DNA of 64,000 nt from a virus: the IMG/VR virus record IMGVR_UViG_3300042991_001118, positions 1 through 64,000 of that record; one strand, 5' to 3'. Shown here piece by piece: positions 1 to 64,000 of the stretch (within the stretch, counting starts at the first letter, position 1; the number at the start of each line of letters is the position of its first letter). The notes below the pieces were generated by a model. The model searched no databases. It saw nothing but the letters and a program-made list of their open reading frames with translations, and was not told where the DNA came from. The position numbers were made by a program, and so were the translations under genes.

Positions 1-1784
1 AACTCAGTTTTCATCTTGTTCCATTCAGATTTCAACATCAATATCTCATTTTTATATCTTGCCATGACGATTGCGCGTTCTTTATCTTCAAAAAGCAGCC
101 CAGACGAGAACTCTGCTAAAAGTGATTTCCCATTTGATTTTTGGGCTAAACTCAATGATTCTTGAAGCTGCACAAAATCTGTCATGTCATTATAACACCT
201 GATTACGCAATCTTTCTTAGGAATAAATCCACATGATTGCTTCAATCCCCTAAACAATGCACCGATAATTCGCTCCGTGATAAGCGAATCAAAAGAAGAG
301 ATTACCACTTCACCTCTATCTGGAGAGGCGAAAATCCCACCACAGAGTGAATCAGACAGAACACTTTTTGAAGAAAAACAAACCCCCTCATTAAGCCCAA
401 TACTTTCAGAAAAATCCACGCCATCCACTTCGTGAATCTCTCCTTTTCTTTCGCCAGAAATAACCTCCAAAGAATATATTCTCTGTCCCATTGGAGGATT
501 GGGGTAGTCTCCCTGCCACTTAGCGGCATCGACACTGGACAAAACCTTAACTTCTGACCCTACTAAAATCCTACCGCCTAGCTCGGTCTTTCTATATAAA
601 GCCAAGAGTAAATCAGATTTTAAAACATAACTGGATCCATCCCGAATTTGAGATTCATACAGCTTTTCGATATCCATCGCAAAGGAAAAGCAATTACCCT
701 GAAAATATTCCTTCCCAGAAGAAAAAATCCGTAGAGAATTCTCGGATTCATTCAAATGTTTCAGATTCTTAAGACCTTCGGAAGTATTCTGGTAAAGACC
801 ATTAGAACGATGCATCAGCCTTCCAAGCCCTCTATGCATCATTCCAGAGAATGGGGATGCCTTATGCCACTGCTGCGCCTTCCTTAACGCACTGGATCGC
901 TGTAAAAGCTGCCTGGCACTCGTAATCTTAGAGGCGATACCCATCGTCCGATTCCGACGTGAAAGAATTTTCTTCTGAAAATCTCGAATTCTGCCAAGTG
1001 TTGCGTTCTTATCCTTAAGACGAAATCTAAAACCGCCACTGACCCAAGAGGCTTCCTTCTCCTTTGAATTCCAATTTAAATTACCAGGAATATCATTTTT
1101 CCAGATGCCCTCAAGAAGAGAATTCTCACATGACAACATAAGAGATGCATACGTTTTAGAATCCTCTCTAAGTCCATTCTTCATTGCAAAAAGATATGCC
1201 TCTGATAAAATTTGCAATGCCCGTGATGGGGAAAAAACTCTACCATGCAAATTTATTTCCTGATTCATCCAGGGGAGTGAATTCCGGCATAGCAACCAGA
1301 CATCAGAATGCTTTGGAGATTCAGACAAAATATAATCTGGATACAACTGGATTCCTCTAATCCATGTTTCTAAATCCTTGGTTTGGAAAGCCTCAGAAAG
1401 GATTCCCATTGCTGTCGCAGTGCAACTCCGATTACTTAAACGGAGGACAGAATTAGAAACTTCTAGTAAATCTTTTATTCCGCACTCCAAAAGGATTGGA
1501 GCACACCACATGTGCACAATATCAGATTTTATCCTATTTGGGGTCTCAGATATTTCAGACATGAATTTGTGCAGAGCAAAATACTCTTCTAAATTCTGGT
1601 AGTATTCAAGTCTGGTAGACTCGTCTACCGTATATAACTTACCACCACATGATGGACATTTGGTGGGATAGCGTCCTCGATAGACGGGTACATTCAATCC
1701 ACACTCGCATCGCAATTTTATCTTGGAACAAGCGCAAAACTTATTTGCCATGCCTGGCGTAATTTTTATACGACATGTACCCAT
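1..1784 (-). CDS. Partial large protein with N-terminal zinc ribbons, cut by the window edge
   Basis: The frame starts at the ATG at 1784 and I found no stop in the stretches I checked down to position 1, so the C terminus lies outside. The N terminus carries paired cysteines (CACSK, CECG, CPSCGG within residues 15-50), a likely zinc-binding head. The rest is a helical protein I do not recognise. Around residue 465 it has the motif SIGLNEG, the same (L/I)-x-E-G signature found repeatedly in the 1745-residue neighbour, so it may be processed by a phage prohead-type protease. It is the last visible member of the minus-strand cluster from 10.7 kb. Confidence 0.75.
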   Translation of the reverse strand, partial: MGTCRIKITPGMANKFCACSKIKLRCECGLNVPVYRGRYPTKCPSCGGKLYTVDESTRLEYYQNLEEYFALHKFMSEISETPNRIKSDIVHMWCAPILLECGIKDLLEVSNSVLRLSNRSCTATAMGILSEAFQTKDLETWIRGIQLYPDYILSESPKHSDVWLLCRNSLPWMNQEINLHGRVFSPSRALQILSEAYLFAMKNGLREDSKTYASLMLSCENSLLEGIWKNDIPGNLNWNSKEKEASWVSGGFRFRLKDKNATLGRIRDFQKKILSRRNRTMGIASKITSARQLLQRSSALRKAQQWHKASPFSGMMHRGLGRLMHRSNGLYQNTSEGLKNLKHLNESENSLRIFSSGKEYFQGNCFSFAMDIEKLYESQIRDGSSYVLKSDLLLALYRKTELGGRILVGSEVKVLSSVDAAKWQGDYPNPPMGQRIYSLEVISGERKGEIHEVDGVDFSESIGLNEGVCFSSKSVLSDSLCGGIFASPDRGEVVISSFDSLITERIIGALFRGLKQSCGFIPKKDCVIRCYNDMTDFVQLQESLSLAQKSNGKSLLAEFSSGLLFEDKERAIVMARYKNEILMLKSEWNKMKTE

Positions 1785-1796
1785 TTTAAATCCTTA

Positions 1797-2810
1797 TTAA
1801 AATTTTTCTTCTATTACAAAATTGTTAGTCGGTCCAAATAAATAACCACCCTCAACGCGTTCAACAGCAAAAATAAATTTCTCTTCCGATTTTTTCTCAT
1901 TTGGATCAGGTAATGGACTATCTCCTGGAATTTCTGACGATGGTTTTTTTGTTGAAATATCCACTAAATATGGGTCCAGCCATTTTAAAAAATTTCTTGC
2001 TAAAATATTTATGGTTTCTTTAGAATATTTTTTTATATGAGGTGCGAATACCCTGTATATCCCTCCACCATATTGTGTACATCCAAATCTAGTCATAACA
2101 AACGCCCATCGTCCAGTTACTATTTTTAAAACTGAAACAGTAGATAATTTCTCAAACGATTTAAAATCACTACTAGATGGAAAAGAAGATATATTATGCA
2201 ACTTTACTTTCCCTGTAAAAAATGCATTCAGTCTCTCATGCACAATATCGTCCGGATTATATTCCCCTTCCCAAAAAAAAGAATTGATATCTCCAGAAGA
2301 ATAATGATTGTGTATCGCAATCCACCTGGTACCCTCAAAAGAAAGCCGGAAAATATCAGGATTTGATTTGTTGATTTCCCTTAATAATAATTCTGTTGGA
2401 ATATCAAACGAAACGGTGTTTCTATTATTAGATGACGTTATAAAGCCGAATTCTACTAATCCATTTAAATTTGTGAAGACATCTAAATGGTATTCAATTT
2501 TTTTATTATAAAAAAATGGATAAAACGCATTGTATACCGACTCTGGATCTATTAAGGGTCTCGATATGTCTATTCCATTGTGAGCAAACGTTTCCTGTGG
2601 AAGAAAAAATAAAACGTTTGGATATTTGTTTTTTATTAAAGATAACGCGATTCCCTTTAAATCTGTCTTCGAAGATTTAAAAACTCCGAGAGATGGAACA
2701 TGCACGCGTTCAAAAAGAGAACGCAATGTCGCACTACGCGAAAAAGGAATCCTGCGAGGCTTTAAATCATCCTCGCAGACGCTATTCCAAAACGCAGACA
2801 AATCTAACAT
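1797..2810 (-). CDS. Unknown 337-residue protein with a JAB/MPN-like HNH-S-D segment
   Basis: Not assignable to a named family. A segment near residue 168 reads IAIHNHYSSGD and resembles the H-x-H...S...D zinc site of JAB/JAMM metalloproteases such as RadC. The protein at 26054-27274 has a similar IAVHNHPY segment, so the two may share a divergent JAB fold; this is inference. The C-terminal 45 residues are charged and proline-rich. The ATG overlaps the stop of the upstream 1745-residue gene by 7 nt (ATGTTAG), indicating translational coupling. Confidence 0.8.
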   Translation of the reverse strand: MLDLSAFWNSVCEDDLKPRRIPFSRSATLRSLFERVHVPSLGVFKSSKTDLKGIALSLIKNKYPNVLFFLPQETFAHNGIDISRPLIDPESVYNAFYPFFYNKKIEYHLDVFTNLNGLVEFGFITSSNNRNTVSFDIPTELLLREINKSNPDIFRLSFEGTRWIAIHNHYSSGDINSFFWEGEYNPDDIVHERLNAFFTGKVKLHNISSFPSSSDFKSFEKLSTVSVLKIVTGRWAFVMTRFGCTQYGGGIYRVFAPHIKKYSKETINILARNFLKWLDPYLVDISTKKPSSEIPGDSPLPDPNEKKSEEKFIFAVERVEGGYLFGPTNNFVIEEKF

Positions 2811-5800
2811 GGCTTACCAACCTTACCTAAATTGACCATGCGTGGATAGAACGACATGGCATTGGGATGTGCTTTCGCACCGAACGCCACCCCATGATAA
2901 AACACGACGATATCCGCATTAGACTCTGCTAAAATATAATTCCCTGGGACATCCACACATGGCATACATCTCTGTTGCGAAGAAACTTCAAAACTAGATT
3001 CATATAGAATGGAGGTATCAACTTCTGATAAATTTTCCCTCAAAGCATTCAGAAAGAATGGCAAATCTGTCAACTTATTACGTGAAGGAAGCGAATGCAT
3101 CCCCTTATTGGACTGCAAATAATCTTCCCATTTCTCTTGATACTTCCTCGCTAAGACATACGCCTTGGCATCGTACTCCTCAATCAACCTCTCAATATCT
3201 ACACCATATTTGTACAGAGCCTCCTCGTATGCGACATCCGCACTAATTTGGACACCACGACCTTCTGGATGTTTTAAATCAAGAGTTTTTGGACCAGAAG
3301 TCCTAACCGTTACCATATGCTTCGCCCTGTCCGATTTCCAAAGCTGAATGGCCGCATAAATATCACGGAAATTTATTGTAGGCTGCCCAGCAATAGGTCG
3401 TTTCCCCCACAAATCCTTAAAAATTTGGAATAGAGATAGAGATGGGCGATCCTTTGGCATAAAATTTTTGAATAACGGCCACAACTTGCGAGTCTCATCC
3501 TGGTGTGCTCGGTACTCATCATCAATCAGTTTTTGATACTCAGCTTTGTATTCCTCAATGAATTCCTGTCTCTTCCTACTAATTTCCTGGACACCATCAG
3601 ATTCACTCAATGATGAAGCAGTAAGCTCACTGGATAAAAGAATATTCCCTAACGAATCTCTCATGGATTCAGACTTATCCGTAAAAATATCAATTTTTTT
3701 TAATAATAATACAATCGCTAACCACATTGGAAGCGCACCGATAAGCCAAGTAACGCCACTAAAAATAGCAATCTGCATTATGATAGCGACTAAAATACAC
3801 CATGCAGGTAAAATCTTATCTATAAATCCACCAATCCAAAGTATTGTAGCCTCTATTGGACGAAGATACCATATGGATTGTATCCGTACAGCATCCTCAA
3901 TATCACTCTGGCTATACCCATACTTCTCGGCAAGGGAAAGAACTATCGATTTAATCTCCTCTGGACTTTTATCTTTAAGGTCTTGAGCTATTTCATTAAC
4001 ACGTTTTTGATGGTTCCCCTGGACGATTTTCTCCCACATTATCCGGAGCGATCCTATAACGTTGTCTACGACACCCTCGTTTAAACATTCTGGACGTATC
4101 GCGGAGCTACTTTCTAAAGTATCTTGATTTTTTAAATTGGGATACCTCTCAAAAATCACATTCTTGACCTCTTCCGTTTCGATTTGGGTCTGGGAATACA
4201 ACGCCAACATCGCGAGAGAATTCGCAGCCCAACGTTCCGTGTGCATTGGATATTTGCGATATTTTGGTAAGGCGAAATCTGAATCCGGTAGCTCGTCAAA
4301 ATCATCATCAGAATTTGTGAACTCAACACACTTAGAAACAATTACTACAAGCCAAAGGAACAAAAAGGATAATCCTGGAGTCAACGCTCCAATGGGAACA
4401 AGAGCATCAGCCGTTTTCAAAACCAAACCCAACGCCAAAAAACAAGCCATAATGAGACAAGCCGAAGCATTATTAAAGGTTTTCCAAAGCCATTTATAAA
4501 CAGAATCCCATGTCTTTGCAAACCAGCCCCAGCCTTCATTTATCGTAGCCTCATGCATGACATTCTCTGGAATATTTAAACTCTCTCGAATTTCATCTAA
4601 CGTATCCCGAAGCTCTTTTGGCTGCATCCGACGTAAACGAGAATACTCATTCAAAATATAACTCTTGTGGTCCTTAACTAGAGACCACAACTCAGATAAA
4701 GCCTCGTCTACTGTCCTTTCAGTGAGATACAAACGAGACATGGTAAATAAACTTTCATTGTTGGAAAATTTCTCTTTTCCACTAGAATCTCTCGATTTTT
4801 TCTGATCCTCCATGTCTTGTTTAACGATATTTAAAATATCCTGTTGCAATTCCTTTGATATCTCAGTATTCTTTTTCAGCAACACACGGGTGCGTATCTG
4901 AATCAAAAGATAAGCAACTATCCCCTTTTCCAATCCACCGAATAACCAAGAAAAAACATATAATTCAACAGCTAATACTAAACAACCCAGAACAAGTATA
5001 GACAACAATATTACAACAACAGATGTTGTACCAAAAAGTGTAGGCTTATCATGATAAACCTTGGCAAAAAGCCCAAGGACGTTATTATAAAAATCTTCCA
5101 TCATGGAAGATTCCGATAAGCTCTCATGTATTTTATTCTCTGATATTCCAAACTTCTGTTGTACGTAGGAAATTGCCTCTTCTTGCTTTTGTGGAGAATC
5201 CTTCAACTCCAAGAATTTATTCCAAATTGCGTCTTTGCTTTTCTCAATTGATGACAAAAAATTATCAAAAAATCTGGATGCAACATCCTCATTTAGATAA
5301 CTCTCGGTTGTATAAGACGCAAACCGTCCAGTTTTATAATCACTTTGCGTAAGCCTAGAAGGCTGCTGTAAATATTTTTTTTGTCCCAAAACCTCATCGA
5401 CGAATCCTTCAATTGAACTCTCGAGCCAGCCTATGAGTTTCCCTTGGATACCGTCATTATATTCATCTTCCGCCTCTGCCTGCGTGATATCTTTCTCTTT
5501 CGCGAGTCTATCTAACTCGTCTTCCTTTTGCTGCAACTTCTCTTCATATTCCTGTTTGATTCGTTCTAGTTCCTTCTTCGCTGCCTCTCCTTTACTCTTT
5601 TTATTCGAGTCATCCGAATTCACTAGAGAACTGATAAAAGTCTTTGCAGAATTCCACTTCTCCTTTACCTTGTCAGAAATATCGGATAGCCAGCCCTCAT
5701 CTAGGGAAATGGATTCATTAGCCACCATTCTTGTCTGCCATTCTAAATTAGCCTCCCAATTCTCAATTACTGTCTCAAGATCGCCAAGAACAGAATTTTC

Positions 5801-8041
5801 GCTAGTACCACTTAATGCTTTAACTAAATCAGCCCAAAACTTCTGTTCTTCATCTCCCTCGACACTCCTAAGAATTCTGGACTTTCTTTCCTTTAATTCT
5901 GCAAATTTCTTTTTATCAGAATCAGAAGACAAAGAAAGTCCTATGATAGGATTTATCCCGATAGTATCTATCAATCCATTCCAAATATTCAATGCTCCGC
6001 CTTTTATCCCATTAAAAAAATCTCTCATTATCCCTTCATCTAAAGAAATGGACTCTCCTAGCGACTCATTTTTCTTCACAGCAGGAGACAACTTCAACAT
6101 CCTCCGGAGAATCCCCATGGCATACCGATGCTTACTCTTAGCCTCCACTTTCTTCTTTTCAATTGCCTTTTCAGCCTGTTTAATCGCCTCCGCCCATAAC
6201 TTCTCAACTTCCTCTACGGACTTTCCACTGCGTTTAGCAAGGGATGCAATCACTGCGGTCGCCTCTGTTAAGGAAGACATGTCATAATTAAAAGACTCAT
6301 CATCTTGATACTTAGACAATAATTCAGACATCTTTTCTTCATATTTACCACGAAGTTCTAATATTTTAGACTCCATCTCATTCTCTAATTTTACCATCCT
6401 ATCTTGATATGTACGAACCTTTTCTTTATCCCCCTTTCTTGTATTATCAACTACTCTATCACTCAATATCTCCTCTTTTTCTTCATAAGAATCCCGTATA
6501 GCTTGCTCTTCTTCCTTATACTTCGCCTTTAACGCCGCTTTTTCTTCTTTATAAACCGCCTCTGTTAGAGAAGACATGTCGTAATCGAAGGACTCATCTT
6601 TCTTATCAAATTTTTCCGCAGCAGCAGATATGTCTTTCTTTAATTTCAACTTCAAGTTTGTTATTAAAGATTCGACACGTCCCTTAATAAGTCCCAATTC
6701 CTGTTTTTTCTTAGCAATACGCTTACCAAGTTCATTTTTCTTTTCGTCATCTTTTGCATCATTTTTAAGCTGTTCTATTTGTTTGATCTCATCGTTGATT
6801 CCTGCTATTTGCTCCTCGAAATCATCCCGTATTTCTGCCCGATCTTCCTCAAATTGGTCATATAAAAACTGCTTTTCATTACTAAATGTTTTCTTTGAAA
6901 GGAATCTATCAACTTTCCTTACGACCTTAGAGACACCATGAATAAAACCCTCATTAAACAAAAAAGGAACCTCAGATTGTTTCAACTCACCAATCTTCCG
7001 AACAAAAGCCAATCTTTCTGGAATAAAGGATAAGACCTCAACATCTCCAGAAACAGGAACCTCATAATTCAACAAAGGCTTTCTCTCAACTAATTTTCTT
7101 GGAACATATCCATTGAAAACCTTCGAGAGTTCAGACGTTAAATACCCAATGCGGGACTCAAATGCTGGTCCGTTCGTTCCATGGTTAATATAGGAACAGG
7201 GGACATCGACCATCAGGGTAGAATTTTCCTCACCTAGCCAACACTTAGACGCTGCACCATTCGTCACGACTTGATGTGTAAAAAGGGAGAATTTGCCCTG
7301 GTCAAAGGACTCTGGGAGATCAAATTGAACGGTATGCATACCATCAATTCTATCCGCAGGGAAAGTAGGTTTAGACTGGGACTCCATCTCCGTTAAGCAA
7401 TACGACGGAATGTAAAAAGCACATTCCAATTCTCGTGCCTCCTGAAAACATTTGGAAACGATAACGTTCGGGAAGACTTTCCTAAACCAAGAAGAAAATT
7501 CTGGTATGGCGTTCTTGTCCTCATGCAGCCTGAATCTGGAAATGCAAAATGGTGTCCTGTCCTTAGAACTCTCTAAAATAGAAAATCCGTACTGCTCACC
7601 TTCGATATTCGTACAACTCCAAATGCTTTGGAGTTGGTTTATGACGTGGCGATTCACCGATTCAGTTAGACGGAATTGCCCATTGATCGGAAAGACATCT
7701 CTATCACTGAGTGCCTCTTCCCGTAATGAATTCTGCCCTAATACGTCTTCGGAAAATCCAGATTCTCGTAGCCTCTTTTTTGTGAGAGCGAAAATCTGCC
7801 CCGATACATAGCATTCAAAATCTAAGTCTTTATGCGGTCTAGTATCCCAAGCGACCTCGGAAATCCTAGAATCATCAGAAAAAATCTTATCAATGATTTT
7901 GTGTGTGTCTTCCGATAATCCGCCATACTCGATTAAAACGGACGGGGTATCTTCAACAATCCCCCTATGTAAAAACGCACATCCATACGCCCTGTCATAA
8001 ATTTTTAACACTGGCGCATTCTTTGTAGGGATAAACTCCAT
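2804..8041 (-). CDS. 1745-residue putative polyprotein with repeated (L/I)-x-E motifs, coiled coils and membrane segments
   Basis: The N-terminal ~350 residues are globular and unrecognised. Residues ~370-650 are charged coiled coil, including a duplicated (N/D)YDMSSLTEA block at ~488 and ~588. The rest alternates amphipathic aromatic helices with membrane segments (~1005-1035, ~1190-1238, ~1397-1450). Motifs of the type (L/I/F)-x-E followed by G, A, S or D occur near residues 364, 494, 594, 669, 782, 918, 977, 1169, 1322 and 1490. T4-type prohead proteases cleave after (L/I)-x-E, so I infer a precursor cut into 8-10 virion-packaged fragments. The start ATG follows the 54-residue gene at 8044-8208 by 2 nt. 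A large structural or ejected membrane protein without cleavage is the alternative. Confidence 0.85.
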   Translation of the reverse strand: MEFIPTKNAPVLKIYDRAYGCAFLHRGIVEDTPSVLIEYGGLSEDTHKIIDKIFSDDSRISEVAWDTRPHKDLDFECYVSGQIFALTKKRLRESGFSEDVLGQNSLREEALSDRDVFPINGQFRLTESVNRHVINQLQSIWSCTNIEGEQYGFSILESSKDRTPFCISRFRLHEDKNAIPEFSSWFRKVFPNVIVSKCFQEARELECAFYIPSYCLTEMESQSKPTFPADRIDGMHTVQFDLPESFDQGKFSLFTHQVVTNGAASKCWLGEENSTLMVDVPCSYINHGTNGPAFESRIGYLTSELSKVFNGYVPRKLVERKPLLNYEVPVSGDVEVLSFIPERLAFVRKIGELKQSEVPFLFNEGFIHGVSKVVRKVDRFLSKKTFSNEKQFLYDQFEEDRAEIRDDFEEQIAGINDEIKQIEQLKNDAKDDEKKNELGKRIAKKKQELGLIKGRVESLITNLKLKLKKDISAAAEKFDKKDESFDYDMSSLTEAVYKEEKAALKAKYKEEEQAIRDSYEEKEEILSDRVVDNTRKGDKEKVRTYQDRMVKLENEMESKILELRGKYEEKMSELLSKYQDDESFNYDMSSLTEATAVIASLAKRSGKSVEEVEKLWAEAIKQAEKAIEKKKVEAKSKHRYAMGILRRMLKLSPAVKKNESLGESISLDEGIMRDFFNGIKGGALNIWNGLIDTIGINPIIGLSLSSDSDKKKFAELKERKSRILRSVEGDEEQKFWADLVKALSGTSENSVLGDLETVIENWEANLEWQTRMVANESISLDEGWLSDISDKVKEKWNSAKTFISSLVNSDDSNKKSKGEAAKKELERIKQEYEEKLQQKEDELDRLAKEKDITQAEAEDEYNDGIQGKLIGWLESSIEGFVDEVLGQKKYLQQPSRLTQSDYKTGRFASYTTESYLNEDVASRFFDNFLSSIEKSKDAIWNKFLELKDSPQKQEEAISYVQQKFGISENKIHESLSESSMMEDFYNNVLGLFAKVYHDKPTLFGTTSVVVILLSILVLGCLVLAVELYVFSWLFGGLEKGIVAYLLIQIRTRVLLKKNTEISKELQQDILNIVKQDMEDQKKSRDSSGKEKFSNNESLFTMSRLYLTERTVDEALSELWSLVKDHKSYILNEYSRLRRMQPKELRDTLDEIRESLNIPENVMHEATINEGWGWFAKTWDSVYKWLWKTFNNASACLIMACFLALGLVLKTADALVPIGALTPGLSFLFLWLVVIVSKCVEFTNSDDDFDELPDSDFALPKYRKYPMHTERWAANSLAMLALYSQTQIETEEVKNVIFERYPNLKNQDTLESSSAIRPECLNEGVVDNVIGSLRIMWEKIVQGNHQKRVNEIAQDLKDKSPEEIKSIVLSLAEKYGYSQSDIEDAVRIQSIWYLRPIEATILWIGGFIDKILPAWCILVAIIMQIAIFSGVTWLIGALPMWLAIVLLLKKIDIFTDKSESMRDSLGNILLSSELTASSLSESDGVQEISRKRQEFIEEYKAEYQKLIDDEYRAHQDETRKLWPLFKNFMPKDRPSLSLFQIFKDLWGKRPIAGQPTINFRDIYAAIQLWKSDRAKHMVTVRTSGPKTLDLKHPEGRGVQISADVAYEEALYKYGVDIERLIEEYDAKAYVLARKYQEKWEDYLQSNKGMHSLPSRNKLTDLPFFLNALRENLSEVDTSILYESSFEVSSQQRCMPCVDVPGNYILAESNADIVVFYHGVAFGAKAHPNAMSFYPRMVNLGKVGKPC

Positions 8042-8043
8042 AT

Positions 8044-8208
8044 TTACTCATCCTTAAATACAACACCGCCAACCTCAATATCCTTCTTGAGACATTCCAA
8101 TGTGCATTGTTTCTCTGTTGGCCGAGACAAAACCCTTGCCCCGCCTAAATTCGGACGACTTTTAGAATCACAAATTTTCTTGGTCTCTCTCGGACTTTGT
8201 ATTTTCAT
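8044..8208 (-). CDS. Small 54-residue protein upstream of the polyprotein
   Basis: Reads MKIQSPRETKK...VVFKDE and ends TAA 2 nt before the ATG of the 1745-residue gene, a spacing typical of coupled genes. It contains two cysteines but no clear motif. The ribosome binding site is weak (GTGAAG). Function unknown. Confidence 0.55.
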   Translation of the reverse strand: MKIQSPRETKKICDSKSRPNLGGARVLSRPTEKQCTLECLKKDIEVGGVVFKDE

Positions 8209-8222
8209 ACTTCACAATCCCC

Positions 8223-8426
8223 TTATATTTTATCTGGAAAATCAATTTTCCTTCCAGAATCCATGTCATACCATCCTGGAATAACCTGATCAGAAAAACA
8301 GAACAATGTCCTTTTCTTTTGTATCCCATGTCCAACAGCATGTTCAGAATTGATTAAATGTCCAACGCCATTCCCCTTATGATAATGCTTTATACTGTAT
8401 GGTATTTCTTTGATCGAGAAGAGCAA
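8223..8426 (-). CDS. Possible 67-residue protein, TTG start
   Basis: An open frame from a TTG with a weak GGA upstream. It overlaps the end of the 43-residue membrane peptide at 8377-8508. Its C-terminal half (FCFSDQVIPGWYDMDSGRK) has a protein-like composition, but no family is recognised. It is listed because it fills an otherwise gene-free gap in a tightly packed cluster. Confidence 0.35.
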   Translation of the reverse strand: MLFSIKEIPYSIKHYHKGNGVGHLINSEHAVGHGIQKKRTLFCFSDQVIPGWYDMDSGRKIDFPDKI

Positions 8427-8508
8427 TGGCTATATCCGTGTTCATAATTATGAAAATGCCACAGCACAGACCCAACAGATACCCGTGGATGACCATGTTT
8501 ATTTTCAT
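8377..8508 (-). CDS. 43-residue single-pass membrane peptide
   Basis: The start ATG at 8508 has a strong GAGGGG site 7 nt upstream that overlaps the end of the 408-residue gene. Residues ~5-27 form a hydrophobic helix (VIHGYLLGLCCGIFIIM) followed by a short polar tail. Size and layout fit a small phage membrane protein; no specific function is supported. Confidence 0.55.
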   Translation of the reverse strand: MKINMVIHGYLLGLCCGIFIIMNTDIAIALLDQRNTIQYKALS

Positions 8509-8519
8509 AATCAAACCCC

Positions 8520-9746
8520 TCAGACATTCTTATCATTTTTTTTTGACTTTAATACAACTTGATCAAGAACTAATTGCCCGGTATCCCCGGCATGGAGAAG
8601 TTTTAAATTGATAAGAGGAATGAGACAATTCTTATCTTTATATGCCCCAATTTTGGGATTTATCAACATGAATTTTCTATTGTCTCCACCAGGAAATCTC
8701 AACTCAGCAAACGTAATGAAAGAAAATCTCTCACCCGCCAGCAAAGCAGAATTGTAAGAATTATAAAAAAGACCTAGAACTATAACAAAGACAGGCTCCG
8801 CAATAAAATATATTCTACCAGGATGTAATGTCAAACTCGCAATTTTTTCACGCTGCGGCATTTCTAAATTAACCTGGCTCGCAACTAAAGGCTTAATGGA
8901 CAATTTTTTAATTACCCAGGAAAAAATCTTTTTCTCCATCCAGCGGAATCCCTTCCACGATAACTCAGGGAGTAGCCCACCAATAATCATAATCGCGATA
9001 GTCAAAATGACTAAATTTGTAGCCGCACCATACTTCAATGTATCTATCATAGAACCCTGAAAAGAATTATAGGCTGCCGTAAAAGCAACCCTAAATGCTT
9101 CTATAATCGCAAGAGGATCAACTGCCTCGTTCATCCCCATTTCTTCCATGAAAATATTTAAAGCCTTCTTATAGTCCTCATTAGACGGACGTGGCAATGT
9201 GGATTGAACAAAATCTACAATCTGAGGCAATTCTCGATTCGCATCCTCCACACTCATGGGATTCCGTTTTGCTTCCCAAATCCGCCTTCTAAACTCTTCC
9301 CAAAAATCTTCACCTAACTCTGATTCATCAAGATCGTATATCGATTCATCAAGAAAATAATCTTCCTTGCTGGGTGATTCAATAATTTCCGAGGAGACCT
9401 TCCTATCCTCTAACCATTTTTGCGCAGAAGAGATATCCCATTTCTCTTTTTCAAAAAGAAAGGAATGTGTTTTCCAAATCCGACCTAACTGTATGCTCTG
9501 TTCTCGCACTCCATCTGCACATCTTTGTACTCGAACACGCCCATGCAAATTCTCAAAATTCTCAGATAATTTTGCGATAAATTCTCGTCCAGAACCAGTC
9601 ATGGGATGGGTACAAAAATAGACATTAGAAACAACTTGCAAAATGTCAGATGGCTGTAATCCCTGGATATTTTGTGCCGCATTGCGATATGATATCGCGT
9701 CAACTTGCCTTCTGTTTTCCTGACGTGAAAATGGTAAATTTTTCAT
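8520..9746 (-). CDS. 408-residue membrane protein with two hydrophobic regions and a MNEA motif
   Basis: The N-terminal half has a segment around residues 90-115 (GRIWKTHSFLFEKEKWDISSAQKWL) that resembles a short module I associate with phage head proteins of the XkdF kind; this is memory-based and tentative. A (L/I/M)-x-E motif (GMNEA, near residue 205) precedes an amphipathic helix and a membrane segment (VILTIAIMIIGGLL). A second hydrophobic stretch (FIAEPVFVIVLGLFY) lies near residue 320. It is followed on the same strand by the membrane peptide and the polyprotein gene, so it probably belongs to the same virion or membrane module. Confidence 0.75.
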   Translation of the reverse strand: MKNLPFSRQENRRQVDAISYRNAAQNIQGLQPSDILQVVSNVYFCTHPMTGSGREFIAKLSENFENLHGRVRVQRCADGVREQSIQLGRIWKTHSFLFEKEKWDISSAQKWLEDRKVSSEIIESPSKEDYFLDESIYDLDESELGEDFWEEFRRRIWEAKRNPMSVEDANRELPQIVDFVQSTLPRPSNEDYKKALNIFMEEMGMNEAVDPLAIIEAFRVAFTAAYNSFQGSMIDTLKYGAATNLVILTIAIMIIGGLLPELSWKGFRWMEKKIFSWVIKKLSIKPLVASQVNLEMPQREKIASLTLHPGRIYFIAEPVFVIVLGLFYNSYNSALLAGERFSFITFAELRFPGGDNRKFMLINPKIGAYKDKNCLIPLINLKLLHAGDTGQLVLDQVVLKSKKNDKNV

Positions 9747-9750
9747 ATTT

Positions 9751-10716
9751 TTACTTCTTTAAATCATATTTAAATCTGCACCACTGCAATGGATACGCAG
9801 GTAAAAAATTCTGATGTGCAACAATGACATCCCCAAATTTAGCAGAAAATCCAGTATTCGATCCACCAGACATCGTAACATCATCCAGGAACTCCCACAT
9901 TTCCGCCGCAATCTTCCGAATCAGCCCTAATCTTTCTAAATATTGAATCGGCACTGCAAAGAAATGCGGTTCGCAAATCTCTGGAGCAATAAATTGTGTC
10001 GGATACTCGAATGAAATGGGTTTTATCCCAGAAGAATAATCTCTTGCATAAAATTTTCGCAAAGAACCATGTGATGTAAAAACTCCAGAAACCTCTGTGG
10101 TCAAACGAAAAAATAAACATAAAGAGCTTTCTCCCTGAAAATCAATTTCTGACACCAAACTCCCAACATTATTGAATCCGACATACCCTTGTTTACCTGA
10201 TATCTTAACAGCGAATTCGTTGATATCATGATACAAAAAATCATCCTGGCTAGACTCTATTTTTGTCAAAACACAATTTTGTGAAGAAACTATGCTCATT
10301 TCATTACGTGGATTCCAACCATCTGTCTTTCTCCACGAAGAATATAGCAATCCTCCAATCCAATCCTGTATCTGATTCTTCCCACGACAACCAATTCCCA
10401 AATGGAATTCAAAACTGTCGAGGGAATTATCCCAATACTGAAAAGGATTCCCAAAGCTGGCTCGAGCCAAGACATCTTTACTGTGAAAAAATCCTGGAGA
10501 TGAATACATACCACGCTGATATGTATCACTACCTTGGATGTCTTCGGTATATTGAAATAATGCCAAACCAGAAGCAACACGATAAAAAATATCAGGAGAC
10601 GGCTCACCTACCATGCTTTTATCTCCGCCATTCGCAGTCTTTAAAGCAGCAAATCCAAACTCGTGTGGGAAACGGCCATCTTCTAATACTGTAAAATCGA
10701 AATTTACTTCTGACAT
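9751..10716 (-). CDS. Unknown 321-residue protein, first gene of the minus-strand cluster
   Basis: I chose the ATG at 10716 because it has AAGGAA 7 nt upstream and because a promoter lies at 10748-10776; a longer frame starting at 10776 would begin inside that promoter. The sequence is rich in aromatic residues with no visible membrane helix or catalytic motif. It ends 5 nt before the next gene. Confidence 0.75.
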   Translation of the reverse strand: MSEVNFDFTVLEDGRFPHEFGFAALKTANGGDKSMVGEPSPDIFYRVASGLALFQYTEDIQGSDTYQRGMYSSPGFFHSKDVLARASFGNPFQYWDNSLDSFEFHLGIGCRGKNQIQDWIGGLLYSSWRKTDGWNPRNEMSIVSSQNCVLTKIESSQDDFLYHDINEFAVKISGKQGYVGFNNVGSLVSEIDFQGESSLCLFFRLTTEVSGVFTSHGSLRKFYARDYSSGIKPISFEYPTQFIAPEICEPHFFAVPIQYLERLGLIRKIAAEMWEFLDDVTMSGGSNTGFSAKFGDVIVAHQNFLPAYPLQWCRFKYDLKK

Positions 10717-10747
10717 TTTTTTCTTCCTTATAATTCCTAACCCTTTT

Positions 10748-10776
10748 AGTATCTTATTTTTTTGCATCTTTGTCAA
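10748..10776 (-). promoter_or_regulatory. Sigma70-type promoter for the left minus-strand cluster
   Basis: Read on the minus strand: TTGACA (10776-10771), 17 bp, then GATACT (10753-10748). It lies ~30 nt upstream of the ATG at 10716 and drives the genes running down to position 1. Confidence 0.75.
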
Positions 10777-10913
10777 CTACAAATTTTTAGCCATATCTTG
10801 AATGGATATTTTAGTTGCATTTTTATAGCAGAAAGGGTAAACTACACGAATAGAGATAGCGTATGCCACGATATGAATGCAAGCATTATGCAAGAAAAAC
10901 AGAAAGGCAAAAT

Positions 10914-11132
10914 ATGAAAAAATTCTTAACAGTATCTACCTGTGCCGAAATCTTCGAGGCTCCAATCAGCACAATTACAAGGTGGTGCAAAAAAGGGAAT
11001 ATCGCGATGGAATATAGTGATGGGAAGAACTGCTCTTATGTGCCGATTCTTGACCTGATCAATTGGCTCCACTCCACAGATAGACTCCCACGCCCTAAAA
11101 AACAAAAATCTGACAATATCCAAACAGATTAG
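10914..11132 (+). CDS. Excisionase/MerR-type helix-turn-helix protein
   Basis: A 72-residue protein. FLTVSTCAEIFEAPISTITRWCKKGNI is the typical layout of HTH_17/excisionase DNA-binding domains. The ATG at 10914 has AAAGG 6 nt upstream; an in-frame upstream ATG at 10863 lacks a good site. It sits alone between the left minus cluster and the promoter of the giant RNA. Inverted TTGCAAAC/GTTTGCAA copies just downstream are plausible operators for it. Confidence 0.75.
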   Translation: MKKFLTVSTCAEIFEAPISTITRWCKKGNIAMEYSDGKNCSYVPILDLINWLHSTDRLPRPKKQKSDNIQTD

Positions 11133-11173
11133 CCTAAAATGTAGTATAATTTACCTAGAGACATTTACAAGCA

Positions 11174-11252
11174 GTTTGCAATAAAAAATCCTCTAAAAAC
11201 CTTATAAATATTTAATTTTTTTACACTTTTTGTTGCAAACCGCTTGCAAATG
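11174..11252 (+). promoter_or_regulatory. TTTGCAA inverted and direct repeats around the giant-RNA promoter
   Basis: GTTTGCAA at 11174-11181 faces TTGCAAAC at 11233-11240, and a further CTTGCAAATG follows at 11243-11252. One copy contains the -35 hexamer of the promoter. The arrangement is that of an operator cluster, possibly bound by the adjacent helix-turn-helix protein (inference). Confidence 0.4.
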
Positions 11253-11261
11253 TGGTATAAT
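11233..11261 (+). promoter_or_regulatory. Strong promoter of the giant structured RNA
   Basis: TTGCAA (11233-11238), exactly 17 bp, then TATAAT (11256-11261), with a TG four bases upstream of the -10. Expected start of transcription is near 11268. Confidence 0.8.
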
Positions 11262-11267
11262 ATAGAT

Positions 11268-12120
11268 AGTGAAAAATTAAATGAGTTTCACGTCTGGTGA
11301 AGAGCTAGAAAACTTAGCTTGGCAGCCCAGAACCCTTAAAAATGCCCAGAAGAATCCAAGATGGCACAAATAAGTGCAAGGATTAGGGCGGGTGGACGGG
11401 ATGAACGCTAAGAATACTCTAGCGACTCCAACCAGTGCAGAAGTCGGTTGCCCCACTATCCAGAAATGGAAGATGGTGAAAGAAAGACGAAAGTCTTTTA
11501 GAAACCTGAATGACAAGACTTCTAAAAAGGCGAGGCGCAAAGACACACAACGGTGGCTTGTAAGATGTGTGTCCAAAAGAAAAGCCTAAAGCGCAAAACC
11601 CTACATGTGAGTCCCGTAGACAATCAAGGAACTTAGAAAAATCCTCTGGTTGGGTACGAGGATGTCAAGTGAAAAGACTCGAAGACAGAGGTGCTAAGAC
11701 CGAATCTTCTCGAATGAGTCCGCACTGGCCGAACCACGAGGTTCAGGTACAATCTTTCAGTGCGCCGCTTCTTGGTACGCGCAATGCGAAAAAATGGGAA
11801 GACTTCCCAATACCACTAAGCGTAACCCAAGGTCATCTCAGGGAACTAAGCCCGAACGACCTTCCAGAGTACCTGGCGAAAGGGGAGATTGCGAAACACT
11901 CCTAAACGAAAGTTTAGGGCCGAACTCGAAAGAGGGAAGGATACCTGGCGAAGTGTGAAAGACACGAAGTAGCCATGAAGACAACGTAGGGTGTGATCTC
12001 CGAGGGTGGCTTGCCTAAGCCGAATCGGAAGAGCAAAAAAGAAACTCCTTTGATTTAAAACTACAAAAAGTGGAGTGCTTTTTCAATAACCATACGAAAA
12101 AGCTATACTCCGCTTTTTGT
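11268..12120 (+). ncRNA. Giant structured RNA, ~800-850 nt, GOLLD/ROOL-like candidate
   Basis: The stretch from a strong promoter to a long terminator hairpin holds no convincing gene: short frames exist in several registers, without ribosome sites. It is packed with stem-loops closed by GNRA-type loops: AGAC-GAAA-GTCT (11485-11496), CCTAAAC-GAAA-GTTTAGG (11901-11918), CTC-GAAA-GAG (11925-11934), GTGT-GAAAG-ACAC (~11955), plus TTCAC/GTGAA at the 5' end and GGCTT/AAGCC within TCCGA/TCGGA near 12000. Size, GNRA content and mobile-element setting match the giant ornate RNA classes (GOLLD, ROOL, OLE). I cannot assign a class from memory of the consensus; GOLLD fits best by length. Confidence 0.65.
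12063..12120 (+). terminator. Long terminator hairpin ending the giant RNA
   Basis: The left arm starts ACAAAAAGTGGAGT and continues GCTTTTTC; the right arm is GAAAAAGC then ACTCCGCTTTTTGT. The T-run is inside the stem, so it could stop transcription on either strand. Confidence 0.7.
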
Positions 12121-12386
12121 ATTAAATGGTTAATGTTTCGAGTAAGCAGAAAAAAAAATGCGATTATAAGTCCTGTTTCTAATGGTAGATAACAGGCAGA
12201 GAAGTAATGAATTTTCTGCCGTTGCGAAACAACAAAACAAATATGACAAGAATAGGCTGCGCCCTACTCCTCACGGAGTGTGCTGTGTATGTCTTGGTTC
12301 CCACGCGGTACCGAGACACGTCTGAGTTTACTCAGATGGGTTGGATTCCCCAGGTCATATTTCAGCAACCAATTAACAAATTTTTC
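12121..12386 (+). other. Structured untranslated region upstream of the 12429 gene
   Basis: No gene is supported. Short hairpins follow one another: CCTGTT/AACAGG (~12172-12197), GCAGA/TCTGC (~12197), GTCTTGGT/ACCGAGAC (~12293) and TCTGAG-TTTA-CTCAGA (~12330). This looks like a long structured leader or a further RNA element. Confidence 0.4.
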
Positions 12387-12428
12387 TGAGGCATCCCAAT
12401 GCGGAGTAAGTCCTCAAAGGAGATTTTT
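12387..12428 (+). promoter_or_regulatory. Leader A, copy 1
   Basis: TGAGG (12387-12391) pairs with CCTCA (12412-12416). The stem is followed immediately by AAAGGAG and the ATG at 12429. The loop side carries the conserved TAAG. It is the first of five copies of the same hairpin-plus-ribosome-site module. Confidence 0.65.
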
Positions 12429-12740
12429 ATGGAACTTGTTGTAATTATTTTTTCTAGTTTATCTTTTCTATTCACAATTTTTGGTTGGATAACTGCTATG
12501 TGGCAGCTAAAAGACCTGCGGAAACAACTGGCAGCCAACAAATATTCCATTTACCTCTTCATTGATGGTAAGTGGATTCTGGCACCACAAGAAGCAATAG
12601 ACGCAGGTCTTGCCCTCGTCGAGGGACGACAGGCGTATGGAGCTATCACAAGCGGATTGTGTGACCACATAGTGGACAGGAAAAAAGAAAAAATTTACAT
12701 GTTCCCTAAAGGAGCTAAGGTAGAGATACCTACCGAATAG
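12429..12740 (+). CDS. 103-residue protein with N-terminal membrane helix
   Basis: The start is fixed by AAAGGAG in leader A. Residues 2-24 (ELVVIIFSSLSFLFTIFGWI) form a membrane segment followed by a basic helix and a soluble ~75-residue domain (YSIYLFIDGKWILAP...). No family recognised. CCCTC/GAGGG forms a hairpin inside the gene near 12612. Downstream intergenic sequence has GAACG/CGTTC and CCTGG/CCAGG hairpins. Confidence 0.7.
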   Translation: MELVVIIFSSLSFLFTIFGWITAMWQLKDLRKQLAANKYSIYLFIDGKWILAPQEAIDAGLALVEGRQAYGAITSGLCDHIVDRKKEKIYMFPKGAKVEIPTE

Positions 12741-12861
12741 CTCCCATCCACTGAACGACAAGCGTTCTATCCTGGTGCAAGTCCAGGCAGTGGATCAATT
12801 AAGGCTTCGCCGTGATGCGCCATGAAGCACACGGCACAGGAAAAAAAGAACAAACAATTTT

Positions 12862-12904
12862 TGAGGCTTCCAGACAAATGGTATAAGTCCTCAAGGAGGT
12901 CATT
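12862..12904 (+). promoter_or_regulatory. Leader A, copy 2
   Basis: TGAGG (12862-12866) pairs with CCTCA (12889-12893), with ATAAG on the loop side. AAGGAGG then precedes the ATG at 12905. An AATTTTT tract lies directly upstream, as in the other copies. Confidence 0.65.
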
Positions 12905-12967
12905 ATGGGCTTCGTAATTGCTATGGCGGTTTGGGCCGCCATTGGCTATGCCCTCTTTGCGGCATAG
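12905..12967 (+). CDS. 20-residue hydrophobic membrane peptide
   Basis: Reads MGFVIAMAVWAAIGYALFAA, a single hydrophobic helix. It has one of the best ribosome binding sites in the window (AAGGAGG, 6 nt before the ATG), supplied by leader A, so translation is likely despite the size. Possible roles are a type I toxin-like peptide or a small membrane regulator; nothing in the sequence decides between them. Confidence 0.6.
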   Translation: MGFVIAMAVWAAIGYALFAA

Positions 12968-13010
12968 CTCAAACCCCTGTGACCCTAACACACGTTAGCG
13001 GTCGGCTCAG

Positions 13011-13622
13011 TTAAAAAACCACACTAAAGGGTACTGGGCGTTAAGTGTGGAACGGACGTGATTATGAGTTCTTCCGGTGGAAGCGATATCATTACGCGTA
13101 AGACAAGGTCTGAAACGTAATGGAGTTAAGTACACCAGAAGAAAAACGAGTAAGAATATCCGAATCCTGAACGTATTGGAAAGAAGACAGCATTTCTCGA
13201 TGTCGATTATAAGACCTGAATCTCACGAGAGAAACAGGCTGAGAAGCAAAGAAAACTGTTGTAAAAATTGGGAAAGAAAAAGCATTAGTAGGCGCGAATA
13301 ATATGGATTAGACGATAAGCCCTATCATTTTGAATTTTGGAACCATGCGGAAAGCCAAGACGTTCCGGAAACCTTTATATAATAAAACGAGAGCAAACCA
13401 GCTAAGGAGGGTTTGCTCCCAACGTGAATTACCCGTTGTTGCCACGCCCTACGTGATTATAATAGTCGCCTCTGTTGAGAAACAATCTCATGCTTATCTC
13501 AGAATAAGACCGAAGAGATATTAGCCTCAACATGCTGCCGCCAAGGCGTGCTGGACCCCATCGCAAAAAGTAAAACAATACTGGCAAGTTAATCCAAGTC
13601 TCCATAGAGAAGTTGGTTTTTT
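13011..13622 (+). ncRNA. Second large structured RNA candidate, ~600 nt
   Basis: No convincing gene is present. Stems include CCACACT/AGTGTGG (~13019-13049), CTTCC/GGAAG (~13070), CATTACG/CGTAATG (~13088-13122) and a 10-bp GAGCAAACC/GGGTTTGCTC arm pair (~13389-13417). It ends at a clear terminator (13591-13622). The length is near that of ROOL-type RNAs, but no class can be assigned here. The 5' end is uncertain; no promoter was found, so it may be processed from a longer transcript. Confidence 0.5.
13591..13622 (+). terminator. Terminator of the second structured RNA
   Basis: CCAA-G-TCTC-CATA-GAGA-AG-TTGG is followed by seven T. Confidence 0.7.
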
Positions 13623-13639
13623 TGCGTGAGAAATGGAAA

Positions 13640-13925
13640 GCAAAACGAAAGAGACACCCAGCCGTGCGCACACCAAGAAGCGAAGCATGTGTTGCTCCTT
13701 ACTCCCTTGGAGGAGTAAACATTGGAAAATAGATTATCTGTATTCCAGTGGTTCCTTATGTGAACTGGACAATAAATCTGCTGCTCGATCTCGTTCGGAC
13801 AGTCTAAATAATTGTCGACTATAGGCACACTGTGCTTATCTGGGAGCATACCCCAGTTAGACTATCACGTTCTACACCCCTGGTACCGATCCTAATGTGG
13901 GACGGCGGCCAGGGTCTTTTTTTAT
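13640..13925 (+). ncRNA. Third structured RNA candidate, ~285 nt
   Basis: Between two terminators, with no ribosome site or credible gene. It contains TACTCC/GGAGTA (~13709-13727), AGCAC-type and CTGGG/CCCAG (~13840) hairpins. It ends in CCCTGG...CCAGGG with an inner CCG/CGG arm and seven T (13878-13925). It could be a separate small RNA or the leader of the 13973 gene. Confidence 0.4.
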
Positions 13926-13933
13926 TCCATTTT

Positions 13934-13972
13934 TGAGGCAGTCATCGACATAAGTCCTCAAAGGAGTTTTGT
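13934..13972 (+). promoter_or_regulatory. Leader A, copy 3
   Basis: TGAGG (13934-13938) pairs with CCTCA (13956-13960). ATAAG precedes the 3' arm, and AAAGGAG follows before the ATG at 13973. It begins only ~10 nt after the T-run of the preceding terminator. Confidence 0.65.
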
Positions 13973-14212
13973 ATGAAAAAGATAAAAAAATCGTTTATAG
14001 AAATATCTCCCAAACTTTTTGGGACGGAAGAAAAAGTAATTTTTAAAAATGTGGGAAAAAAATCCATCGAAATAGTGGGGATTTCCCCAATAATTCCAAG
14101 AGGGAGGCAGCTACGGAGTATCGAAATCTATTTCGTGGCACAGTTTATTATTCCACGAAAAAAAAACTGGAAAGAAAACGCAACCAGCGTGCTTAAAAAA
14201 TTAGGATGCTGA
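13973..14212 (+). CDS. Unknown 79-residue basic protein
   Basis: The start is set by leader A (AAAGGAG). A lysine-rich protein (MKKIKKSFIEISPKLF...) with predicted beta strands and no recognised family. CGAAAT-CT-ATTTCG forms a perfect hairpin inside the gene near 14118. It ends TGA. Confidence 0.55.
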   Translation: MKKIKKSFIEISPKLFGTEEKVIFKNVGKKSIEIVGISPIIPRGRQLRSIEIYFVAQFIIPRKKNWKENATSVLKKLGC

Positions 14213-14687
14213 TTCTTCAAGTTGTAAAACCCGATGCCCCACGGAGATGACTTCAATGTAACGGCAATACTAAGAAAAAGAATTCCATGCTGGAAGCCAA
14301 TGTCCGGCGCATGGAACGGAAGGCTGCACCGTGGACATGAAATGAAAGCAGGACGAATAATCCAATGCAATAAAGGCATTTATTGCATTGGATATATGGC
14401 ATGGACGTATGCAGGACATAAATTCAAATTTGACATCTTCACGGGCTGTTAAACTGAATTAGTATCCTCGACGACGTAAAAATAGATTTGGTTAGCTTTA
14501 GCTATATCTAACCATTCCATATAAAACTTCACGATAAATGCCATCGTGAAGACTAAAGCTAAAGGCACAATTTAACCCTCGTTAAACACGCCATTATAAA
14601 GACGTGTCCTGGAGAATAACCAGGATTGTGCAATACAAACCCTGCTAAAGTAGCAGGTACTTATCCCAAAATTTTAAGGAAAAATAA
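14213..14687 (+). other. Structured intergenic region with motif D copy 1
   Basis: A 72-residue frame exists (14234-14452) but lacks a ribosome site. The sequence is better explained as structured RNA: motif D start ATGCCCCACGGAGATGAC (14233), a 12-bp perfect hairpin CCAATGCAATA/TATTGCATTGG (~14361-14392), CTTCACGA/TCGTGAAG (~14528-14552), CCTGG/CCAGG (~14610) and CCTGCT/AGCAGG (~14640). These last ones would form the leader of the 14688 gene. Confidence 0.4.
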
Positions 14688-14927
14688 ATGGAAAAATTAA
14701 GTTTTCTTACCGAGGTACAAGGAATTTTGAGGTCCAAAGATGTTGGGCACCTATGCAGTCTAGAAAAAAAGTATGACGTACCCAACATAAAGTTGCATCC
14801 TCTAGAAAAAGTTTTGCTGGAAGTATGTTCACACCGCAGGATGCAACTCAAGCGGTCCAAAAATAATACGAGATTCAATGAGCAATATTGGTGGTGGCAA
14901 TACCTCCAGTATTGCAAAGACGAATAA
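14688..14927 (+). CDS. Unknown 79-residue protein
   Basis: AAGGAA lies 6 nt before the ATG. The protein is helical and basic, with a C-terminal tryptophan cluster (YWWWQYLQYC). No family recognised. GCAATAC-CTCCA-GTATTGC is a perfect 7-bp hairpin within its 3' end. It is followed by motif D and a terminator. Confidence 0.6.
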   Translation: MEKLSFLTEVQGILRSKDVGHLCSLEKKYDVPNIKLHPLEKVLLEVCSHRRMQLKRSKNNTRFNEQYWWWQYLQYCKDE

Positions 14928-14941
14928 CCCATCACGCAAAA

Positions 14942-15037
14942 ACATGCACCGCAGAGATAACTTCAAAGCGCGTGCTCTATGTATCTAGCCCGTGAAGCTA
15001 AGACAAAAACACCTTAGTCTTCACGGGCTATTTTTTT
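14942..15037 (+). terminator. Motif D copy 2 plus terminator
   Basis: Motif D (ATGCACCGCAGAGATAACTT...) is followed by the terminator TAGCCCGTGAAG...CTTCACGGGCTA and seven T. The same D-plus-terminator unit recurs at 15865-15972. Confidence 0.7.
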
Positions 15038-15056
15038 ATCTCTACAAATTTTTTAC

Positions 15057-15097
15057 AGGGCTTCCCACACAGGATATAAGACCCTAAAGGAGTTTTT
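15057..15097 (+). promoter_or_regulatory. Leader A, copy 4 (AGGG/CCCT version)
   Basis: AGGG (15057-15060) pairs with CCCT (15082-15085), replacing the GAGG/CCTC pair of copies 1-3. ATAAG, AAAGGAG and the spacing to the ATG are kept. This compensatory change supports a real stem. Confidence 0.7.
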
Positions 15098-15859
15098 ATG
15101 GTAACGTTTCTACGGGCATTATATAACGCCACACAGTGCACGGGACTGCAAGGTCATTACAACTTAAATAGTTGTATCCTGACACAAGACTCCGTCGCAG
15201 CCAGCGACGGAAAGAAATTGTATGTCTCTCACCCTACCGAATATCCCTGGAAAGAAATTTCTCAAGGAGAGGAAGAAATATTTCTGTTCCCCCTTGGGAA
15301 ACAGAAACAAGACTGGTCCACCCCGATAATCAAAAAAAATCAAAAGGAGCAACCAATACTCCAGGCACTAGGGTGTGACTGGGCAATCCAAACGCCACAA
15401 AACACCACATCTAAAATGTTGGGATTTAAAAAGATGATGTCCGTTTTCCCAACTATCGAAAATCCATACTATATGCCAGTTTTGGCAGCAGGATGGAAAG
15501 AAATAATGAAATGGAAAAAGAAACACGAAATGGGCAGAAAAAAGAAAGATTTCTGTCCCGTGGTGTTTTCTCAAGTGGACGGAGGGCTATACGCCCAGTG
15601 CTCACGAGAGCCAAATCACCATCCATCGGATGGTGAACCAAATTACGTACCAATAGATGAAATCCCCATAATCCATGTGGTGGAACGCTGCCGAACGACC
15701 GTAAAGGCGTTCGCGATAAACATGTGTCTTATTCCGAAGCACATGCCAGCACCACAAGAGTTGTGCGCCGATGCATCGTATGAGAACAGAACATCTGTGC
15801 TTCTGCGATGGGGTAGAGAAAAAATATTTCTGATCGGGCTTCCCCTGATCGAGGAATAA
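15098..15859 (+). CDS. Unknown 253-residue protein
   Basis: The start is set by leader A. A segment near residue 32 (DSVAASDGKKLYVSHP) is reminiscent of the 'SDG' strand of DNA polymerase sliding clamps, but the match is short and I do not claim it. Two perfect 8-bp hairpins occur inside the gene: TCCGTCGC-AGCCA-GCGACGGA (~15189) and CACCATCC-ATC-GGATGGTG (~15617). The gene is followed by motif D and a terminator, so it appears to be a single-gene unit. Confidence 0.65.
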   Translation: MVTFLRALYNATQCTGLQGHYNLNSCILTQDSVAASDGKKLYVSHPTEYPWKEISQGEEEIFLFPLGKQKQDWSTPIIKKNQKEQPILQALGCDWAIQTPQNTTSKMLGFKKMMSVFPTIENPYYMPVLAAGWKEIMKWKKKHEMGRKKKDFCPVVFSQVDGGLYAQCSREPNHHPSDGEPNYVPIDEIPIIHVVERCRTTVKAFAINMCLIPKHMPAPQELCADASYENRTSVLLRWGREKIFLIGLPLIEE

Positions 15860-15862
15860 AAA

Positions 15863-15972
15863 AATGCACCGCAGAGATGACTTCAAAGCGCGTGCTCTAT
15901 GTATCCTAGCCCGTGAAGCAAAGATGAGTCACAACGTGACATGTCTGAAACTTCACGGGCTTTTTTTTTGTT
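15863..15972 (+). terminator. Motif D copy 3 plus terminator
   Basis: ATGCACCGCAGAGATGACTT begins 3 nt after the stop. AGCCCGTGAAG...CTTCACGGGCT with an inner GTCAC/GTGAC arm and nine T terminates transcription. Confidence 0.7.
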
Positions 15973-15985
15973 TCTACATTTTTAC

Positions 15986-16023
15986 AGGGCAGTCTACGGA
16001 CATAAGACCCTAAAGGAGATTTT
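15986..16023 (+). promoter_or_regulatory. Leader A, copy 5
   Basis: AGGG (15986-15989) pairs with CCCT (16008-16011). CATAAG lies on the loop side, and AAAGGAG precedes the ATG at 16024. It drives a gene that is now broken. Confidence 0.65.
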
Positions 16024-16172
16024 ATGTACAAAGTATTTGCAAGAACATGGTGGAAAAAGAATGAAAGCTGACCAGACGGACTAGATCCGCAGGCCGGAAA
16101 ACCCACCACCATAAAGAAAAACATTCCAAGCGGAGGCGTTCGCAATCGCCAAAGAGTGGAATAAAAAAAATA
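16024..16172 (+). pseudogene. Broken small 'RTWW' phage/plasmid protein with in-frame TGA and frameshift
   Basis: The frame reads MYKVFARTWWKKNES, then TGA, then PDGLDPQAGKPTTIKKN in the same frame. A +1 frame then continues with AEAFAIAKEWNKKNKP. I recall a small mobile-element family with the layout RTWW..N...WPDGLEP..G....EEAxxIAxEWN; if so, the TGA replaces its tryptophan and a one-base indel follows. The intact frame encodes only 15 residues. Leader A and the terminator are both preserved. Either a decayed gene or a recoded one; decay is simpler. Confidence 0.55.
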
Positions 16173-16206
16173 AACCGCATTGGCTTATCACCGATGCGGT
16201 TTTTTA
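16173..16206 (+). terminator. Terminator after the RTWW pseudogene
   Basis: AACCGCAT-TGGCTTATCACCG-ATGCGGTT followed by TTTT. Confidence 0.8.
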
Positions 16207-16266
16207 TTCCCTTTAACTTTTTTTTGCGTGAGTAGGAAAGCATTCCGAAAACGCAGGAGGAAAAAA

Positions 16267-16938
16267 ATGTTTATACATCTAAGCATGCCCAGTAAGATGC
16301 CTTGCCCAGCTTGGTCGCTTCCGACCAACATGTGCATCTCTGGGCAACGGTTCATTAGGGAAGGTGCTCTTCTCAATAAGCCCTACGTTTGCCGCGTTTG
16401 TTACGCAAACTGTGGGACGAGTTCTTTCCCTGTATCAATCGAACCATTGCAAAAAAACTGGGAGGCATACGCCTCCAACCCACAAAAGTGGGTAAGGGAA
16501 ATATCTACGAAAATATGGGCAGAGTGCAACTGCTTATATTTTCGCTGGTTCCATTGTGGAGACATACAAAGTCCAGATATGCTGGGGCATATCATGGATG
16601 TTGCCGAACGGTGTCCCAGAACGTCATTCTGGATTCCCACAATTGAAAAAGAAATGGTATTGATGGTCTTAAAAGACCGGAAAGTACCAAGCAACCTCAC
16701 AGTCAGAGTCTCTTCCCCAGAAGTTGACTCTATGCCACAGCCGTGGCAAACACCTGGGGTGTGCAACTCCATGGTGTCCTATAAAGAAAAATGGACATGC
16801 CCAGCGCATACAACCGGAAATCAATGCAAAACCTGTCGCGCCTGCTGGGATAGAAAGGTTGAACTTGTGGCGTACCCATTGCACACGGGATGCCATCTCC
16901 AATCCGATACGACAGCGCGGCGTATCGGACTCATCTAA
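16267..16938 (+). CDS. Gp88-like cysteine-rich protein
   Basis: 223 residues from the ATG at 16267 (GCAGGAGG 6 nt upstream). The N-terminal pattern SKMPCPAWSLP...C......VCRVCYANCG, followed by C-terminal CPAHTTGNQCKTCRACWDRKVELVAYPLH, matches the layout of the phage Gene-product-88 (Gp88) family, whose biochemical role is unknown to me. Cysteine spacing suggests metal binding. Hairpins inside the gene include TTGGTCG/CGACCAA (~16312), GGAGGC/GCCTCC (~16459), TGCCAC/GTGGCA (~16733) and a 9-bp TCCGATACG/CGTATCGGA at the 3' end. Confidence 0.7.
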   Translation: MFIHLSMPSKMPCPAWSLPTNMCISGQRFIREGALLNKPYVCRVCYANCGTSSFPVSIEPLQKNWEAYASNPQKWVREISTKIWAECNCLYFRWFHCGDIQSPDMLGHIMDVAERCPRTSFWIPTIEKEMVLMVLKDRKVPSNLTVRVSSPEVDSMPQPWQTPGVCNSMVSYKEKWTCPAHTTGNQCKTCRACWDRKVELVAYPLHTGCHLQSDTTARRIGLI

Positions 16939-17027
16939 AAAAACAGAGACATGTCAGGCAAACAATCTGATGTGTCTTCCATTTCCCCACTGTAAATCCA
17001 ATAAATTCTTTTTTGAAAGGAAAAGAT

Positions 17028-17828
17028 ATGGAAAACCAACAGCAGGAAAAAATCAGAAAAACACTGGACGGAATCATCCAGTTGTTCCAAACAGGGAACG
17101 TTCCCCAAGCGATTTCCATCGCGATGTTCCCTCAAAACGATGTCCCCTCAGCCAATTGGTCCCTGTCAAACAGAATCATCATGGCGATTAACGGGACATC
17201 AGATGCCAGAGGCTTCCAACAATGGAAGCAAGCTGGACGGAACGTCAAGGCAGGAGAGAAAGCATTTCACATCTTGGCTCCCAAGATGATTAAGAAGAAG
17301 ACAAAAACCGATGCAAATCAGGATCAGAAAGACGAATTTATGTGTATCGGATTCCTGACCATACCTGTGTTCAAAGTAGAACAGACGGAGGGAAAACCAG
17401 TCCAGTACGAAAAACTGGTTCTTCCAAATCTCCCATTACTGGCGAAAGCACTGGAATGGCACATCGATGTCATCCCAGTGTCTGCACATGGCGAATGGCG
17501 TGGCGCATACAGCTACAACGAGTTGGGAATTGAGAATATCAAGCTCGCCACGCCACATGAGAAAACATTTTTTCATGAACTTTCTCACGCCGCGCATAAA
17601 CGAGTGCTCGGAGAATTAAAAAAATGCCAAGACCCCAAACAAGAGATTGTTGCGGAACTGGCCGCGCAAACCCTGTCCCAACTCGTCGGAATCGAGACAG
17701 AAAGCTCTCTAGGAAATTCCTACGAATACATCAAAGAATATTCCGAGAAAATCGGTAAAGACGTAGGGAAGGCTTGCCTTTCAGTGCTTTCAGAGGTTGA
17801 GAAGATTTTAACCCTCATCCTCGAATAA
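17028..17828 (+). CDS. ardC: ArdC-like antirestriction / ssDNA-binding metallopeptidase-type protein
   Basis: 266 residues from the ATG at 17028 (GAAAGG 7 nt upstream). The N-terminal half (NRIIMAINGTSDARGFQQWKQ...GRNVKAGEKAFHILAP) is the typical ArdC ssDNA-binding domain. The C-terminal half carries FFHELSHAAHKR, a HExxH-like metallopeptidase site written HELSH, with a downstream EIVAELAAQTL glutamate. ArdC proteins protect incoming DNA from host restriction; that role fits the four methyltransferases of this genome. It is followed by motif-D-like sequence and leader B copy 1. Confidence 0.85.
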   Translation: MENQQQEKIRKTLDGIIQLFQTGNVPQAISIAMFPQNDVPSANWSLSNRIIMAINGTSDARGFQQWKQAGRNVKAGEKAFHILAPKMIKKKTKTDANQDQKDEFMCIGFLTIPVFKVEQTEGKPVQYEKLVLPNLPLLAKALEWHIDVIPVSAHGEWRGAYSYNELGIENIKLATPHEKTFFHELSHAAHKRVLGELKKCQDPKQEIVAELAAQTLSQLVGIETESSLGNSYEYIKEYSEKIGKDVGKACLSVLSEVEKILTLILE

Positions 17829-17881
17829 AACCCATGCACCGGAGCAGTGAAAAACCTGCCCGTGTGCAACACGCCACACCA
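17829..17881 (+). repeat. Post-stop repeat, copy 1 (second copy 21774-21826)
   Basis: The sequence from just after the stop codon (CCCATGCACCGGAGCAGTG...) to the start of leader B is identical in both places, and both preceding genes end CTCGAATAA. CAGTG...CACACC and GTGTGCAACAC are potential stems. Confidence 0.7.
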
Positions 17882-17993
17882 TTTAACGGAGCCGCATGTT
17901 GCGTTAGCACTTCGTTCCGCTTAGAGTGTAGACGAATGCCGTCGAAATAAGCTGTCATAGGAGTGCAACGCACGGAAAACTGCGGAAATCTAT
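17882..17993 (+). promoter_or_regulatory. Leader B, copy 1
   Basis: A ~105-nt structured leader ending at the start codon. Long-range stem: CCGCA (17892-17896) with TGCGG (17981-17985). Competing local hairpin: CGCA...TGCG. Internal stems: TGCGTT/AACGCA, GCTTA/TAAGC enclosing GACG-AATGC-CGTC. There is no AGGAG; the only ribosome-site-like bases (GGA) overlap the stem. Confidence 0.7.
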
Positions 17994-18323
17994 ATGGAAA
18001 AAATCGAAATATTAAAAGTCCTAACAAAAGTATACGAGGCGACCACACCACAAGAAGCACAAAAAAAACTTTTTTTGGCAGAGAAACTATCAAAGTTCAC
18101 CCTTCCCTGTCCAATGTGTTTTTCCTCTGACTACGAAGGATCTCCAGAACGATCCCAGTTCGGGGAGAACATGCATTTTTCGTTCGAGACGCAGAGTTTT
18201 TTCTGTGAGGATTGTGGAAATGAATACTCGGCGGACGCGATTCTGACCGAGCTATCCGAAAAAATCGAGGAGTTTAGTAGGAACATTGAGGGCTTCGCTC
18301 TCCTCCTGCCCTTCCTCGAATAA
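17994..18323 (+). CDS. 109-residue zinc-ribbon protein under leader B
   Basis: A helical N terminus, then CPMCFSSD and CEDCGNEYS cysteine pairs (residues ~39 and ~71), suggesting one zinc site. No family recognised. The ATG at 17994 sits 8 nt after the leader B closing stem. A stem-loop GCAAC-TCCAGG/CCTGGA-GTTGC (~18331-18362) follows the stop. Confidence 0.65.
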   Translation: MEKIEILKVLTKVYEATTPQEAQKKLFLAEKLSKFTLPCPMCFSSDYEGSPERSQFGENMHFSFETQSFFCEDCGNEYSADAILTELSEKIEEFSRNIEGFALLLPFLE

Positions 18324-18399
18324 ACCAAAGGCAACGTCCAGGTGAAACATCCTGGATGTTGCAGCACGAATCAGTCTTCTCATGAAAGGAGAAAAAACC

Positions 18400-18861
18400 A
18401 TGAGAACACAACTCTTTGAGGATGCGAATGCATCCCACTCCCTCTTCGTAAATGCCATAGTGAATGAGGGTGGAGAGTTCAAAGCGCGGACCTTCACGAA
18501 GGTGGCGATTGAACTCGTGCAGAGAAATGGCGAAAACCAGGCAACCCAAAACGTGTCCTTCTTCTTGGACATGGGCGACGCTCTAGCCTGGTTCACAATG
18601 ATGTCCGATACAACCTGGACGATGGAGCTAACCCAGTTCAAAGAATTCTCTGGAAAAACTCGGGGTATAAAAATTTCCCCAACCGGAGGGAAGGGAGTCC
18701 GAGTCTCCATCCAGGAAACAAACGGAACCGAAAAAAAACTCATTTACTTTGACCTGAGTAAGGTCAAAGCATTGGAAATGGCACTCGTTGTGAGTGCCTT
18801 CACAAAGGTGTTTTTCAACAAAAAATTTAGCCAATTATTGGCTAAGGAGGAAATTCAATGA
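18400..18861 (+). CDS. Unknown 153-residue protein
   Basis: The ATG at 18400 has AAAGGAG upstream. Beta-rich and cysteine-free with a helical C terminus; no family recognised. The stop overlaps the next start (ATGA), so it is coupled to the 73-residue gene. Hairpins are dense inside it: GATGC/GCATC (~18420), TTTGACC/GGTCAAA (~18749), GGCACTC/GAGTGCC (~18780), AGCCAA/TTGGCT (~18829). Confidence 0.65.
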   Translation: MRTQLFEDANASHSLFVNAIVNEGGEFKARTFTKVAIELVQRNGENQATQNVSFFLDMGDALAWFTMMSDTTWTMELTQFKEFSGKTRGIKISPTGGKGVRVSIQETNGTEKKLIYFDLSKVKALEMALVVSAFTKVFFNKKFSQLLAKEEIQ

Positions 18862-19079
18862 ACGATAGAAACATGGATAGAAACAGTGACCCTGCCAATC
18901 TTTTAAAAAACCTAGGCATGTGCAAAACCATTCCAGAGTTGTTGGCGGACTCGGTCCGCAACAACGATTCCCTCGCGGTACGAATCGAGCAGCCATCCGG
19001 CTGCATAACGATCGGACATAAACCTAAGACCTCAAATTCTCGCCGCGAACTAATCATAAAGGTCGAAAGCGACGACTAA
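18858..19079 (+). CDS. Unknown 73-residue protein
   Basis: AAGGAGG precedes the ATG, which overlaps the upstream stop by 4 nt. The coding sequence holds a near-perfect 12-bp hairpin (GTTGTTGGCGGAC-TCG-GTCCGCAACAAC, ~18938-18965) and GCAGCC-ATCC-GGCTGC (~18990). A GGACTG/CAGTCC stem-loop follows the stop. Confidence 0.6.
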   Translation: MNDRNMDRNSDPANLLKNLGMCKTIPELLADSVRNNDSLAVRIEQPSGCITIGHKPKTSNSRRELIIKVESDD

Positions 19080-19166
19080 GAAAAAAGGGACTGGACTGGA
19101 TAAAATCCTGGACAGTCCAACACGCGCCGAAGGCATATCGCCGAAGGCAAAACTGAAAGGATAATT

Positions 19167-19238
19167 ATGTCTGAACAACGAAAAAAAATCATGTTGTCGC
19201 AGTTAGCGGAGGCAATCCGCAAGACAACACGGACGTGA
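19167..19238 (+). CDS. 23-residue peptide
   Basis: GAAAGGA precedes the ATG. The peptide MSEQRKKIMLSQLAEAIRKT... is basic and helical. Nearly the whole frame folds as TGTTGTC...GCGGA-GGCAA-TCCGC..GACAACA, so it may be a translated hairpin or a leader peptide. Confidence 0.4.
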   Translation: MSEQRKKIMLSQLAEAIRKTTRT

Positions 19239-19259
19239 AAAAAGAGCAGGGTCAGAGTG
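19225..19259 (+). repeat. Intergenic stem-loop C, copy 1
   Basis: AGC-AGGGT-C-AGAG...CTCT-ACCCT-CGCT, overlapping the end of the 23-residue peptide. Other copies are at 19626, 20337 and 20926. Confidence 0.6.
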
Positions 19260-19312
19260 GAATATCTCTACCCTCGCTAACATATCCCGTACCATAATCA
19301 CACTATTTAATG

Positions 19313-19417
19313 GATCCACATGTTGCGTTAGCACATCGTGCTGCTTAGAGTGTAGGCGGATGCCGCCGAAATAAGCATGTAGCGGTCGTACAATGCACAG
19401 AAAACTGTGGAAATTTT
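19313..19417 (+). promoter_or_regulatory. Leader B, copy 2
   Basis: The long-range stem is CCACA (19316-19320) with TGTGG (19406-19410), a compensatory change from CCGCA/TGCGG. The inner stem is GGCGG-ATG-CCGCC. The local alternative is CACAG-AAAA-CTGTG. The ATG follows at 19418. Confidence 0.75.
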
Positions 19418-19615
19418 ATGTCTGAAAAAAAGCAATATCTCTGCATGGTCATGGCGTATACCATAGTACCATGCTTATTGGGTCTTTTTGGAAAAGACGG
19501 ATTCCTGGCTTCTTTCACGGAAGCGGGAATCGCCATCCTGGCATTCATTGCCGGAGGCGTTGGATTTTTTCTGATCGGAAAAACTATCATAGCCATCGAA
19601 AAATGGCTTGATTAA
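19418..19615 (+). CDS. 65-residue membrane protein
   Basis: Two hydrophobic helices (residues ~8-24 YLCMVMAYTIVPCLLGLF and ~35-57 IAILAFIAGGVGFFLIGKTII) joined by a short loop. The start follows leader B copy 2. Holin-like in size and topology, but no specific holin family is recognised. It ends TAA directly before stem-loop C copy 2. Confidence 0.6.
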   Translation: MSEKKQYLCMVMAYTIVPCLLGLFGKDGFLASFTEAGIAILAFIAGGVGFFLIGKTIIAIEKWLD

Positions 19616-19623
19616 ATGAAAAA

Positions 19624-19703
19624 AGAGCAGGGTCAGAGCGAAATACCTCTACCCTTGCTACTAGGCACAGACAGGGTATTATGCCCTATCTGTCTTTTTT
19701 TAA
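19624..19703 (+). terminator. Stem-loop C copy 2 plus terminator
   Basis: AGC-AGGGT...ACCCT-TGCT (19626-19660) is followed by AGACAGGGTATTATGCCCTATCTGT-type hairpin and seven T. Confidence 0.7.
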
Positions 19704-19705
19704 GG

Positions 19706-19806
19706 ACACAGGTGCAGAGCACATCGTGCTGCTTAGAGTGTAGGCGGATGCCGCCGAAATAAGCATGTAGCGGTCGTACAATGCACAGAAAACTGTGGAA
19801 ATTTGT
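19706..19806 (+). promoter_or_regulatory. Leader B, copy 3
   Basis: Starts directly after a terminator T-run. CACAG (19707-19711) pairs with CTGTG (19794-19798); GGCGG-ATG-CCGCC is the inner stem; AGCAC-ATC-GTGCT is intact. The ATG is at 19807. Confidence 0.7.
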
Positions 19807-20424
19807 ATGTTAAAGTTTATAACAAGACCAGCATCCAAGCTGGAAACAATTTCATCATTCAGGATTGAACAAATCACTGAGCATATCCACACAAATATCA
19901 GATCGTGGGAATGCGAATGTGTCGTCATCAACGAAACACAAACTGGGAAAGCCTGGTATGATGGAGTAGTAGTGGTATCTAATTTCGGACCAAATCATGG
20001 AATGGGATGGGAAACATGGATTCTCGCGAAAGAAATCCGTTCCAACAATCCCCAAACGCTATTCTGGTATAGCGAAGGAATCCGATGGGAATGGCTCCAC
20101 CACGAAACAAAACGTGATGTAAGGCAAGAGAAAATGGTTATACTGCCAATTTCGCAAAACAACAGGATGGACAATAGATTCCATCTAAAGGACATCCTGA
20201 AAAATAGAATGGCAACATGTCCAATCCCTATCGCTCCATCTATCCCAGGATTCTCCCTAGCGGAAATCCAAAATCCAGCGATGGTAAATGTTTCTGCGCG
20301 AAATGCGCAGAGGAAAGAAAAAACACATAAAAAACTAAGCGGAGGTCGGAGCGAAACGCTTCCCTTCGCTATCACGAAACAGAGAGGTCGAAACCTCTCA
20401 TTTTTTTTCAAAAAGGAAATTTTT
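19807..20424 (+). CDS. Unknown protein, reads without a stop into the RadC-like gene
   Basis: Begins MLKFITRPASKLETI under leader B copy 3. About 180 residues look genuine. The frame then crosses stem-loop C copy 3 and a GAGAGG/CCTCTC hairpin with eight T, and joins the RadC-like frame with no stop. A TAA in another register lies just before stem-loop C (AACTAAGCG), so a one-base indel may have removed the original stop. Natural end probably near 20335. Confidence 0.6.
20337..20415 (+). terminator. Stem-loop C copy 3 plus terminator, inside an open frame
   Basis: AGCG-GAGG-T-CGGAGCG-AAA-CGCTTC-CCTT-CGCT keeps the C fold with changed bases. GAGAGG-TCGAAA-CCTCTC and eight T follow at ~20383-20408. 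A terminator inside an open frame marks this as a former gene boundary. Confidence 0.65.
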
Positions 20425-20919
20425 ATGAAAAAAGCAGAAATGGCGGACAGACTCCGCCTCCTGGAGATAGAAAATTCCTCTCTCAGAGAGGAATTAGAAA
20501 ATCTAAAAAGTCTATCTCCATCTCCCAAAAAGTGGCTCCAGCCACAAATGTATGGGAGTAAAACCGTAAACGAAAGATACCAGGTGCTCCTGCGAAACAA
20601 GATGCAGGAGTATTTCTACGTGATTCTGTTGGATACAAAAAACAGAATAACGCAAGAAAACCTGGTGTCTATAGGAACCCTTAATATGTCCCTCGTACAT
20701 CCACGCGAAGTTTTCGCCCCAGCCATCGAGGCCCGGGCTTGTTCAGTTATTTTGGTCCACAATCATCCGTCAGGTGACCCGACACCAAGCTATGATGACA
20801 TGGCTTTGACGGAACGGCTGGTCGAAGTCGGAAAAATGGTCGGGATCGAAGTCCTAGACCATATCGTCATCGGTGAAACATACTCAATGTCCTTAAAGGA
20901 ATTGGGTGTGATAAAATGA
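20425..20919 (+). CDS. radC: RadC-like JAB domain protein
   Basis: 164 residues from the ATG at 20425 (AAAGGAAA upstream). After an N-terminal coiled coil (residues ~5-35) comes the JAB domain with VHNHPSGDPTPSYDD, the full zinc-site motif of RadC/MPN proteins. Mobile-element RadC homologues lie next to antirestriction and plasmid genes; the biochemical role is unsettled. AATTCCTCTC-TCA-GAGAGGAATT is a perfect 10-bp hairpin in its 5' part. The upstream frame is open into it, so a fused 370-residue product is also possible. Confidence 0.85.
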   Translation: MKKAEMADRLRLLEIENSSLREELENLKSLSPSPKKWLQPQMYGSKTVNERYQVLLRNKMQEYFYVILLDTKNRITQENLVSIGTLNMSLVHPREVFAPAIEARACSVILVHNHPSGDPTPSYDDMALTERLVEVGKMVGIEVLDHIVIGETYSMSLKELGVIK

Positions 20920-20925
20920 AAAAAG

Positions 20926-21003
20926 AGCAGGGTCAGAGTGGAATACCTCTACCCTCGCTAACATATCCCGACAGGGTAGTATGCCCTGTCTTTCTTTTTT
21001 TAA
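20926..21003 (+). terminator. Stem-loop C copy 4 plus terminator
   Basis: AGC-AGGGT...ACCCT-CGCT is followed by GACAGGG-TAGTAT-GCCCTGTC and a T-rich tail. Confidence 0.75.
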
Positions 21004-21013
21004 AGAATGTCCT

Positions 21014-21217
21014 ATGACACCAGAAAGAGCAAAACAGCTCATTGAATGGATGAAATGGGAAAATGGAATGTGCGGATGCTTAGGCGCAAAAAAGCCGCAA
21101 TTCCCAGAGGAAACCAAGCAAGAAAAAGAATTCCTCTTAGGTGAATTAAAGAAAAAATCTGGGGAATACTGTATGGCGTATCTCCTGTACGAGATCGCCA
21201 ATAGTAAAAACCAATAA
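21014..21217 (+). CDS. Unknown 67-residue protein
   Basis: I chose the ATG at 21014 (MTPERAKQLIEWMKW); the upstream part of the frame runs through the terminator. The ribosome site is poor (AAAG). Helical with two cysteines (MCGCLG). No family recognised. Confidence 0.5.
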   Translation: MTPERAKQLIEWMKWENGMCGCLGAKKPQFPEETKQEKEFLLGELKKKSGEYCMAYLLYEIANSKNQ

Positions 21218-21267
21218 AAACACTGCCTCAGTGTGCCAATACCACATTGAGGCAAATACCACAATGT

Positions 21268-21375
21268 TTAAAGGAGCCGCAGGTGTAGAGCACTTCGTGC
21301 TGCTTAGAGTGTAGACGGATGCCGTCGAAATAAGCTGTAACAGGAGTGCAACGCACAGAAAACTGCGGAAATTTT
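21268..21375 (+). promoter_or_regulatory. Leader B, copy 4
   Basis: CCGCA (21277-21281) pairs with TGCGG (21364-21368); AGCAC-TTC-GTGCT and GACGG-ATG-CCGTC are intact; local alternative CGCA...TGCG. The ATG is at 21376. Confidence 0.75.
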
Positions 21376-21771
21376 ATGCATCCACCAATATATCCCCATT
21401 CTTACGAAGCAATATTGTGGGAAGGCAGTGTATACTGCCTGTCCTGCATCCCACCATGTGCTAGAGAATCCGAAATTTCCCCAATATACGCAGAATCCGT
21501 GTGGGATACCCCACCAGCCTGCGAAAATTGTGGAAAAATTCACGACTACATGGAGATCACTCAGAAAGAGTGCATCTCCTGTGGCACATGGCACGAGGAA
21601 AATCCCCAAGTCAAGGTCCAATGCGGACCCTGGGGAAGAGAAGGCATATGTCCAAATTGTTTTGAGAAGGCCAAGTGGCCGTTACACACAAAGACAAAAG
21701 GAACATACGACAGAGAACAAGGAGACCGCCAGAAATGGACGGTCTTCTATGTAGGACATATCCTCGAATAA
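21376..21771 (+). CDS. 131-residue multi-zinc-ribbon protein under leader B
   Basis: Four cysteine pairs (CLSCIPPC, CENCGK, CISCGT, CPNCF) indicate two or more zinc sites. No enzyme motif. Several perfect hairpins occur in the gene: AGGCAGT-GTAT-ACTGCCT (~21422), GGAGAT..ACTC/GAGT..ATCTCC (~21552), GGTCC/GGACC (~21615), AGACCG/CGGTCT (~21723). It is followed by the same post-stop repeat as the ArdC-like gene. Confidence 0.65.
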   Translation: MHPPIYPHSYEAILWEGSVYCLSCIPPCARESEISPIYAESVWDTPPACENCGKIHDYMEITQKECISCGTWHEENPQVKVQCGPWGREGICPNCFEKAKWPLHTKTKGTYDREQGDRQKWTVFYVGHILE

Positions 21772-21773
21772 AA

Positions 21774-21826
21774 CCCATGCACCGGAGCAGTGAAAAACCT
21801 GCCCGTGTGCAACACGCCACACCATT
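21774..21826 (+). repeat. Post-stop repeat, copy 2
   Basis: Identical to 17829-17881 and again directly upstream of a leader B copy, so the two form one duplicated unit of ~120 nt. Confidence 0.7.
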
Positions 21827-21828
21827 TA

Positions 21829-21937
21829 ACGGAGCCGCATGTTGCGTTAGCACTTCGTGCTGCTTAGAGTGTAAGAGGATGCCTCTGAAATAAGCTGTCA
21901 CGGAAGTGCAACGCATAGAAAAAATGCGGAAATTTGT
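21829..21937 (+). promoter_or_regulatory. Leader B, copy 5
   Basis: CCGCA (21835-21839) pairs with TGCGG (21925-21929). The inner stem is changed on both arms to AGAGG-ATG-CCTCT, and the local alternative to CGCAT-AGAAAAA-ATGCG. The ATG is at 21938. Confidence 0.75.
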
Positions 21938-22162
21938 ATGTCTGAAAAAATATATAAGGGATACTTGAAGATTGGATTCCAATACTTTCTTCAAATACCT
22001 GACCCATCATCAAGATGGGGATTCCAAATATACGACGATGACCAGGCGTGGGATGGGGGGATCGGTTTGTTTAATCTGATCCCTAGAATCCCAGTGAAAG
22101 AAAGCAAAGTCCCTAAAGAGGATAGAGAAAGGTTAGGTTGGATATTGAAAGAACCAACCTAA
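21938..22162 (+). CDS. Unknown 74-residue protein under leader B
   Basis: Reads MSEKIYKGYLKIGFQYFLQI, beta-rich, no recognised motif. It is the last gene of the plus-strand island and runs into a strong bidirectional terminator. Confidence 0.55.
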   Translation: MSEKIYKGYLKIGFQYFLQIPDPSSRWGFQIYDDDQAWDGGIGLFNLIPRIPVKESKVPKEDRERLGWILKEPT

Positions 22163-22163
22163 C

Positions 22164-22214
22164 AAAAAAAGACCCCTAACCGGAAAGAAATTTCCGGTTA
22201 GGGGTCTTTTTTTG
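22164..22214. terminator. Bidirectional terminator between convergent gene blocks
   Basis: AAAAAAAGACCCCTAACCGG...CCGGTTAGGGGTCTTTTTTT is a perfect long stem with T-runs on both strands. It separates the plus island from the minus-strand kinase gene. Confidence 0.9.
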
Positions 22215-22224
22215 TTTTCCCTCC

Positions 22225-23191
22225 CTATCCTTTTTCTCTACAACAATCAAAATTTTCACGATCTGGATTGCCGGAAATCCATGCGCGATTTAAATTCTCA
22301 ATATCCGTTAAGGTGTTCAATAAAACCGCAGATAAATCCTTCGGAATTTTAAATCTCTCAGAATTCTTCGAGATCAAAAAATGCAAAGCCTCTTGAGAAT
22401 TTTCCTTCTCATCCATCCCAGAAGACACAAACCAATCAGACAACATCTCAAAAATCTGAAAACATGACATGTCCTGCACGCCATTCAAAAAATGCTCAGG
22501 GTGATGGTCATTTACTCCATAATGATGCTTCAAAGCTGGGGATAGAGCTTCTAGTGCCTTCTTATATGCATCTCCTAAATAATCCTTTTTCCCCTCTTTT
22601 AAAAGCTTCCAGGACGACACAAAAATGCTCTTCTCCTCAACGGATAATTTAGACCTGTCATGCCTGGCAGCCCTATATTTTAACTCATCAGCAATAAAAT
22701 ATCCTAAAATTCTCTTAACCTTCTCTTGATGCTTTTGTAAAGACGAAGTGAATTCAAACTCATCTCGATTAAAATTCCTACCCAATATTAGACCATCGGA
22801 CAAACTAAACACCTCGCCCGGCACAGCTTCCCACTTCGCCCTCATATTCTCTATGACAATCTCTGGAACTGAGTGGATAGACTTGTGCTCTGAAACGATT
22901 GTACAAAGCTCATACGACGCATTGCAATCCTGCGCGATCGCAATGTATTTATCGATGTACTCCTTTAAGACAAAAGTATTCGCCACGACACAATCTGCAC
23001 CAGAAGCCAGTGTCGACCTGACAACCATCTCACATAAAGCAAATCTAGCTTTAAGCTTTTCCGAATCGAATTTGTATTCGCCCTGATCTATGCAAAACAT
23101 ATCCGCCTCAACAACGAGACATCGAAACCTCTTAGCAAAATAAGTCTTCCCTGACCCAGGCAACCCCCCTAACGATAGTTAAATGCGGCAT
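22225..23191 (-). CDS. P-loop kinase fused to an HD/DUF5662-like domain, with a frameshift in a C6 tract
   Basis: The ATG at 23191 (TAGGAG upstream) begins MPHLTIVRG, and the continuing frame after the P-loop begins LPGSGKTYFAKRF. The two are out of register by one base at the run of six C at 23164-23169; with five, the protein reads MPHLTIVRGLPGSGKT without a break. The N-terminal half looks like a phage polynucleotide-kinase-type ATPase. The C-terminal half (RAARHDRSKL...HHYGVNDHHPEHF) has the histidine pattern of DUF5662/HD-like domains. Either a real phase-variable or inactivating indel, or a base-calling error. Confidence 0.7.
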
Positions 23192-23210
23192 AAGATACTC
23201 CTAAAATTTT

Positions 23211-23561
23211 TTACCTGTCATCTCCTGAAGAATCAATCTTGGACTTCAATTTCTTTGCCATAGACAACATCTCGTGTACCATAGAATCGTATTCTGATTC
23301 ACTTGGAGAACCATACTCGTCTTTTATTTGAACAGAATGAGCCGATTTCTCGATCTGCTTAACAAACCTTTCGTACTCTAAATCCTCCAAATTATCATGT
23401 AACCACTTCTTTATATCCAAAAGCTCCTGGAGTTTCTTCGTGGTTTTTGGTCTGTAAAATATCGAGGATATTCTCTCACCCCAACGAGAAATCGTATGCC
23501 ATATGCTCTCGTCTACGCTAGACCTAACTTCCAATATAGAATGCCAATATTTTTTGTCCAT
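23211..23561 (-). CDS. Unknown 116-residue charged helical protein
   Basis: Mostly helix with many charged residues (KTTKKLQELLDIKKWLHDNLEDLEYERF); no domain recognised. It lies between the kinase and a 67-residue gene, 4 nt from the latter, so they are probably co-transcribed. Confidence 0.6.
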   Translation of the reverse strand: MDKKYWHSILEVRSSVDESIWHTISRWGERISSIFYRPKTTKKLQELLDIKKWLHDNLEDLEYERFVKQIEKSAHSVQIKDEYGSPSESEYDSMVHEMLSMAKKLKSKIDSSGDDR

Positions 23562-23565
23562 ATCT

Positions 23566-23769
23566 CTATCCCATGAGTTTAAAATTGTTCATTTTTTGGT
23601 ACAATATACCAGACTGCACCACGACTACGGAGGATGCGCATTCCTTTGCTAATTCCTCAGCAGCCGCATCTAAAAATTCTTCGAGAGAACCGCCCTGGAC
23701 TGGCACAATATAATTCCATCCAGACTGCGATTGTTCGTTCCAATGACCTTTTCCAATTTTAATTTTCAT
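23566..23769 (-). CDS. Unknown 67-residue protein
   Basis: AAAGAGG lies upstream of the ATG. A small alpha/beta protein (MKIKIGKGHWNEQSQSGWNYIVPV). It starts a short minus-strand operon leading to the kinase gene, and is divergent from the plus gene at 23799. Confidence 0.6.
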   Translation of the reverse strand: MKIKIGKGHWNEQSQSGWNYIVPVQGGSLEEFLDAAAEELAKECASSVVVVQSGILYQKMNNFKLMG

Positions 23770-23798
23770 ATAAACCTCTTTTCTTTAAAGGCAAAAAA

Positions 23799-24143
23799 AT
23801 GTCAAAAAAACATACCGAAACAGGGATGTCAATATTTTACCTGACGGCACCAACAAAACTCATAAAAAAAATCAAAAAAAACGTGGATACACTTAACCAC
23901 GCAATGCATCGAAAAGAAAAAGTCCGACTCCGAATCTCGGACATCATCGTAAAGGCAATCTATTTCTACTACGACACGATACACAAACTCCGCCAGGGGA
24001 AAATATCGGAGCCAGCACCGGACTTCTTGGTGTCTAAAAAAAACCGATCCAAATTATCTGCGAAAGAACTACTCAATATCTGCACAATACAGAAACAACA
24101 AAAAGAGCATAAAAAACATGCTGAGAAGAATAATAAGAAATAA
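23799..24143 (+). CDS. 114-residue basic, possible ribbon-helix-helix protein
   Basis: AAAGG lies upstream of the ATG. Residues ~14-60 (FYLTAPTKLIKKIKKNVDTLN...RLRISDIIVKAIYFYYD) fit a beta-strand plus two-helix layout like ribbon-helix-helix regulators. The C-terminal tail is lysine-rich. Its 3' end overlaps the convergent gene at 24069-24722 by 75 nt. Confidence 0.55.
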   Translation: MSKKHTETGMSIFYLTAPTKLIKKIKKNVDTLNHAMHRKEKVRLRISDIIVKAIYFYYDTIHKLRQGKISEPAPDFLVSKKNRSKLSAKELLNICTIQKQQKEHKKHAEKNNKK

Positions 24144-24722
24144 AATGTACTGAGGCCAACGCCAGGAATCTGATAAAACAGTCTTCCATATTCGCTCTCC
24201 ATTTTTGACAACCGCTTTATACGCCTTCCGCCCTCCAATAATCGTATGGTAGACCTTCTTGAATGTAGAGGAAGAGGATACAGGAATACTAGGGACTGGA
24301 GTGGCAGCCTTCTTCTGTGGAGGCAAGGTGTACAGCTTCCTAGTCTGCGTCCGCCTTCTGCCATCTGGTGAGGCGAACTTCCAGGTCGATAAAGAAGCAG
24401 ATGAGTTATTCACCTCTGGATTCGCCTCTTTGGTCTCTCTTTTGACATGTTCTGCTGGGCGTTCCAAAGGACGGAACTTTTTCTCGTCCTTTTCTGCTCT
24501 CAATTTCCTCATTTCCTCTTTTCCAGAAAGGACGAGAGGGTTTTTATGAGACGACTCCTTCTTCTCTTTCTTTTGTTCTGGAATTGCCGTGGCATTCGAC
24601 AAAATTACAGTCTCATCGCATGAAGAGACCGGAACAACCTCTGGTAAATCACCCTGGGATGCGGAAACTGGAACAACGTCAATTTTTGTTTTTTCATTAT
24701 CCAAAAATTTCTTCTTTTGCAT
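24069..24722 (-). CDS. Tail-anchored membrane protein with a long disordered domain
   Basis: Residues 1-~170 are charged and low in order (EQKKEKKESSHKN..., TPVPSIPVSSSSTF). The C-terminal hydrophobic helix (YILFLIILLSMFFMLFLLFLY) ends 5 residues before the stop, so it is a tail anchor. The ATG at 24722 with AGGAGG 11 nt upstream is preferred over an upstream TTG. Function unknown. Confidence 0.65.
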   Translation of the reverse strand: MQKKKFLDNEKTKIDVVPVSASQGDLPEVVPVSSCDETVILSNATAIPEQKKEKKESSHKNPLVLSGKEEMRKLRAEKDEKKFRPLERPAEHVKRETKEANPEVNNSSASLSTWKFASPDGRRRTQTRKLYTLPPQKKAATPVPSIPVSSSSTFKKVYHTIIGGRKAYKAVVKNGERIWKTVLSDSWRWPQYILFLIILLSMFFMLFLLFLYCADIE

Positions 24723-24723
24723 A

Positions 24724-25284
24724 TCAATCCCAACCTCCTGGGCAGTCAATCTCTAAAGAGACGTGAGTCGTTTTAGCTCCACACCCCTGACACAAAGTTG
24801 GATATGTCGGTAGACTTCTATGGTCTACCTTTTGGTATATCTGAATCCGCAATCCGACAGACTCGACCTCTTGACTGTCATGACGATATGGGTCATATCC
24901 ACCTATAGAAAATTGGCTGTACAAGTCAATTAAATACTTTGGCCTGTCGTCAAAAATCCACCAGAGGGATTTTAGAGAATCTACAATCGGTTTGCATCCG
25001 CCATGAAGGTTTGGGATGTCATAAAATCCCCGATAATCTTTCTGGAACGCCGTAAGGCGGATGACCCTTTTATGCTTCGTCTCTTCTGGTGCCCGCCCCA
25101 AAACATATGCAATTCTATCCTGCCAGGGCTTTCTGAACTTCTCATGATATGTCCGCCAATGCCTGCCCTGGAAATCATTTTGAGAAGGGGCTCGTGAAAG
25201 AATGAACCCCTCTTTCTCTATCTTCAAAAAATTCAGTGGATAAGGGGAGTCTAATTTAACTGCACATTCCCAACACAAAAACAT
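24724..25284 (-). CDS. rusA: RusA-like Holliday-junction resolvase with a C-terminal zinc ribbon
   Basis: 186 residues from the ATG at 25284 (GGGAGG upstream). The core YRGFYDIPNLHGGCKPIVDSLKSLWWIFDDRPKYLIDLYSQ carries the aspartate-rich D-x-x-N ... D...DD pattern of RusA endonucleases, which resolve branched DNA before packaging. Unlike typical ~120-residue RusA, it has an N-terminal extension with cysteines (CWECAVKL) and a C-terminal CQGCGAKT, which may form a zinc site. It is followed closely by the tail-anchored protein. Confidence 0.7.
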   Translation of the reverse strand: MFLCWECAVKLDSPYPLNFLKIEKEGFILSRAPSQNDFQGRHWRTYHEKFRKPWQDRIAYVLGRAPEETKHKRVIRLTAFQKDYRGFYDIPNLHGGCKPIVDSLKSLWWIFDDRPKYLIDLYSQFSIGGYDPYRHDSQEVESVGLRIQIYQKVDHRSLPTYPTLCQGCGAKTTHVSLEIDCPGGWD

Positions 25285-25294
25285 TCTTGCCTCC

Positions 25295-25513
25295 CTATAC
25301 CAGATATCCAAAAAATCTTAAGACAATGAGAAGAATCCCTGAGACAATACAAATCGCTGCACACGTAGCGTAGAAAAATGATTTAAAAAATTCCTTCGTG
25401 CTTTCGCCACTGTCGTCATGCCCATATTTCGCAGCCCGACTAAATCCACTTAGAAATAAAAAGACAAAACATACCCACGCGATAAAACAAATTCCAATCA
25501 GGATTAAGAACAT
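25295..25513 (-). CDS. 72-residue two-helix membrane protein
   Basis: Hydrophobic helices at residues ~2-24 and ~50-70 separated by a polar loop (SRAAKYGHDDSGESTKEFF). It overlaps the end of the upstream 177-residue gene. Holin-like topology, but no family is recognised. Confidence 0.6.
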   Translation of the reverse strand: MFLILIGICFIAWVCFVFLFLSGFSRAAKYGHDDSGESTKEFFKSFFYATCAAICIVSGILLIVLRFFGYLV

Positions 25514-26037
25514 TTTGTATCCCTGCCTTCCAACTTGATGAGACTGAAAATCTGCGTGTCCGATAGGTGTTCAGAACTAAGCCATCCAGACGACACCACA
25601 CCAGGGAATCCCAGGAGAAACTTGCAGATCCCTGACCAGTCTGCACAATGCCAAACCCTCGCATTGTGACAAACCTCATACATCACGGCACCGTCCCGAA
25701 CTTTAAAATTCGATTCCAATTCGTTCTGAGAACCGAAATTCAAATACCTGGGAAATTCGGATAAAATATCTATTGGAGACTCTACACCACCACAGGACAT
25801 GACATACTTGTACACCACGGGAAATTTCTTGGAAAAGTCCTCCAAGAAACTCATGCTAGATTTGACTTTTCTTTGCTTCCTTGACGCAGCCATTTTGAAG
25901 TCTTTCTCACGAACCGAATGCCAAAATTCGGAGGATAAAATCCCATCATGCAAAAAATTCTTTATGTCTAAAACTGGAGAATTTGAGGACTCATCTCCAT
26001 TAAAACCCACCTTTAAATAGTACATAGCCTCACCCAT
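25504..26037 (-). CDS. Unknown 177-residue protein
   Basis: Starts MGEAMYYLKVGFNGDESSNSP. A soluble protein with scattered cysteines and no recognised domain; the C-terminal 60 residues are rich in aromatics (VWHCADWSGICKFLLGFPG). It overlaps the next gene by 10 nt. Confidence 0.6.
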   Translation of the reverse strand: MGEAMYYLKVGFNGDESSNSPVLDIKNFLHDGILSSEFWHSVREKDFKMAASRKQRKVKSSMSFLEDFSKKFPVVYKYVMSCGGVESPIDILSEFPRYLNFGSQNELESNFKVRDGAVMYEVCHNARVWHCADWSGICKFLLGFPGVVSSGWLSSEHLSDTQIFSLIKLEGRDTKCS

Positions 26038-26053
26038 AAGAATAAAACTCCCA

Positions 26054-27274
26054 TCACTTCTTTGACAACGGAGAAATTACCAATTTGTACCAAACAAACA
26101 CCAAAACTCCCTTTAATGGGAGTGGCAAGACCGCACCAACCACGGTTCCTGCCCCCAATAAAAAAATAACAGACGCGAGGAAATACAAAGCATACCCAAC
26201 ACTATGCCCAAGAATATACGAGAAATTCACGTCCTCTGGACCATCCGATTCTGAAAGGTAAACCGAATTTGGATCCAAAAAACCCTCGTCCATCTTGGAC
26301 AGAGAAACCGCCGCTTCATGATTCAACTCGTTTTCCGATATCCCCAACTTCTTGGCACATTCCAGAATGATGCTACGCAATTCCTCTATAGATTTTTGGC
26401 TTAAATCTTGCGCTAAGGATTTAATGCTGCGCTCTTCACCAAAAATCTTGTCTTTTATCCAGGTGTACATGTCCCCTATCCAGGACTCCGAAAGAATCGA
26501 GTAGGAAAAATATTGCCCGGAAGTTTTAATTTGCAAATTCTTCCCATTGTCCAAAGGAAGAACACGGCTAGAACCATTCCGGACGACTTCCTTCTCTTTC
26601 TTCGTCACGTCGTTATAAATATCCCATATGTCAGAATCTCCATAGGAGAAATACCTGGAACACCCATATGCACTGCATACAAAATCCCTAACGACCGGGA
26701 TGCTGGGCTGTTCGTGCCAACGATTTGCAGACTCGATATCCATTAAGCTGGGAAGCACGTACCCAGAGTACTCCGTGTTCATGTCCCGACGCACGGCAGA
26801 TATGGTTCCATCCGAGTTGAGAATCCCTTGTGTAAAGATCGGAGCAATTCCATATTTAGCATACGGATGATTGTGTACCGCGATGCAATTTCGTATCAAA
26901 GGTTCGTCCTGTGCTTTATAGCTCAATTCAATTGCCTGGTTGACATAATAAGACAGTTCCGTCATCCTCGCATTGTAATGCTGATGCCCAGAATCGACAA
27001 ATAATAATCCAGCATCTGCCTGGTCATGCTCGGAAAGGAGCAAGACCAAGAGAATCTCGGAATTCCTCTGCCTGGAAAAAAATTCTTTACAGGCGTTAAA
27101 GACATGCAGGGAAGATTTCAATGGCATGGAAATCTCGATTCCGTTAGAAGGCAATGCTGATTTTTGCAGGGAGAAAACTCCACGAACCTTCGATGCGGAT
27201 ATCTCGATAATACGCCATAACGTGTCAAAATCCCCAGAGACATGAGTCCTCTCGTAAAGTTTATTATGTTTCAT
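26054..27274 (-). CDS. 406-residue JAB-like membrane protein with (L/I)-x-E-type motifs
   Basis: The ATG at 27274 overlaps the upstream stop, so translation is coupled. The N-terminal ~220 residues include IAVHNHPYAKYGIAP, a divergent JAB-like zinc-site segment like that at 1797-2810. Next comes an amphipathic module (SWIGDMYTWIKDKI...KSIEELRSIILECAKKLGISENELNHEA) that also occurs in the 1745-residue protein. Then KMDEG and YLSES motifs precede two membrane helices (YALYFLASVIFLLGAGTVVGAV). It belongs to the same protein group as the left cluster. Confidence 0.7.
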   Translation of the reverse strand: MKHNKLYERTHVSGDFDTLWRIIEISASKVRGVFSLQKSALPSNGIEISMPLKSSLHVFNACKEFFSRQRNSEILLVLLLSEHDQADAGLLFVDSGHQHYNARMTELSYYVNQAIELSYKAQDEPLIRNCIAVHNHPYAKYGIAPIFTQGILNSDGTISAVRRDMNTEYSGYVLPSLMDIESANRWHEQPSIPVVRDFVCSAYGCSRYFSYGDSDIWDIYNDVTKKEKEVVRNGSSRVLPLDNGKNLQIKTSGQYFSYSILSESWIGDMYTWIKDKIFGEERSIKSLAQDLSQKSIEELRSIILECAKKLGISENELNHEAAVSLSKMDEGFLDPNSVYLSESDGPEDVNFSYILGHSVGYALYFLASVIFLLGAGTVVGAVLPLPLKGVLVFVWYKLVISPLSKK

Positions 27275-27833
27275 ATGCCCAATGCTCCTGTTCCTCATCA
27301 TTATCATCTAAATAAGGGTTTCGCATTCCGAGCTTCTTACGCTCCCTCTCGATTTCATCGTCTCGTTCCATCTGCTCTGCGTCCATCGCGTTGTCTATCC
27401 TGTCATAGACCCGAAACCCAAATAGGGTCCAAAGAAATAGGAGAAAAACCTTCGCGACTTCTCCCCATTCCGCCAAGAGGATATACCCACCACCAGTGAG
27501 ATATACCAGGGCCGCTAAGAGAATGTATGGGGTGAACCCTTGTGTCGCCCAGGAATACATCGAAGTCAATTTTCCTTTCGTCCACTCCCAGACCCCACCA
27601 AGAAAATCACGGACAACACCTTCCGTCATGTTCCGGGGAATTTCATCCTGAAAATCACGTTCTTTCATCTTGTACTCGGATGAAACTTTTATGAGAACCT
27701 TTTTTAATTCTCCCGGGGACATCCCCTGGTATATCTTCGCAAGATTCTTAATCTCCGTTCCATGCATCTTAATCCCAGGCAGAAGAATTTCGGATATGAA
27801 ATCGCCGACCTTCCCTTCATTCAACATCATCAT
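27264..27833 (-). CDS. 189-residue membrane protein with LNEG and MTEG motifs
   Basis: I prefer the ATG at 27833 (GGAG 8 nt upstream) over the frame start at 27851. The N terminus MMMLNEGKVGDF contains an (L/I)-x-E-G motif at residue ~4. A helical module (GMSPGELKKVLIKVSSEYKMKERDF) and NMTEGVVRDFLGGVWEW follow, then one or two membrane helices (YILLAALVYLTGGGYILL). The architecture is the same as repeated sections of the 1745-residue protein. A TGGTATAAT extended -10 on the minus strand at ~27890 is a candidate promoter. Confidence 0.7.
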   Translation of the reverse strand: MMMLNEGKVGDFISEILLPGIKMHGTEIKNLAKIYQGMSPGELKKVLIKVSSEYKMKERDFQDEIPRNMTEGVVRDFLGGVWEWTKGKLTSMYSWATQGFTPYILLAALVYLTGGGYILLAEWGEVAKVFLLFLWTLFGFRVYDRIDNAMDAEQMERDDEIERERKKLGMRNPYLDDNDEEQEHWAYET

Positions 27834-27984
27834 GATATAATCTCCAAACATTTCCTGTTGACTTTTCGTATAATTTTGATACTATATACATTATACCACA
27901 ACGATTTCATATCCGAAAATCCAAAAATTCCTTTGCATTGTTCTCGAAAAGTGAACCGCAACGATGTTGAGGTCCACTTTTTTT

Positions 27985-28626
27985 TTATTCACTCCTAAAC
28001 GTGAACCAATCCAAAAAATTATACGGGACACCATGTTCGTCCTTCGGCAAGTCGTCCTCTGATGCCTTTGCTTCAAAATCTACAACATCCGCCTTCTCTA
28101 CAACAATGGGTTCGTCGCAATCGTTTATGTAAATGGGGATCCCCTCAGAAATCATTGTAACAAGAATCTGTGCTGGTAGATCGCCATAAAATCCAGACGC
28201 AATCCTCTTTAGCCCAGCTTTATACCGATCAAAAAACTCTAACGTGTTCTTTTGAGCATCCCTACGGTTCTCAACTTCTTCCTTTTCCTCAGCATCACGC
28301 TCCGCGCACGCGCACACGCAACACATGGACTGCCCATCCTCTGCATACCCAACATCTAAATGGGCTTCGCAAAAAACCTTTTCACAATTGTCACAACGCG
28401 AAATATCGCCTTCACAGGTGCAGGCATCCGCTACGAAATTTCCACATTTTACATGATACTCTTTCCTCCGAAGCGATTCCGCACACTCCTGGGAACACGC
28501 CAGAAACTTCCCAAAATCACCAAGGATTGCGTCTACCTTTACCCAATCTTTAAGCGGCTTAGAATCCCAATCAATCCCACTCGACTTTAAATTCTTCCCG
28601 CAATTATCACAAATTAACTGGAACAT
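27985..28626 (-). CDS. 213-residue multi-cysteine protein
   Basis: Three to four cysteine clusters in residues 6-105 (CDNCGK, CSQEC, CTCEG, CDNCEKVFC, CCVCAC) suggest several zinc sites, then a coiled coil and an acidic tail. No enzyme signature. It is preceded by the 106-residue gene with a 13-nt overlap. Confidence 0.65.
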   Translation of the reverse strand: MFQLICDNCGKNLKSSGIDWDSKPLKDWVKVDAILGDFGKFLACSQECAESLRRKEYHVKCGNFVADACTCEGDISRCDNCEKVFCEAHLDVGYAEDGQSMCCVCACAERDAEEKEEVENRRDAQKNTLEFFDRYKAGLKRIASGFYGDLPAQILVTMISEGIPIYINDCDEPIVVEKADVVDFEAKASEDDLPKDEHGVPYNFLDWFTFRSE

Positions 28627-28934
28627 TTCCTGCTCTCCTTTTCATAAATCCTAACCCAATCGATAATCACTCGTTGTTGTTTTGGATACATATTCAGTAT
28701 GACAAAAATCTGATGCTGCCCATGCTTTTTTTGCAACTCGTATGCATCCTTAAACACACCATACGTCACTAAGAGATATTGCCGTGAAGACAACTTCACA
28801 GCAAAGGCTTGTTTATTCGCGTCTTCATACTCAGGAGAATTTGTAGCATTCTCCAGGTAAATCCTCCTGAGTAATTCGTCCCGAATCTCTTCTGTAAAAT
28901 CCGATGTCGAATAAAAAATATACTCGCCTACCAT
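28614..28934 (-). CDS. Unknown 106-residue protein
   Basis: Starts MVGEYIFYSTSDFTEEIRDELLRRIYLENA; an alpha/beta protein without recognised motif. It overlaps its neighbours on both sides, which is typical of compact phage operons. Confidence 0.6.
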   Translation of the reverse strand: MVGEYIFYSTSDFTEEIRDELLRRIYLENATNSPEYEDANKQAFAVKLSSRQYLLVTYGVFKDAYELQKKHGQHQIFVILNMYPKQQRVIIDWVRIYEKESRKCSS

Positions 28935-29173
28935 GCGAACTCCAATTGCGTCAACTTCTGAACCGCTAATTCACGTGGCGGAATCTCAAGATAAACCTTA
29001 TCTGGATTCTTTTTCTCTTCACCACAAAACGACACCTTCGATATACAATTGCGTCCTGAATGCCTGGATTTCCACTCCCTACGAAGCTGTTTCGCACAGG
29101 ATGCGAACACGTTCCCATGCCAAGATTTACCACAACTACATGTGCATTTAATCTCTATGATTCTCATGGACAT
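28928..29173 (-). CDS. Unknown 81-residue protein with a zinc-ribbon-like start
   Basis: CTCSCGKSW near residue 10 and C-x(n)-C further on suggest a small metal site. Overlaps both neighbours by a few bases. Confidence 0.55.
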   Translation of the reverse strand: MSMRIIEIKCTCSCGKSWHGNVFASCAKQLRREWKSRHSGRNCISKVSFCGEEKKNPDKVYLEIPPRELAVQKLTQLEFAW

Positions 29174-29453
29174 CCTCCACGTAAATTCCTAAACCCGTTG
29201 CGGACGTATCTATCCTTAAATTCTTGAAATTACACAACCCCTGTAACACAGCAATCAATAAATTCCTTCGCATCGGCAGTTTCAGGAGAATGTCTGGGCG
29301 AACTCCTGGACTGTCCTCCACAACAACTCCTTCACTACTACATCCAGAACGCTTTAACCCTAACTCCTGCCAAAGCGTCTTTACATCCTCATCTAACGAA
29401 TCAAATCTCATCTCTAATTGCTCTACTCTCTCATTCATATCACGCAAATCCAT
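29148..29453 (-). CDS. Unknown 101-residue protein with coiled-coil start
   Basis: The N-terminal MNERVEQLEMRFDSLDEDVKTLWQEL is a coiled coil; the rest is beta-rich. No family recognised. It overlaps the downstream gene by 26 nt. Confidence 0.55.
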   Translation of the reverse strand: MDLRDMNERVEQLEMRFDSLDEDVKTLWQELGLKRSGCSSEGVVVEDSPGVRPDILLKLPMRRNLLIAVLQGLCNFKNLRIDTSATGLGIYVEDVHENHRD

Positions 29454-29474
29454 CTTCCTTCCCCCATTAAATCT

Positions 29475-30020
29475 CTATTCCATCTTCCGATACATCGGAT
29501 TTTTTTTGTTCTTGGACAGGGCGTATTCGTTGTAGCCCTCCAAGATTCCTTCTAAAGCCTCACCCCAACGGATGAGCATGTCATAATTTTTCCGAATCTT
29601 CTCTAAGGTCTCAGAGGAAATCGACTTCAACTCCGATGCCTCAATGTCCTTTAATTCTGGACGCTCAGGAATGGAGTATTCCGGAATCCGTTCCGAAATA
29701 TACTTTACCTCTGGTTCACTAGACCCACTTCCTAAATTCAAAGAACACCCAGAATAAAAAATGGAAAGAGAAATCAAAAGAACTATCTTCTTACCACGTG
29801 AATTGAATTTCTTGAAGGACACCCCTCCAGAATCTATAATCTCTACCTTCGTGGGAGATGTCTTTGCCTTCGATACGAAGGCTTTCGCATTCTCCTCTTC
29901 TTCGTGAGAGGAGATAATCGACTCGGTCTCCTTTTCCTTCACGAGAGATACACCAGCACCTGAAAAAACCTTCGCGAAAATCTTTACCATGATTTCTAAA
30001 AACAATGTGAAGTATTTCAT
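29475..30020 (-). CDS. 181-residue protein with an internal lipobox, possible outer-spanin-like
   Basis: A hydrophobic stretch KIVLLISLSIFYSGC at residues ~80-95 ends in a lipobox-like SGC, followed by a polar ~85-residue domain rich in proline and glutamate with helical segments. Rz1-type spanins are lipoproteins of this general form, but the 80-residue N-terminal extension is unusual; the true start may be an internal one. If a spanin, the host has an outer membrane. Low certainty. Confidence 0.45.
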   Translation of the reverse strand: MKYFTLFLEIMVKIFAKVFSGAGVSLVKEKETESIISSHEEEENAKAFVSKAKTSPTKVEIIDSGGVSFKKFNSRGKKIVLLISLSIFYSGCSLNLGSGSSEPEVKYISERIPEYSIPERPELKDIEASELKSISSETLEKIRKNYDMLIRWGEALEGILEGYNEYALSKNKKNPMYRKME

Positions 30021-30304
30021 TTCCCATCACCCTCCACTCTAATTATCTTCATGCCAATCTCGTCTTTGCCATCCGGAATGAATTCAACAAAGAAATCGAA
30101 TGCCTTTGCTAGCAATAATATTGCCTTCTCTTCTCCTAATTCAGACTCCTTAGCCTTTGCCCGAAGGAGTCTGACTGTTATCTTTATGGAATCTCCTATC
30201 CCCTGACAACACTCATCTAGATTCTCATCTGGGATAGAGACAAAATCAACCAAACTCAAATGGATTGGATATTTCTTGACTTCATTTTTTTGATTTTCTG
30301 ACAT
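30017..30304 (-). CDS. Unknown 95-residue protein
   Basis: The ATG at 30304 has AAAGGA upstream. Helical with a conserved-looking core (SIKITVRLLRAKAKESELGEEKAILLLAKAF). Overlaps the gene on each side. Function not assigned. Confidence 0.6.
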   Translation of the reverse strand: MSENQKNEVKKYPIHLSLVDFVSIPDENLDECCQGIGDSIKITVRLLRAKAKESELGEEKAILLLAKAFDFFVEFIPDGKDEIGMKIIRVEGDGK

Positions 30305-30572
30305 CACATCCATCCTTTCCCATATCCAATTGGATAAATCTGTCATAATACCCTGGCGGAACAACTTTTAGTGGAGTAGAAATACCCTCCAGTGTGCCAG
30401 CAGATGAATCACCATGCCGAATATGTATGTCTATACCATCCTTAATTTTTTCTTGGATTTTCTTCTGGTAACATTTCTTGCAAAACACATCCAGAGACCG
30501 CGTAACCATCACGTTCTCTCCAGAAATCGGAAATCCACACGTGTAACAAGCCGTTGGGTTATTGTCTGGCAT
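30282..30572 (-). CDS. 96-residue LIM/zinc-ribbon-like protein
   Basis: CYTCGFPI and CKKCYQKK (residues ~9 and ~34) form one zinc site. A similar small protein is at 40383-40577 (CKKCGKEI...CKACYYK). Role unknown. Confidence 0.6.
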   Translation of the reverse strand: MPDNNPTACYTCGFPISGENVMVTRSLDVFCKKCYQKKIQEKIKDGIDIHIRHGDSSAGTLEGISTPLKVVPPGYYDRFIQLDMGKDGCDVRKSKK

Positions 30573-30575
30573 AGC

Positions 30576-31382
30576 CTACTCCCAACTCCGGTCAAAACAC
30601 TTCAGAACCTCAGCATACACATTTTGCGCATCCTCAAAGGAAAAGTCCTTGTCCCTCGGAGTTCCACACGCCCTGGGATGCCCTGAAAATTGTATCCCAC
30701 ACCATATACGGCAAATTTCTGGTCCAGTAAATGGAGAAGAGTACATCGATATAGACTTCCTCTCATCGTTATACAGGACAACAATGTTCGTCCCATCCTG
30801 GTAAGACATCGATGGATCCAGCAACTCCTTCCCTGCACGCCAAAGCCCTATACCAGACTTCTTACAGACTAGACATTTATCTAAATTGTCCTTCAATGTC
30901 TTGAATACACCCTTCCCAATATTGATGATTTCCATGAGAGGCATGTCTAATATCCCCAAGACCATCTCAGTTACATCTACCTCTTCCTTTGAAGACTTCG
31001 GCAAGGACCTGGACAATTCCTTTATACCTAACATGAAATGGTATTCGGGGATATTGAAATTGTCCAGGATGGAAGACCCTGAAACATCAATCTTCTCAAT
31101 TATCGAAGTGATCAAAAGTTCATGGTGCCGCTTCCCCAATAACCTACTCAACCCCAAATGCCCGTCTGCATCATAATGTGTAATCCTGACCTTAACAAAA
31201 GGTATCTTCCATACCGAAATTGGCTGAATGGATAGGTCGTTCCCTGGGCACGGATTCTTAGAATGAATCCCGTGGTGGTCAAAATTTCGCCTGCTGTCAC
31301 ACTCCCCAGCCTCTATAGAATAGCAGTTCTCATTCGCCAAGAAATCCTTTGAAAGGGAATCAGAACATAATAAAATCCTCAT
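30576..31382 (-). CDS. DHH/DHHA1-type phosphoesterase
   Basis: 268 residues. RNFDHHG near residue 33 gives the DHH motif, THYDADGHLGL near residue 68 supplies further metal-binding aspartates, and FSGHPRACG near residue 238 resembles the G-G-H-P-x-A-x-G of DHHA1 substrate domains. Family members cleave short RNAs, cyclic dinucleotides or similar phosphodiesters; the substrate here cannot be read. A CLVCKKSG pair in between is unusual. The ATG overlaps the stop of the 54-residue gene (ATGA). Confidence 0.75.
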   Translation of the reverse strand: MRILLCSDSLSKDFLANENCYSIEAGECDSRRNFDHHGIHSKNPCPGNDLSIQPISVWKIPFVKVRITHYDADGHLGLSRLLGKRHHELLITSIIEKIDVSGSSILDNFNIPEYHFMLGIKELSRSLPKSSKEEVDVTEMVLGILDMPLMEIINIGKGVFKTLKDNLDKCLVCKKSGIGLWRAGKELLDPSMSYQDGTNIVVLYNDERKSISMYSSPFTGPEICRIWCGIQFSGHPRACGTPRDKDFSFEDAQNVYAEVLKCFDRSWE

Positions 31383-31543
31383 GGCTTAATCTCCTTCAAT
31401 TCAAATCCAACTAACCTTGACTTTGCTTTGTGCTCCCTACGATCTCGCTCCAATGCTTCTCTATACCGATGCCTAGCCTTCTGTTCCTTTCGGATGGCTA
31501 GCTTCCTGTGAAATTCCCTTCTCGACTTCTTCTTACTTCTCAT
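31379..31543 (-). CDS. 54-residue highly basic protein
   Basis: MRSKKKSRREFHRKLAIRK... has over 35% Lys/Arg, so it probably binds nucleic acid. GGAGG lies ~10 nt before the ATG, and the stop overlaps the next start. It is just below usual length cut-offs. Transcribed from the promoter at 31573-31602. Confidence 0.6.
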   Translation of the reverse strand: MRSKKKSRREFHRKLAIRKEQKARHRYREALERDRREHKAKSRLVGFELKEIKP

Positions 31544-31560
31544 CTCCCATTATCCTCCAC

Positions 31561-31602
31561 TTGACAAGCCTGATTTTACATATTATAATCTGTCTTGTCA
31601 AG
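31561..31602. promoter_or_regulatory. Overlapping opposed promoters within a TTGACAAG palindrome
   Basis: Plus strand: TTGACA (31561-31566), 17 bp, TATAAT (31584-31589), a perfect consensus pointing into the convergent 3' end of the 31621 gene. Minus strand: TTGACA (31602-31597), 18 bp, TAAAAT (31578-31573), reading into the 54-residue gene. TTGACAAG/CTTGTCAA flank both. Confidence 0.65.
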
Positions 31603-31620
31603 AAAAAAAATAAAAAATTT

Positions 31621-31869
31621 TTATTTTAGCATCCGATGCTTCATGATTTTTATTGCGGTTTCCGTCCGCCCTAAACTCCGGGCTAATTCTGGACTCCTTT
31701 TCTCCTCATCCGACCACCGCCTACGGCGTAATCGCGTTAAAGCCCGGAGCTTTGAAGAAATCGACTTCTCAGTTCTATTCAACTTCTCCGCGATTTCTTT
31801 GTGTAGAAGGCCATGGTCGAAAAGCATCACGAGCACAGATACTTCCTTTTCAGTAAAGTGTCTGGTCAT
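31621..31869 (-). CDS. Myb/SANT-like small DNA-binding protein
   Basis: 82 residues from the internal ATG MTRHFTEKE. Two helix-turn-helix-like repeats (LHKEIAEKLNRTEKSISSKLRAL and SPELARSLGRTETAIKIMKHRM) with W-x-DEE (RWSDEEKR) resemble SANT/Myb-type domains of mobile elements. Likely a regulator; target unknown. A consensus promoter on the opposite strand would make antisense RNA to it. Confidence 0.65.
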   Translation of the reverse strand: MTRHFTEKEVSVLVMLFDHGLLHKEIAEKLNRTEKSISSKLRALTRLRRRRWSDEEKRSPELARSLGRTETAIKIMKHRMLK

Positions 31870-31889
31870 ATACAATCTCCACAATGTTC

Positions 31890-32102
31890 TTATCCGTTAC
31901 ACTCGTAGGTGTCAATTCCATTTAATGCCAAGACCGCTAAGGACAAAGTCTGAACTCGATTCCCCAAGACGCGTTCCGATCCAGAACTCTCCCCAGTATT
32001 CAATACAGAAATGTACCTCTCCGACGCATCCAATAATGCAGCGTGTATCCCCTGCTGCACCACCTCAATCCTCTTAACCTCTTCTTTTGTCCTCTTACTC
32101 AT
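31890..32102 (-). CDS. Unknown 70-residue protein
   Basis: Helical (EEVKRIEVVQQGIHAALLDASERY), no motif. It precedes the Myb-like gene and is the last minus gene before the insertion-sequence region. Confidence 0.5.
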   Translation of the reverse strand: MSKRTKEEVKRIEVVQQGIHAALLDASERYISVLNTGESSGSERVLGNRVQTLSLAVLALNGIDTYECNG

Positions 32103-32268
32103 TTGAATATCTCCTTATGCAAAACCTCAAATTGACTCTGGAATAAACTCAAAGAACAAATTAAATATAAAACGAAAATGGAAATGTAGTCAAAACTGTA
32201 GTCAACCCCAGAACCAATATCATGAGAAAATATAGAAATACCCAACTTGCTAGTTGGCAAAAATATTC

Positions 32269-32338
32269 TTGACTATGCAAAATAACTTATTATACTCCTA
32301 ATAATAAATCTAATATCAATAAAAATTAGGAGTTATAC
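32269..32338 (+). promoter_or_regulatory. Transposase promoter and ACTCCTAAT hairpin
   Basis: TTGACT (32269-32274), 16 bp, TATACT (32291-32296). ACTCCTAAT (32294-32302) faces ATTAGGAGT (32325-32333), which also contains the ribosome site, so the hairpin could hide it and limit transposase translation. Confidence 0.6.
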
Positions 32339-33166
32339 ATGAAAAAAGATCAAGAAACAACTATCATCACAATTTACATAATCATTGACGCTCTTTGTGA
32401 AAATTTATTACGCCATCCAGCACAAAAACAGAAATTAACGGATGCTGAAATAATAACGATAGCAATATGTTCTGCCATTTTCTTCAACAGCAATCATGAC
32501 AAAGCTCTTTCCTGGCTGCGCATAGCTGGCTATTTCCCTGAGATGCTTAGTTTATCCAGGTTCAATCGAAGGATACATCGTCTAAAAGAGTTTATCAAAT
32601 TCTGTTTCGAGAGCGTCAGCGAGTTGTTTCTTACGAAAAAATTATACATCGCCGATTCTATGCCTTTGCCTGTATGCAAAAGAGTGCGGGCTTGTCGAAA
32701 TAAAAAAGTCCGAGGCAGAGAATACTATGGCTGCTGTGTTGCAAAAAATGAAAAATTCTTTGGATTCCGGCTGCATCTCATTGTGGATACCCAAGGAATT
32801 CCTGCATCTGTCGCCATTATGCCTGGAGCATACCACGATATCACTCCTGTGTATGAAGTTACGTCGCCGTTGCCGGAACAATCGACTGTCATGGGAGATA
32901 AAGCATACAACTGTAAAAATGTCGAAGATGCTTTGAAAGAATTCGGCACCACACTGATGCCCAAACGTCGTAAAAATATGAAAATGCAGTGGTCTTTGTT
33001 CGAGCAATATTTTATCATAGGTCAACACAGAAGGCAAATAGAAACATCGTTTAGCATTCTCTCCGACACTATGGGACTCAATCATATCAAAACTACGACA
33101 CTAAAAGGCTTTATGATTAAAACCTACGCTGCCGTGCTCGCTATGATTTTCTATATCGTTTTCTAA
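32339..33166 (+). CDS. IS982-family-like DDE transposase
   Basis: 275 residues, full length for the family. The core YIADSMPLPVCKRVRA...GREYYGCCVAKNEKFFGFRLHLI...HDI..V......VMGDKAYN has the IS982 pattern with the DDE aspartates (ADS, GDKAY) and a C-terminal ETSFS glutamate. It ends 7 bp before the stop of the convergent IscB gene, which leaves no room for a normal right end unless it lies inside iscB. Terminal inverted repeats were not found by eye. Confidence 0.8.
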   Translation: MKKDQETTIITIYIIIDALCENLLRHPAQKQKLTDAEIITIAICSAIFFNSNHDKALSWLRIAGYFPEMLSLSRFNRRIHRLKEFIKFCFESVSELFLTKKLYIADSMPLPVCKRVRACRNKKVRGREYYGCCVAKNEKFFGFRLHLIVDTQGIPASVAIMPGAYHDITPVYEVTSPLPEQSTVMGDKAYNCKNVEDALKEFGTTLMPKRRKNMKMQWSLFEQYFIIGQHRRQIETSFSILSDTMGLNHIKTTTLKGFMIKTYAAVLAMIFYIVF

Positions 33167-33173
33167 AATCATC

Positions 33174-34646
33174 TTACAAACAAACCATACCTGCATTTTG
33201 CAACACGAGGCTGCACTCTTTAGATGGGACATAATCTTTTTGCATCGCAAAACCGACCCGCATGCCCATTTCTCCGTATCCTTTGATTACACAATATGTT
33301 CCCTTATATCGAACCACATCTCCTTTTCTCAGTTCGTCGTATCCGCTTCGTATGACTTTCTTTCCAGGCAGCACACGCAAACGTGCCAGAATTTGTTTGC
33401 CTTTTTTAGCGACTAGCTCTGTCAGGCTGTCAGACTTTTGTCCCGTTCTTTTGTTGCGATTTTTAGCCACGATTTTTGTGCCATCTTTATAGTTTCTCTC
33501 CCTTGTGGCATGGATAAGCTGGCGATGGTGCCTTCGGAACTGTTTGTATTCATATACGATAAGGTCGCTAGATTTTATCGAGCCTATTTTATCTTCGTCA
33601 GAAAAGGAGACCAGATATGCGTCTATGCAATGGCTTTTGGGAAGTCCCAGATTTTGCCGTTTTTCTTTGGTCTCGTATCCATAAGTTAGACAAACAGTTG
33701 AAACAATTTGCATCAACCATTCATAAAATAAAGGCATGATTGTGTTTAGAATCGTCGTATGAACATACTTCTTACACATGCCTGCAAATACAGCCTTGAC
33801 CTGGGCATCTACTTTCTCATGGCGATGCACTTTCTCATGGCATTTTGCGCAAAGGGTGATCAGATTTTCCGGATTGTCCCCGCCTTTCTGGCTTGCCCAT
33901 ATTACATGGTGTACGTGCAAATTCCCTTTTGTGTTACCACACAACTGGCACGTATGCTTGTCTCGGCAAAGCACGTATTCCTGGCTGTTGGCGTACCCTT
34001 TTTTTCTGCCGTTTTGGTACTGCACGCCTTGAACGGAGGGATTGTCAAGTTTGTGGATGTCGAATTTGCCATATTCCAGATGCACATGCGCTATAGGCAA
34101 TATTTTAGCTGCTTTGTCACTGAATCTTTTGTGCGTTTCCAACAAATGGCTGGCCGTAGGCGTGAGCCAACCTCTGTTTCGGCGGCGATTATGAAAGCGG
34201 ATCGGCTTAGGTTTTATCCCTTTGCAAAGCAAATTTTCGGCGGTATTCGATATTTTGTATCTCTTTTCACCAAAGTATGTTTGCGCTTTTTTCGCCCTGC
34301 GTTTTCTAACCAAACGACGATGCCTCCTTCTGCTTTGCCTGTGCATCCTGCGTTCGGCCATATTTTCGGACACTTCCTTGCTTCTAGCTTCCACATGTGC
34401 CGCAAATACTACTTCTCCATTCTCTTTTCTCACGACTAGCGCGATATCTTTTCCGCCTGGGTCAATTCCCATAATCAAAGGTTGAGTGTAGGATGTAGTA
34501 TCATATAAAAGTTGTATCGTGAATGGTTTACGACGTATTACTTTTGCAAGGCCGGCTTTTAGCAACTTTTTCACTTTGCCAAATCTTTTCGTCGGCATGA
34601 GTGGCTGGCCATTTTCCGATACGACATAAACGTAATTATTTTCCAT
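33174..34646 (-). CDS. iscB: IscB RNA-guided nuclease, apparently intact
   Basis: 490 residues from the ATG at 34646. Domains in order: N-terminal PLMP domain (GQPLMPTKRFGKVKKLL), RuvC-I (IMGIDPGGKDIA), arginine-rich bridge helix (RRMHRQSRRRHRRLVRKRRAKKAQ), RuvC-II glutamate (HVHLEYGKFD), HNH (CQLCGNTKGNLHVHHVIW...NLITLCAKCHEKVH), RuvC-III (KSHCIDAYL) and the C-terminal target-interaction region. All catalytic residues are visible. IscB uses omega RNA to cut DNA next to a short target-adjacent motif and is the proposed ancestor of Cas9. A longer frame upstream to 34772 is the omega RNA read in frame. Confidence 0.92.
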   Translation of the reverse strand: MENNYVYVVSENGQPLMPTKRFGKVKKLLKAGLAKVIRRKPFTIQLLYDTTSYTQPLIMGIDPGGKDIALVVRKENGEVVFAAHVEARSKEVSENMAERRMHRQSRRRHRRLVRKRRAKKAQTYFGEKRYKISNTAENLLCKGIKPKPIRFHNRRRNRGWLTPTASHLLETHKRFSDKAAKILPIAHVHLEYGKFDIHKLDNPSVQGVQYQNGRKKGYANSQEYVLCRDKHTCQLCGNTKGNLHVHHVIWASQKGGDNPENLITLCAKCHEKVHRHEKVDAQVKAVFAGMCKKYVHTTILNTIMPLFYEWLMQIVSTVCLTYGYETKEKRQNLGLPKSHCIDAYLVSFSDEDKIGSIKSSDLIVYEYKQFRRHHRQLIHATRERNYKDGTKIVAKNRNKRTGQKSDSLTELVAKKGKQILARLRVLPGKKVIRSGYDELRKGDVVRYKGTYCVIKGYGEMGMRVGFAMQKDYVPSKECSLVLQNAGMVCL

Positions 34647-34649
34647 ATT

Positions 34650-34850
34650 TTGCTCATTTATAAAAAATTCCGAAGAATAATTCCACACGAAGGTGGTCGG
34701 TCTCCCTGAACTGGGTGCAGGATTGGCATAGAGCCTGGGATTGGGAAGTTCATCCCAGGGTACTACCTGCATCCGTGTGTCACGTCCCTACTCAACTAGC
34801 AAGCAGGGTAACCCTGATAACTACAGCGTTCAATCCTAAAAACTTCGTGA
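34650..34850 (-). ncRNA. Omega RNA (HEARO) of IscB
   Basis: Read on the minus strand, directly upstream of iscB: an outer TGCAGG/CCTGCA stem, CCTGGGA/TCCCAGG hairpin (34734-34759), GGCTCTATGCCAATCC, and a CAGGGT/ACCCTG hairpin toward the 5' end (~34803-34816). This is the layout of HEARO/omega RNAs. The guide should be the ~16 nt at the 5' end beyond the element boundary, near 34820-34850. Exact ends are not determined. Confidence 0.75.
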
Positions 34851-34933
34851 TACAGACGAAAACTAAAGCAAAATTCAATAAAGTCTGCACCAGGGCGAAT
34901 CTCGATAAAAGCTCCTTTGCTTTTCCCTTGTCA

Positions 34934-35137
34934 TTATTCTTCTGCTGCTGTTCCATTCTTGTCCTCACTTATGTTTTTCCTTATCGGCCTACCAGTCCTG
35001 ACTACCTCATGAGGCATTTTATACCTGTCCTCTAAGGCCCTCCGAATTATCGTAACAACAGGGGACCCAGTCGCAAACATCTCCTCTTCGATTTTCTCGA
35101 AAATATTGTCCGGAATCCTTACAACCGTGTTTTTCAT
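34934..35137 (-). CDS. 67-residue CopG/ribbon-helix-helix-like protein
   Basis: KNTVVRIPDNIFEKIEEEMFATGSPVVTIIRRALEDRYK has the beta-strand plus two-helix layout of ribbon-helix-helix regulators. It is divergent from the antirepressor gene across a large inverted repeat, which it may bind. Confidence 0.65.
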   Translation of the reverse strand: MKNTVVRIPDNIFEKIEEEMFATGSPVVTIIRRALEDRYKMPHEVVRTGRPIRKNISEDKNGTAAEE

Positions 35138-35178
35138 CTTTTTTTATTCCCCTTCTTTTATTATTTTCTTAATATAAA

Positions 35179-35256
35179 CAATTTTAAATAATAAAACATA
35201 AAGATATTTATTTGTCAAGAAGAAAATAAAATATTTTATGCTTTATTATTTAAAAT
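35179..35256. promoter_or_regulatory. Large AT-rich inverted repeat between divergent regulators
   Basis: The left arm TTTTAAATAATAAAACATAAA...ATATTT (35179-35206) and right arm AAATATTTTATGCTTTATTA... (35230-35256) pair with few mismatches. TATAAT at ~35266 is the -10 of the antirepressor promoter, and a TGTCAA (minus TTGACA) lies between the arms. A likely joint operator. Confidence 0.6.
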
Positions 35257-35321
35257 TTTTATGTTATAATATTCTATGCAATCTTATATGGCTTTGTTTA
35301 ATTTTATGTTAGGAGATAATA

Positions 35322-36098
35322 ATGGATAATAATATCTTAATGAAGATAGAGGAAAAATTGCTTGGTGGAGAGTTGGTTCGGACCGCAAATGCAAGAGAAC
35401 TTCATGAGAAATTGCAGGTGTCTACGTATTTCACTACGTGGATACAAAGAAGATTGTGTGAGGCTCAAGCGATTGAAGGACAAGACTTTATAAGCCTTTC
35501 AAATTTGGAAGCCTCTGGGCAGACTAGTAAAATGATATATGTCTCTGCAAATATGTGCCAGCACATCGCGATGTTGGAGCGAACCGAAATTGGTAGGAAG
35601 GTGCGCCAGTACTTTATCGATGTCGAGAAAAAAGTAAAGGATATCGTATTGGAACAGACCCTCAAGGAAAAGGCCATGAGGGACTTTAAAGTGTACAAAG
35701 AATTAGGCGAGATTGTACAATTGCCTACGTCCACGATTATTTCGGAAGCATCAAAACTCGTGGACAGAACCTACGGCACAAACTTCGTCGAGTTTATTTC
35801 TAAGTCCCCACTCCTCGATAACGTGAAAGAATCAGACGAATACCTGGAACCCACAGAACTCGGAAAAATTCTGGGGATATCTGCAATCTCCTTAAATAAA
35901 AACCTGGAATCGCTCGGACTTCAAGATAAAACCGGAAATTCCTGGACTCCTACAGCAATTGGGAAAAAATTCTGCTTTGTACACCAGTGGTCCACTAGGG
36001 CAAAATCTGGTTACAACTTGAAATGGAATGTCAGGGAAATCTCTAATCTCCTTTTGAACAGAAATCCAACCCCACGTGTGGTTGGTGATGGCGGATAA
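35322..36098 (+). CDS. AntA/AntB-type antirepressor
   Basis: 258 residues, TTAGGAG upstream. The N-terminal domain ([25 protein letters not shown]...[47 protein letters not shown]) is a classic AntA/AntB domain of phage antirepressors. The C-terminal half (LEPTELGKILGISAISLNKNLESLGLQ) looks like a winged-helix/KilA-C-type domain. A phage switch protein; a second one is at 46915-47703. Confidence 0.85.
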   Translation: MDNNILMKIEEKLLGGELVRTANARELHEKLQVSTYFTTWIQRRLCEAQAIEGQDFISLSNLEASGQTSKMIYVSANMCQHIAMLERTEIGRKVRQYFIDVEKKVKDIVLEQTLKEKAMRDFKVYKELGEIVQLPTSTIISEASKLVDRTYGTNFVEFISKSPLLDNVKESDEYLEPTELGKILGISAISLNKNLESLGLQDKTGNSWTPTAIGKKFCFVHQWSTRAKSGYNLKWNVREISNLLLNRNPTPRVVGDGG

Positions 36099-36369
36099 TC
36101 GATAAAAGACGAGGGGTTTGCAGTCTGGGATAATTGAATTCCAAAATTCAATTTCAAAAATCAGAAAAAAGTTCTGGGGTGTAGCGACCCCCTCCACATC
36201 TTTTCCATCCGCCGTAAACCCTTCGGACACCCCTCTAAGCCAACCCCTGCCTAAGCCCCTGAGTGCCGCAAAGAGGGGACAAAAAAGACCCAACAAGACC
36301 AAAAGGAGACAAGGGGACACCTTTCACCACACTCGTACACTTCAATAGAAGCCAGTGGCTGCATTCTGA

Positions 36370-36790
36370 TGAGTCCAACCGTCTATTGAGTCCATCTAAT
36401 CCATCCACGTGGCTATATTACATCCCAATCGCCTCGACAATGAACACCCAACCCATCCATCCCATCCCTTTTATCCTATCTAACCCATCCCATCCATCCC
36501 TTTGACCCCCTTTAGCCCGACCGCCCTTTCCATTCCATCCATTTTGTCCTATCCAATCCATCCCATCCATCCCTTTCATCCATCCCTAGACTCGATTACA
36601 GCCATTTTTATCCATACCAAAGACCTTTTCCATCCCTTTTATCCATCCAGGTCTATCCCCGGGCTAAAAACGCCTCCTACGTGGAGAAAAAGACCAAAGA
36701 GATATTCCCATCCATCCATTCCATCCCACCCAGCCTTTTAGCCCGACCGCCTTTTCCCCTCCATCCCTTCCATCGATTCCATCCTTATCA
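36370..36790 (+). repeat. CCATCC-rich low-complexity tract
   Basis: Dozens of CCATCC/ATCCATCC units with CCCTTT spacers give a pyrimidine-rich plus strand. It is followed at 36885-37160 by an ACAGACAGAA-rich purine tract, so strand composition flips abruptly. Confidence 0.8.
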
Positions 36791-37580
36791 ACAATGCAAT
36801 AGTTGTACACCACTTTCACAGGATAAAAAAGACAACAGGAGAGAACAACCCTAGAGCCTTAATAGGAATCATTGTCGCAACTAGCCCACAACCCAGGACA
36901 GAACAGACAGAAAAGATTTTTTAGGATTGGAACATAGGGAAGGTAAAGGGTGCAGGGTGATTCCATAGGACAAACCCGACAAGATAGACAGAAAATCCAG
37001 GAGAAAATCGACAAGACAGACAGAACAGACAGGAAAAAACCGATAGACCGGACAGAAAAGCCAGGACAGGACAGACAGAAACGACTTTTCATCCAGGATT
37101 TCCAGGCATGACAAGGGAAAAAGACCGTTTTTTAGGGTATTTTCGAGAAAAAACAGACAAAAAAGACATTTTTCACAGGATTCATGAGAAAATTACTAGA
37201 CGGAAAAGATTCCAGCACAGCAACATGTGGAAATTTTAAAAAATCGTCGCGATAAGACGAGAAAGATGAATAGGTTATAGCCGTGTTAAAAAATATGCTT
37301 GGACGAAAAAAATAAAAACGACTCGACAGATAAAAAAGATAAGGCTTACAGAGGACTTTCGTGAAAGTGAAAATAGGAAAAAAACGAAAAATGGGTAGCT
37401 CTGTGAGGCTTATCCTACGGCCTTCTCCGCACCTATGCCAATCAAGAGGATTACCTGCCTTATCTGCATGGATGGAAGACTAAAAGTCTTAGTAACACAA
37501 GAGATAGGACAATATTGAGAAACCTGGCATGTATATCAGTATACCAGAATGAGATATTCCGGGGAATGTCCCACGTAAAA

Positions 37581-37634
37581 TGCAGACTAAAGTCTACATA
37601 TCTCTAGGGATGCAGACTAAAGTCTACATATCTC
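37581..37634 (+). repeat. 24-bp direct repeat with inner palindrome
   Basis: Two exact copies start at 37581 and 37611, each beginning TGCAGACTAAAGTCTACA, with the palindrome AGACT-AA-AGTCT inside. A related AGACT-AAA-AGTCT occurs near 37480. Confidence 0.7.
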
Positions 37635-38154
37635 CGGGGGAATAATGAGAAGAAGGATAAGCCGTGGTGGGTGGAGTCCTATCGGACTATGGAATGGATG
37701 GCAATTTGTTCCTAGCAAATCACATCTACTAGGAACATTTTAAATATATCGAGGACACGAAGATACAGAAGATTTTTCTAAAAAAACAGCATTTGTTCCT
37801 AGCACTTTCCAACTTTCTTTTTTTACCAGGACGAAATTTTGAATTTAAAACCGAACGACCATTCTCAAGAAGAGAACCACGCGCGATGACAATTAAAAGA
37901 ATTTCTCGAAGAAGAGAAAATCGTGAAATAGAATGAAGCTCTGTCGGGATTTTTTCTCGAATCCAAAGTGGCTTTCCCCCCAAAAATTTTTTTGATGATC
38001 ATCTTCATCATTTGATGAAACCTATTCATCACGATTAAGATATTGATTTAAATAGAGTTCCGTAAAATGATGAAAATGATGAAAATGATGAAGCATAAAA
38101 AAAAAGTTTTTCGTATTTAGAGAAAGTTTGAATTATTTCTAAGGTAATAAGGAA

Positions 38155-38192
<38 letters not shown>

Positions 38193-38717
38193 CTCCTGGG
38201 TGGATGCATAGAACTCATCATTTCATCATATGATCATCATTTTCATCATTTTCATCATTTTGCTCGGAACACTAAGAAAATAGGGAATCACAGAGCGTTT
38301 TCATCTTTCATCATTTTAGGCATGTGTCTTCATCATTTTCATCATTTTCTCTCTCTGGCTTATTGGAGTAGGTTTAGCGCATTCATCAAAAAATTTCATC
38401 ATGGTATATCCCGGATAAACTGCCTGGATACAGAGATCATCAAATCGGCTAGATATGTTGTGTTTCTAGGCGTTGACGCGATTTGATGAAAATGATGAAG
38501 GGGATTTCCTTGGCATATGCATTAGGTCTCCAGGATCATCAAATCATCTAGAAGCATTATATTTCTAGGCGTTCATGCGATTTGATGAAGTTTCATCAAA
38601 AAAAATCTTCATGGCAATAGGGGGATATCGGGGAATGGTTAGGAGCATCAAGCATACCGGTATTTTTATTGAGTTTCAGGGAGATTTGCTGAGGGATTTT
38701 GCCATGGATATGTCAGG

Positions 38718-38802
38718 GATGAGTTGATGAATTTGATGAGTTGATGAATTTGATGAGTTGATGAATTTGATGAGTTGATGAATTTGATGAGTTGATGAAT
38801 TT
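38718..38802 (+). repeat. Five perfect 17-bp tandem repeats (iteron-like)
   Basis: The unit GATGAGTTGATGAATTT is repeated five times without change. Unit length and AT-rich flanks (38820-38935) fit iterons of plasmid- or phage-type origins. Confidence 0.85.
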
Positions 38803-38836
38803 AGTGGTTATGTCCGTATAATTATACGAATCAATA

Positions 38837-38916
38837 TACAGATATAGATATTATTGCGAATCATTATGAATCATTATACAGATATAGATATCGTTACGAA
38901 TCATTATGAATCATTA
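38837..38916 (+). repeat. 40-bp direct repeat, two copies
   Basis: Two copies of a unit containing ACAGATATAGATAT and CGAATCATTATGAATCATTA, with two or three changes. AT-rich, next to the 17-bp array. Confidence 0.75.
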
Positions 38917-39052
38917 TTCAATAATATATTAGGATTTGAACTGTCAAGGATTTCTTGACAGTTCGAGATGTGCTAGGATATGGTGATTCGAGGTGCATGT
39001 GGATTAGAACCATTGGGGTTATTGGGATACAGGGGTATGTGGTTAGAATTCA

Positions 39053-39389
39053 TCCCCAAACCTTGTTATATTGGATGTTGTGTTGCAACCCGAATATGGA
39101 GTCAAAAGCCCAAGAGTGATAGGAAAAAGTCTCAACCCTTGTTATATTGGATGCTGGGTTGCAACAAAGAGACACAAGGAACATTGTTTGACCTATACTA
39201 TACGTCTCAAACCTTGTTATATTGGATGCTGGGTTTCAACATACATAAGGACACTGACGTTCACAGAGGAATTCATGTCTCAAACCTTGTTATATTGGAT
39301 GCTGGGTTGCAACTGACCACATAGAGAAAAAGATTGAAAAGGAGCTAGAATGGTCTCAAACCTTGTTATATTGGATGTTGTGTTGCAAC
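39053..39389 (+). CRISPR. Mini CRISPR array: five 37-nt repeats, four spacers, no cas genes
   Basis: Repeats at 39053-39089 (5' degenerate), 39129-39165, 39204-39240, 39277-39313 and 39353-39389. Each begins GTCTCAAACCTTG and ends GGGTTGCAAC (GTGTTGCAAC in the first and last). Spacers are 39, 38, 36 and 39 nt and unrelated to each other. Repeat 2 pairs CAACCC with GGGTTG and repeat 3 pairs AAACC with GGTTT, so the hairpin is kept by paired changes. No cas gene is in the window. Type and transcription direction are not assigned. Confidence 0.85.
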
Positions 39390-39451
39390 CCCTAGTTCCA
39401 ATCTATCTCACATTTTATGATGCTTAATTGATAAAAGGAACTTCATCTTAA

Positions 39452-39772
39452 TTATATCTTTTTGGAATAAGAAGTCAAGAGAATTTTCCCCCTTAAGAAT
39501 CGGGATTCCATCCGCCTTTGACATTCTTCTCTGAGGTGTTCCCCTACCTTTTCCTCCTGCTTTAGCATGGCGAATTCGTCATTAGGGTTATGGGACTTCC
39601 TCTCTTTTTCCTGGAGGAATACGACTTCATGTTCCCAGAGGAACGCGAGGTTGATATGCTTTGACCCACAAAATGGACACGCAACGCGCGTTGCGTCCAA
39701 GATTTTTCTGTCTCTATCAAGAATTCCCTCAACAAAGGGTTTCCCACAGCGATAACAAAGAAAATTTGCCAC
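39452..39772 (-). CDS. 106-residue zinc-ribbon protein, GTG start
   Basis: The GTG at 39772 has AAGGAG 6 nt upstream. CYRCGKPF and CPFCGSKH make one zinc site; the rest is charged helix. An overlapping frame starting at the TAATG junction lacks the cysteines and is rejected. Function unknown. Confidence 0.65.
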   Translation of the reverse strand: MANFLCYRCGKPFVEGILDRDRKILDATRVACPFCGSKHINLAFLWEHEVVFLQEKERKSHNPNDEFAMLKQEEKVGEHLREECQRRMESRFLRGKILLTSYSKKI

Positions 39773-39773
39773 A

Positions 39774-39908
39774 TTACTCTCCTTTTTTGTGTTGAGGCTG
39801 CCCCGTCGTTGAGGACACCCAACAGTTTTTAATCCAGTTGAACTCCCAATCTCCTTGGGATTCGCCGCAGCATTTACACGGATTTTCTCCACAAAATTCA
39901 CATTTCAT
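39774..39908 (-). CDS. 44-residue zinc-finger-like peptide
   Basis: MKCEFCGENPCKCCGES... has five cysteines in the first 14 residues. It ends TAA one base before the GTG of the next gene, whose ribosome site lies inside this gene, so the two are coupled. Shorter than usual cut-offs. Confidence 0.55.
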   Translation of the reverse strand: MKCEFCGENPCKCCGESQGDWEFNWIKNCWVSSTTGQPQHKKGE

Positions 39909-39923
39909 CTTTATCACGCCCTT

Positions 39924-40115
39924 TCATTTTCCGCTAATCTTGACGTTCAGTCCTGCTTTCAGCATCCCCTTATTGATTCCCTTTAAAGCCTCCGCAACGA
40001 CCTCGAAAGGGATTTCCGTCTTCCCAGGATCCCCCATGAATTTACCAAGGAGTACATGGAGTTCCTCCACAACGGTATATGGCACGACAACTTCTTTCAT
40101 GTTTTTTTTCGTCAT
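39924..40115 (-). CDS. Unknown 63-residue protein
   Basis: Starts MTKKNMKEVVVPYTVVEELH; one helix and short strands, no motif. It is part of the same run of small genes. Confidence 0.5.
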   Translation of the reverse strand: MTKKNMKEVVVPYTVVEELHVLLGKFMGDPGKTEIPFEVVAEALKGINKGMLKAGLNVKISGK

Positions 40116-40126
40116 ATATGTTCCTT

Positions 40127-40369
40127 CTATTTTCTATCTGCTGATGTGGTGGTGTATGGCTGATTCATTTTTTTTATTTGGACAGGGAATCCAAGCCATT
40201 TCCCGGATGATCGAAGAAATTCCCAGTTTGCATCACGGGGATTCCCTGCAAAAACGATTATCTGCTCTGCATCTCCGGTATCCAGAATACAGATTGATCT
40301 GAATTCTGGTATGGCTATAGCTCTTTTTAAAAGATCCTTTGCGGCGGTTTCCAATTCTGCTCTTGACAT
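40127..40369 (-). CDS. Unknown 80-residue protein
   Basis: The ATG at 40369 has GGAGG 8 nt upstream. The core SICILDTGDAEQIIVFAG looks like a small alpha/beta fold. No family recognised. Confidence 0.55.
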   Translation of the reverse strand: MSRAELETAAKDLLKRAIAIPEFRSICILDTGDAEQIIVFAGNPRDANWEFLRSSGKWLGFPVQIKKMNQPYTTTSADRK

Positions 40370-40382
40370 CGGAATTCCCTCC

Positions 40383-40577
40383 TTAACATTCGCCTGTCTT
40401 TTCCTTATCCTGTTTGGGCTTGGACTTGCAGGATATTGACATATGCAACATGGTTTTTGCTTCACTAAAGCCTTTGTAGTAACAGGCTTTGCAATAAACA
40501 GAATACCATGGCGTGAACATAGCATTGTTTCCTATTATTTCTTTCCCGCACTTTTTACACTTTGTTGCTTTTGACAT
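40383..40577 (-). CDS. 64-residue LIM/zinc-ribbon-like protein
   Basis: The ATG at 40577 has GAAAGGA upstream. CKKCGKEI...YCKACYYKGF gives a four-cysteine site like that in the protein at 30282-30572, so the two are likely paralogues. Confidence 0.6.
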   Translation of the reverse strand: MSKATKCKKCGKEIIGNNAMFTPWYSVYCKACYYKGFSEAKTMLHMSISCKSKPKQDKEKTGEC

Positions 40578-40625
40578 CAGTATTCCTTTCATCGTATAAT
40601 CCCAAAGGCTTTCAGGAATTCCCTT

Positions 40626-41006
40626 TCAGCCTCTGCATCCACACCTTTTTTGTCGATATACCATAGTTTGAATTTTCCCGTAGATAGAATTAGCATACTG
40701 TGGTTCTGTTTCTTCTACCATTCCAGAATTAAAGCATACTGGACATATATTGGCCTCGACCAATAATTGACCAGCCCTACAATCACAAAAGGTGCCATGT
40801 ACTATCCCTTTGCAATAGCACTTTGGACACGATTCCAATTTTCCCCCACGCATCTGATATTCCGAGATGATTTCATATGGCTGTATTAGCCTTTCTTCCC
40901 GTATGAACTTGGCTATTGTTGCTCCGTTCAATTTGTCCTGTTCCGTCCTGGTGGAAGCAGATTCTTCAGAGCTTTCATCAAAAATTTCATCGGATTTTTG
41001 CCTCAT
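40626..41006 (-). CDS. 126-residue protein with several zinc ribbons
   Basis: The ATG at 41006 has AAAGGA 6 nt upstream. CPKCYCKG, CDCRAG, CPVCFNSG and CGC clusters resemble a DnaJ-type zinc region with an acidic N terminus. It directly follows the primase-helicase gene, so it may be an accessory factor. Confidence 0.6.
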   Translation of the reverse strand: MRQKSDEIFDESSEESASTRTEQDKLNGATIAKFIREERLIQPYEIISEYQMRGGKLESCPKCYCKGIVHGTFCDCRAGQLLVEANICPVCFNSGMVEETEPQYANSIYGKIQTMVYRQKRCGCRG

Positions 41007-41037
41007 ATCCAATCCTTTCACGTTTTTTTCCTGATCG

Positions 41038-43197
41038 TTAGGTTGTTCCGGGATTCCCGGTATCCAGAATTTCGATTTCCTTTCCATCGATGACCCAGAA
41101 TGCCATGTCCAGATCAACTAACTCCTGCATTTTCTCTCGCGCTTTCTTAGCGGATCCGCAGCCTCGTATCCTCGCGACGTATAGTGTCCTTGGTTTAATC
41201 CTAGAGAGTCCTTTTTTCTTTGCGAAGTCTATGATTGCGTTCTGTTCGACTTCCTCCGGGCTTTTCTTTGAAAGTCCTCTAGCCTTTTCATTGTGGCTTT
41301 CAAAGTACTGGGAAAATTCAATAGCCTTCTGGATGATTTGAACGTCGCATATCTTTGCGTCGTGCAGCAGGCAAAGGCATAGTGCAATGCGAAGGCAATG
41401 GGCCGGCATCTTTGACCAGAAGTCGCCTTCTTTTCCGTTGCACGCGTCGTAGTACTGTCCGAACACGGCCTCGGCTTCATCCGACATGATGATTCTTGGC
41501 GATTCCGTTTTGCAACATTCGTAGATGCTTCGGAGTTTGTCCTTGGCTTTTTCTCGGATCTCCGAATCAATTTTTTCGGAGTCCCATTTTCTTTGCATTG
41601 CTTCTGGATAGCAGCATACCAGACGGTCAAAGAATCCGTCATTGGCGTTCCCAGATAGCAGGGGAAGTTTGTCTGGAACGATTCCTCCGAGGATGGATAG
41701 GTGTGGGCTTCTAATAAAGATTGCGGGCTTTCCCTTCCTATCGATTTTCGCGAAGGTTCCAGACCAGGCAGACAAGTAGAATTCCTTGTCCGCACCTTTA
41801 CCTGCCCTGTACTGGTCCATGGAGTTTATCCAGGACGACAATTCATCCCGCATTAACAGGAGAGATGGGTTCCCATTAAGAATAGGACCCAAACTTTCCG
41901 TCGTCGCGTCCGTCGTGAGGAGGGTTTTGTCGCAAATTTCTTTAGGCGGTTCAGGTCGCTCTGTATCCGGGGATCCTTTTTTCGCGTTTTTCTTCCACTC
42001 TGCCAGGGCTTCCCGATACTCTTCCTTTTCCACCTCGAATTCATTCCGATTCGCCTCGTTTTCACCACGGAGTTCCTCCTCGATTTCAAAGACGACACCT
42101 AGCGTCTTTTCCATCGCCGGGGTTTTCCCGCTTCCTGGCGATCCGATTAACGCTGAGTACATTATCGCCTTGGTTGACCAGTCCTTGGATGGGATCGTTA
42201 TCGTAGCGTTCCCTGAGAGCAGGGAAACTGCGGACAATAAGGAAACCCCTGGGTAATCGATATTCGTCGAGAGATTTCCAGAGATGTTTTTCACGTATTT
42301 CTGGAACAGTTCCGGCAGTACATGTGTCGGAAATGGCTTTACCTTCACGTCCTCTCCTATGGACGCTTCTTTCCTGACCTCTTCCAGTATTTTCCCAAAC
42401 CTATCGCAGAATGTATCAGGACTTTGCACGTAAAAATCAGACGCGTCCTTCACAGGGAGTGTGACGACGTGCAGATTCCTATGCCATCCCAAAACCTTTA
42501 GGTGTTTCTTTAGACCAGATTCCATGGTATCCCCACCCTGGTCTGGGTCCTTCAAGAGGTATATCGTCTTTGCATGTTCCACCTGTGGGTAGTTCAATTT
42601 CGCGAACATCGAAGCCCCTGGTATCCCTAAAGCTGGGTATCCATTCAACCAGAGCGTCCAGCAGTTCGATTCGCCCTCACATATAATCAGTTCCGTGGCG
42701 CATTTATTCATCTCTAGCCATTGCCCATATACTCCGATGGGTAGGTCTCTTGTTCTTCCAGTCGTATCCCATCGCGAACCACTAGAACTTATACCTTTCC
42801 GGATTCTGTTCCGGAGTGCGTTTTTTCCATTCCCATCCAGATACGGGATGCATATACCATCTTCTTCGTTATAAACTCCCAACCCCTGGAGAAATTTCAA
42901 TGGAATGAATTTTTTCTTTGCCAGTTCTTCTGCGGTCGGGACGCATTTTACTTCCGAGTAAGTTTTTGTTTGTGTCGTGCTCGTCGGTCTCATATCTCCC
43001 CCGGTCAACCCCATAGACTTCACAATATCTTCAAAACTGCAACCTGCTTTGCAATTGAGCAGGATTTTACTTTCTTTCCCTTCCCCAATTACCAGGGAGT
43101 TATGCTTATCATCATGGCATGGGCATTTGGACGTGTACCCACCCGTCGTTAATCTTCGGACTCCATTTAATTTTTTCAGAACTTCTGTGATTTCCAT
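41038..43197 (-). CDS. TOPRIM primase fused to DUF3987 helicase-like ATPase
   Basis: 719 residues. The N-terminal CHC2-like zinc site (CPCHDDKHNSL...CKAGCS), a TOPRIM-type segment (ELIICEGESNCWTLWLNGYPALGIPG...KTIYLLKDPDQGGDT), then the DUF3987 ATPase with Walker A GSPGSGKTPAMEK, Walker-B-like LLMRDELSSW and a conserved YLSAWSG. Such proteins start replication in phages and plasmids. AAAGGA precedes the ATG. A divergent short transcript (43217-43302) overlaps its leader region. Confidence 0.85.
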   Translation of the reverse strand: MEITEVLKKLNGVRRLTTGGYTSKCPCHDDKHNSLVIGEGKESKILLNCKAGCSFEDIVKSMGLTGGDMRPTSTTQTKTYSEVKCVPTAEELAKKKFIPLKFLQGLGVYNEEDGICIPYLDGNGKNALRNRIRKGISSSGSRWDTTGRTRDLPIGVYGQWLEMNKCATELIICEGESNCWTLWLNGYPALGIPGASMFAKLNYPQVEHAKTIYLLKDPDQGGDTMESGLKKHLKVLGWHRNLHVVTLPVKDASDFYVQSPDTFCDRFGKILEEVRKEASIGEDVKVKPFPTHVLPELFQKYVKNISGNLSTNIDYPGVSLLSAVSLLSGNATITIPSKDWSTKAIMYSALIGSPGSGKTPAMEKTLGVVFEIEEELRGENEANRNEFEVEKEEYREALAEWKKNAKKGSPDTERPEPPKEICDKTLLTTDATTESLGPILNGNPSLLLMRDELSSWINSMDQYRAGKGADKEFYLSAWSGTFAKIDRKGKPAIFIRSPHLSILGGIVPDKLPLLSGNANDGFFDRLVCCYPEAMQRKWDSEKIDSEIREKAKDKLRSIYECCKTESPRIIMSDEAEAVFGQYYDACNGKEGDFWSKMPAHCLRIALCLCLLHDAKICDVQIIQKAIEFSQYFESHNEKARGLSKKSPEEVEQNAIIDFAKKKGLSRIKPRTLYVARIRGCGSAKKAREKMQELVDLDMAFWVIDGKEIEILDTGNPGTT

Positions 43198-43216
43198 TGG
43201 AAATTCCTTTATCTCC

Positions 43217-43245
43217 TTGACACTACACGATAAATGTCGTATAAT
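43217..43245 (+). promoter_or_regulatory. Consensus promoter divergent from the primase gene
   Basis: TTGACA (43217-43222), 17 bp, TATAAT (43240-43245): a perfect sigma70 promoter only 20 bp upstream of the primase start codon, pointing away from it. Confidence 0.85.
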
Positions 43246-43251
43246 GTCATC

Positions 43252-43302
43252 GTAATAGACGCTTTAGTATAGTAACCCAGGGTATACACACCCTGGGTTT
43301 AT
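43252..43302 (+). ncRNA. Short counter-transcript RNA upstream of the primase gene
   Basis: From the promoter start to the terminator AACCCAGGGT-ATACAC-ACCCTGGGTT + TATTTT: ~50 nt with no room for a gene. The primase messenger, if made from the promoter upstream of the 43314 gene, would contain the exact complement. This is the layout of copy-number-control antisense RNAs (inference). Confidence 0.6.
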
Positions 43303-43313
43303 TTTCCTTCTGT

Positions 43314-43565
43314 CTATACCATAGTCCATAACGAATCCCCAAGCAAATCCATTTCCAAAAACTTTACAAGCCTTAGCAGAGCCAGTCCAGATGGCTCTCT
43401 ATTTCCATTCTCCCAATTACTCAAGTGGTTGGCACTATAGCCAACAGCCTTGGCAACATCCGATATTAACAGCCCTTTTTTTACCCTGGACTTCCGAATC
43501 AGCAAGCCAAGCTGCTTTTTATCCTCTTCTTTTCTTTTCCCGATAACTTTGATCGACTTTCTCAT
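43314..43565 (-). CDS. XRE/Cro-type repressor
   Basis: 83 residues with LGLLIRKSRVKKGLLISDVAKAVGYSANHLSNWENGNREPSGLALLRLVKFL, a standard XRE helix-turn-helix. It lies upstream of the primase gene on the same strand, and its promoter contains a palindrome, so it probably regulates itself and replication. Confidence 0.85.
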   Translation of the reverse strand: MRKSIKVIGKRKEEDKKQLGLLIRKSRVKKGLLISDVAKAVGYSANHLSNWENGNREPSGLALLRLVKFLEMDLLGDSLWTMV

Positions 43566-43610
43566 TTCTATTCTCCAAAAATAAAACTTCTGTAACCCTT
43601 AATTTCCTTG

Positions 43611-43639
43611 ATTATATCTCTCATTTTGAGATTGGTCAA
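43611..43639 (-). promoter_or_regulatory. Promoter with built-in operator for the XRE gene
   Basis: Minus strand: TTGACC (43639-43634), 17 bp, TATAAT (43616-43611). The palindrome TCTCA-TTT-TGAGA (43619-43631) fills the spacer, a natural binding site for the XRE protein. Confidence 0.75.
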
Positions 43640-43719
43640 GATAAATTTAGGAATTATTTTGTTTTTTTTGCGGGTTTGATTAGTTCTTAGGATTTATGGG
43701 GGTTCGTGAGAGGGGGAAA

Positions 43720-43818
43720 AAGCACGCAGCAAAGGAGAAAATGGACATTATTATTGAGAGAGTTATGTTGGGACATGAAGGTATTCGATTCATGTCAGGA
43801 GATGATTGCTGCGTGCTT
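43720..43818. repeat. 13-bp perfect inverted repeat around a small plus-strand frame
   Basis: AAGCACGCAGCAA (43720-43732) and TTGCTGCGTGCTT (43806-43818) are exact complements 73 nt apart. They could be the base of a long RNA stem or the ends of a tiny mobile cassette. Confidence 0.65.
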
Positions 43819-43836
43819 GTAATTTTAGTCTGCTAA
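43741..43836 (+). CDS. Possible 31-residue peptide inside the inverted repeat
   Basis: AAAGGAG lies 4 nt before the ATG; reads MDIIIERVMLGHEGIRFMSG... and ends TAA at the edge of the convergent gene. Its existence rests on the ribosome site alone. Confidence 0.35.
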   Translation: MDIIIERVMLGHEGIRFMSGDDCCVLVILVC

Positions 43837-44408
43837 TCCGAGTAGTCAACCTTATCGGAATCCATATAATCTTTGGCTTTAGCCCAGTATTCTATGTTAT
43901 ATTCCAAAACGTCTGGTTTTTTGAACCAGGCTTCTTTTATTTTAGATTCCGAATCCGCATCTAAAACGTTGTGATTTTTGTATAATGTCAGGATTTCATT
44001 TCCAGCCTTTTTGTATATCGCATCCAGCTTCGCTGCATATTTTTCATAGATGTCGTCTTCGTATTCCCCGAATATTTTCCGATATTTCCCGCCTTTTTGT
44101 GCCGAAGCAGCCTCTTTCTTAGCCTTCTCTTTAGCCGAACTAATTTCATCCTGTACCGAATTGATAATTTTCCACTTTTCCTCTTGGAATACTTCCTGAA
44201 TTTTTTCTATATCAGGACGTATCGCTTTCAGGATTTTTTCCTTTGAATTTGCTTCTTTTCTATCCTTTGCCGCAGCCTCTTTCTTTGCCTTCGCAGCCTG
44301 TTCTTTATCGTATGCGGCCTTGTACTTCTTGATGTCTTCTGGGCTATCTGCTTCATCCAGACGATGTGTTCCGAGAATCCTAGCGATTTCTTCATCTTTC
44401 CTCAGCAT
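43833..44408 (-). CDS. 191-residue coiled-coil protein with capsid-targeting-like leader (paralogue 1)
   Basis: The N terminus MLRKDEEIARILGTHRLDE-AD is nearly identical to that of the next gene and ends in an L-x-E motif at residue 19. T4 internal proteins carry similar short leaders that are cut after L-x-E during head maturation. The remainder is lysine/alanine/glutamate-rich coiled coil ending in a shared helical domain (YKKAGNEILTLYKNHN...). I infer a protein packaged in the virion head. The paralogue lies 9 nt upstream. Confidence 0.65.
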   Translation of the reverse strand: MLRKDEEIARILGTHRLDEADSPEDIKKYKAAYDKEQAAKAKKEAAAKDRKEANSKEKILKAIRPDIEKIQEVFQEEKWKIINSVQDEISSAKEKAKKEAASAQKGGKYRKIFGEYEDDIYEKYAAKLDAIYKKAGNEILTLYKNHNVLDADSESKIKEAWFKKPDVLEYNIEYWAKAKDYMDSDKVDYSD

Positions 44409-44417
44409 TTTCGTCTC

Positions 44418-44969
44418 CTATTGTCCTGTCATATTTTTCCTATTGATAGCTTCTGCCCAACGTTCTAATTTGGATTTTAGAATGTCTTCTGTTAGGAACC
44501 AGGTACTTTTTATCTTGTCTTCCATTTCTTTACTTAAGGCGTTATTTTTTTTATATAGTGAAAGCATCTCAGTCCCAGCTTGTCTATATGCGTCTTCTAA
44601 TTTGGGGAGGTATTCCTTGAAGAGAATCTCTATATATTCCATAAATATTTTTCGATATTTTTTTCCCCCTTGGGATACTTCGGCTTCTTTCTTGGCTTTT
44701 TCTTTTGCCAAGATTTTACGATTAGCAAATTCTTCAATTATGGAATACCTATTTTTTTTAAATTTATTTTCTATCTCTTTTTTTTCTATAGATTTATCAA
44801 CTTTACTTTTTGCTATTTGGTTTCTCAGTTGATGCGATCTTGATAGTATGCTTTTTGTTACAGAAGATTCAAAATCTTTGTCTTCTGTTTCGGCAGCTTC
44901 GTCCATATCGGATTCGTCCAGACGATGTGTTCCGAGAATCCTAGCGATTTCTTCATCTTGCCTCAGCAT
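44418..44969 (-). CDS. 183-residue coiled-coil protein with capsid-targeting-like leader (paralogue 2)
   Basis: Leader MLRQDEEIARILGTHRLDE-SD, followed by a diverged coiled coil. The C-terminal domain (YRQAGTEMLSLYKKNNALSKEMEDKIKSTWF) is homologous to that of paralogue 1. About 85 bp including the ribosome site (AGGAGACGAAAATG) are almost identical at DNA level between the two, while the bodies differ widely, pointing to recent exchange of the leader region. Confidence 0.65.
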   Translation of the reverse strand: MLRQDEEIARILGTHRLDESDMDEAAETEDKDFESSVTKSILSRSHQLRNQIAKSKVDKSIEKKEIENKFKKNRYSIIEEFANRKILAKEKAKKEAEVSQGGKKYRKIFMEYIEILFKEYLPKLEDAYRQAGTEMLSLYKKNNALSKEMEDKIKSTWFLTEDILKSKLERWAEAINRKNMTGQ

Positions 44970-45538
44970 TTTCGTCTCCTATTGTCCTTTAATATCTCCT
45001 GATATCTCTTGTAATATCCCTCTTTGCATTTATCGCACACATTGATGTAGTGGTCGCCCACTCTCTCAATTGTGCTCCCATCATTTGCGCTGTAATAGAC
45101 ATGTTTATCATTTCCACATGGGCAGGGGTTCATAGAGGAGAGCAAGTGGCATGTTGATACGGGGGCGATCCTCTCCCAGATTTGGAAGGGTCTATAATGA
45201 TCATAGAAGTCGAAATAGATTCCGGACAATATGCATTTTGTCCTGGTGGAATCAGCCGTTTTCAATGTGTCGAGCAGGACATGTTCATTTTTAAACACGG
45301 CATACAGATGTACCTCATCGAAAATGACGAGGTCATAATTTCCGATATCTACGGCTTCCTGTAGTCGTAGCACTCCGGGTAAGATATTTGAGATATCCCG
45401 TTTACTATTTCTTGTGTTTCCCGGATGATCGAATACCTCCACTTTCTTTTTCAAAGACACCGCGTTATCGAAGGCTATTTTTAGCCTTGTAGTCTTTCCA
45501 GACATCCAAGGACCAACGAGGCATTCACATTCAAGCAT
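44963..45538 (-). CDS. tdk: Thymidine kinase, TK1 type
   Basis: 191 residues. Walker A GPWMSGKTTRLK, the DEVHLY Walker-B-type motif (DEAQF in cellular enzymes), the G-x-Y-x-D-F lid (GIYFDFYDHYRPF) and the zinc site CPCG...CDKC at the C terminus give the full TK1 order. It phosphorylates thymidine and probably feeds the thymidylate kinase at 57229. The 5' end overlaps a repeat-containing leader frame. Confidence 0.85.
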   Translation of the reverse strand: MLECECLVGPWMSGKTTRLKIAFDNAVSLKKKVEVFDHPGNTRNSKRDISNILPGVLRLQEAVDIGNYDLVIFDEVHLYAVFKNEHVLLDTLKTADSTRTKCILSGIYFDFYDHYRPFQIWERIAPVSTCHLLSSMNPCPCGNDKHVYYSANDGSTIERVGDHYINVCDKCKEGYYKRYQEILKDNRRRKC

Positions 45539-45627
45539 AAAAATACTCCATAACTTGGGACATGGACTCCATACCTTTGGACATGGACTCCATACCTTTG
45601 GACATGGACTCCATACCTTTTGGACAT
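45481..45627 (-). CDS. Possible 48-residue heptapeptide-repeat leader peptide
   Basis: ATG follows the methyltransferase stop directly (TAAATG). Reads (RYGVHVQ) repeated, then runs into the thymidine kinase gene in another frame and stops. No ribosome site. It may be coincidental to the DNA repeat. Confidence 0.25.
   Translation of the reverse strand: MSKRYGVHVQRYGVHVQRYGVHVPSYGVFLCLNVNASLVLGCLERLQG
45557..45620 (-). repeat. Three 21-bp tandem repeats before the thymidine kinase gene
   Basis: Three copies of a 21-bp unit containing GACATGGACTCCATACC in the 90-bp gap between the methyltransferase stop and the kinase start. On the coding strand each holds AAGGTATGGAGTCCATG, and GGACATGGACTCCA-type half-palindromes. 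Confidence 0.75.
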
Positions 45628-46443
45628 TTATTTTTCATTATAGCGTTCTCTTAGTTTTTTTTCCACAATATTGTAGTATTCCGCCTCGATTTCTATCCCG
45701 AAGGCATCCCGACCTAAATCTATTGCGGCGTATAAAGAGGTTCCGGATCCCATGAATGGGTCTAATATGGAATCGCCTTCACGTGTAAACAGTTTAATGA
45801 ACCACTCAGGCAGAGCGTACGGGAATGTGGCGCAATGATTTTTATTTCCGCATTCCGTCGAGATGTGTAGGACGTTTGTTGGATACACCAGGGTTTTATC
45901 TTTCCAGTTGGAGATATTCTTTCCAAATCCGCTTCCAACAGAAGATTCTTGGCGTTGCATATCCTTTGCACTAAGGGTTTTCAACCTAGATTTAGACCAA
46001 GAACCTATTTGGACTTTAACTGCGTCTTGATACATCGCGAATTTCTTGTTTTTATTGAATTGGAGCACCCTTTCCCATGCATCTCGGAACCTGTTAGGCC
46101 ATTTCCCAGGGAAGCTATTCTTTTTATGCCAAATAAATTCCTCTGTCCATCTCCATCCCTGCTGTTTCAATGCGAGGATTAGCTCTAAAACGTATGTGCT
46201 TCGTTCACCCTGGACGACGTTTTCCTTGATGTTCAGGATGAACGTGCCATCCATTCGCAAAACTCTAAAGAGTTCCTTCGAGATTGGCAGAAACCAATCG
46301 ATGTATTCCCCGTGGTGTATCCCAGGATATCTGGATTTCCGTTGCATTGCATATGGTGGAGACGTAATGATGAGGTTGACTGAGTTGTCTGGAAAATTTT
46401 TTAGAACTTCCAGACAATCACCATGGTAAATTTTATGTCTCAT
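45628..46443 (-). CDS. DNA methyltransferase, TSPPY type (N4-cytosine or N6-adenine)
   Basis: 271 residues. TSPPYAMQRKSRYPG near residue 28 is the catalytic motif IV and DPFMGSGTSLYAAIDLGRDAFGIEIE near residue 225 is the AdoMet-binding motif I, so the order is that of the beta class. No cognate endonuclease is near, so it is probably an orphan protecting or marking phage DNA. Confidence 0.85.
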   Translation of the reverse strand: MRHKIYHGDCLEVLKNFPDNSVNLIITSPPYAMQRKSRYPGIHHGEYIDWFLPISKELFRVLRMDGTFILNIKENVVQGERSTYVLELILALKQQGWRWTEEFIWHKKNSFPGKWPNRFRDAWERVLQFNKNKKFAMYQDAVKVQIGSWSKSRLKTLSAKDMQRQESSVGSGFGKNISNWKDKTLVYPTNVLHISTECGNKNHCATFPYALPEWFIKLFTREGDSILDPFMGSGTSLYAAIDLGRDAFGIEIEAEYYNIVEKKLRERYNEK

Positions 46444-46903
46444 TTCGTTTCACTGCCCAATCTTTCACGAGTTGATTTAGCTTTTCTAATGCTTGGTCTG
46501 GGTGTATAAACTTCCATTTAGACGAAACCAATCTATCGCCATCTATCGCTGTGAGCATTTCTAGTTCCGATAATCCGCCTCTTCTGTCGAGTTCTTCTAG
46601 GGTTTGCCCGTGATTATTTTGGATTTCCTTCTCGTATTGCTTCGCAAATTCCCAAGGGATGGATAATTTTGAACGGGAATAATTAGAAGATTGAATATTG
46701 AATCTCTTCCCTGTGAGATTCTTGGCATTGATAACCACACACATTTCTGGAACTTTCTCTTTGCACCATGCTAGAACTTCTTCTCGGCATGTTTCGTCTA
46801 TGATTTCAATTTCTAGAGTTGGCTTCATCTTAATCTTTGCTGCAATCACCCCACGTTTATTCAAGACATTGTGGATAATTTGTAATTTAGCATCTTGCTC
46901 CAT
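46433..46903 (-). CDS. Unknown 156-residue protein
   Basis: An alpha/beta protein with no recognised motif. It overlaps the methyltransferase start by 11 nt and may work with it. Confidence 0.6.
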   Translation of the reverse strand: MEQDAKLQIIHNVLNKRGVIAAKIKMKPTLEIEIIDETCREEVLAWCKEKVPEMCVVINAKNLTGKRFNIQSSNYSRSKLSIPWEFAKQYEKEIQNNHGQTLEELDRRGGLSELEMLTAIDGDRLVSSKWKFIHPDQALEKLNQLVKDWAVKRNET

Positions 46904-46914
46904 TGTCCATTTCC

Positions 46915-47703
46915 TTAAAAATCGAACGTCAGTTGCATTATGAGTTTCTTCTCAGCAATGAGTCTCTTCACACTTCGCAGTTTAGGGAAGCTCTCTTCGT
47001 GCATTGTCTTGAATGCTTCGATGTCATAGCGGCTTCCACGGATAAGTCCAATCATCGCGAATGAATGCGAACGAAGCCAATCTTTTGTATAGTCCGTCAT
47101 GTACTGGGTATACTTGTTCTTCCGTCTCCAAAACGTCCCAGCACATCTCTCGGTCAATTCTTCATAGACCTGCTGCGGCATGCATTGGTACACATACCGT
47201 TGAATGAAATTCCCTATAATTGGCTGGAACTTTCCTGGAACACAATTTTCTTTTCCATACAGCTTTCCGACTTCTTTCCAGAGTTGCTTCGGGATGACAC
47301 CTTTTTGGAGTTCTCCTGGGCATGGTAGCAGGCACGAATCGATGAGTTCCTTTTCCAGCATTCTGTACCTGGCTTCCGCCTCTCGAGCCGCTTTCTCGAC
47401 ATCGATAAAGTACTGGCGTACCTCCCGACCCTTTTCCGAGCGTTCCAACATCGCGATGTGCTTCGCAATGTCCAGGGCGAGGATGTATTCATTCATAGGT
47501 CTACCGCCAACAGGGTTTTCGCCAGATTTGGCGAAAACTGTAAAGTCTTTATCTTTAACAGCTTGTGAATCCTCTAATCTTTGTTTTATCCAGTTTGAAA
47601 AGTCTCGTTTTACTTCCAACTTTTCATGCAATTCCCTCGCATCCACGGCATTTAATTTTTCTTTTCCGATTTCGACTTCGCTAATCTTGATGAGTTCCTT
47701 CAT
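46915..47703 (-). CDS. AntA antirepressor with P63C-like C-terminal domain
   Basis: 262 residues. The N-terminal AntA/AntB domain ([26 protein letters not shown]...[34 protein letters not shown]) is followed by a P63C-type domain ([44 protein letters not shown]). A second phage antirepressor, differing from the first in its C-terminal module. Confidence 0.85.
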
Positions 47704-47962
47704 TTTGTTCCCTTTCTGCTATTTGTTTTCCAAGAAAATTCCTTATCCAGACGATTTGTTTTGACCTTTTGGTTGGGCTATATTGGTATTGGAAATATGT
47801 ACCACCTCGTTCCCATTTCCCCCTCTCTTTCCTCTCTTGGTATTCTGCATCTTCTAAAATTTTGAGAAGGAAATCAATATACCATCGAGGAATTTGTATA
47901 GGAATTAGCTCGTTTTTATCTTTGATTAGACTTTTTAAATAGTCATTGATTTTGTCACACAT
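47681..47962 (-). CDS. Unknown 93-residue protein
   Basis: Charged and aromatic, no recognised family; overlaps the antirepressor start and the 50-residue gene. Confidence 0.55.
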
Positions 47963-48107
47963 TTTTCGTTTCTTTCAAGAAAATAATTTTTCCACGGCAA
48001 TAATTGCACTCACAGTCGTAATTATGTACACATTCAGAATTGCAGCAATCTATTGCATCCTCTATTGCGTTATAGACATCACCACAAAGAGAGCATTTAT
48101 ATTTCAT
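47955..48107 (-). CDS. 50-residue cysteine-rich zinc-ribbon peptide
   Basis: CSLCGD, CCNSEC and CECNYCRG give eight or nine cysteines in 40 residues, a strong metal-binding signature. The stop overlaps the next start (ATGTGTGA). Below common length thresholds but convincing. Confidence 0.65.
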   Translation of the reverse strand: MKYKCSLCGDVYNAIEDAIDCCNSECVHNYDCECNYCRGKIIFLKETKNV

Positions 48108-48145
48108 AGTTTTTATTGATGTTTTCTGTATCACTTTTATTTATC

Positions 48146-48712
48146 CTAATCTCCCGAAACATGAAGATTAGGGTCTTTATTTTCTAGACGTTGTTTTTCT
48201 GCAAGATAGATACAGCGTTTGTACCAGGGGTGCTTGCGGGGTACACCTAGTTTCTCTTTTTTCTTCTCACGACTCTTTCTTGCATATCCGTTTACTTTGT
48301 CTCTATTTTTCTCGCGCCATAGCCTTTGTAGTTCTCTCACCTTTTCCTTATTTTTCTCGCGCCACAGCCTTTGTTTTTCTCTCACCTTATCCCTGTGTTT
48401 TTCGCTCCATCGCTTTTGTGCTTTTTTTGCATATTCCTTTACCTTTTCCTTATTTTCCGCACACCATTTCTTGTTTTTTTCTCTTACCCTTTCCCTATTT
48501 TCCTTCTGCCATTTCTTAGCCCTTTCGCTTTCTTGTTTTCTATGTTTACTTTGCCATTTCTTGGTTCTTTCATTTTCTTGCTCCCTGTGTGCCTCTCGCC
48601 ATTTCTTTTGACACTCTCTTACTCTTTCCCTGTGTTCCTCTCTCCACCTCTTTTGATACTCCCTGTTTTTCTTTATTTTTTCCACGCTTTCATTTAAGAT
48701 TTCCTCAGACAT
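48146..48712 (-). CDS. Highly charged repeat protein, predicted single alpha-helix
   Basis: 188 residues built of ~13-residue repeats of the type KKWREEHRERVRE, alternating Lys/Arg and Glu with a conserved tryptophan. Such sequences form long stable single helices. The N terminus MSEEILNES contains an L-x-E-like motif. The C-terminal tail (HPWYKRCIYLAEKQRL) is non-repetitive. Structural or nucleic-acid-binding role possible. Confidence 0.7.
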   Translation of the reverse strand: MSEEILNESVEKIKKNREYQKRWREEHRERVRECQKKWREAHREQENERTKKWQSKHRKQESERAKKWQKENRERVREKNKKWCAENKEKVKEYAKKAQKRWSEKHRDKVREKQRLWREKNKEKVRELQRLWREKNRDKVNGYARKSREKKKEKLGVPRKHPWYKRCIYLAEKQRLENKDPNLHVSGD

Positions 48713-48725
48713 ACCTTATCTCCTC

Positions 48726-48977
48726 TTAGCATTGATTAGTTCTGTATCCATGAAGTAGAACGGACTCCAGACTTTCACCTCCTAGAAATTCTCCCACGAA
48801 ACAAGTTGCAACATCATGTGAAATGTACAGCATATTTTCCTTTGCGAAATCGTGGAGGTATTTTGTTTCGGCGTAGTGATACATTTTTTCTCTTTTCACA
48901 ACGACGTGGTCTTCAAAAAAGATTATCTCGTTACGAAGTATCCACGTTGTTTTTATCACGTTGTAAACTTTCTTCAT
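48726..48977 (-). CDS. Unknown 83-residue protein
   Basis: Starts MKKVYNVIKTTWILRNEIIFFED; beta-rich start then helix. Starts at the 3' end of the 104-residue gene (ATGA-type overlap). Confidence 0.55.
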   Translation of the reverse strand: MKKVYNVIKTTWILRNEIIFFEDHVVVKREKMYHYAETKYLHDFAKENMLYISHDVATCFVGEFLGGESLESVLLHGYRTNQC

Positions 48978-49288
48978 ATTTTCCTTATCTCCTCTTCCAT
49001 TTCATGTATTGCTTGTCTCCAGCCTTCTCGGACATATTCAGGCAACCTAGTGTCCGTTGTTAGACGAAACAACGTTTCTTTAAGACCTGGTATCCGTTTC
49101 AACAAAGATAGAGACTTAGACATGTCTTGCGGGTCAAAGGGGGAATCCCGCCCTGGGAAGATTTTGTTGAATCCGCATAGCCAGAACAGTGTATTGCTTG
49201 ATGCCGAATGCCTTCCCTCAAATATATAGTCTATCGCATTGACTAGTTCTTCTCGTGTCAGATAAATCGAATCTGTTTTTTTACTCAT
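48974..49288 (-). CDS. Unknown 104-residue protein
   Basis: The ATG at 49288 overlaps the stop of the acidic-tail gene (ATGAGTAA). A longer frame upstream only reads the 24-bp DNA repeat (PMTMRRRV units) and is rejected. Helical, rich in leucine; no family. Confidence 0.55.
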   Translation of the reverse strand: MSKKTDSIYLTREELVNAIDYIFEGRHSASSNTLFWLCGFNKIFPGRDSPFDPQDMSKSLSLLKRIPGLKETLFRLTTDTRLPEYVREGWRQAIHEMEEEIRKI

Positions 49289-49613
49289 CGTCATCGGAAC
49301 ACGCCTCCTCATCGTCATCGGAACACGCCTCCTCATCGTCATCGGAACACGCCTCCTCATCGTCATCGGAACACGCCTCCTCATCGTCATCGGCATAAGT
49401 ATCTTTATTGTAATGATATAGAAGCATTTGGATTACGTCTCCATACTGCTCTATACTTCCATCTTTCCATGTTTTGCCCTGGTCCATGCTGATTTTTACG
49501 ATATACTTCGCATCTCGAAAGCATATCGCAACGTATTCATTATCGGGAGTTTTTAGTTCCGCAATACAAATTTCTCCATCTATTTTTACAAAATTATCGT
49601 GAATTTTTAACAT
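49281..49613 (-). CDS. 110-residue protein with acidic DDDEEACS tandem tail
   Basis: Residues 1-75 form a small beta-rich domain (EYVAICFRDAKYIVKISMDQGKTW). The C terminus is about five units of DDDEEACS encoded by exact 24-bp DNA repeats (49288-49390). Repeat number may vary between isolates. Acidic tails of this kind often mimic DNA or bind metal; not shown here. Confidence 0.65.
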   Translation of the reverse strand: MLKIHDNFVKIDGEICIAELKTPDNEYVAICFRDAKYIVKISMDQGKTWKDGSIEQYGDVIQMLLYHYNKDTYADDDEEACSDDDEEACSDDDEEACSDDDEEACSDDDE

Positions 49614-49755
49614 TTATTTCCCAATCTAACGAGAATTCTATGAGAGATATCTTAGAATATTTTTTCTCACAGTTTAGGCAAGTGAGTATGTCCTCATCTT
49701 GTCCTTTCAATATCCACCCACAGTGGGGACAGCAAAACATTTTAGTCTTAGGCAA
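49594..49755 (-). CDS. 53-residue zinc-ribbon protein, TTG start
   Basis: The TTG at 49755 has AAGGGA 5 nt upstream. CCPHCGWILKG...CLNCEKKYS is a classic four-cysteine ribbon. Confidence 0.6.
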   Translation of the reverse strand: MPKTKMFCCPHCGWILKGQDEDILTCLNCEKKYSKISLIEFSLDWEINVKNSR

Positions 49756-49756
49756 A

Positions 49757-49906
49757 TTATTTCCCTTCAAGATTTTTCTTTCTCGCCTTAAGCATCTCGT
49801 TAAGGCGGATGGCGTATTCGTATAAATTTTGTAAATATTCAGATTCCTTCCCATCTCCTACGGCATTTTCTATTTCTTCTGTGTCAATTGTTACTTTTAT
49901 CTTCAA
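49757..49906 (-). CDS. 49-residue helical protein, TTG start
   Basis: The TTG at 49906 has AAGGAGG 6 nt upstream. Reads LKIKVTIDTEEIENAVGDGKES... with a basic C terminus, resembling the small helical accessory proteins of phages. Its 3' end holds the ribosome site of the next gene. Confidence 0.55.
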   Translation of the reverse strand: MKIKVTIDTEEIENAVGDGKESEYLQNLYEYAIRLNEMLKARKKNLEGK

Positions 49907-50303
49907 GTTTGTCCTCCTTTTCATACTCTTTTACAAGATTTCGTACAAACTCTGCAAATCCAGGAGATTTGCCATCCCGTTTCTCCGCGAGATATCTGGA
50001 ATAGATTTTTCCGAAAAATTTTGATCTCCTCTCGTTGTATTCACAAGTTTCTCCTGTGTAGACAGGCTTAACTGTGGATATCATTATTTTCCCTCTTTCC
50101 CCATCAAATCCTTCCATCGCAGAGCGTATCGCTATGGATATTTCCTTTAGCGTTTTCTCCTCAGACTTTATAGGAGTTGACGATCGACCGCCCCAGGATA
50201 CCTCCGACACGATTATTTGAGAATTTTTCAGAACATTCTCTACGATTGCACGGATTTGTCTTTCTATTTCACCGTATTCATATGCTTGTTTTAATTCTTC
50301 CAA
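49884..50303 (-). CDS. Unknown 139-residue protein
   Basis: Probable TTG start at 50303 just after the upstream stop. Helical N terminus, KPVYTGETCEYNERRSKFFGKIYSRYLAEKRDGKSPGFAEFVRNLVKEY in the C-terminal half. No family. Confidence 0.5.
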   Translation of the reverse strand: MEELKQAYEYGEIERQIRAIVENVLKNSQIIVSEVSWGGRSSTPIKSEEKTLKEISIAIRSAMEGFDGERGKIMISTVKPVYTGETCEYNERRSKFFGKIYSRYLAEKRDGKSPGFAEFVRNLVKEYEKEDKLEDKSNN

Positions 50304-50307
50304 TATA

Positions 50308-50496
50308 TTATTCCCTCTCTTCTGGTGGCAATCCCATTTTTTTTCTCTTAGAAATTGGACATGTTTTACATTGGTTTTCTCCGGATGCACACCCACAACA
50401 AAGTCTCCAACCTGATGCTGTGAGTCGTTTTATTTCTAGGAAAAAGGCTGTCCCGTCCGTTGGTGTCAAATTTTCCTGACGATATTTATCAATCAT
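50308..50496 (-). CDS. 62-residue cysteine-containing protein
   Basis: LCCGCASGENQCKTCPISKRK has five cysteines, a likely metal site. Ends a few bases before the next start. Confidence 0.5.
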   Translation of the reverse strand: MIDKYRQENLTPTDGTAFFLEIKRLTASGWRLCCGCASGENQCKTCPISKRKKMGLPPEERE

Positions 50497-50526
50497 TTCC
50501 CTTCCTCCTACTTATCCTTCGTTATT

Positions 50527-51447
50527 TCATAGATCAGTTTTGTTCCTAAAAGAGCAAAAACTAGTATTATCATTATTGCTTGCGTTTCTGGTGACATCGT
50601 CCATTTCCTCCAAAAATTTTTGTATTCTAATTTTCCCGACATCTATGTATTTGGATTCTTTCTCCACACCAATAGCTTTTCTACCATGCTTTATTGTGGC
50701 AACTATTGTCGTAGATACTCCGGCATATGGGTCTAAAACCAACTCTCCGATATTGCTCATCGCGAGAATACAACGCTCTGCGAGTTCAATCGGGTACTGA
50801 CATGGGTGAATCGTCTTTTCTGGGTGATTGTGTTTCACATTGGGAATACACCACACTTCATTGTGTGTTGTATCCAGTTGGAACTCCCAAAAATCAGACG
50901 GATTTTTCCCTAAAGGATTACAGGATAATTGCCCTTTCCTTGGACCTTTGAAATGTTTTTTCCCTGGATATTTTTGTGGAACCCTGACTTGGTCCAAATT
51001 GAACGTCGAAGTCTTTGACTTGGCAAAGCACAAGATCGTCTCATACCGACCTGAAAATTTATGTTTTGCATGCAGTCCATGTCCAAAATGCCACACCACG
51101 CGATTTCTCAAGAATAAAGGGGCTTTAAAAGATTTGAATATGTGGTAGTAGAAAATATCTAGAGGAAACAATTCACCGTCCTCTATGTAATTACCTACTT
51201 GCCAGCAGATGTTCCCATCTGGCTTTAGCACCCTTATGATTTCCTGGATTACTCCACGTTGTTCTGCTAAATATGTGAATAGTGGGGCTTTATTTTCATA
51301 CTCCTTTTGCATATTATATGGCGGAGATGAGACCACGAGATGCACAGATTCGTTTGACATGGTCTTTAGAAACGACAGGGCATCCCCGTGGTACAGGGTT
51401 ATTTTATTGTCTTCGTGATATTCGTTATGGATTTCAATGTTTTTCAT
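50527..51447 (-). CDS. DNA methyltransferase, SSPPY type
   Basis: 306 residues. SSPPYNMQKEY near residue 40 (motif IV) and LVLDPYAGVSTTIVATIKHGRKAIGVEKE near residue 245 (motif I) indicate an N4-cytosine or N6-adenine beta-class enzyme. Distinct from the one at 45628. It overlaps the acetyltransferase gene by 14 nt. Confidence 0.85.
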   Translation of the reverse strand: MKNIEIHNEYHEDNKITLYHGDALSFLKTMSNESVHLVVSSPPYNMQKEYENKAPLFTYLAEQRGVIQEIIRVLKPDGNICWQVGNYIEDGELFPLDIFYYHIFKSFKAPLFLRNRVVWHFGHGLHAKHKFSGRYETILCFAKSKTSTFNLDQVRVPQKYPGKKHFKGPRKGQLSCNPLGKNPSDFWEFQLDTTHNEVWCIPNVKHNHPEKTIHPCQYPIELAERCILAMSNIGELVLDPYAGVSTTIVATIKHGRKAIGVEKESKYIDVGKIRIQKFLEEMDDVTRNASNNDNTSFCSFRNKTDL

Positions 51448-51973
51448 GTTTTGAATTCTTTTTCATTTTTTTAGACAGGTATCCAAACCAATATGCTCCA
51501 TAATCCTTAGCGCATTGGGATAGCTCAAATCCATGCTTTTTATAAAATTCTTTGGCTGTTTCAGGACACAGGACGCAAAACATTTTCATACTTGGCGCAG
51601 ATGTTAGGACATGAGAAATTAGGTATTTCACGATGTAGTCCCCTACGCCTTTACTTTGAAACTCAGGCTTTACTACGACATCCTGGAGATAAAAATATAC
51701 CCCATCTCCGATGACCCTACCCATCCCAGCAATTCCATCCTCGGTTTTTACCAAGATGAGAGAGAGTGTGTTCTGTATGGCTTTTTTTGTTGCTTCCGGA
51801 TCTAATTTGTCCCAACCAACAGATTCTCTCAATTTGTTGAAATCTTGGCATGTTATGCCATAGCTCAAGAAAATATGGAGTCCTTTCCTCGTATATGTTT
51901 CAAACATCTTTCTACCTTGAGATTCTCTTTCTATTTGCCTCTTCACGTCTTCTTTAATTTTTATTCTTGACAT
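51434..51973 (-). CDS. GNAT-family N-acetyltransferase
   Basis: 179 residues. GMGRVIGDGVYFYLQDVVVKPEFQSKGVGDYIVKYLI contains the Q/R-x-x-G-x-G/A acetyl-CoA site (QSKGVG), and a C-terminal FYKKHGFELS is standard for GNAT enzymes. Substrate unknown. The start overlaps the 48-residue gene. Confidence 0.8.
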   Translation of the reverse strand: MSRIKIKEDVKRQIERESQGRKMFETYTRKGLHIFLSYGITCQDFNKLRESVGWDKLDPEATKKAIQNTLSLILVKTEDGIAGMGRVIGDGVYFYLQDVVVKPEFQSKGVGDYIVKYLISHVLTSAPSMKMFCVLCPETAKEFYKKHGFELSQCAKDYGAYWFGYLSKKMKKNSKHEKH

Positions 51974-52100
51974 ACAATCTATATCTCCCATGTGGATATG
52001 GCTTTTCTTGTGCCTGCAAAATTCCGATTTTTCTTAGCATATCATAGAGAATGCATCGCGAAAACTCGTCTAGTTGGATATACGACATTTCTAAATCCAT
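51954..52100 (-). CDS. Unknown 48-residue protein
   Basis: Reads MDLEMSYIQLDEFSRCILYDMLRKIG...; helical, overlapping the acetyltransferase start by 20 nt. A start at the second methionine is also possible. Confidence 0.45.
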   Translation of the reverse strand: MDLEMSYIQLDEFSRCILYDMLRKIGILQAQEKPYPHGRYRLYVKNKN

Positions 52101-52109
52101 CCTAGAAAA

Positions 52110-52343
52110 TTATGATACATGATAAACAGTCTCATTCCTTGGCAGGCAACTAGTTACCTGCCTTATCTCACAACTGAATGGATTATATTCAATTTTTGGT
52201 TTTTTTATGGTCTGCTGGATAATAATCCATTCAGTTGTGTCCATTGAGACACGTATTGATATCTTAAGGGAATATGTCTCCCCGATATCTACGCTTTGCC
52301 TTCTCAATTCGTCCCCCAACATTTTAATCAGAGCGCATTTCAT
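52110..52343 (-). CDS. Unknown 77-residue protein
   Basis: Alpha/beta, with EWIIIQQTIKKPKIEYNPF in the centre; no motif. The stop of the upstream gene overlaps its start. Confidence 0.5.
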   Translation of the reverse strand: MKCALIKMLGDELRRQSVDIGETYSLKISIRVSMDTTEWIIIQQTIKKPKIEYNPFSCEIRQVTSCLPRNETVYHVS

Positions 52344-52783
52344 AATAGTTTCCCTCTAAATATTTTTGCTGTCACGATGGTGTATTCTTCCAGGATTTCA
52401 AAACACTTTTTTATAATTGGTGTCCCGTCGGGTATTCCATCCGATGCATAAAGTATCCAGTCTTCTTTCTGGATTTTATCGAATTTTTGATAGATATCAG
52501 GGGCATCGGTCGATGCCCAAATTTTTATGCATTTACCCGGATTGCCTTTTTGTGAAAATATCTGGATCGGAATTTTTTGGTTTGTCTTTGTTATCACGAT
52601 ATCCCCTATAAGAGATATCCTTCGTGCGAAAAACGATGTACCACGCTTTTCGAGATATTGCACCCTTTCACTTTTTTCTCGATTTTTAGATTTTGCATTC
52701 CTCCTCAACGCAATCTTTTGTTTCTTGAGATTTCGTGCGCTCTGATTGCGTATCCTTTGTTTTTTTAGACGTGGATTCTCCAT
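52340..52783 (-). CDS. 147-residue protein with basic N terminus
   Basis: Residues 1-45 are ~45% Lys/Arg (RLKKQRIRNQSARNLKKQKIALRR); residues 50-147 form a beta-rich domain. Likely binds nucleic acid; family unknown. Confidence 0.55.
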   Translation of the reverse strand: MENPRLKKQRIRNQSARNLKKQKIALRRNAKSKNREKSERVQYLEKRGTSFFARRISLIGDIVITKTNQKIPIQIFSQKGNPGKCIKIWASTDAPDIYQKFDKIQKEDWILYASDGIPDGTPIIKKCFEILEEYTIVTAKIFRGKLL

Positions 52784-52791
52784 GTTCCCTC

Positions 52792-53403
52792 TTATTTTCT
52801 TATTGATGTATTTGAAAGAGTCAATGCCCTATTGTGGCGAATACAGGATTGGCATTCGCCACATGGTCTGGATTCGTCTCCTTGGCAAAACCAAATGTTT
52901 TCTAGGCATTTTTTTTGTACTTTGTCAGACATCATATTCTCTATGATTTCCGATTTTTCCATGTTAATTATTGGAAAGGAAATAGAGATGCCTTTTCTTG
53001 TTATCGAATTGTACTCAGAAGCGATCCCTTTAATTTCGTGGAGATATTGGATCGCCACATCTCCCGAAACATACCCAAGATAAAGAGTCTCTTCTGGCAT
53101 TGCATGTATTAGTCCTAAAAAAGCCCATATCGCGGGTTGTGCTATTCCATCTTCACCTGCTGGTCCAAGCCAGTATCTTTTGCTTTCATAAGAAAGAGAT
53201 ATTTCAGTATGAAAGAATTTCCAGCCCTCGTCATTGAGAATTTTTTTGATTTTATTTCGACTTCCCCTGCATTTCTTCGATCCAGATATCTGCGGGCAAT
53301 TGAGAGAAATTGTTCTAATTACATGTGGAGAATCTTGCTGTTCTATGAGCGTCTTTATCAAGAGATATGTACTGTCTAGTCCACCAGACCATAAAATCAA
53401 CAT
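52792..53403 (-). CDS. queC: QueC-like PP-loop enzyme
   Basis: 203 residues. The PP-loop SGGLDSTYLL at the N terminus, YLGYVSGDVAIQY in the middle and the C-terminal zinc site C(x)8-PCGECQSC match 7-cyano-7-deazaguanine synthase. QueC makes preQ0, used for tRNA queuosine and, in some phages, for 7-deazaguanine DNA modification. No other pathway gene is visible here, so it may be a divergent QueC. Confidence 0.75.
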   Translation of the reverse strand: MLILWSGGLDSTYLLIKTLIEQQDSPHVIRTISLNCPQISGSKKCRGSRNKIKKILNDEGWKFFHTEISLSYESKRYWLGPAGEDGIAQPAIWAFLGLIHAMPEETLYLGYVSGDVAIQYLHEIKGIASEYNSITRKGISISFPIINMEKSEIIENMMSDKVQKKCLENIWFCQGDESRPCGECQSCIRHNRALTLSNTSIRK

Positions 53404-53416
53404 GTTTTATTTTCCT

Positions 53417-53836
53417 TTATGATATTGGGTTTGGTACCACTGGTTTTGGTTCAAGAAAAAATTCGATGAATTCAGCAGATGTTACCTTGTCTATATCTTT
53501 GGGATCGTCCGATGAGGTTTTTATTTTATAACCTAAAACATACATGTCTGAGACATTCAGACTTTTGGACTCGTACAGTGCCTTCGCGATATATCTGCAC
53601 GCCGAGTTTTTTCTGGGGCTGTCCAGTATCAATTGGCACTGAACAGATTCTATAACGGAATTTTTTGGTTTGTCTTTATATGTGCAGAGAAACGAAAATT
53701 CCTTTAGTATACCGATTGGATGTCCCTCCAGAAGAATGGGAATTTCTCCATGGTATTTTGCCACGATTTTAACAAATTCTTTATGCCAATCAATGCCCTG
53801 AATAGGCATTGGCAGCTTGATATTTACATATTCCAT
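53417..53836 (-). CDS. Unknown 139-residue protein
   Basis: Starts MEYVNIKLPMPIQGIDWHKE; alpha/beta, no recognised motif. Between the QueC-like gene and a small zinc-ribbon gene. Confidence 0.55.
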   Translation of the reverse strand: MEYVNIKLPMPIQGIDWHKEFVKIVAKYHGEIPILLEGHPIGILKEFSFLCTYKDKPKNSVIESVQCQLILDSPRKNSACRYIAKALYESKSLNVSDMYVLGYKIKTSSDDPKDIDKVTSAEFIEFFLEPKPVVPNPIS

Positions 53837-53838
53837 CG

Positions 53839-54039
53839 CTAATTTTCTCCTAACTTTTCCATCCTCTTATCAATTTCCATGGCGCATTCCATACAGCAAG
53901 TATGCATCTCTAGGATAGAGATTGCGCTAAATTTTACGGTACGGATATACCAATCTTTAGGCTGTATGGAACTCCCGTTAATATTTATCCTGGCAGGTTC
54001 CTGCTTTCCACATGCGTCACACTGGTATTTTACAGACAT
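53839..54039 (-). CDS. 66-residue zinc-ribbon protein
   Basis: CDACGKQE and HTCCMECAME give a treble-clef-like site. One of about ten such small proteins in this half of the window. Confidence 0.6.
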   Translation of the reverse strand: MSVKYQCDACGKQEPARININGSSIQPKDWYIRTVKFSAISILEMHTCCMECAMEIDKRMEKLGEN

Positions 54040-54051
54040 ATTGTGTCCTTT

Positions 54052-54573
54052 TTACTGAGCCAACAAGAGTGTTGTCTTATCAGCCCAGATATCGTATTCG
54101 CTCGCATTCTTTTCGTAATCGATATATTTCTTCTCAATTTCTTGTAAAACATCTTGGTATTCATTTACATCAAGATGTTTTATTTGAGTTCTCTCCATCT
54201 GCTTTTCAATGAACTCTCTCTGCTTTTGTAAGGTTAAAATGTTGTCTTTTTGATATGGGAACAGAGGCAGAGTTTCCAATATTTCCACGGCATTTTTAAA
54301 TCCTTTTACATGCCTTCCCGTCCAGGTTTGGAGCAGATATGTATAGGCTTCTAAGAGGTATCCCAATAGTCGAAGACTCTTTATTATTGGTTCTATTTTT
54401 CGATGTGGTGGATCGACATCTTCTGTGGCATATGTCTTGTCTTTTTTATATTCTCCCTGTTCCAAATCCAGGGAATTTTTGATTCCATATATTAGAGGGA
54501 GAACCCTTGATTTTTTGTCAAGGAATCTGACGTTGATATATGGAATCAAAGATTCTATTTTTTCTGTTTTCAT
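54052..54573 (-). CDS. Unknown 173-residue helical protein
   Basis: Chosen start is the internal ATG at 54573, since the longer frame overlaps the D12 methyltransferase gene. Rich in charged helices (LQKQREFIEKQMERTQIKHLDVNEYQDVLQEIEKKY). No family. Confidence 0.5.
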   Translation of the reverse strand: MKTEKIESLIPYINVRFLDKKSRVLPLIYGIKNSLDLEQGEYKKDKTYATEDVDPPHRKIEPIIKSLRLLGYLLEAYTYLLQTWTGRHVKGFKNAVEILETLPLFPYQKDNILTLQKQREFIEKQMERTQIKHLDVNEYQDVLQEIEKKYIDYEKNASEYDIWADKTTLLLAQ

Positions 54574-54583
54574 GTTTTGTCTT

Positions 54584-55285
54584 TTACCAGGAGAATATAT
54601 CCTGGCGTTCCTTCCCTGAAATATGCAGAACAACTTCTGTTGTCTTTTTCCTTAATCCTACGATTTCTCCCAGTTTAGACTTAAATGGCATCCAGTTTGC
54701 GCCAAGAGATTCGCATACTATTTTTTGTCCAAGTCTTGTTTCAATCCAGAATGCCAGGGCTTTATAGTCCAGGTTGTTCCCGACCTTATAGTTTTTCCCT
54801 GCAACTTGGTAAGGCGGATCGATGAACCAAGTTGCTTTTATGTCAGGTGACAGAAGATAACTGCCCTGGACGAATTTCCAATGGCGTATCTTATAGAGAT
54901 TTTCCGCTATGTATTTCAATCGTTTCCCTTGGGATTCTGGTCTATCTATCGTCCGCCATCTCGTAGGCATTCTCCTTGGACTTTCAGGCGCAGCCGAAAT
55001 AATAAAGCCAACTAGGTCTTTCTGTTCTTTGCAATCCCAGGAGAAGTCATCCACGCATTCTCCTAATTTCATTTGGCGTATCCCAAGGATATCTTTCTCG
55101 GTACACCCCTGTAGCCATTTCCAAAGATTGATAATGACATCATATGCGTCAACTAGAATGACATCATTCTCCCAATATCTCAAGGAATATTGTGCGCTTC
55201 CGGCGAATGGTTCAATGATCGTCGAGAATTCTGGTTTTGGATATTTTTTGGCCAGACGAAATTTAGAACCAAAATATGGGAACAT
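54584..55285 (-). CDS. dam: D12-class N6-adenine DNA methyltransferase (Dam-like)
   Basis: 233 residues. N-terminal YFGSKFRLA (F-x-G-x-K AdoMet motif), IIEPFAGSAQYSL and the catalytic WFIDPPYQVAG near residue 150 define the D12/Dam family. The specificity loop differs from Dam of enterobacteria, so GATC cannot be assumed. Confidence 0.85.
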   Translation of the reverse strand: MFPYFGSKFRLAKKYPKPEFSTIIEPFAGSAQYSLRYWENDVILVDAYDVIINLWKWLQGCTEKDILGIRQMKLGECVDDFSWDCKEQKDLVGFIISAAPESPRRMPTRWRTIDRPESQGKRLKYIAENLYKIRHWKFVQGSYLLSPDIKATWFIDPPYQVAGKNYKVGNNLDYKALAFWIETRLGQKIVCESLGANWMPFKSKLGEIVGLRKKTTEVVLHISGKERQDIFSW

Positions 55286-55289
55286 ATCT

Positions 55290-55595
55290 TTACTCCTTCA
55301 ACAAGGATTCCATTTTTTTAATGATTTCCAGCAGTTTTTCCTTTTCGCTCCTAATCTCTCTGGAAAGCAGGTAATGCGCAACGCTATATTCCACAGCCCA
55401 TTCGTCTACTTTGTACATTTTTGAACCAACTTTCAATTGACCTTTTCTTGGGGCATTGAAGTTTACTATGACGATTTTCTTTCCATTTTGGTATTGAGCA
55501 TAGCCTTCACTAATATCTTCTTTCACGAATTTTATTTTTTGCAATCCATTTTTACATGGATTTTTGAGCAAAAATAGTTCATTTGGGTATTCCAT
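55290..55595 (-). CDS. Unknown 101-residue protein
   Basis: A beta-rich first half (KKIVIVNFNAPRKGQLKVG) and a C-terminal coiled coil. Followed directly by the D12 methyltransferase. Confidence 0.55.
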   Translation of the reverse strand: MEYPNELFLLKNPCKNGLQKIKFVKEDISEGYAQYQNGKKIVIVNFNAPRKGQLKVGSKMYKVDEWAVEYSVAHYLLSREIRSEKEKLLEIIKKMESLLKE

Positions 55596-55597
55596 AT

Positions 55598-56014
55598 TTA
55601 GTCCTTTAAATAGGCTGCAAAATATTCCATTTTCCCTGGTCCATAAGTGTGCGATTTTACTCTAATTTTTACGGAGGAATCTTCTATAACATGAAAAGAA
55701 TCAAAGAGCATTTCTGTACTTAGAATATTTTCTAATGCTTTAAGACATGGCAGAAATAATTTCGTCCTGTCTATAAATTCTGTTTTCAAAATAGGTTCAA
55801 AATTCATATAAAATATATGGTGAACTACTGGGGGATTCCCCACAAGGGAACTTTCGTTTTCATATTTTGAGTAGTGGGAAAACAATATATGGTTTTCTCT
55901 TGCCTTTAAATAACTGAAGAGAAACGACCTATTTTGTGGCTTATTGTCTATTTCTTCCTTTCCGTTTCCACCCTCTCGTTCTATACATAGTTTTTCTAAC
56001 GCTCTCTCATCCAT
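55598..56014 (-). CDS. Unknown 138-residue protein
   Basis: Starts MDERALEKLCIEREGGN; alpha/beta without motif. Overlaps the upstream zinc protein by 19 nt. Confidence 0.5.
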   Translation of the reverse strand: MDERALEKLCIEREGGNGKEEIDNKPQNRSFLFSYLKARENHILFSHYSKYENESSLVGNPPVVHHIFYMNFEPILKTEFIDRTKLFLPCLKALENILSTEMLFDSFHVIEDSSVKIRVKSHTYGPGKMEYFAAYLKD

Positions 56015-56364
56015 TTAGCATCCTCTCTTTCCATCTTTATCGCTTCTTGTTCTGCCTCGTATCTGATAAACCACCACCAGAACTTTCCATCTTCTGTTGT
56101 TTCCCATTCCCCAGTTTTCCAGGATTCCCATTTCTTCTCCCATTTGCGCACCATTGCTTCGTCGCTCATGGTGTCGCATCCTTCGCAAGTGATGGGATTC
56201 CCAAAGATTTTTTTATGATTTGTCGTGATGATTCGGAAATAATCTCCCAGAACGAATTTCTTTCCACAGAATGCACACCTACAATACTCTCCAGGCTTAC
56301 CACGAAGCCACCTAGATTTTAAATGTGATTCCGCTATGCGTTGTGGTTTTCCATGAAATTGCAT
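55996..56364 (-). CDS. 122-residue zinc-ribbon protein with HNH-like spacing
   Basis: The ATG at 56364 has AAGGA upstream. CAFCGKKFVLGDYFRI...HKKIFGNPITCEGC gives two CxxC pairs; an HNH-like fold is possible but the catalytic histidine pair is not evident. The C terminus is rich in tryptophan and charged residues. Confidence 0.55.
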   Translation of the reverse strand: MQFHGKPQRIAESHLKSRWLRGKPGEYCRCAFCGKKFVLGDYFRIITTNHKKIFGNPITCEGCDTMSDEAMVRKWEKKWESWKTGEWETTEDGKFWWWFIRYEAEQEAIKMEREDAKWMRER

Positions 56365-56651
56365 TTTTTCCAATCCTTCTCTGCAATAATTTTGCTGCGT
56401 AACAAGAATTCTTCTACGTCCTGTAGAAGCGTTTTCTTGATGGATGCTGATTTGGTAATCGCAAAGCGCACTTTGTTTTCCTGTAAAGAATTTTCTACAG
56501 GGACATATATCAGGGTGCAGAGGAATCCAGTGGTTCCAAGTCCCAATTTTGGAACCGTGCATTGCAGCAAATTTGGGACAAAAACTACTTCTAGTCTTAC
56601 CCGATAAAGTCTAGATTTCAAATGGGATTCTAAGTTTTCTAAAATATCCAT
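56334..56651 (-). CDS. Unknown 105-residue protein
   Basis: Alpha/beta, no motif; overlaps the next gene by 31 nt. Confidence 0.5.
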   Translation of the reverse strand: MDILENLESHLKSRLYRVRLEVVFVPNLLQCTVPKLGLGTTGFLCTLIYVPVENSLQENKVRFAITKSASIKKTLLQDVEEFLLRSKIIAEKDWKKCNFMENHNA

Positions 56652-56687
56652 ATTCCTCCTATGAGGTCGCGTATTGCGACCTCTCCT

Positions 56688-57119
56688 TTAGAATGGGCAT
56701 TCAGGTTTTGTTGACGGTTGGAGAATTTTTTCTTCTGTTTGTGGATATTCTATCCCAGATATTTGTGCTGTTTTTAGTGGTAAAGGTATCTTTAAAGGCA
56801 CTTCTTGTTTTACGATTTTTTTTGGCTTTGTCTTGTGTTTTTGTTCTTCCGCTGAGACGTACGAATACGAAAGAACAATCCCATCCTTCAATTGAAGGAA
56901 AAATTTTGCGATTAAATAAACATCTCCCGTAGAATACTCCACAGTGGAACTCTCATGAATTCCCTTCCCGCATAAGTATCCCACTCTCTCATCAGATGGG
57001 GAGTCCTCGGCAATTACCTTCCCACCCGACATGATTTTAAAGGTACCTGGGACTATCGGAGTAAACTCCGTCTTCCCAATAATTTTGGTTTGGCACATTG
57101 ATTCTTTCTTGATATTCAC
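56688..57119 (-). CDS. Unknown 143-residue protein, GTG start
   Basis: The GTG at 57119 has GGAGG 8 nt upstream. A beta-rich N-terminal domain of ~95 residues with a proline-rich charged tail (PLKIPLPLKTAQ). No family. Confidence 0.55.
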   Translation of the reverse strand: MNIKKESMCQTKIIGKTEFTPIVPGTFKIMSGGKVIAEDSPSDERVGYLCGKGIHESSTVEYSTGDVYLIAKFFLQLKDGIVLSYSYVSAEEQKHKTKPKKIVKQEVPLKIPLPLKTAQISGIEYPQTEEKILQPSTKPECPF

Positions 57120-57135
57120 TTATTTTTCCTCCAGG

Positions 57136-57225
57136 TTAAGATGTTTTCTTGCATCTCATACAAAAAACTTTGTTATTTTGTCTCTCTATCGTCATACGAG
57201 ACCCACAATTTGGACAAGGTTTCAT
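57136..57225 (-). CDS. 29-residue zinc-ribbon peptide
   Basis: MKPCPNCGSRMTIERQNNKV... with CPNC and CMRC, a complete minimal zinc knuckle. Ends 16 nt before the next GTG. Confidence 0.5.
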   Translation of the reverse strand: MKPCPNCGSRMTIERQNNKVFCMRCKKTS

Positions 57226-57228
57226 TTT

Positions 57229-57906
57229 TTATCCCCAAAATAATCTTTTGATTTCCTCACAAGAAGTGTTTAAAACCTCTTCTTGTCCCTTCGCTGCGTC
57301 TATCTCTACAATTTTCGTCATGGGCGGGACATGAGAGAAGACGTACTTGTAGTTTTCCTTCACATTTTCGAGTGTCGCATCGAAAATGTCGCTATGTTGC
57401 CCATCTCGCGATTTTCTTCTTTTCCCTGCGACCTCAATCGGCAAATTGAGATACAGCACGATATCTGGTAGAGGTATTGAAGAGAAAGACATTCCATTTA
57501 TTCCGATCAGCCAAGACCAAAGACTCCGGTCCTTGTCCAGTTGGTATGCTAGCGTTGAGTATACATACCTGTCACAGATAATGTTGTACCCAGACAATAA
57601 TGCCGGGCGCAGCACGTTATTGATATGATCTATCCTGTCAGCCGCAAAGAGCAGCGATAGCTCGGCGATTGCTAATTCATTGTATGTTTTTGCTGCTGAT
57701 GGGTTATTTAAACCCTCTGCCGTAAAGAGGGAAGTCCTTCCCGTGATGAATTGCTTTAAAAGACATCCAACCGGACCGTCCGTTGGCTCTTTTGTTCCTA
57801 ATATTGGGACTTCTTTACTTTTAAAGTATGACACGATCCCTTTTTGGAGCGTCGTGATTCCGCTACCATCAATACCTTCTATCACGATAAATTTCCCAAT
57901 ATTCAT
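57229..57906 (-). CDS. tmk: Thymidylate kinase
   Basis: 225 residues from the ATG at 57906 (AGAGGA upstream). P-loop IEGIDGSGITTLQKG, DRYVYSTLAYQ (the DR-Y motif that binds dTMP) and a lid arginine region (EVAGKRRKSRDGQHSD) match the family. The P-loop has I where K-S/T is usual (GSGITT instead of GSGKTT/GAGKST), so the Walker lysine is missing and activity may be altered. Works downstream of thymidine kinase. Confidence 0.8.
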   Translation of the reverse strand: MNIGKFIVIEGIDGSGITTLQKGIVSYFKSKEVPILGTKEPTDGPVGCLLKQFITGRTSLFTAEGLNNPSAAKTYNELAIAELSLLFAADRIDHINNVLRPALLSGYNIICDRYVYSTLAYQLDKDRSLWSWLIGINGMSFSSIPLPDIVLYLNLPIEVAGKRRKSRDGQHSDIFDATLENVKENYKYVFSHVPPMTKIVEIDAAKGQEEVLNTSCEEIKRLFWG

Positions 57907-58202
57907 ACGTATTCCTCTTTCCATCTTGGTCGTAATAGAGGGAAGGCGTTCTTGTGGTTCCCCTTTAGCATGTCAAATAACATATACCCTAGTCCTAGTG
58001 ACTTCAATCCAAAATCTCCTTTCAATTCTTTCAAAAACTCTTTACACAAATCCTCCGGTGGTTCAGATTTAAACACCAAGATTCCATTGATGTTTAAATC
58101 TGGATTTTTTAAAAACATTACAAAACCACCGCCACTTTCTAAATTTGGCTTTGGATCGAATACAAGCCTTTTATATTGGCTTTGTTGTTCTAGAATAGGC
58201 AT
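57903..58202 (-). CDS. Unknown 99-residue protein
   Basis: Ends in an ATGA overlap with the thymidylate kinase start. Alpha/beta, no recognised motif. Confidence 0.55.
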   Translation of the reverse strand: MPILEQQSQYKRLVFDPKPNLESGGGFVMFLKNPDLNINGILVFKSEPPEDLCKEFLKELKGDFGLKSLGLGYMLFDMLKGNHKNAFPLLRPRWKEEYV

Positions 58203-59089
58203 TTTTTGCCCTCCATGTAACTAAAAATATGCGCAACTACATCTACGGTCCACCCATTCCCCAGCATTTTATACCTCTGAAAATTTGATACACCATAGGT
58301 GTACCCAATCGGGACGGTCTGTAATTTTTCGCACTCTTCCGGGGTGAACTTCCGTAGCTCTCCGTGGACGTTTATTTTATTATTTTCTATCCAACTACCG
58401 TTGGATGTAATGGTTGGTGTAATGTCAAAAAACTTTTTACCTTTGTTGTATCCATGTGCCCTTTGGTCTACATAGACCATCGTCCTCTGCGATCTACCTC
58501 GCAGATAGTCGTTTCTCCCACATTTAGCATACGTTGCCGTTAAGCAGTATGCTAACTGTCGGTCTACCATGCCGGATTCGATTATGTCTTCCAGCACGAC
58601 ATTTCTCTTATCCGGTTGCGGAAAAGGCCAATTCGCCCAATACATTCTTTTCCTAGACTGTGCTGAGACTAAGGAGGAATCGACCTTTACTGGACGTATC
58701 CCTATCCTGTCTGAAATCACATCTAGCCATTCTTGTTTCATGCATACGTTTTCTAAAAAAACGTATTTTGGCTTTATCGCTTGGACAATAGAGATAAATT
58801 CCAGAACCAACTGACTTCTTGGGTCTTTAAATCCCAGGGATTTACCACATATTGAAAACCCCTGGCATGGAGACCCACCCATGACTAAATCGATTTTCGG
58901 TAGCGTTCCGATCCAATCACTCCACTCCTTGATATCTCCAAGCTGAATCGTGGAGGGGAAATTTTTCTGGGTAATCGAAATACAATATTTATCGGTCTCT
59001 GACGAAAAATATTGATCTACCGGAATCCCTGCTTTTTTTAGTGCTATCTGTCCACACGACATCCCATCGAAACAAGACAAAACATTCAT
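58190..59089 (-). CDS. dcm: C5-cytosine DNA methyltransferase
   Basis: 299 residues. LSCFDGMSCGQIAL (motif I), GGSPCQGFS (motif IV, catalytic Cys), FLENV (motif VI), QSRKRMYWANW (motif VIII) and a C-terminal RYKMLGNGWTVDVVAHI (motif X) give a complete enzyme. First gene behind the promoter at 59114-59142. No restriction partner nearby. Confidence 0.9.
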   Translation of the reverse strand: MNVLSCFDGMSCGQIALKKAGIPVDQYFSSETDKYCISITQKNFPSTIQLGDIKEWSDWIGTLPKIDLVMGGSPCQGFSICGKSLGFKDPRSQLVLEFISIVQAIKPKYVFLENVCMKQEWLDVISDRIGIRPVKVDSSLVSAQSRKRMYWANWPFPQPDKRNVVLEDIIESGMVDRQLAYCLTATYAKCGRNDYLRGRSQRTMVYVDQRAHGYNKGKKFFDITPTITSNGSWIENNKINVHGELRKFTPEECEKLQTVPIGYTYGVSNFQRYKMLGNGWTVDVVAHIFSYMEGKKCLF

Positions 59090-59113
59090 GTCTAATCCTC
59101 CTTTCTAAGGATG

Positions 59114-59142
59114 ATTGTACCTGTTTTGTCTTGTATTGTCAA
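59114..59142 (-). promoter_or_regulatory. Consensus promoter of the C5 methyltransferase operon
   Basis: Minus strand: TTGACA (59142-59137), 17 bp, TACAAT (59119-59114), 25 nt before the start codon. Confidence 0.8.
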
Positions 59143-59154
59143 GAATAAAATTAT

Positions 59155-59206
59155 AAAAAATATAGCATAAAGGTTAAGAAAATTTTATATGCTATATTTT
59201 TTATTA
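59155..59206 (-). terminator. AT-rich terminator of the right-end operon
   Basis: AAAATATAGCATA...TATGCTATATTTT with T-runs on both strands, directly after the stop at 59212 (minus strand). Confidence 0.7.
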
Positions 59207-59211
59207 GGATG

Positions 59212-59781
59212 TTATCCGTTTAGGATTTGCCGGATAAAATTCTGTTTCTGTCGTGATAGTAAATGTTCCAATATCTCGAAGACATCTGGTTCTATTGCAT
59301 AAAGCAATTCTAGGATTCTAGCATGTGCGGATACCTGCCCAAATTCTTTATCTATTGCTTTTGGCAGAAGTATCGGACCTGGTGTATAGAGCGCGTCTAC
59401 TTTGATTTCATAGCTGGTGTAAATCCATGGGAGTTTGAATTTTTTTGCTAAAATCAATTCTGGATATTTCTCCAGGTATACATCTTTTTCATATCCAACT
59501 GGCAAGACCGTCGTCCCGATTGGAAGGATTTGCCATGTGGATTTTTTCCATTTTTTATTTTTTGCCCAGTACTGGACATGCAGAGCCTCTTTTAACAAAA
59601 TCCACTCGTTATTTTTTGTACACCATTTCCCCCAATATTCAAGCCTTTCCGCCACGGTATTAAATGAAATTAAGTCTCCAATAGAAGCTACAGAGATTTT
59701 ATCTTCTGTGATATTCCTGTTTTTAATAACAGAATTTACCCAATCAATCGAGCTTCCTCGTGGAATAGAAAATCCTATCAT
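59212..59781 (-). CDS. Unknown 189-residue protein
   Basis: The ATG at 59781 has AAGGAA 6 nt upstream and overlaps the upstream stop. Alpha/beta; no motif recognised. Last gene of the kinase operon. Confidence 0.55.
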   Translation of the reverse strand: MIGFSIPRGSSIDWVNSVIKNRNITEDKISVASIGDLISFNTVAERLEYWGKWCTKNNEWILLKEALHVQYWAKNKKWKKSTWQILPIGTTVLPVGYEKDVYLEKYPELILAKKFKLPWIYTSYEIKVDALYTPGPILLPKAIDKEFGQVSAHARILELLYAIEPDVFEILEHLLSRQKQNFIRQILNG

Positions 59782-60209
59782 ATCAATTTCCTTGGCCAAT
59801 ATTGTACACATTCATGTCCATTGGCTAAAAAACACTCCGTTGTATGGAACCTATTTAGTTTAATAGCAAAATCGATATCGTCTTTTTTTGCGATTAAATC
59901 TGGGAGAACGCCAGAAAACAAACGCTCTTCTGGCATCCTGCAATCGAAACAACGTACACATATAAATTTTCGGAACACTACCATTTTGGATATTGGGACA
60001 TCTTTGTCTAAATTTGGGACATTTTTGTCTGGAGTAGATGCCGTGGTATACCAAGCCTTCTGTGGAATTTTGTTCCCAGACAATGCGATAATGCAGAGAA
60101 TTTCATTACAAGAATCAATAAAGCCTAAATCTAGCATGGCTTTGTGTATTTCGTTAGGTTTACTGATTGGTGATATTCCAATTTTTTTATTCAATACATG
60201 TTCGGACAT
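59778..60209 (-). CDS. Unknown 143-residue protein
   Basis: The ATG at 60209 has AAGGCA upstream. CVRCFDCRMPEERLF gives a small cysteine cluster. Coupled to the next gene. Confidence 0.55.
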   Translation of the reverse strand: MSEHVLNKKIGISPISKPNEIHKAMLDLGFIDSCNEILCIIALSGNKIPQKAWYTTASTPDKNVPNLDKDVPISKMVVFRKFICVRCFDCRMPEERLFSGVLPDLIAKKDDIDFAIKLNRFHTTECFLANGHECVQYWPRKLI

Positions 60210-60225
60210 GACATGCCACATTGCC

Positions 60226-60633
60226 TTACCCTCGAAATATATCCTTTAGTCTACTTGGTGGTGATTCTTGTTCTTTTTGTTTTTGCTTGCCAGTTTCTTG
60301 TTCCGGTTGTTCGACGGTTGCGCCACTATTTAGCAACAAGAGAGAGACAATTGAGTCTAGTGAATCTTTGATTTCCTGCAAAGTCTTCATGACTTTGTCG
60401 TCTGTTTCATGTGAAAGGATGGCTGAAATAACTTTGCAAACGTATACTTTGTCCTGGCTATTGCCATTCTTGGCATACAAAATCAATTCTGGAATTAACC
60501 CAGCCAGATCAAATCCGGTATCTTTAAGCTGTACTTTTATCCCAGTTCCATAGAGAAGTTGTAGGGCAGATTCTTTTTCATCATGCACCTGGCTAAACAT
60601 CATTTCTTTCAGAAAATTTAACAAATTATCCAT
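60226..60633 (-). CDS. Unknown 135-residue protein, part of kinase operon
   Basis: A helical, HEAT-like segment (DLAGLIPELILYAKNGNSQDKVYVCKVISAILSHE) followed by a charged tail. Overlaps the upstream gene by 8 nt. Confidence 0.55.
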   Translation of the reverse strand: MDNLLNFLKEMMFSQVHDEKESALQLLYGTGIKVQLKDTGFDLAGLIPELILYAKNGNSQDKVYVCKVISAILSHETDDKVMKTLQEIKDSLDSIVSLLLLNSGATVEQPEQETGKQKQKEQESPPSRLKDIFRG

Positions 60634-61093
60634 TTCCGAACTCCAATATTTCCGTAAGGACTTCCTTTGATTTTTGTTTTGACTTTGGAATAGATTCCTG
60701 AGATTTGGAAATTGTATTTTCCAATACCTTCACGCTTTTCCAAAGCTGCATGATTTGCATTTCTTGTTTCACGTCTTCTGAGTTTAGATTCCCTGCCATG
60801 GATTTCAATGATTCGATAGATAGAGTTGTTTCCCTAACGGAGGATAATTCATGTCCCAATGAGGACACCTTTTGCTCCAATATAGAAACCCTAGAAATCA
60901 AAGCTATCACCTCCTGCGATAGCTTGTCGTTAATAATGACTTCTAGCCTTTCCCTTGTTAGGGAGTCTAGTCTTTTTAACAGTGCTTCGGATTCTGGGTC
61001 TTTGTCGCTTTTGATTTCAGTATTGAATGCCTGGAAAATTGGCTTTATGATAGTCCGCATAATCCAAACGATAATTCCTACTTTGTCCGACAT
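60626..61093 (-). CDS. 155-residue coiled-coil protein, part of kinase operon
   Basis: The ATG at 61093 has GGGAAGG upstream. Starts with a short amphipathic helix (VGIIVWIMRTIIKPIF) and continues as coiled coil (LISRVSILEQKVSSLGHELSSVRE). May be a scaffold or membrane-associated partner of the kinase. Confidence 0.55.
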   Translation of the reverse strand: MSDKVGIIVWIMRTIIKPIFQAFNTEIKSDKDPESEALLKRLDSLTRERLEVIINDKLSQEVIALISRVSILEQKVSSLGHELSSVRETTLSIESLKSMAGNLNSEDVKQEMQIMQLWKSVKVLENTISKSQESIPKSKQKSKEVLTEILEFGNG

Positions 61094-61110
61094 AAATACA
61101 CCTTCCCATA

Positions 61111-62163
61111 TCACTTTGTTTCGTCCTTAATTGGGGCAAAATTTAGGACGTTTTCCTTGGCCATTTGCATTAGAAGTTCCCATTCGGCCAAATTCATGTT
61201 AAATATTTTTTTTACCTTTCCCGTGTTCCCCCCACACAGGATTAAAAAATCAGAAAATGCCCTAGCTACAGACAACGCATCTTGCGCTATGATTTTCTTT
61301 TCTTCTCCAAGATTAAATTCTGGGAATGCGTCTATAATGTCCTGAAAAAATTCGACAGTATTTCCTGGTCTTCGTTCTCTATCATCTTGCCATGCTTTTG
61401 GCAAGGTCATTAGGAGTTCTACCGGGAGATTTTCTGGGGCAAATTCATCGTCATTCGCAACCATGAAATAACATATCTTTGCGAGTGCAAAGATATCTGC
61501 TCTTTCATCGACATTCCCAGCGTCCTCCATCTGTTCTGGTGCGGCATATCCAGGCGTGCCAAGAATTGCATTAGTCCTCGTCAGGACATTTTCTATTCCA
61601 GACATCGCTATACCGAAATCTATGAGCTTTGCCTGTCCAGATTCCGTTATGATGATATTGTCAGGTTTTAAGTCCCGATGCACGACGTTATATGAATGCA
61701 GTAGCCCGACTCCCTGCACTATTTGTTTAAATAACAACAACTTGTCTTTTAGAGACAAGGACGCACCCTGTGTTTGTATATATTTTCTTAGGTTGCTTCC
61801 TTTGCAATACTCGCATACAAAGTAGAATGGGGATTCTCTTAAGTCATATACCAGGGGGAATGGAGGAATTCTTCCAGACAAGATTTCACTATCTGATATC
61901 GTTGCCATTATTCTAGTGCTTCTGATAAACCTTTTTTCGTTCTCTTGACTGAGGTCAGGGAGTCTAATATTGAGAACTCTCTTTTGATTCAAAAGCATGT
62001 CTTTGTATAAAATGACTAGTTTTTCAGATCCCATTCCGAGGGTTTCTAAATACTCTCCCTGTGGTACGCAATCCCGTATCATGGAATTTGCATACATATC
62101 GACATTCCCAGCCATGAAGAGTTTTAATTTTTCGTAAAAATTTTTGTCTTTTCTCCCCAACAT
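61111..62163 (-). CDS. Ser/Thr protein kinase (Hanks type) with Lys-to-Arg change
   Basis: 350 residues. HRDLKPDNIII near 162, IDFGIAMSG near 181, GTPGYAAPEQ near 202 and DIFALAKI near 223 give a complete catalytic loop, DFG and activation segment. In the N-lobe the expected V-A-I-K lysine appears as VLNIRLP (Arg ~67), so ATP binding may be altered. No membrane helix. It lies next to the FHA-GAF protein, whose FHA domain would bind a phosphothreonine, so they likely form one signalling pair. Confidence 0.85.
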   Translation of the reverse strand: MLGRKDKNFYEKLKLFMAGNVDMYANSMIRDCVPQGEYLETLGMGSEKLVILYKDMLLNQKRVLNIRLPDLSQENEKRFIRSTRIMATISDSEILSGRIPPFPLVYDLRESPFYFVCEYCKGSNLRKYIQTQGASLSLKDKLLLFKQIVQGVGLLHSYNVVHRDLKPDNIIITESGQAKLIDFGIAMSGIENVLTRTNAILGTPGYAAPEQMEDAGNVDERADIFALAKICYFMVANDDEFAPENLPVELLMTLPKAWQDDRERRPGNTVEFFQDIIDAFPEFNLGEEKKIIAQDALSVARAFSDFLILCGGNTGKVKKIFNMNLAEWELLMQMAKENVLNFAPIKDETK

Positions 62164-62173
62164 AGTTCGCTCC

Positions 62174-63658
62174 TCATTTACTTGGTGTGGGGTTTTTCTT
62201 TTCTTCTATTGGTGTCCATTTACAGACAACTCCACCAGAATTTTTTAAAAGCAAATCTTTAAATTCGATTGGAGTTTTTTTCTTATCGAAATAATCTACC
62301 AAAGTTTGTGGATCCGTGGTGGACAGAACACATATCGTCTCTTCTGTTAATCCAGAAAATTGAGATTCTGCATTGACCTTGTCTTTTATCCCAGAACCCC
62401 ATTTTGCCCTAGACTCTGAATAGAACGCCGAGTTTTTATTTTTTGTTTTTAATACGATATTGCATTCTTCAAGTCCTATAAAATTGGCAGAATTTCCTAA
62501 AATAGAGACGATTCCGATAGAGCAAATAGCTTTTCCGCGAAGTTGGGGACACCAGTACGAGTCTAATTTATGCAAAAATAATGGGCCAGAACTATAAACA
62601 AATTCTGTAGTTTGTATCAGAGAGAATAGCCCAGCGAATAGCATAAGCTGTGTTGTAAAATCTCCTCCTGTTTGGTTCTGGAAGGAACAAAAAATTAAAT
62701 TATTGCTGTTGTCTACGCCTTTCTTCCCTATCGAAAAATTTTGCAATTGCTTATCAAATGCAGTACACGTGATATTGGTATCCACATCGAATCTTTGCAG
62801 CGATAAAATCATTGTTGCAGCTTGTTGTCTCACGGTTTCTTGATATAGCAAGACAGAGAAAACCCCTTCCATTCCGGGCATTAAGGCACTTAAAAGCAAT
62901 AAGTCTTCTTGTGTTAGGGCTTCTTTGTCCTCTAATGTGTCAATGTATAGAATTCCGATAAGTGTATCGCTATGGAACATAGGAAAGCATATGGAGCTAC
63001 AAACCTTATTTTCAACAATGCTCCTGGATAGGTCGTCAGGGTCTTCGACTTCTGTTGTCGAGAATCTTTTTGCTTCTTTCGTCTCCCAAACTTGATCTAA
63101 GATATACCGTGGCGGAACGAAGTTTTGTGGTGCTTTTGCTACGATAGGTATCCATTTTTTATTATCTACACGGTATACCACGCCACGATTGATATGGAAA
63201 TTTTGTTCTAGGAAGTCCAATAAAAATTTTGAAAATTGTGAAAGACTCCTGGGCATCCGGTTAAAAAAATCGCGTGACAATTTTTCTGCCACGTTCTTTT
63301 TATTGATTAGCTCCACGCCAATAGCCCGGACCTTACTTGTCTCCATTCTCCTGGTAGCCTGAGCTTCGTCTTTAAAAATTACAATGCACCCCTGTTTGGG
63401 ATGCCCCAAGACAATCACGTCGTTGTGATTTATCTTTATCGTGCTACTTGGTGCGATGGATACCCCATTGACCCAGGTGGATCCATCTAGAGTTTCCATT
63501 ATGACGCTTTCTGAATCGCGTCGTATTCTCGCATGTGCTGCCGATACGTTTTTACATTTTAATCCTAATGCTTGTAGCCATTCTAGGCTAAAAATGACAG
63601 GGTCATCACCTAGTATGATATTTTTCCCTGATTCTTGCAAGACGATATATGCGGGCAT
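62174..63658 (-). CDS. FHA-GAF domain signalling protein
   Basis: 494 residues. Residues ~15-95 form an FHA domain (SAAHARIRRDSE...DGSTWVNGVSI......DVIVLG). Residues ~145-275 form a GAF domain (GVVYRVDNKKWIPI...SICFPMFHSDTLIGILYIDTLED). The last ~200 residues are unrecognised. FHA binds phosphothreonine; GAF usually senses a small ligand. It is directly upstream of the kinase gene (10 nt). Confidence 0.8.
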   Translation of the reverse strand: MPAYIVLQESGKNIILGDDPVIFSLEWLQALGLKCKNVSAAHARIRRDSESVIMETLDGSTWVNGVSIAPSSTIKINHNDVIVLGHPKQGCIVIFKDEAQATRRMETSKVRAIGVELINKKNVAEKLSRDFFNRMPRSLSQFSKFLLDFLEQNFHINRGVVYRVDNKKWIPIVAKAPQNFVPPRYILDQVWETKEAKRFSTTEVEDPDDLSRSIVENKVCSSICFPMFHSDTLIGILYIDTLEDKEALTQEDLLLLSALMPGMEGVFSVLLYQETVRQQAATMILSLQRFDVDTNITCTAFDKQLQNFSIGKKGVDNSNNLIFCSFQNQTGGDFTTQLMLFAGLFSLIQTTEFVYSSGPLFLHKLDSYWCPQLRGKAICSIGIVSILGNSANFIGLEECNIVLKTKNKNSAFYSESRAKWGSGIKDKVNAESQFSGLTEETICVLSTTDPQTLVDYFDKKKTPIEFKDLLLKNSGGVVCKWTPIEEKKNPTPSK

Positions 63659-63662
63659 GCCT

Positions 63663-63935
63663 TTACCCCTTTCTCTTCGTCACCCAGACCTTTACTTTGT
63701 CTTCACGCTCTTCTGATGCGTTTAATTGCAAACATCTGATGACGCAAACAACAAAAACACCATGCAACGCGATGTATTTTGTATTGTTAGACGAAAAGTC
63801 AATCCCGAATAAAATTGCGGAGAACATGAGAAGGAAAATCAACAACATGAATGTTGAAGACCACAAAACAAACATAAATCCTTTCGTCGCTACGATAAAT
63901 TCGTACAACAAGGAAGCAAATTTTTTCTGCACCAC
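63663..63935 (-). CDS. 90-residue membrane protein
   Basis: GTG start without a clear ribosome site. Two hydrophobic segments (GFMFVLWSSTFMLLIFLLMFSAILFGI and YIALHGVFVVCVI) and a basic C-terminal tail. Four bases upstream of the FHA-GAF gene; a start further inside is possible. Confidence 0.5.
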   Translation of the reverse strand: MVQKKFASLLYEFIVATKGFMFVLWSSTFMLLIFLLMFSAILFGIDFSSNNTKYIALHGVFVVCVIRCLQLNASEEREDKVKVWVTKRKG

Positions 63936-63942
63936 AACGCAA

Positions 63943-64000
63943 TTATCCGTACGCTTTTTTTGTTCTGTATGATTTTCCTTTTGTGTTTCTTGTGATGTTT
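63943..64000 (-). CDS. C-terminal end of a gene entering from the right edge
   Basis: An open minus-strand frame (…NTKGKSYRTKKAYG, then TAA at 63943-63945) reaches the window edge. Too short to assign. Confidence 0.3.
   Translation of the reverse strand, partial: NITRNTKGKSYRTKKAYG

Follow-up and report, generated by a model that had tools for sequence, protein, structure and literature searches.

The early mRNA of phage T7 carries RNase III processing hairpins between its genes. In phage T4, structured RNA also occurs within ribosome-binding sites. The SD and the AUG are 22 nt apart in gene 38 and 27 nt in gene 25, and an RNA structure lying between them reduces this spacing to 5 and 11 nt, respectively, as PMC3014915 relates in its account of these sites (citing Nivinskas 1999; Malys & Nivinskas 2009). 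Each of the two genes has its own small hairpin. Mutations which destabilize the structure lower initiation, according to the same account (PMC3014915). Here we describe a rod-like RNA of about 95 nt which precedes five different genes of a single phage and compare it with these systems.

The phage record (IMG/VR virus) comprises 116,166 bases; the window, i.e. the whole stretch of DNA analyzed, is its first 64 kb. Tail sheath, baseplate and capsid-type genes are located on the minus strand at 76-107 kb of the record. This identifies a contractile-tailed, T4-like phage. All five rod copies are within one plus-strand gene island, which spans about 11 kb (10.9-22.2 kb). Among the relatives found, the closest one having a long record is G001 (119,917 bases), with 52% identity in the sheath and 64% in the capsid-type protein. 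It possesses a syntenic plus-strand island without the rod element.

A preliminary description had placed five copies at 17882, 19313, 19706, 21268 and 21829, each just before the ATG of a different gene. This was borne out. A blastn search and a covariance model agreed on exactly five copies in the whole record and no sixth one (covariance model E-values 1e-26 to 1e-32; next best match E 3.4). All copies are on the plus strand and stop 7-8 nt ahead of an ATG (7-9 nt when counted from P1; Table 1). A comparison of the 300 nt after each copy uncovered no common sequence in the five downstream genes. Thus, the element was multiplied, not the genes. A 163-nt repeat that reaches into the tail of the preceding gene is common to copies 1 and 5, while an 87-nt 3' part is identical between copies 2 and 3. 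Such sharing of flanks in patches points to module shuffling or conversion.

Table 1. Positions in the window of the rod copies, of the motifs directly 5' of them and of the genes that follow.
Feature	Position	Strand	Evidence or remark
Copy 1, upstream SD-like TTTAACGGAG	17882..17891	+	invariant T13-15, A17, G19-A21 alignment columns (A1); anti-SD duplex -5.8 kcal/mol
Copy 1, rod P1-P5 (CCGCA...TGCGG)	17892..17985	+	covariance model 119.9 bits; P1 mean pair probability 0.94-0.98
Gene after copy 1: 109-aa Cys-rich protein, weakly zinc-ribbon/MqsA-like	17994..18323	+	matches all below curated cut-offs
Copy 2, upstream TTTAATGGA	19306..19314	+	anti-SD -3.2 kcal/mol, weakest of five
Copy 2, rod (CCACA...TGTGG)	19316..19410	+	covariance model 121.5 bits
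Gene after copy 2: 65-aa hydrophobic protein, membrane protein by inspection	19418..19615	+	no family found
Copy 3, upstream SD-like TTTAAGGA, directly 3' of terminator-like hairpin	19699..19706	+	anti-SD -5.8 kcal/mol
Copy 3, rod (CACAG...CTGTG)	19707..19797	+	104.9 bits; local 3' hairpin predicted to compete
Open frame after copy 3; RadC (JAB) domain is its C-terminal part	19807..20919	+	
Copy 4, upstream SD TTTAAAGGAG	21267..21276	+	6-nt match to anti-SD; -7.9 kcal/mol
Copy 4, rod (CCGCAG...CTGCGG)	21277..21368	+	116.1 bits; P1 probability 0.99-1.0
Gene after copy 4: 131-aa Cys-rich protein	21376..21771	+	
Copy 5, upstream SD-like TTTAACGGAG	21825..21834	+	anti-SD -5.8 kcal/mol
Copy 5, rod (CCGCAT...ATGCGG)	21835..21929	+	128.7 bits; fold z-score -4.4
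Gene after copy 5: 74-aa protein	21938..22162	+	no family found
Head of copy 5, invariant in all copies: P4 GCTTA/TAAGC, internal loop GAGTGTA/GAAA, variable P5 with ATG loop	21862..21896	+	

The consensus fold obtained with RNAalifold is one unbranched rod. It consists of P1 (CCGCA/TGCGG), P2, P3, P4 (GCTTA/TAAGC), an internal loop (GAGTGTA/GAAA) and P5 with an ATG loop. In an alignment of the five copies (A2) 92.2% of the pair cells were standard and six pairs had changed on both sides; as the copies are related, belong to one clade and have no homologue elsewhere, this represents few independent covariation events. The covariation score of the rod was reached by none of 500 column shuffles and slid versions lost nearly all of it, which confirmed the earlier observation that the long-range stems covary. 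P1 taken alone had moderate support only (29/500 shuffles). The P1 pairs had been read correctly: copies 1, 4 and 5 have CCGCA/TGCGG, copy 2 has CCACA/TGTGG and copy 3 has CACAG/CTGTG. For the inner stem, i.e. P5, the reading stands for copy 4 (GACGG/CCGTC), copies 2 and 3 (GGCGG/CCGCC) and copy 5 (AGAGG/CCTCT), and fails in copy 1, where GACGA/CCGTC leaves one pair broken. In single copies the folding energy was below that of shuffled sequences (z -1.9 to -4.4). For copies 1, 4 and 5 the rod made up about 100% of the predicted ensemble. Mixed ensembles were predicted for copies 2 and 3 alone, with an in-context P1 probability of about 0.6 in the former and below 0.3 in the latter. We conclude that this is a genuine, selected and reused RNA element which most likely acts at translation initiation.

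The part of the rod formed by P4 and the internal loop is strictly invariant: 21/21 columns of this core are unchanged while a third of the rod columns vary (hypergeometric P=5e-5), bearing in mind that five related copies are few. Such invariance suggests specific recognition and, whatever the mechanism, a partner common to all copies. An antisense partner for the core was sought in the record; the longest match was 15 nt and no clear candidate emerged. A K-turn was rejected by inspection because the GA/AG layout is absent. The mini-ORF ATG-CCN-NNG-AAA-TAA inside P5/P4 of all copies was given no weight since it follows from the invariant letters.

Outside this record the rod was not encountered. 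Rfam covariance models had no match in the window at the gathering score, and with the E limit relaxed to 5 none of the cis-regulatory families fell on the copies. blastn found no match to the rod among GenBank phages and one chance match only among plasmids (E 4). These and the following searches excluded close relatives of the record itself, and the patterns used require near-exact cores. Three such patterns run against IMG/VR gave chance matches only among the matches listed, none of which keeps both P4 and P5; the best covariance-model score among them was E 0.38. A core pattern search of GTDB genomes likewise produced chance matches only. The covariance model retrieved no rod from the relatives G001-G009, most of which besides G001 are short fragments whose coverage of the island is not demonstrable. 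For the gene after copy 4 no relatives were found, and the ArdC-like gene upstream of copy 1 has one relative contig (L007), which is without a rod. The covariance model that had been suggested as a check thus recovers all five copies and no further one in G001-G009 or among the listed IMG/VR pattern matches. The opinion that this is not a known riboswitch class holds, with no Rfam match and no homologue in the collections searched. So does the broader view of a reused, structured cis-acting translation element outside Rfam.

The preliminary description stated that AGGAG is absent and that the only GG of a ribosome site is in the stem. This is not the case. A GGA(G) motif stands 5' of every rod: TTTAA(N)GGA directly precedes all five and the GGA ends 0-1 nt ahead of P1 (copies 1-5: TTTAACGGAG, TTTAATGGAT, TTTAAGGAC, TTTAAAGGAG, TTTAACGGAG). 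Copy 4 has AAAGGAG at 21270-21276 and copy 3 AAGGA at 19702-19706. Pairing of the 5' sites with the anti-SD amounted to -5.8, -3.2, -5.8, -7.9 and -5.8 kcal/mol for copies 1-5; ordinary genes of the phage range from -5.6 to -12.6 kcal/mol, one very weak site apart. A second GGA, invariant in 5/5 copies, is inside the 3' strand of P1 at 6-7 nt from the AUG. It allows a three-base anti-SD pairing of -3.3 to -3.5 kcal/mol. The upstream motif is at home in this phage: ordinary genes at 14673 on the plus strand and at 55610, 46919 and 8058 on the minus strand likewise have TTTAAGGA as their SD context, and TTTTAAGGAG-N5-7-ATG is the standard layout in the syntenic island of G001. When the rod is excised on paper, AAAGGAG-AAATTTT-ATG remains, i.e. 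the phage's ordinary ribosome site, like AAAGGAGATTTTTATG at 12429 and others resembling it. From the 5' GGA to the AUG the linear distance is 100-104 nt in all five copies; outside the rod it is about 8-9 nt.

We propose, with a probability of about 0.42, that five genes carry the rod within their ribosome-binding sites, that closed P1 bridges SD to AUG and that the head docks a common regulator. The rod would be lodged between the SD (TTTAA(N)GGA(G)) and a 7-8-nt spacer before the start codon. Closure of P1 would bring the distant SD to about 8 nt from the AUG, and initiation would proceed across the base of the rod, as in a split ribosome-binding site. The head, P4 with the GAGUGUA/GAAA internal loop, would most likely be the docking site for the regulator, which may be a protein, an RNA or a ligand. 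By setting whether P1 stays closed it would let the five genes respond together. That the 5' SD is used, that the closed rod means ON and that a regulator binds to the head is what we infer; what was observed are the repeats and where they lie, the covariation of the rod, its unchanged core and the conserved 5' SD-like motif.

Some observations speak against bridging. Every AUG is preceded at 6-7 nt, a canonical distance, by a GGA that overlaps P1 and might be the actual SD. Copy 2 has a weak 5' site (GGAU), and for copies 2 and 3 the in-context predictions do not give a mainly rod-like fold. With about 95 nt the rod is far larger than the T4 hairpins. Furthermore, conservation of TTTAA(N)GGA could reflect shared descent of the repeat, not selection.

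The same elements can be arranged differently. If the SD is the GGA within P1's 3' strand, a closed rod would hide it (OFF), and its release would fall to either a regulator or the local 3' hairpin. The invariance of this GGA and its distance from the AUG, which is ordinary spacing here (GGA-AATTTTT-ATG at 20425), argue for such a sequestration switch, as do the local 3' hairpin, of which every copy can form four or more pairs, and the mixed ensembles of copies 2 and 3. The preliminary description had gone further and reported matched changes in the competing hairpin, hence a bistable riboregulator. In two registers tested over the five copies 0 pairs were altered on both sides, and the predicted probability of the hairpin is near zero in copies 1, 4 and 5; it competes only in copies 2 and 3. 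Bistability as a conserved property therefore finds no support. In addition, the 3' site has only the three anti-SD pairs, and the conserved upstream motif is left unexplained. Because the rod is the predicted ground state in copies 1, 4 and 5, sequestration would leave those genes silent by default and require a strong trigger. In these copies, according to the same fold predictions, bridging would mean ON by default. Given the 5' GGA(G) motif, which had been overlooked, bridging is at least as likely as sequestration, and we regard the latter as rather unlikely. Intercistronic processing of the RNase III type is a genuine third option, though an improbable one. Here the cut 3' product would start near the ribosome site, refold into the local 3' hairpin, which would thus be accounted for, and free the GGA. 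Long irregular hairpins recur between the genes of a single same-strand island, P2-P4 make up about 22 irregular pairs, in the range of the ~20-bp duplex of intercistronic sites, and no strong sigma-70-like promoter was found just upstream of any copy; the invariant internal-loop sequence and the SD-like motif abutting P1 would nevertheless go unexplained.

An invariant unpaired core flanked by covarying stems is also what a metabolite riboswitch of a new class would display, with the P4/internal-loop/P5 head as aptamer and P1 as platform. The downstream genes, which encode Cys-rich proteins, a hydrophobic protein, a RadC-domain protein and unknowns, share no common pathway, however, and unlike known riboswitch classes the rod has no homologue in the bacterial genomes searched. 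A phage protein would be a simpler partner for genes of one island. We give this reading little credence. The lowest rank goes to a passive mobile or recombination repeat (a cassette boundary, attC-like site or amplified spacer) without a role in translation. The patchwise common flanks of copies 1/5 and 2/3 fit units that were shuffled or converted. Yet the exact placement of the rod between SD-like motif and AUG in 5/5 copies, the stem covariation and the invariant core all point to selection at the RNA level, which makes a passive repeat very improbable. Integron attC sites were considered and rejected: ATTTAAC occurs before copies 1 and 5 only and the 3' end has no GTTRRRY partner (core pair RYYYAAC...GTTRRRY).

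Should the split-site proposal be true, a portable rod on five genes would mean that the split-site arrangement can turn into a regulatory module, and the rod would be a natural scaffold steering translation from within the ribosome site. It would also allow testing the size limit of a structure that the ribosome can accept between SD and AUG. How does the rod relate to known systems? With SD-sequestering translational riboswitches (Rfam) it has in common a conserved unpaired core, covarying variable stems and a P1 over a GGA near the AUG. Unlike those it has no Rfam match, is in a single phage, serves no common gene function and has no covarying alternative helix. Like the T7 RNase III hairpins, several related irregular hairpins are between genes of one phage island; in contrast to them the rod abuts an SD-like motif, ends at a constant distance of 7-8 nt from the AUG and has an invariant loop sequence, and RNase III cleavage here is putative. 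The T4 split sites come closest. As in T4 genes 25 and 38, in the account given by PMC3014915, the SD is linearly too far from the AUG, an intervening structure, computationally in our case, closes the gap and restores a working distance, and the setting is intergenic in a T4-type phage. Unlike these sites with linear spacings of 22 and 27 nt, the rod is about 95 nt long and is reused before five unrelated genes. Its internal-loop head is invariant, a second GGA is in the closing stem and use of the upstream SD is putative. A new class of regulated split ribosome-binding site, i.e. a portable RNA module between SD and start codon whose conserved head would bind a phage or host factor and co-switch unrelated genes, seems doubtful to us. 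The rod is new as a sequence family and is best described as a variant of the split ribosome-binding site, not as a new kind of mechanism.

The head of the plus-strand island holds two long stretches without a convincing gene (Table), and an extended -10 promoter (TTGCAA-17-TATAAT, 11233-11261) lies upstream of them. In G001, the closest long-record relative found, the island head is laid out identically: the promoter has the same sequence (TGTGGTATAATATAG), and some 1.8 kb of the DNA is noncoding. Searches against Rfam returned no matches for the gene-poor stretches; possibly they are large noncoding RNAs. In the tRNA-like piece of the window, ATCCACTG/CAGTGGAT resembles an acceptor stem and CCTGGTGCAAGTCCAGG a T-arm; the pieces in G001 have GGTTCAACTCC arms. 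ARAGORN called no tRNA at any of these four sites.

A second leader type, distinct from the rod, is repeated before five ORF starts in the window. It is a short hairpin (TGAGG..CCTCA or CAGGG..CCCTA) in which TAAG precedes the 3' arm, with AAAGGAG-N5-7-ATG directly downstream. Two G001 genes are preceded by similar hairpins.

Most 3' hairpin modules are followed next by terminator-like hairpins; 41 terminator-like sites were observed in the island versus 13.9 expected. The gene after copy 3 of the rod (19807-20919) crosses a leader/terminator-like stretch (20330-20425) without leaving its reading frame and continues into a RadC domain. It forms a single frame of 370 codons in a place where one would expect two genes.

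Features of the window and of G001 (L050, a stretch of G001 DNA)
Feature	Position	Strand	Remark
Stretches without convincing gene	11262-12425, 12980-13930
tRNA-like pieces	12741-12800; L050 11340-11430, 11910-11970, 13080-13145
Second leader	12380-12431, 12856-12907, 13928-13975, 15049-15100, 15976-16027
Similar hairpins	L050 12189-12234, 12555-12599
3' hairpin module	19236-19289, 19617-19670, 20917-20970		GAGCAGGGTCAGAG..CTCTACCCTCGCTA, repeated, at gene ends
Diverged module copy	near 20335
IS982-type transposase	32339-33166	+	adjoins IscB-like gene
IscB-like RRXRR/HNH protein	33174-34772	-
CRISPR-like array	39057-39400		five repeats (CAAACCTTGTTATATTGGATGCTGGGTTGCAAC), spacing 73-76 nt
QueC-like protein	52792-53403	-

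This T4-like phage encodes an IscB-like protein, an IS982-type transposase and a QueC-like protein.

What the first reader, a model, noticed from the sequence alone, without database searches (positions are those of the whole stretch)
33174..34850. Intact IscB with omega RNA in a phage-like genome
All PLMP, RuvC and HNH residues are present and the omega RNA fold is visible, so this is a potentially active RNA-guided nuclease on a mobile genome. Its guide is specified by the sequence just beyond the omega RNA 5' end.
Basis: partly seen in the sequence, partly recalled or inferred. Interest (0 to 1): 0.7.

Follow-up and report, generated by a model that had tools for sequence, protein, structure and literature searches.

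The report
IscB riding inside an IS982 transposon
A phage genome carries a jumping gene of the IS982 type that has packed in a Cas9-ancestor nuclease (IscB) and its guide RNA, built so that one end of the transposon forms the first hairpin of the guide RNA; this pairing of IscB with a cut-and-paste (DDE) transposase has not been reported in the literature searched here, and a second copy exists on a bacterial contig.

Summary
The IscB is real and intact (33174-34646, minus strand): curated IscB model 265 bits (cut-off 175), catalytic residues present, predicted fold matching OgeuIscB (Z 25). The omega RNA is real but is not standard HEARO (19 bits; cut-off 83). It is a short, divergent form whose helices are kept by compensatory changes in a relative.

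IscB sits inside a 2570-bp transposon (32240-34809) with an intact IS982-family DDE transposase (32339-33166). The element is bounded by 17-nt inverted repeats that fit the published IS982 end consensus. A second such element (L097: IscB 60%, transposase 62% identical, related ends, both genes under purifying selection) shows the pairing is inherited. In both, the omega RNA's 5' hairpin is made by the transposon's own inverted repeat, so the guide can only come from DNA flanking the insertion.

Best explanation: a DDE transposon uses IscB, re-guided at each jump, to cut copies of its insertion site that lack it and so be retained. The anatomy is well supported; guide use, cleavage and homing are inferred. 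Neither copy shows a target-site duplication, and no empty site was found. IscB is known with Y1 (IS200/IS605) transposases; I found no report with IS982.

The parts
32240..34809 (.). whole composite transposon, 2570 bp: IS982 transposase + IscB + omega RNA between inverted repeats
   Evidence: inverted repeats bracket both genes; same gene pair and related ends in L097 677-3228
32240..32256 (+). left inverted repeat (IRL), ACCCAACTTGCTAGTTG
   Evidence: 15/17 match to IRR, top-ranked inverted repeat of the two flanks; fits IS982 consensus AC(N)6T(N)5TT (consensus from PMC7335449)
34793..34809 (-). right inverted repeat (IRR), ACCCTGCTTGCTAGTTG on the minus strand; also the 5' part of the omega RNA
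   Evidence: like ends of plain IS982 relatives L198 and L204/L206
32269..32296 (+). promoter-like site of the transposase (TTGACT-16-TATACT); by eye a related leader precedes the L097 transposase
   Evidence: consensus scan, best of 14 where 8.7 are expected by chance: weak evidence
32339..33166 (+). IS982-family DDE transposase, 275 aa, intact; D106, D187, E235 kept in L097
   Evidence: NF033520 189 bits, cut-off 130; DDE_Tnp_1_3; 62% identical to L097
33174..34646 (-). IscB RNA-guided nuclease, 490 aa
   Evidence: NF040563 265 bits; OgeuIscB phmmer 313 bits; model matches IscB structures
34660..34809 (-). omega RNA scaffold, about 150 nt (3' end approximate)
   Evidence: covariation with L097
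34786..34808 (-). 5' hairpin of the omega RNA (guide adaptor hairpin), formed by the IRR
   Evidence: 9 of 9 pairs kept, 2 changed on both sides and 4 on one side
34729..34762 (-). central (nexus pseudoknot) hairpin, the only part the HEARO model sees
   Evidence: RF02033 19.4 bits; invariant loop UCC / downstream GGA pairing
34810..34825 (-). predicted 16-nt guide 5'-TGTAGTTATCAGGGTT-3', in phage DNA just outside the element
   Evidence: position relative to the element end and RNA 5' hairpin; inference, not tested

Best explanation
A composite IS982-family transposon. The DDE transposase acts on the two inverted repeats and moves the whole 2.57-kb unit (inferred). Transcription running in from the flank across the right inverted repeat gives an omega RNA: its 5' end is flanking DNA (the guide), its first hairpin is the inverted repeat, and the rest is the scaffold upstream of iscB (RNA structure shown by covariation; transcription and guide use inferred). 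IscB bound to this RNA cuts copies of the insertion site that do not carry the element, such as sister phage genomes or a donor site left by excision, and repair from an occupied copy puts the element back (inferred from what is known of OMEGA nucleases). Every jump gives the RNA a new guide. The element's own copy is spared because the guide match there is followed by the repeat (ACCC), which has pyrimidines where the related OgeuIscB needs NNRR (inferred; this IscB's own motif is unknown).
For: Intact IscB whose nearest solved relative is OgeuIscB. Intact IS982 transposase 7 bp away. Inverted repeats at the outer edges of both genes fit the published IS982 consensus AC(N)6T(N)5TT and resemble the ends of plain IS982 relatives L198 and L204/L206. 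Second element L097 with both genes adjacent, both at about 60% identity, and related ends. dN 0.32 and 0.27 with saturated dS: purifying selection on both genes and similar divergence. The two IscBs form a 100/99 clade next to OgeuIscB. RNA helices kept by compensatory changes, including the hairpin formed by the repeat. Base rate: among 223 nearest-neighbour ORFs of the comparison IscB loci, a Y1 transposase domain appears once and no DDE transposase domain appears in more than one ORF per batch, L097 itself being one of them.
Against: Only two examples. No target-site duplication at either, although 16 of the 70 IS982 members listed in PMC7335449 also have none (my count). The gene order differs: the transposase runs against iscB in the window and with it in L097. 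The L097 repeats match each other only 13 of 17 and do not stand out statistically on their own. The sequence that would follow the guide at an empty site (ATTT.. in the window, AGTT.. in L097) does not fit the NNRR motif of OgeuIscB. No empty site was found. No expression data. L097 is a 31% GC contig wrongly binned in a 70% GC genome, so its host is unknown.
Confidence: 0.6

Rival explanations
1. Two unrelated mobile genes lie side by side by chance: an ordinary IscB locus, and an IS982 copy that inserted next to it.
For: The two genes have opposite relative orientation in the two loci, and no target-site duplication marks a joint insertion.
Against: The same pair of nearest relatives is adjacent in two different genomes. 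Outside the pair the next-best transposase found was 32% identical and the best genome IscB 41%. IS982-type ends sit outside both genes in both loci, and the repeat is part of the conserved RNA in both.
Confidence: 0.1
2. A phage-owned weapon: IscB now serves the phage, cutting rival phages or unoccupied siblings as homing endonucleases do, and the IS982 part is only the vehicle that brought it.
For: The element is in a myovirus; over 16% of HEARO/IscB contigs were judged viral or prophage-derived in PMC9755519.
Against: The transposase and both ends are intact and under purifying selection, so the element still behaves as a transposon. The guide matches only its own flank in the 116-kb genome with up to 3 mismatches.
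Confidence: 0.2
3. The RNA and IscB help the transposase choose or prepare its target, that is, RNA-guided DDE transposition.
For: The transposase-binding repeat and the RNA 5' hairpin are the same sequence, so RNA or protein could compete or cooperate there.
Against: IscB keeps both nuclease sites, as expected for cutting. A guide taken from the current flank would direct insertion only to copies of the same site, which amounts to homing. No evidence of contact between the proteins.
Confidence: 0.05

Closest known systems
OgeuIscB and its omega RNA (PDB 7xht, 8csz; PMC9640706)
   Same: Closest solved relative (phmmer 313 bits), same clade, shares the long linker after the bridge helix. RNA with a guide adaptor hairpin right after the guide, a nexus stem, a pseudoknot hairpin whose loop pairs with a G-rich stretch downstream, then terminal hairpins.
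   Different: Scaffold about 150 nt rather than 206. The adaptor hairpin is the transposon repeat. Carried with a DDE transposase; the genomic surroundings of OgeuIscB were not available here.
IS982 insertion-sequence family (PMC7335449)
   Same: Transposase, ends beginning AC with the AC(N)6T(N)5TT consensus, and spacing of repeat to transposase as in plain members.
   Different: 2570 and 2552 bp instead of 845-1282 bp; carries iscB and an omega RNA; the family description lists only a transposase between the repeats.
ISC / IS200-IS605 elements with IscB
   Same: IscB with upstream omega RNA at an element end, guide from the flank.
   Different: Those use a Y1 transposase and no true inverted repeats; here a DDE transposase and IS982 inverted repeats.
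Fanzor1 in eukaryotic DDE transposons such as Mariner (PMC3627910)
   Same: An RNA-guided-nuclease gene captured by DDE transposons, several of them in virus genomes.
   Different: Fanzor is TnpB-like and eukaryotic; this is IscB in prokaryotic elements.

Membership tests
IscB (RNA-guided endonuclease) | match to the curated IscB model with PLMP, split RuvC and HNH residues | tested here: met
   NF040563 265 bits, cut-off 175; residues invariant or nearly so
IscB (RNA-guided endonuclease) | IscB fold | tested here: met
   AlphaFold model, mean pLDDT 70 with a weak C-terminal third; Foldseek E 8e-36 to 8csz; Z 25.4 over 280 residues to 8ctl
IscB (RNA-guided endonuclease) | RNA-guided DNA cleavage | not testable with these tools
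   needs biochemistry
HEARO RNA (Rfam RF02033) | score at or above the gathering threshold of 83 bits | tested here: not met
   19.4 bits, model positions 94-126 only; L097 no match up to E 10; other IscB loci 110-152 bits
omega RNA of the OgeuIscB type | guide adaptor hairpin, nexus stem, pseudoknot hairpin pairing with a downstream G stretch | tested here: met
   30 of 30 pairs kept in both sequences, 6 compensatory, compared with PMC9640706; only two sequences, and the structure was derived from them
IS982 insertion sequences | IS982 transposase | tested here: met
   NF033520 189 bits, cut-off 130
IS982 insertion sequences | terminal inverted repeats beginning AC, AC(N)6T(N)5TT | tested here: met
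   both window ends and the L097 right end fit; the L097 left end has TC in place of the final TT
IS982 insertion sequences | target-site duplication of 2-10 bp (absent in some members) | tested here: not met
   none at the window or L097 element; plain relative L205 has a 9-bp repeat, TATATTTGA. Not universal in the family
IS982 insertion sequences | length 845-1282 bp, transposase only | tested here: not met
   2570 and 2552 bp with iscB cargo; hence 'new variant'
ISC / IS200-IS605 elements | Y1 (HUH) transposase | tested here: not met
   the only other gene in the element is a DDE transposase

The most novel reading that the evidence does not exclude
A so far unrecognised class of DDE transposons that carry their own RNA-guided nuclease and get a new guide with every jump, because the transposase-binding repeat doubles as the guide-adaptor hairpin of the omega RNA; the OgeuIscB branch of IscB may have come from such elements.
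Probability: 0.4. Interest if true: 0.85.

Novelty: new variant of a known kind. Interest (0 to 1): 0.74.

Why it matters
IscB and TnpB are thought to help single-strand (Y1) or serine-recombinase transposons survive the loss that comes with excision. Finding IscB locked into a double-strand DDE element would show that the partnership does not depend on the transposition chemistry, and would parallel Fanzor in eukaryotic DDE elements. A repeat that serves both as transposase site and as RNA hairpin would explain simply how a guide is renewed at each jump. The branch is the one that holds OgeuIscB, a widely used editing enzyme, and its scaffold of about 150 nt is shorter than those usually used.

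Tried and rejected
Close-relative viral scans with the single IscB, transposase and two-sequence alignments found no third element. A wider IscB alignment gave 80 viral and 80 genome loci; only L097 has an IS982 transposase within the fetched flanks. The inverted-repeat pattern in viral contigs gave 6 stretches, none with IscB or the transposase. DNA searches of the phage and plasmid collections with the element or its left flank gave nothing, so no empty site. Samples of about 200 genomes from the phylum of L097's MAG, 350 from the phylum of G199/G203 (searched twice by mistake, same sample), 300 from the phylum of G200, 150 from that of G202 and 30 from that of G206 gave only plain IS982 relatives; two IscB searches gave nothing closer. 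A guide target elsewhere in the phage: none with 3 or fewer mismatches. The idea that IS982 and IscB are adjacent by chance was rejected because of L097. The host of the phage was not settled. The small ORF that seems to run across the empty site in frame was kept only as a weak hint: a frame match is expected one time in three. L118, a distant member of the OgeuIscB clade, shows no such ends. A chance inverted repeat of this length in 5 kb is not rare in itself; the case rests on position, the published consensus and relatives.

Full report
Observation. The ORF at 33174-34772 (-) is IscB. Its likely start is ATG 34646, giving 490 aa. PLMP (15-18), RuvC D62/E191/H339/D342 and HNH H246/H247 with the four cysteines are kept across 25 relatives. 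The nearest solved protein is OgeuIscB, and a predicted model matches IscB structures best. The record is a 116-kb virus contig with myovirus structural genes.

RNA. Rfam HEARO does not reach its threshold in the window; a permissive search finds only the central hairpin at 19.4 bits. Thirteen of 14 other IscB loci score 110-152 bits in the same library, so the failure is specific to this subfamily. The stretch between 34809 and iscB aligns with the same stretch of L097, with invariant blocks (GACGTGACACAC, GGGATGAACTTCC, AGTTCAGGGAGACC) and variable helices. Of 30 pairs, all are kept in both sequences, 11 vary and 6 change on both sides; slid structures keep 27-57% of cells and 0-1 double changes. 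The layout (hairpin directly after the guide, nexus stem, central stem, pseudoknot hairpin with UCC paired to a downstream GGA, terminal hairpins) is that described for OgeuIscB (PMC9640706), without its stem loop 2. With two sequences and a structure derived from them, this is strong but not final.

The transposon. Seven bases beyond the iscB stop lies, convergent, an intact IS982-family transposase, 32339-33166 (+). Inverted repeats ACCCAACTTGCTAGTTG (32240-32256) and ACCCTGCTTGCTAGTTG (34809-34793) bracket both genes; they are the best inverted repeat between the two flanks. A survey of IS982 gives the end consensus AC(N)6T(N)5TT, lengths of 845-1282 bp and a simple organisation of two repeats flanking one transposase gene (PMC7335449). 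Both ends fit the consensus. Plain IS982 relatives of this transposase, about 31% identical, have similar ends: L204/L206 ACCTAAGTTGCTAGTTATG and L198 ACCCGTTGTGCTAGTTG. In the window the left repeat lies about 80 bases from the transposase start, as in plain members; iscB and its RNA fill the space between the transposase stop and the right repeat.

Second copy. The genome scan returned L097 (4681 bp), with IscB 60% identical over its length and, 68 bp downstream, an IS982 transposase 62% identical. Its element runs from 677 to 3228, 2552 bp, with ends ACTCTAATTGCTAGTCA and ACCCTAATTGTTAGTTG. Here the right end follows the transposase stop directly, as in plain members, and iscB with its RNA lies between the left repeat and the transposase. 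So the transposase cassette is turned round relative to iscB between the two elements, yet in both the RNA starts at a repeat. Synonymous sites are saturated while dN is 0.32 (iscB) and 0.27 (transposase): old separation, similar divergence, purifying selection on both genes. Window and L097 IscB form a 100/99 clade inside a 100/100 group with OgeuIscB and L118. The L097 contig is 31% GC in a MAG otherwise near 70% GC, so the host label 'Actinomycetota' is not to be trusted.

How unusual. Of the 160 IscB loci from the two wide scans only L097 has an IS982 transposase nearby. Pfam on 223 nearest-neighbour ORFs shows a Y1 transposase once and no DDE transposase family with two or more members. 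PMC9755519 likewise reports few IscB/HEARO genes near IS200/IS605 TnpA. Full-text searches found no paper holding both 'IscB' and 'IS982', and nothing that pairs IscB with a DDE transposase was recognised among the hits; subscription-only papers are not covered.

Mechanism. Shown: element ends, gene content, RNA structure, selection. Inferred: because the conserved RNA begins at the element's edge, any 5' extension is host sequence, here TGTAGTTATCAGGGTT (34825-34810), and acts as guide; IscB then cuts unoccupied copies of the site. Difficulties: no target-site duplication at either element, and the bases that would follow the guide at an empty site (ATTT in the window, AGTT in L097) do not fit OgeuIscB's NNRR. 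Either this enzyme has another motif, or one flank has been rearranged. Also, in this particular insertion the 3' end of the guide (CAGG) can pair with the start of the scaffold (CCUG), which might weaken the RNA.

Verdict. Confidence in the composite element is about 0.85, in the full retention/homing explanation about 0.6.

Noticed in passing
window 35177-35260 and 35322-36098: A 37-nt AT-rich inverted repeat just upstream of an AntA-type anti-repressor gene, next to the transposon; possibly a phage regulatory region.
   Followed up: no
window 36394-36581: Array of CCATCC-like short repeats between phage genes, seven overlapping copies in register.
   Followed up: no
window 32099-32239 and 34810-34968: The two flanks of the transposon join in frame into one small hydrophobic ORF on the minus strand, which the element may interrupt.
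   Followed up: partly
window 45628-46443, 50527-51447, 58190-59089: Several DNA methyltransferase genes in one phage; nearby FHA-GAF and serine/threonine kinase-like proteins at 61111-63658.
   Followed up: no
L118 3983-5443: Distant IscB of the OgeuIscB clade on a very long branch, with a related RNA hairpin upstream but no transposase or inverted repeats.
   Followed up: partly
L097 1-4681: 31% GC contig wrongly binned in a 70% GC Actinomycetota genome; carries a serpin gene beside the transposon.
   Followed up: partly
window 32242-32257 and L097 677-699: The left repeat of the window can itself fold into a hairpin (CCAACT-TGCT-AGTTGG) like the RNA hairpin at the other end, so both ends could in principle start an RNA.
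   Followed up: no

Follow-up and report, generated by a model that had tools for sequence, protein, structure and literature searches.

A near-identical leader on two tandem phage genes as a probable capsid-targeting propeptide of a gp23/gp21-type head system

Two adjacent minus-strand genes, here named A and B, in the 64,000-nucleotide stretch of viral DNA analysed (the window; positions 1 to 64,000 of the 116,166-bp IMG/VR record IMGVR_UViG_3300042991_001118) share a nearly identical 19-residue N-terminal leader that ends in the motif L-D-E. Their products are probably internal head proteins, and the common leader a lineage-specific capsid-targeting propeptide, which is a known kind of element. 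The first-pass annotation had matched the leader to the capsid-targeting sequences (CTSs) of phage T4 internal proteins. This match is partly supported by the head machinery of the phage, the L-x-E boundary, the layout of the T4 ipII and ipIII genes, and a leader family in a sister phage, but it does not extend to the sequence, which is unlike that of the T4 CTS. By analogy, the leader would work like a T4 CTS, homology to which is not supported at the sequence level.

Gene A (43833..44408) codes for 191 amino acids, with the leader at residues 1-19 followed by a body predicted to form a long coiled coil or helical structure, and gene B (44418..44969) codes for 183 amino acids. The two genes are full-length tandem paralogs with homologous bodies, as judged from an overall identity of 42% and a match that still has an E-value of 2e-22 when the leader is left out. 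Three zones can be distinguished in the protein alignment: the leader (95% identity), a fast-changing middle (residues 20-80, ~20-25%), and the C-terminal half (~45%; ~75 residues at 46% identity). The earlier claim of strongly differing mature parts is thus only partly correct. Mature T4 internal proteins are basic; the computed isoelectric points of the mature parts of A and B are 6.9, which is not basic, and 9.2, respectively. Directly upstream of B, a thymidine-kinase-like (TK-like) gene (44963..45538, minus strand) ends with a stop codon that overlaps the start of B (ATGCTGA), and B therefore probably shares the message of this gene. The neighbours of A and B form an operon-like run of genes for DNA metabolism and modification.

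Several other features of the window were recorded. A perfect 13-nt inverted repeat (AAGCACGCAGCAA / TTGCTGCGTGCTT; arms separated by 73 nt) is located at 43720-43818 just downstream of A, and three direct repeats of 21 nt each (GGACATGGACTCCATACCTTT) lie at 45545-45620 between the TK-like gene and an N6/N4 DNA methylase gene. The ORF at 48974-49396 opens with four tandem copies of PMTMRRRV, which are either an N-terminal peptide repeat of the protein or a tract of repeats lying 5' of the true start. At 61111-63658, a Ser/Thr protein kinase-like gene (phrog_2361) adjoins a gene in which an FHA-like N-terminus and a GAF-like middle were recognised by reading the sequence; these two genes are a possible phage signalling pair.

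The leaders of A (44352..44408, minus strand; MLRKDEEIARILGTHRLDE) and B (44913..44969, minus strand; MLRQDEEIARILGTHRLDE) agree in 18 of 19 residues, the sole difference being K4 versus Q4. Both have LDE at residues 17-19 as a putative cleavage motif, followed by alanine in A and by serine in B. On the nucleotide level, a block of 72 bp that runs from 19 nt ahead of the ATG through codon 18 and contains an AGGAG ribosome site is 98.6% identical between A (44356..44427, minus strand) and B (44917..44988, minus strand); by a longer measure, the shared DNA comprises 90 nt at 93% identity. The first-pass description of two neighbouring genes with a near-identical leader ending in L-x-E, and of about 85 bp of nearly identical DNA including the ribosome site, is therefore confirmed. 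The 19 nt ahead of the ATG coincide with the 3' end of the TK-like gene in the case of B, and with the 3' end of B in the case of A. Among the positions that have the same residue in both proteins, the codon is unchanged at 17 of 18 in the leader and at 27 of 57 outside it (Fisher p = 2.8e-4).

Since ribosome site and leader DNA are conserved jointly, and both 90-nt stretches can fold into a similar hairpin, the conserved element might be an RNA, namely a translation-control structure over the ribosome site and first codons with the peptide as a by-product. This explanation is highly improbable, because the predicted folding is no better than that of shuffled sequences (z = -0.92 and -0.64; -0.55 and +0.54 with more flanking sequence), the only difference within the 72 bp is non-synonymous (K/Q), and in the sister phage described below the codons of the leader vary but its peptide is retained.

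In a two-rate scan of the aligned proteins, Met1 being left out, the best change point of conservation fell right after residue 19, immediately behind L-D-E. Identical columns account for 17 of 18 positions before this boundary and for 58 of 174 after it, and none of 3000 column shuffles gave a boundary as strong. The motif is weak evidence if taken alone, as 27 of 150 ORFs have an L/I-x-E at residues 10-25. L[DE]E[AGSE] sites are not enriched in the whole genome of the window phage (7 seen, 7.3 expected).

The main rival of the proposed reading is that a plain tandem duplication was followed by a recent conversion or short recombination event that copied one 5' end onto the other, so that the leader has no role of its own and both proteins are cytoplasmic and early. 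Some conservation of the leader is in any case expected by descent, because A and B are paralogs, and the homology of their bodies agrees with this scenario, as does their place among DNA-metabolism genes in an operon-like arrangement. A conversion tract would also leave the synonymous sites of the leader nearly unchanged, and the block takes in 19 nt upstream of the ATG, which is beyond the need of a ribosome site. However, conversion does not explain why the tract should stop within 1-2 bases of an L-x-E motif bordering on a predicted floppy linker, and the same DNA pattern is found in T4 ipII and ipIII, whose leaders are known targeting leaders. The sister phage, in which a leader occurs on unrelated proteins and its synonymous sites have diverged, further argues against duplication and conversion as the whole story. 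Taken as a complete explanation, this scenario is thus regarded as unlikely. Gene conversion of the leader, which had been suggested in the first-pass annotation, fits the near-identity of the synonymous sites and may have occurred. In the preferred reading, which gives the leader a targeting role, the gene pair arose by tandem duplication, after which the bodies diverged while selection for targeting and cleavage kept the leader constant; a recent gene conversion or recombination tract probably made the leader DNA uniform.

AlphaFold2 models, which were built with only the two sequences in the alignment, are alike for A and B and consist of a helix at residues 3-12/13, a stretch with pLDDT <50 at residues 13-20/22, and subsequent long confident helices. 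The low-confidence stretch holds the LDE site, and the leader is thus predicted to be a short detached helix on a floppy linker, so that the most conserved part of A and B lies outside the predicted folded body. N-termini of proteins are often floppy, and the detached leader is therefore supporting rather than decisive evidence. Comparison of the model with the PDB and with viral models gave nothing but generic helical bundles, and no fold relative reached E <= 0.001. At the level of these models, any docking peptide would look like this conserved short helix on its floppy linker, which, together with the neighbouring DNA-metabolism and modification genes, would also suit a peptide retained for docking to a target other than the scaffold, such as a host protein, the replication complex or a partner protein. 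No partner motif was found, and the position of L-D-E exactly at the conservation boundary, the S77 protease encoded by the phage, and the precedents in T4 and SPN3US favour the head as destination; docking elsewhere is accordingly considered improbable.

The head genes of the window phage are located at 102289-105576 of the 116-kb record, outside the window. They code for a gp23-type major capsid protein (MCP; PF07068, 3.5e-15, 56.7 bits at a cut-off of 24.4) and an S77 (gp21-type) prohead protease (PF03420, 6.3e-16, 58.9 bits at a cut-off of 27); the PHROG matches for protease and capsid are phrog_207 and phrog_138. The record also contains a gp20-type portal (phrog_213), a terminase-like ORF and a contractile tail sheath, and only one protease was found. 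By its gene content, the window phage is an uncultured contractile-tailed phage with the gp23/gp21-type head system in which T4 CTSs work. In T4, gp21 and gp22 are separate genes; in the window phage, a single 601-aa ORF (record positions 103771-105576) combines the S77 protease with a long C-terminal part that is scaffold-like, and the counterpart in the sister phage has the same layout with 682 aa. Within otherwise variable stretches near the N-terminus, IVE, LRE and LVE occur in the same columns of three MCPs of this lineage, and LQE and LRE at the same place of two of its proteases, which suggests that the lineage protease shares the L/I-x-E specificity of T4 gp21.

The sister phage (IMGVR_UViG_3300033153_016035, 119,917 bp) was identified among relatives of the MCP of the window phage; its own MCP is 64% identical to the latter, and the head and tail genes of both phages occur in collinear order. 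Compared with this genome, the 116,166-bp record is circularly permuted with both ends in the same neighbourhood, and it appears to be nearly complete. All-against-all comparison of N-termini revealed that three minus-strand genes of the sister phage (105411-106430, 113250-115925 and 116195-117337) have the leader M[DN]SYFLLRAGLHP in common, although the bodies of their products (317, 891 and 380 aa) lack similarity to each other. The leader alone gave blastp E-values of 1e-4 to 1e-8. Whole-gene duplication cannot explain its presence on unrelated bodies, and since these proteins agree in 11-12 of its 13 residues but in only 4-6 of 13 codons, selection acts on the peptide. An L/I-x-E motif occurs within a few residues of the leader in two of the three proteins (LLDE and INE); the third reads LRQE (PLRQE) and lacks the motif directly behind the common leader. 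This family thus resembles A and B in the related head genes and the short shared N-terminal leader that is in two of three cases followed by L/I-x-E, but it differs in the leader sequence and the mutually unrelated bodies, and no homologue of A or B was detectable in the sister phage. The likeness between the two leaders is not above background, as an equal or better score is reached by 11 of 151 N-termini; for the T4 CTS and the leader of A, this number is 127 of 150. A common origin of the A/B leader and either the sister-phage or the T4 leader is therefore not supported.

Additional features of the sister phage concern possible head cargo. A second, diverged S77-like ORF of 158 aa (107126-107602; phrog_207 at 4.7e-5, PF03420 below cut-off) lies among the leader-bearing genes, and an 850-aa ORF (110688-113240) contains four L[DE]E[AGSE] sites versus 0.34 expected, possibly being a head-cargo polyprotein cut by the prohead protease. 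At 86099-86647 and 86697-87929 on the minus strand, a gene for an Acb1-type anti-CBASS protein (PF23474 above cut-off) adjoins a C5 DNA methylase gene, and the first 10 residues of the two products are the same at nine of 10 positions (27 of 30 nt). As the N-terminus of the Acb1-type protein reads MDRQTGIYNIIHGRLDE followed by G, this enzyme may be head cargo as well. It is conceivable, if rather doubtful, that this lineage has its own modular address tags for head cargo, with a leader particular to each phage that is swapped onto unrelated proteins and selected as a peptide; the sister-phage leader, which lies near a second S77-like protease gene and near a polyprotein-like gene with many L-D/E-E sites, would fit this, with the Acb1-type enzyme possibly being injected cargo.

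The leader itself is without known homologue in the sequence collections searched. In the whole 116,166-bp record, read in all frames, neither the leader nor its DNA occurs a third time; the genome-wide search for the leader proposed in the first-pass annotation thus yielded only A and B. No homologues of A or B were found in IMG/VR with A, B or an A/B profile as query, nor in GTDB genomes, phages and plasmids; those collection searches that are seeded by exact peptides are insensitive to distant relatives. The bodies gave no match of note in Pfam, PHROG, NCBIfam or PDB, and searches for syntenic relatives via the upstream neighbour and a helicase yielded none that were useful. Three matches to the leader motif ILGTHRLDE across IMG/VR were dismissed as chance, since they read IFGTHRFDE in unrelated frames.

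If A and B are internal head proteins, the leader helix would dock on the assembling scaffold core and carry them into the prohead, where the S77 protease of the phage would cut after L-D-E19; the mature helical body would then be freed inside the head and ejected with the DNA. What it does after injection can only be guessed by analogy; a counter-defence function like that of T4 IPI and IPIII is one such guess. Injected T4 proteins act as first-response counter-defence, with IPI directed against GmrSD and IPIII needed on E. coli ECOR17 (PMC9391042). Should this reading be correct, leaders ending at the protease motif of the respective phage would provide a sequence-only listing of packaged and injected proteins in uncultured gp23/gp21-type phages, rapid turnover of capsid-targeting leaders among related phages would go along with an unchanged mechanism, and there would be new candidates for tags with which proteins can be loaded into phage heads.

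Among the closest known counterparts is T4, which has the same combination of gp23-type MCP and S77 gp21-type protease as the window phage. The T4 ip genes lie away from the head cluster, and the location of A and B among DNA-metabolism genes is therefore neutral. T4 gp21 cuts after L/I-x-E, and the T4 internal proteins have N-terminal propeptides of 10-19 residues, which are identical in IPII and IPIII (PMC9026906). The ipII and ipIII genes are same-strand neighbours that agree fully in their first 10 codons (30 of 30 nt) and in the ribosome-site stretch before the ATG, and no similarity of the bodies was found beyond the N-terminus. A and B share with this pair the adjacency, the conserved ribosome site and leader DNA, the short N-terminal leader and the diverged bodies, but they are paralogs of 42% identity whereas the T4 bodies are not detectably related. 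They differ from T4 internal proteins also in their unrelated leader sequence, in the predicted long coiled coil of the body, and in that their packaging is a proposal. Neither leader nor body places them in the sequence family of the T4 internal proteins or CTSs; what they have of T4-type CTS cargo is a short shared leader on differing (still homologous) remainders, L/I-x-E at the leader end, and the S77 protease together with a gp23-type capsid protein. The paralogs gp53 and gp54 of the giant Salmonella phage SPN3US (phiKZ gp93 family) are similar to A and B in that identical 15-residue N-termini with protease motifs, taken as CTS-like by the authors, are combined with diverged bodies (34% overall identity; PMC5694885), but the protease specificity is of the phiKZ type and the propeptides comprise ~125 residues in all. 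P1 DarA/Hdf and other ejected antirestriction proteins, which are head-associated, may, by analogy only, be functional analogues of A and B.
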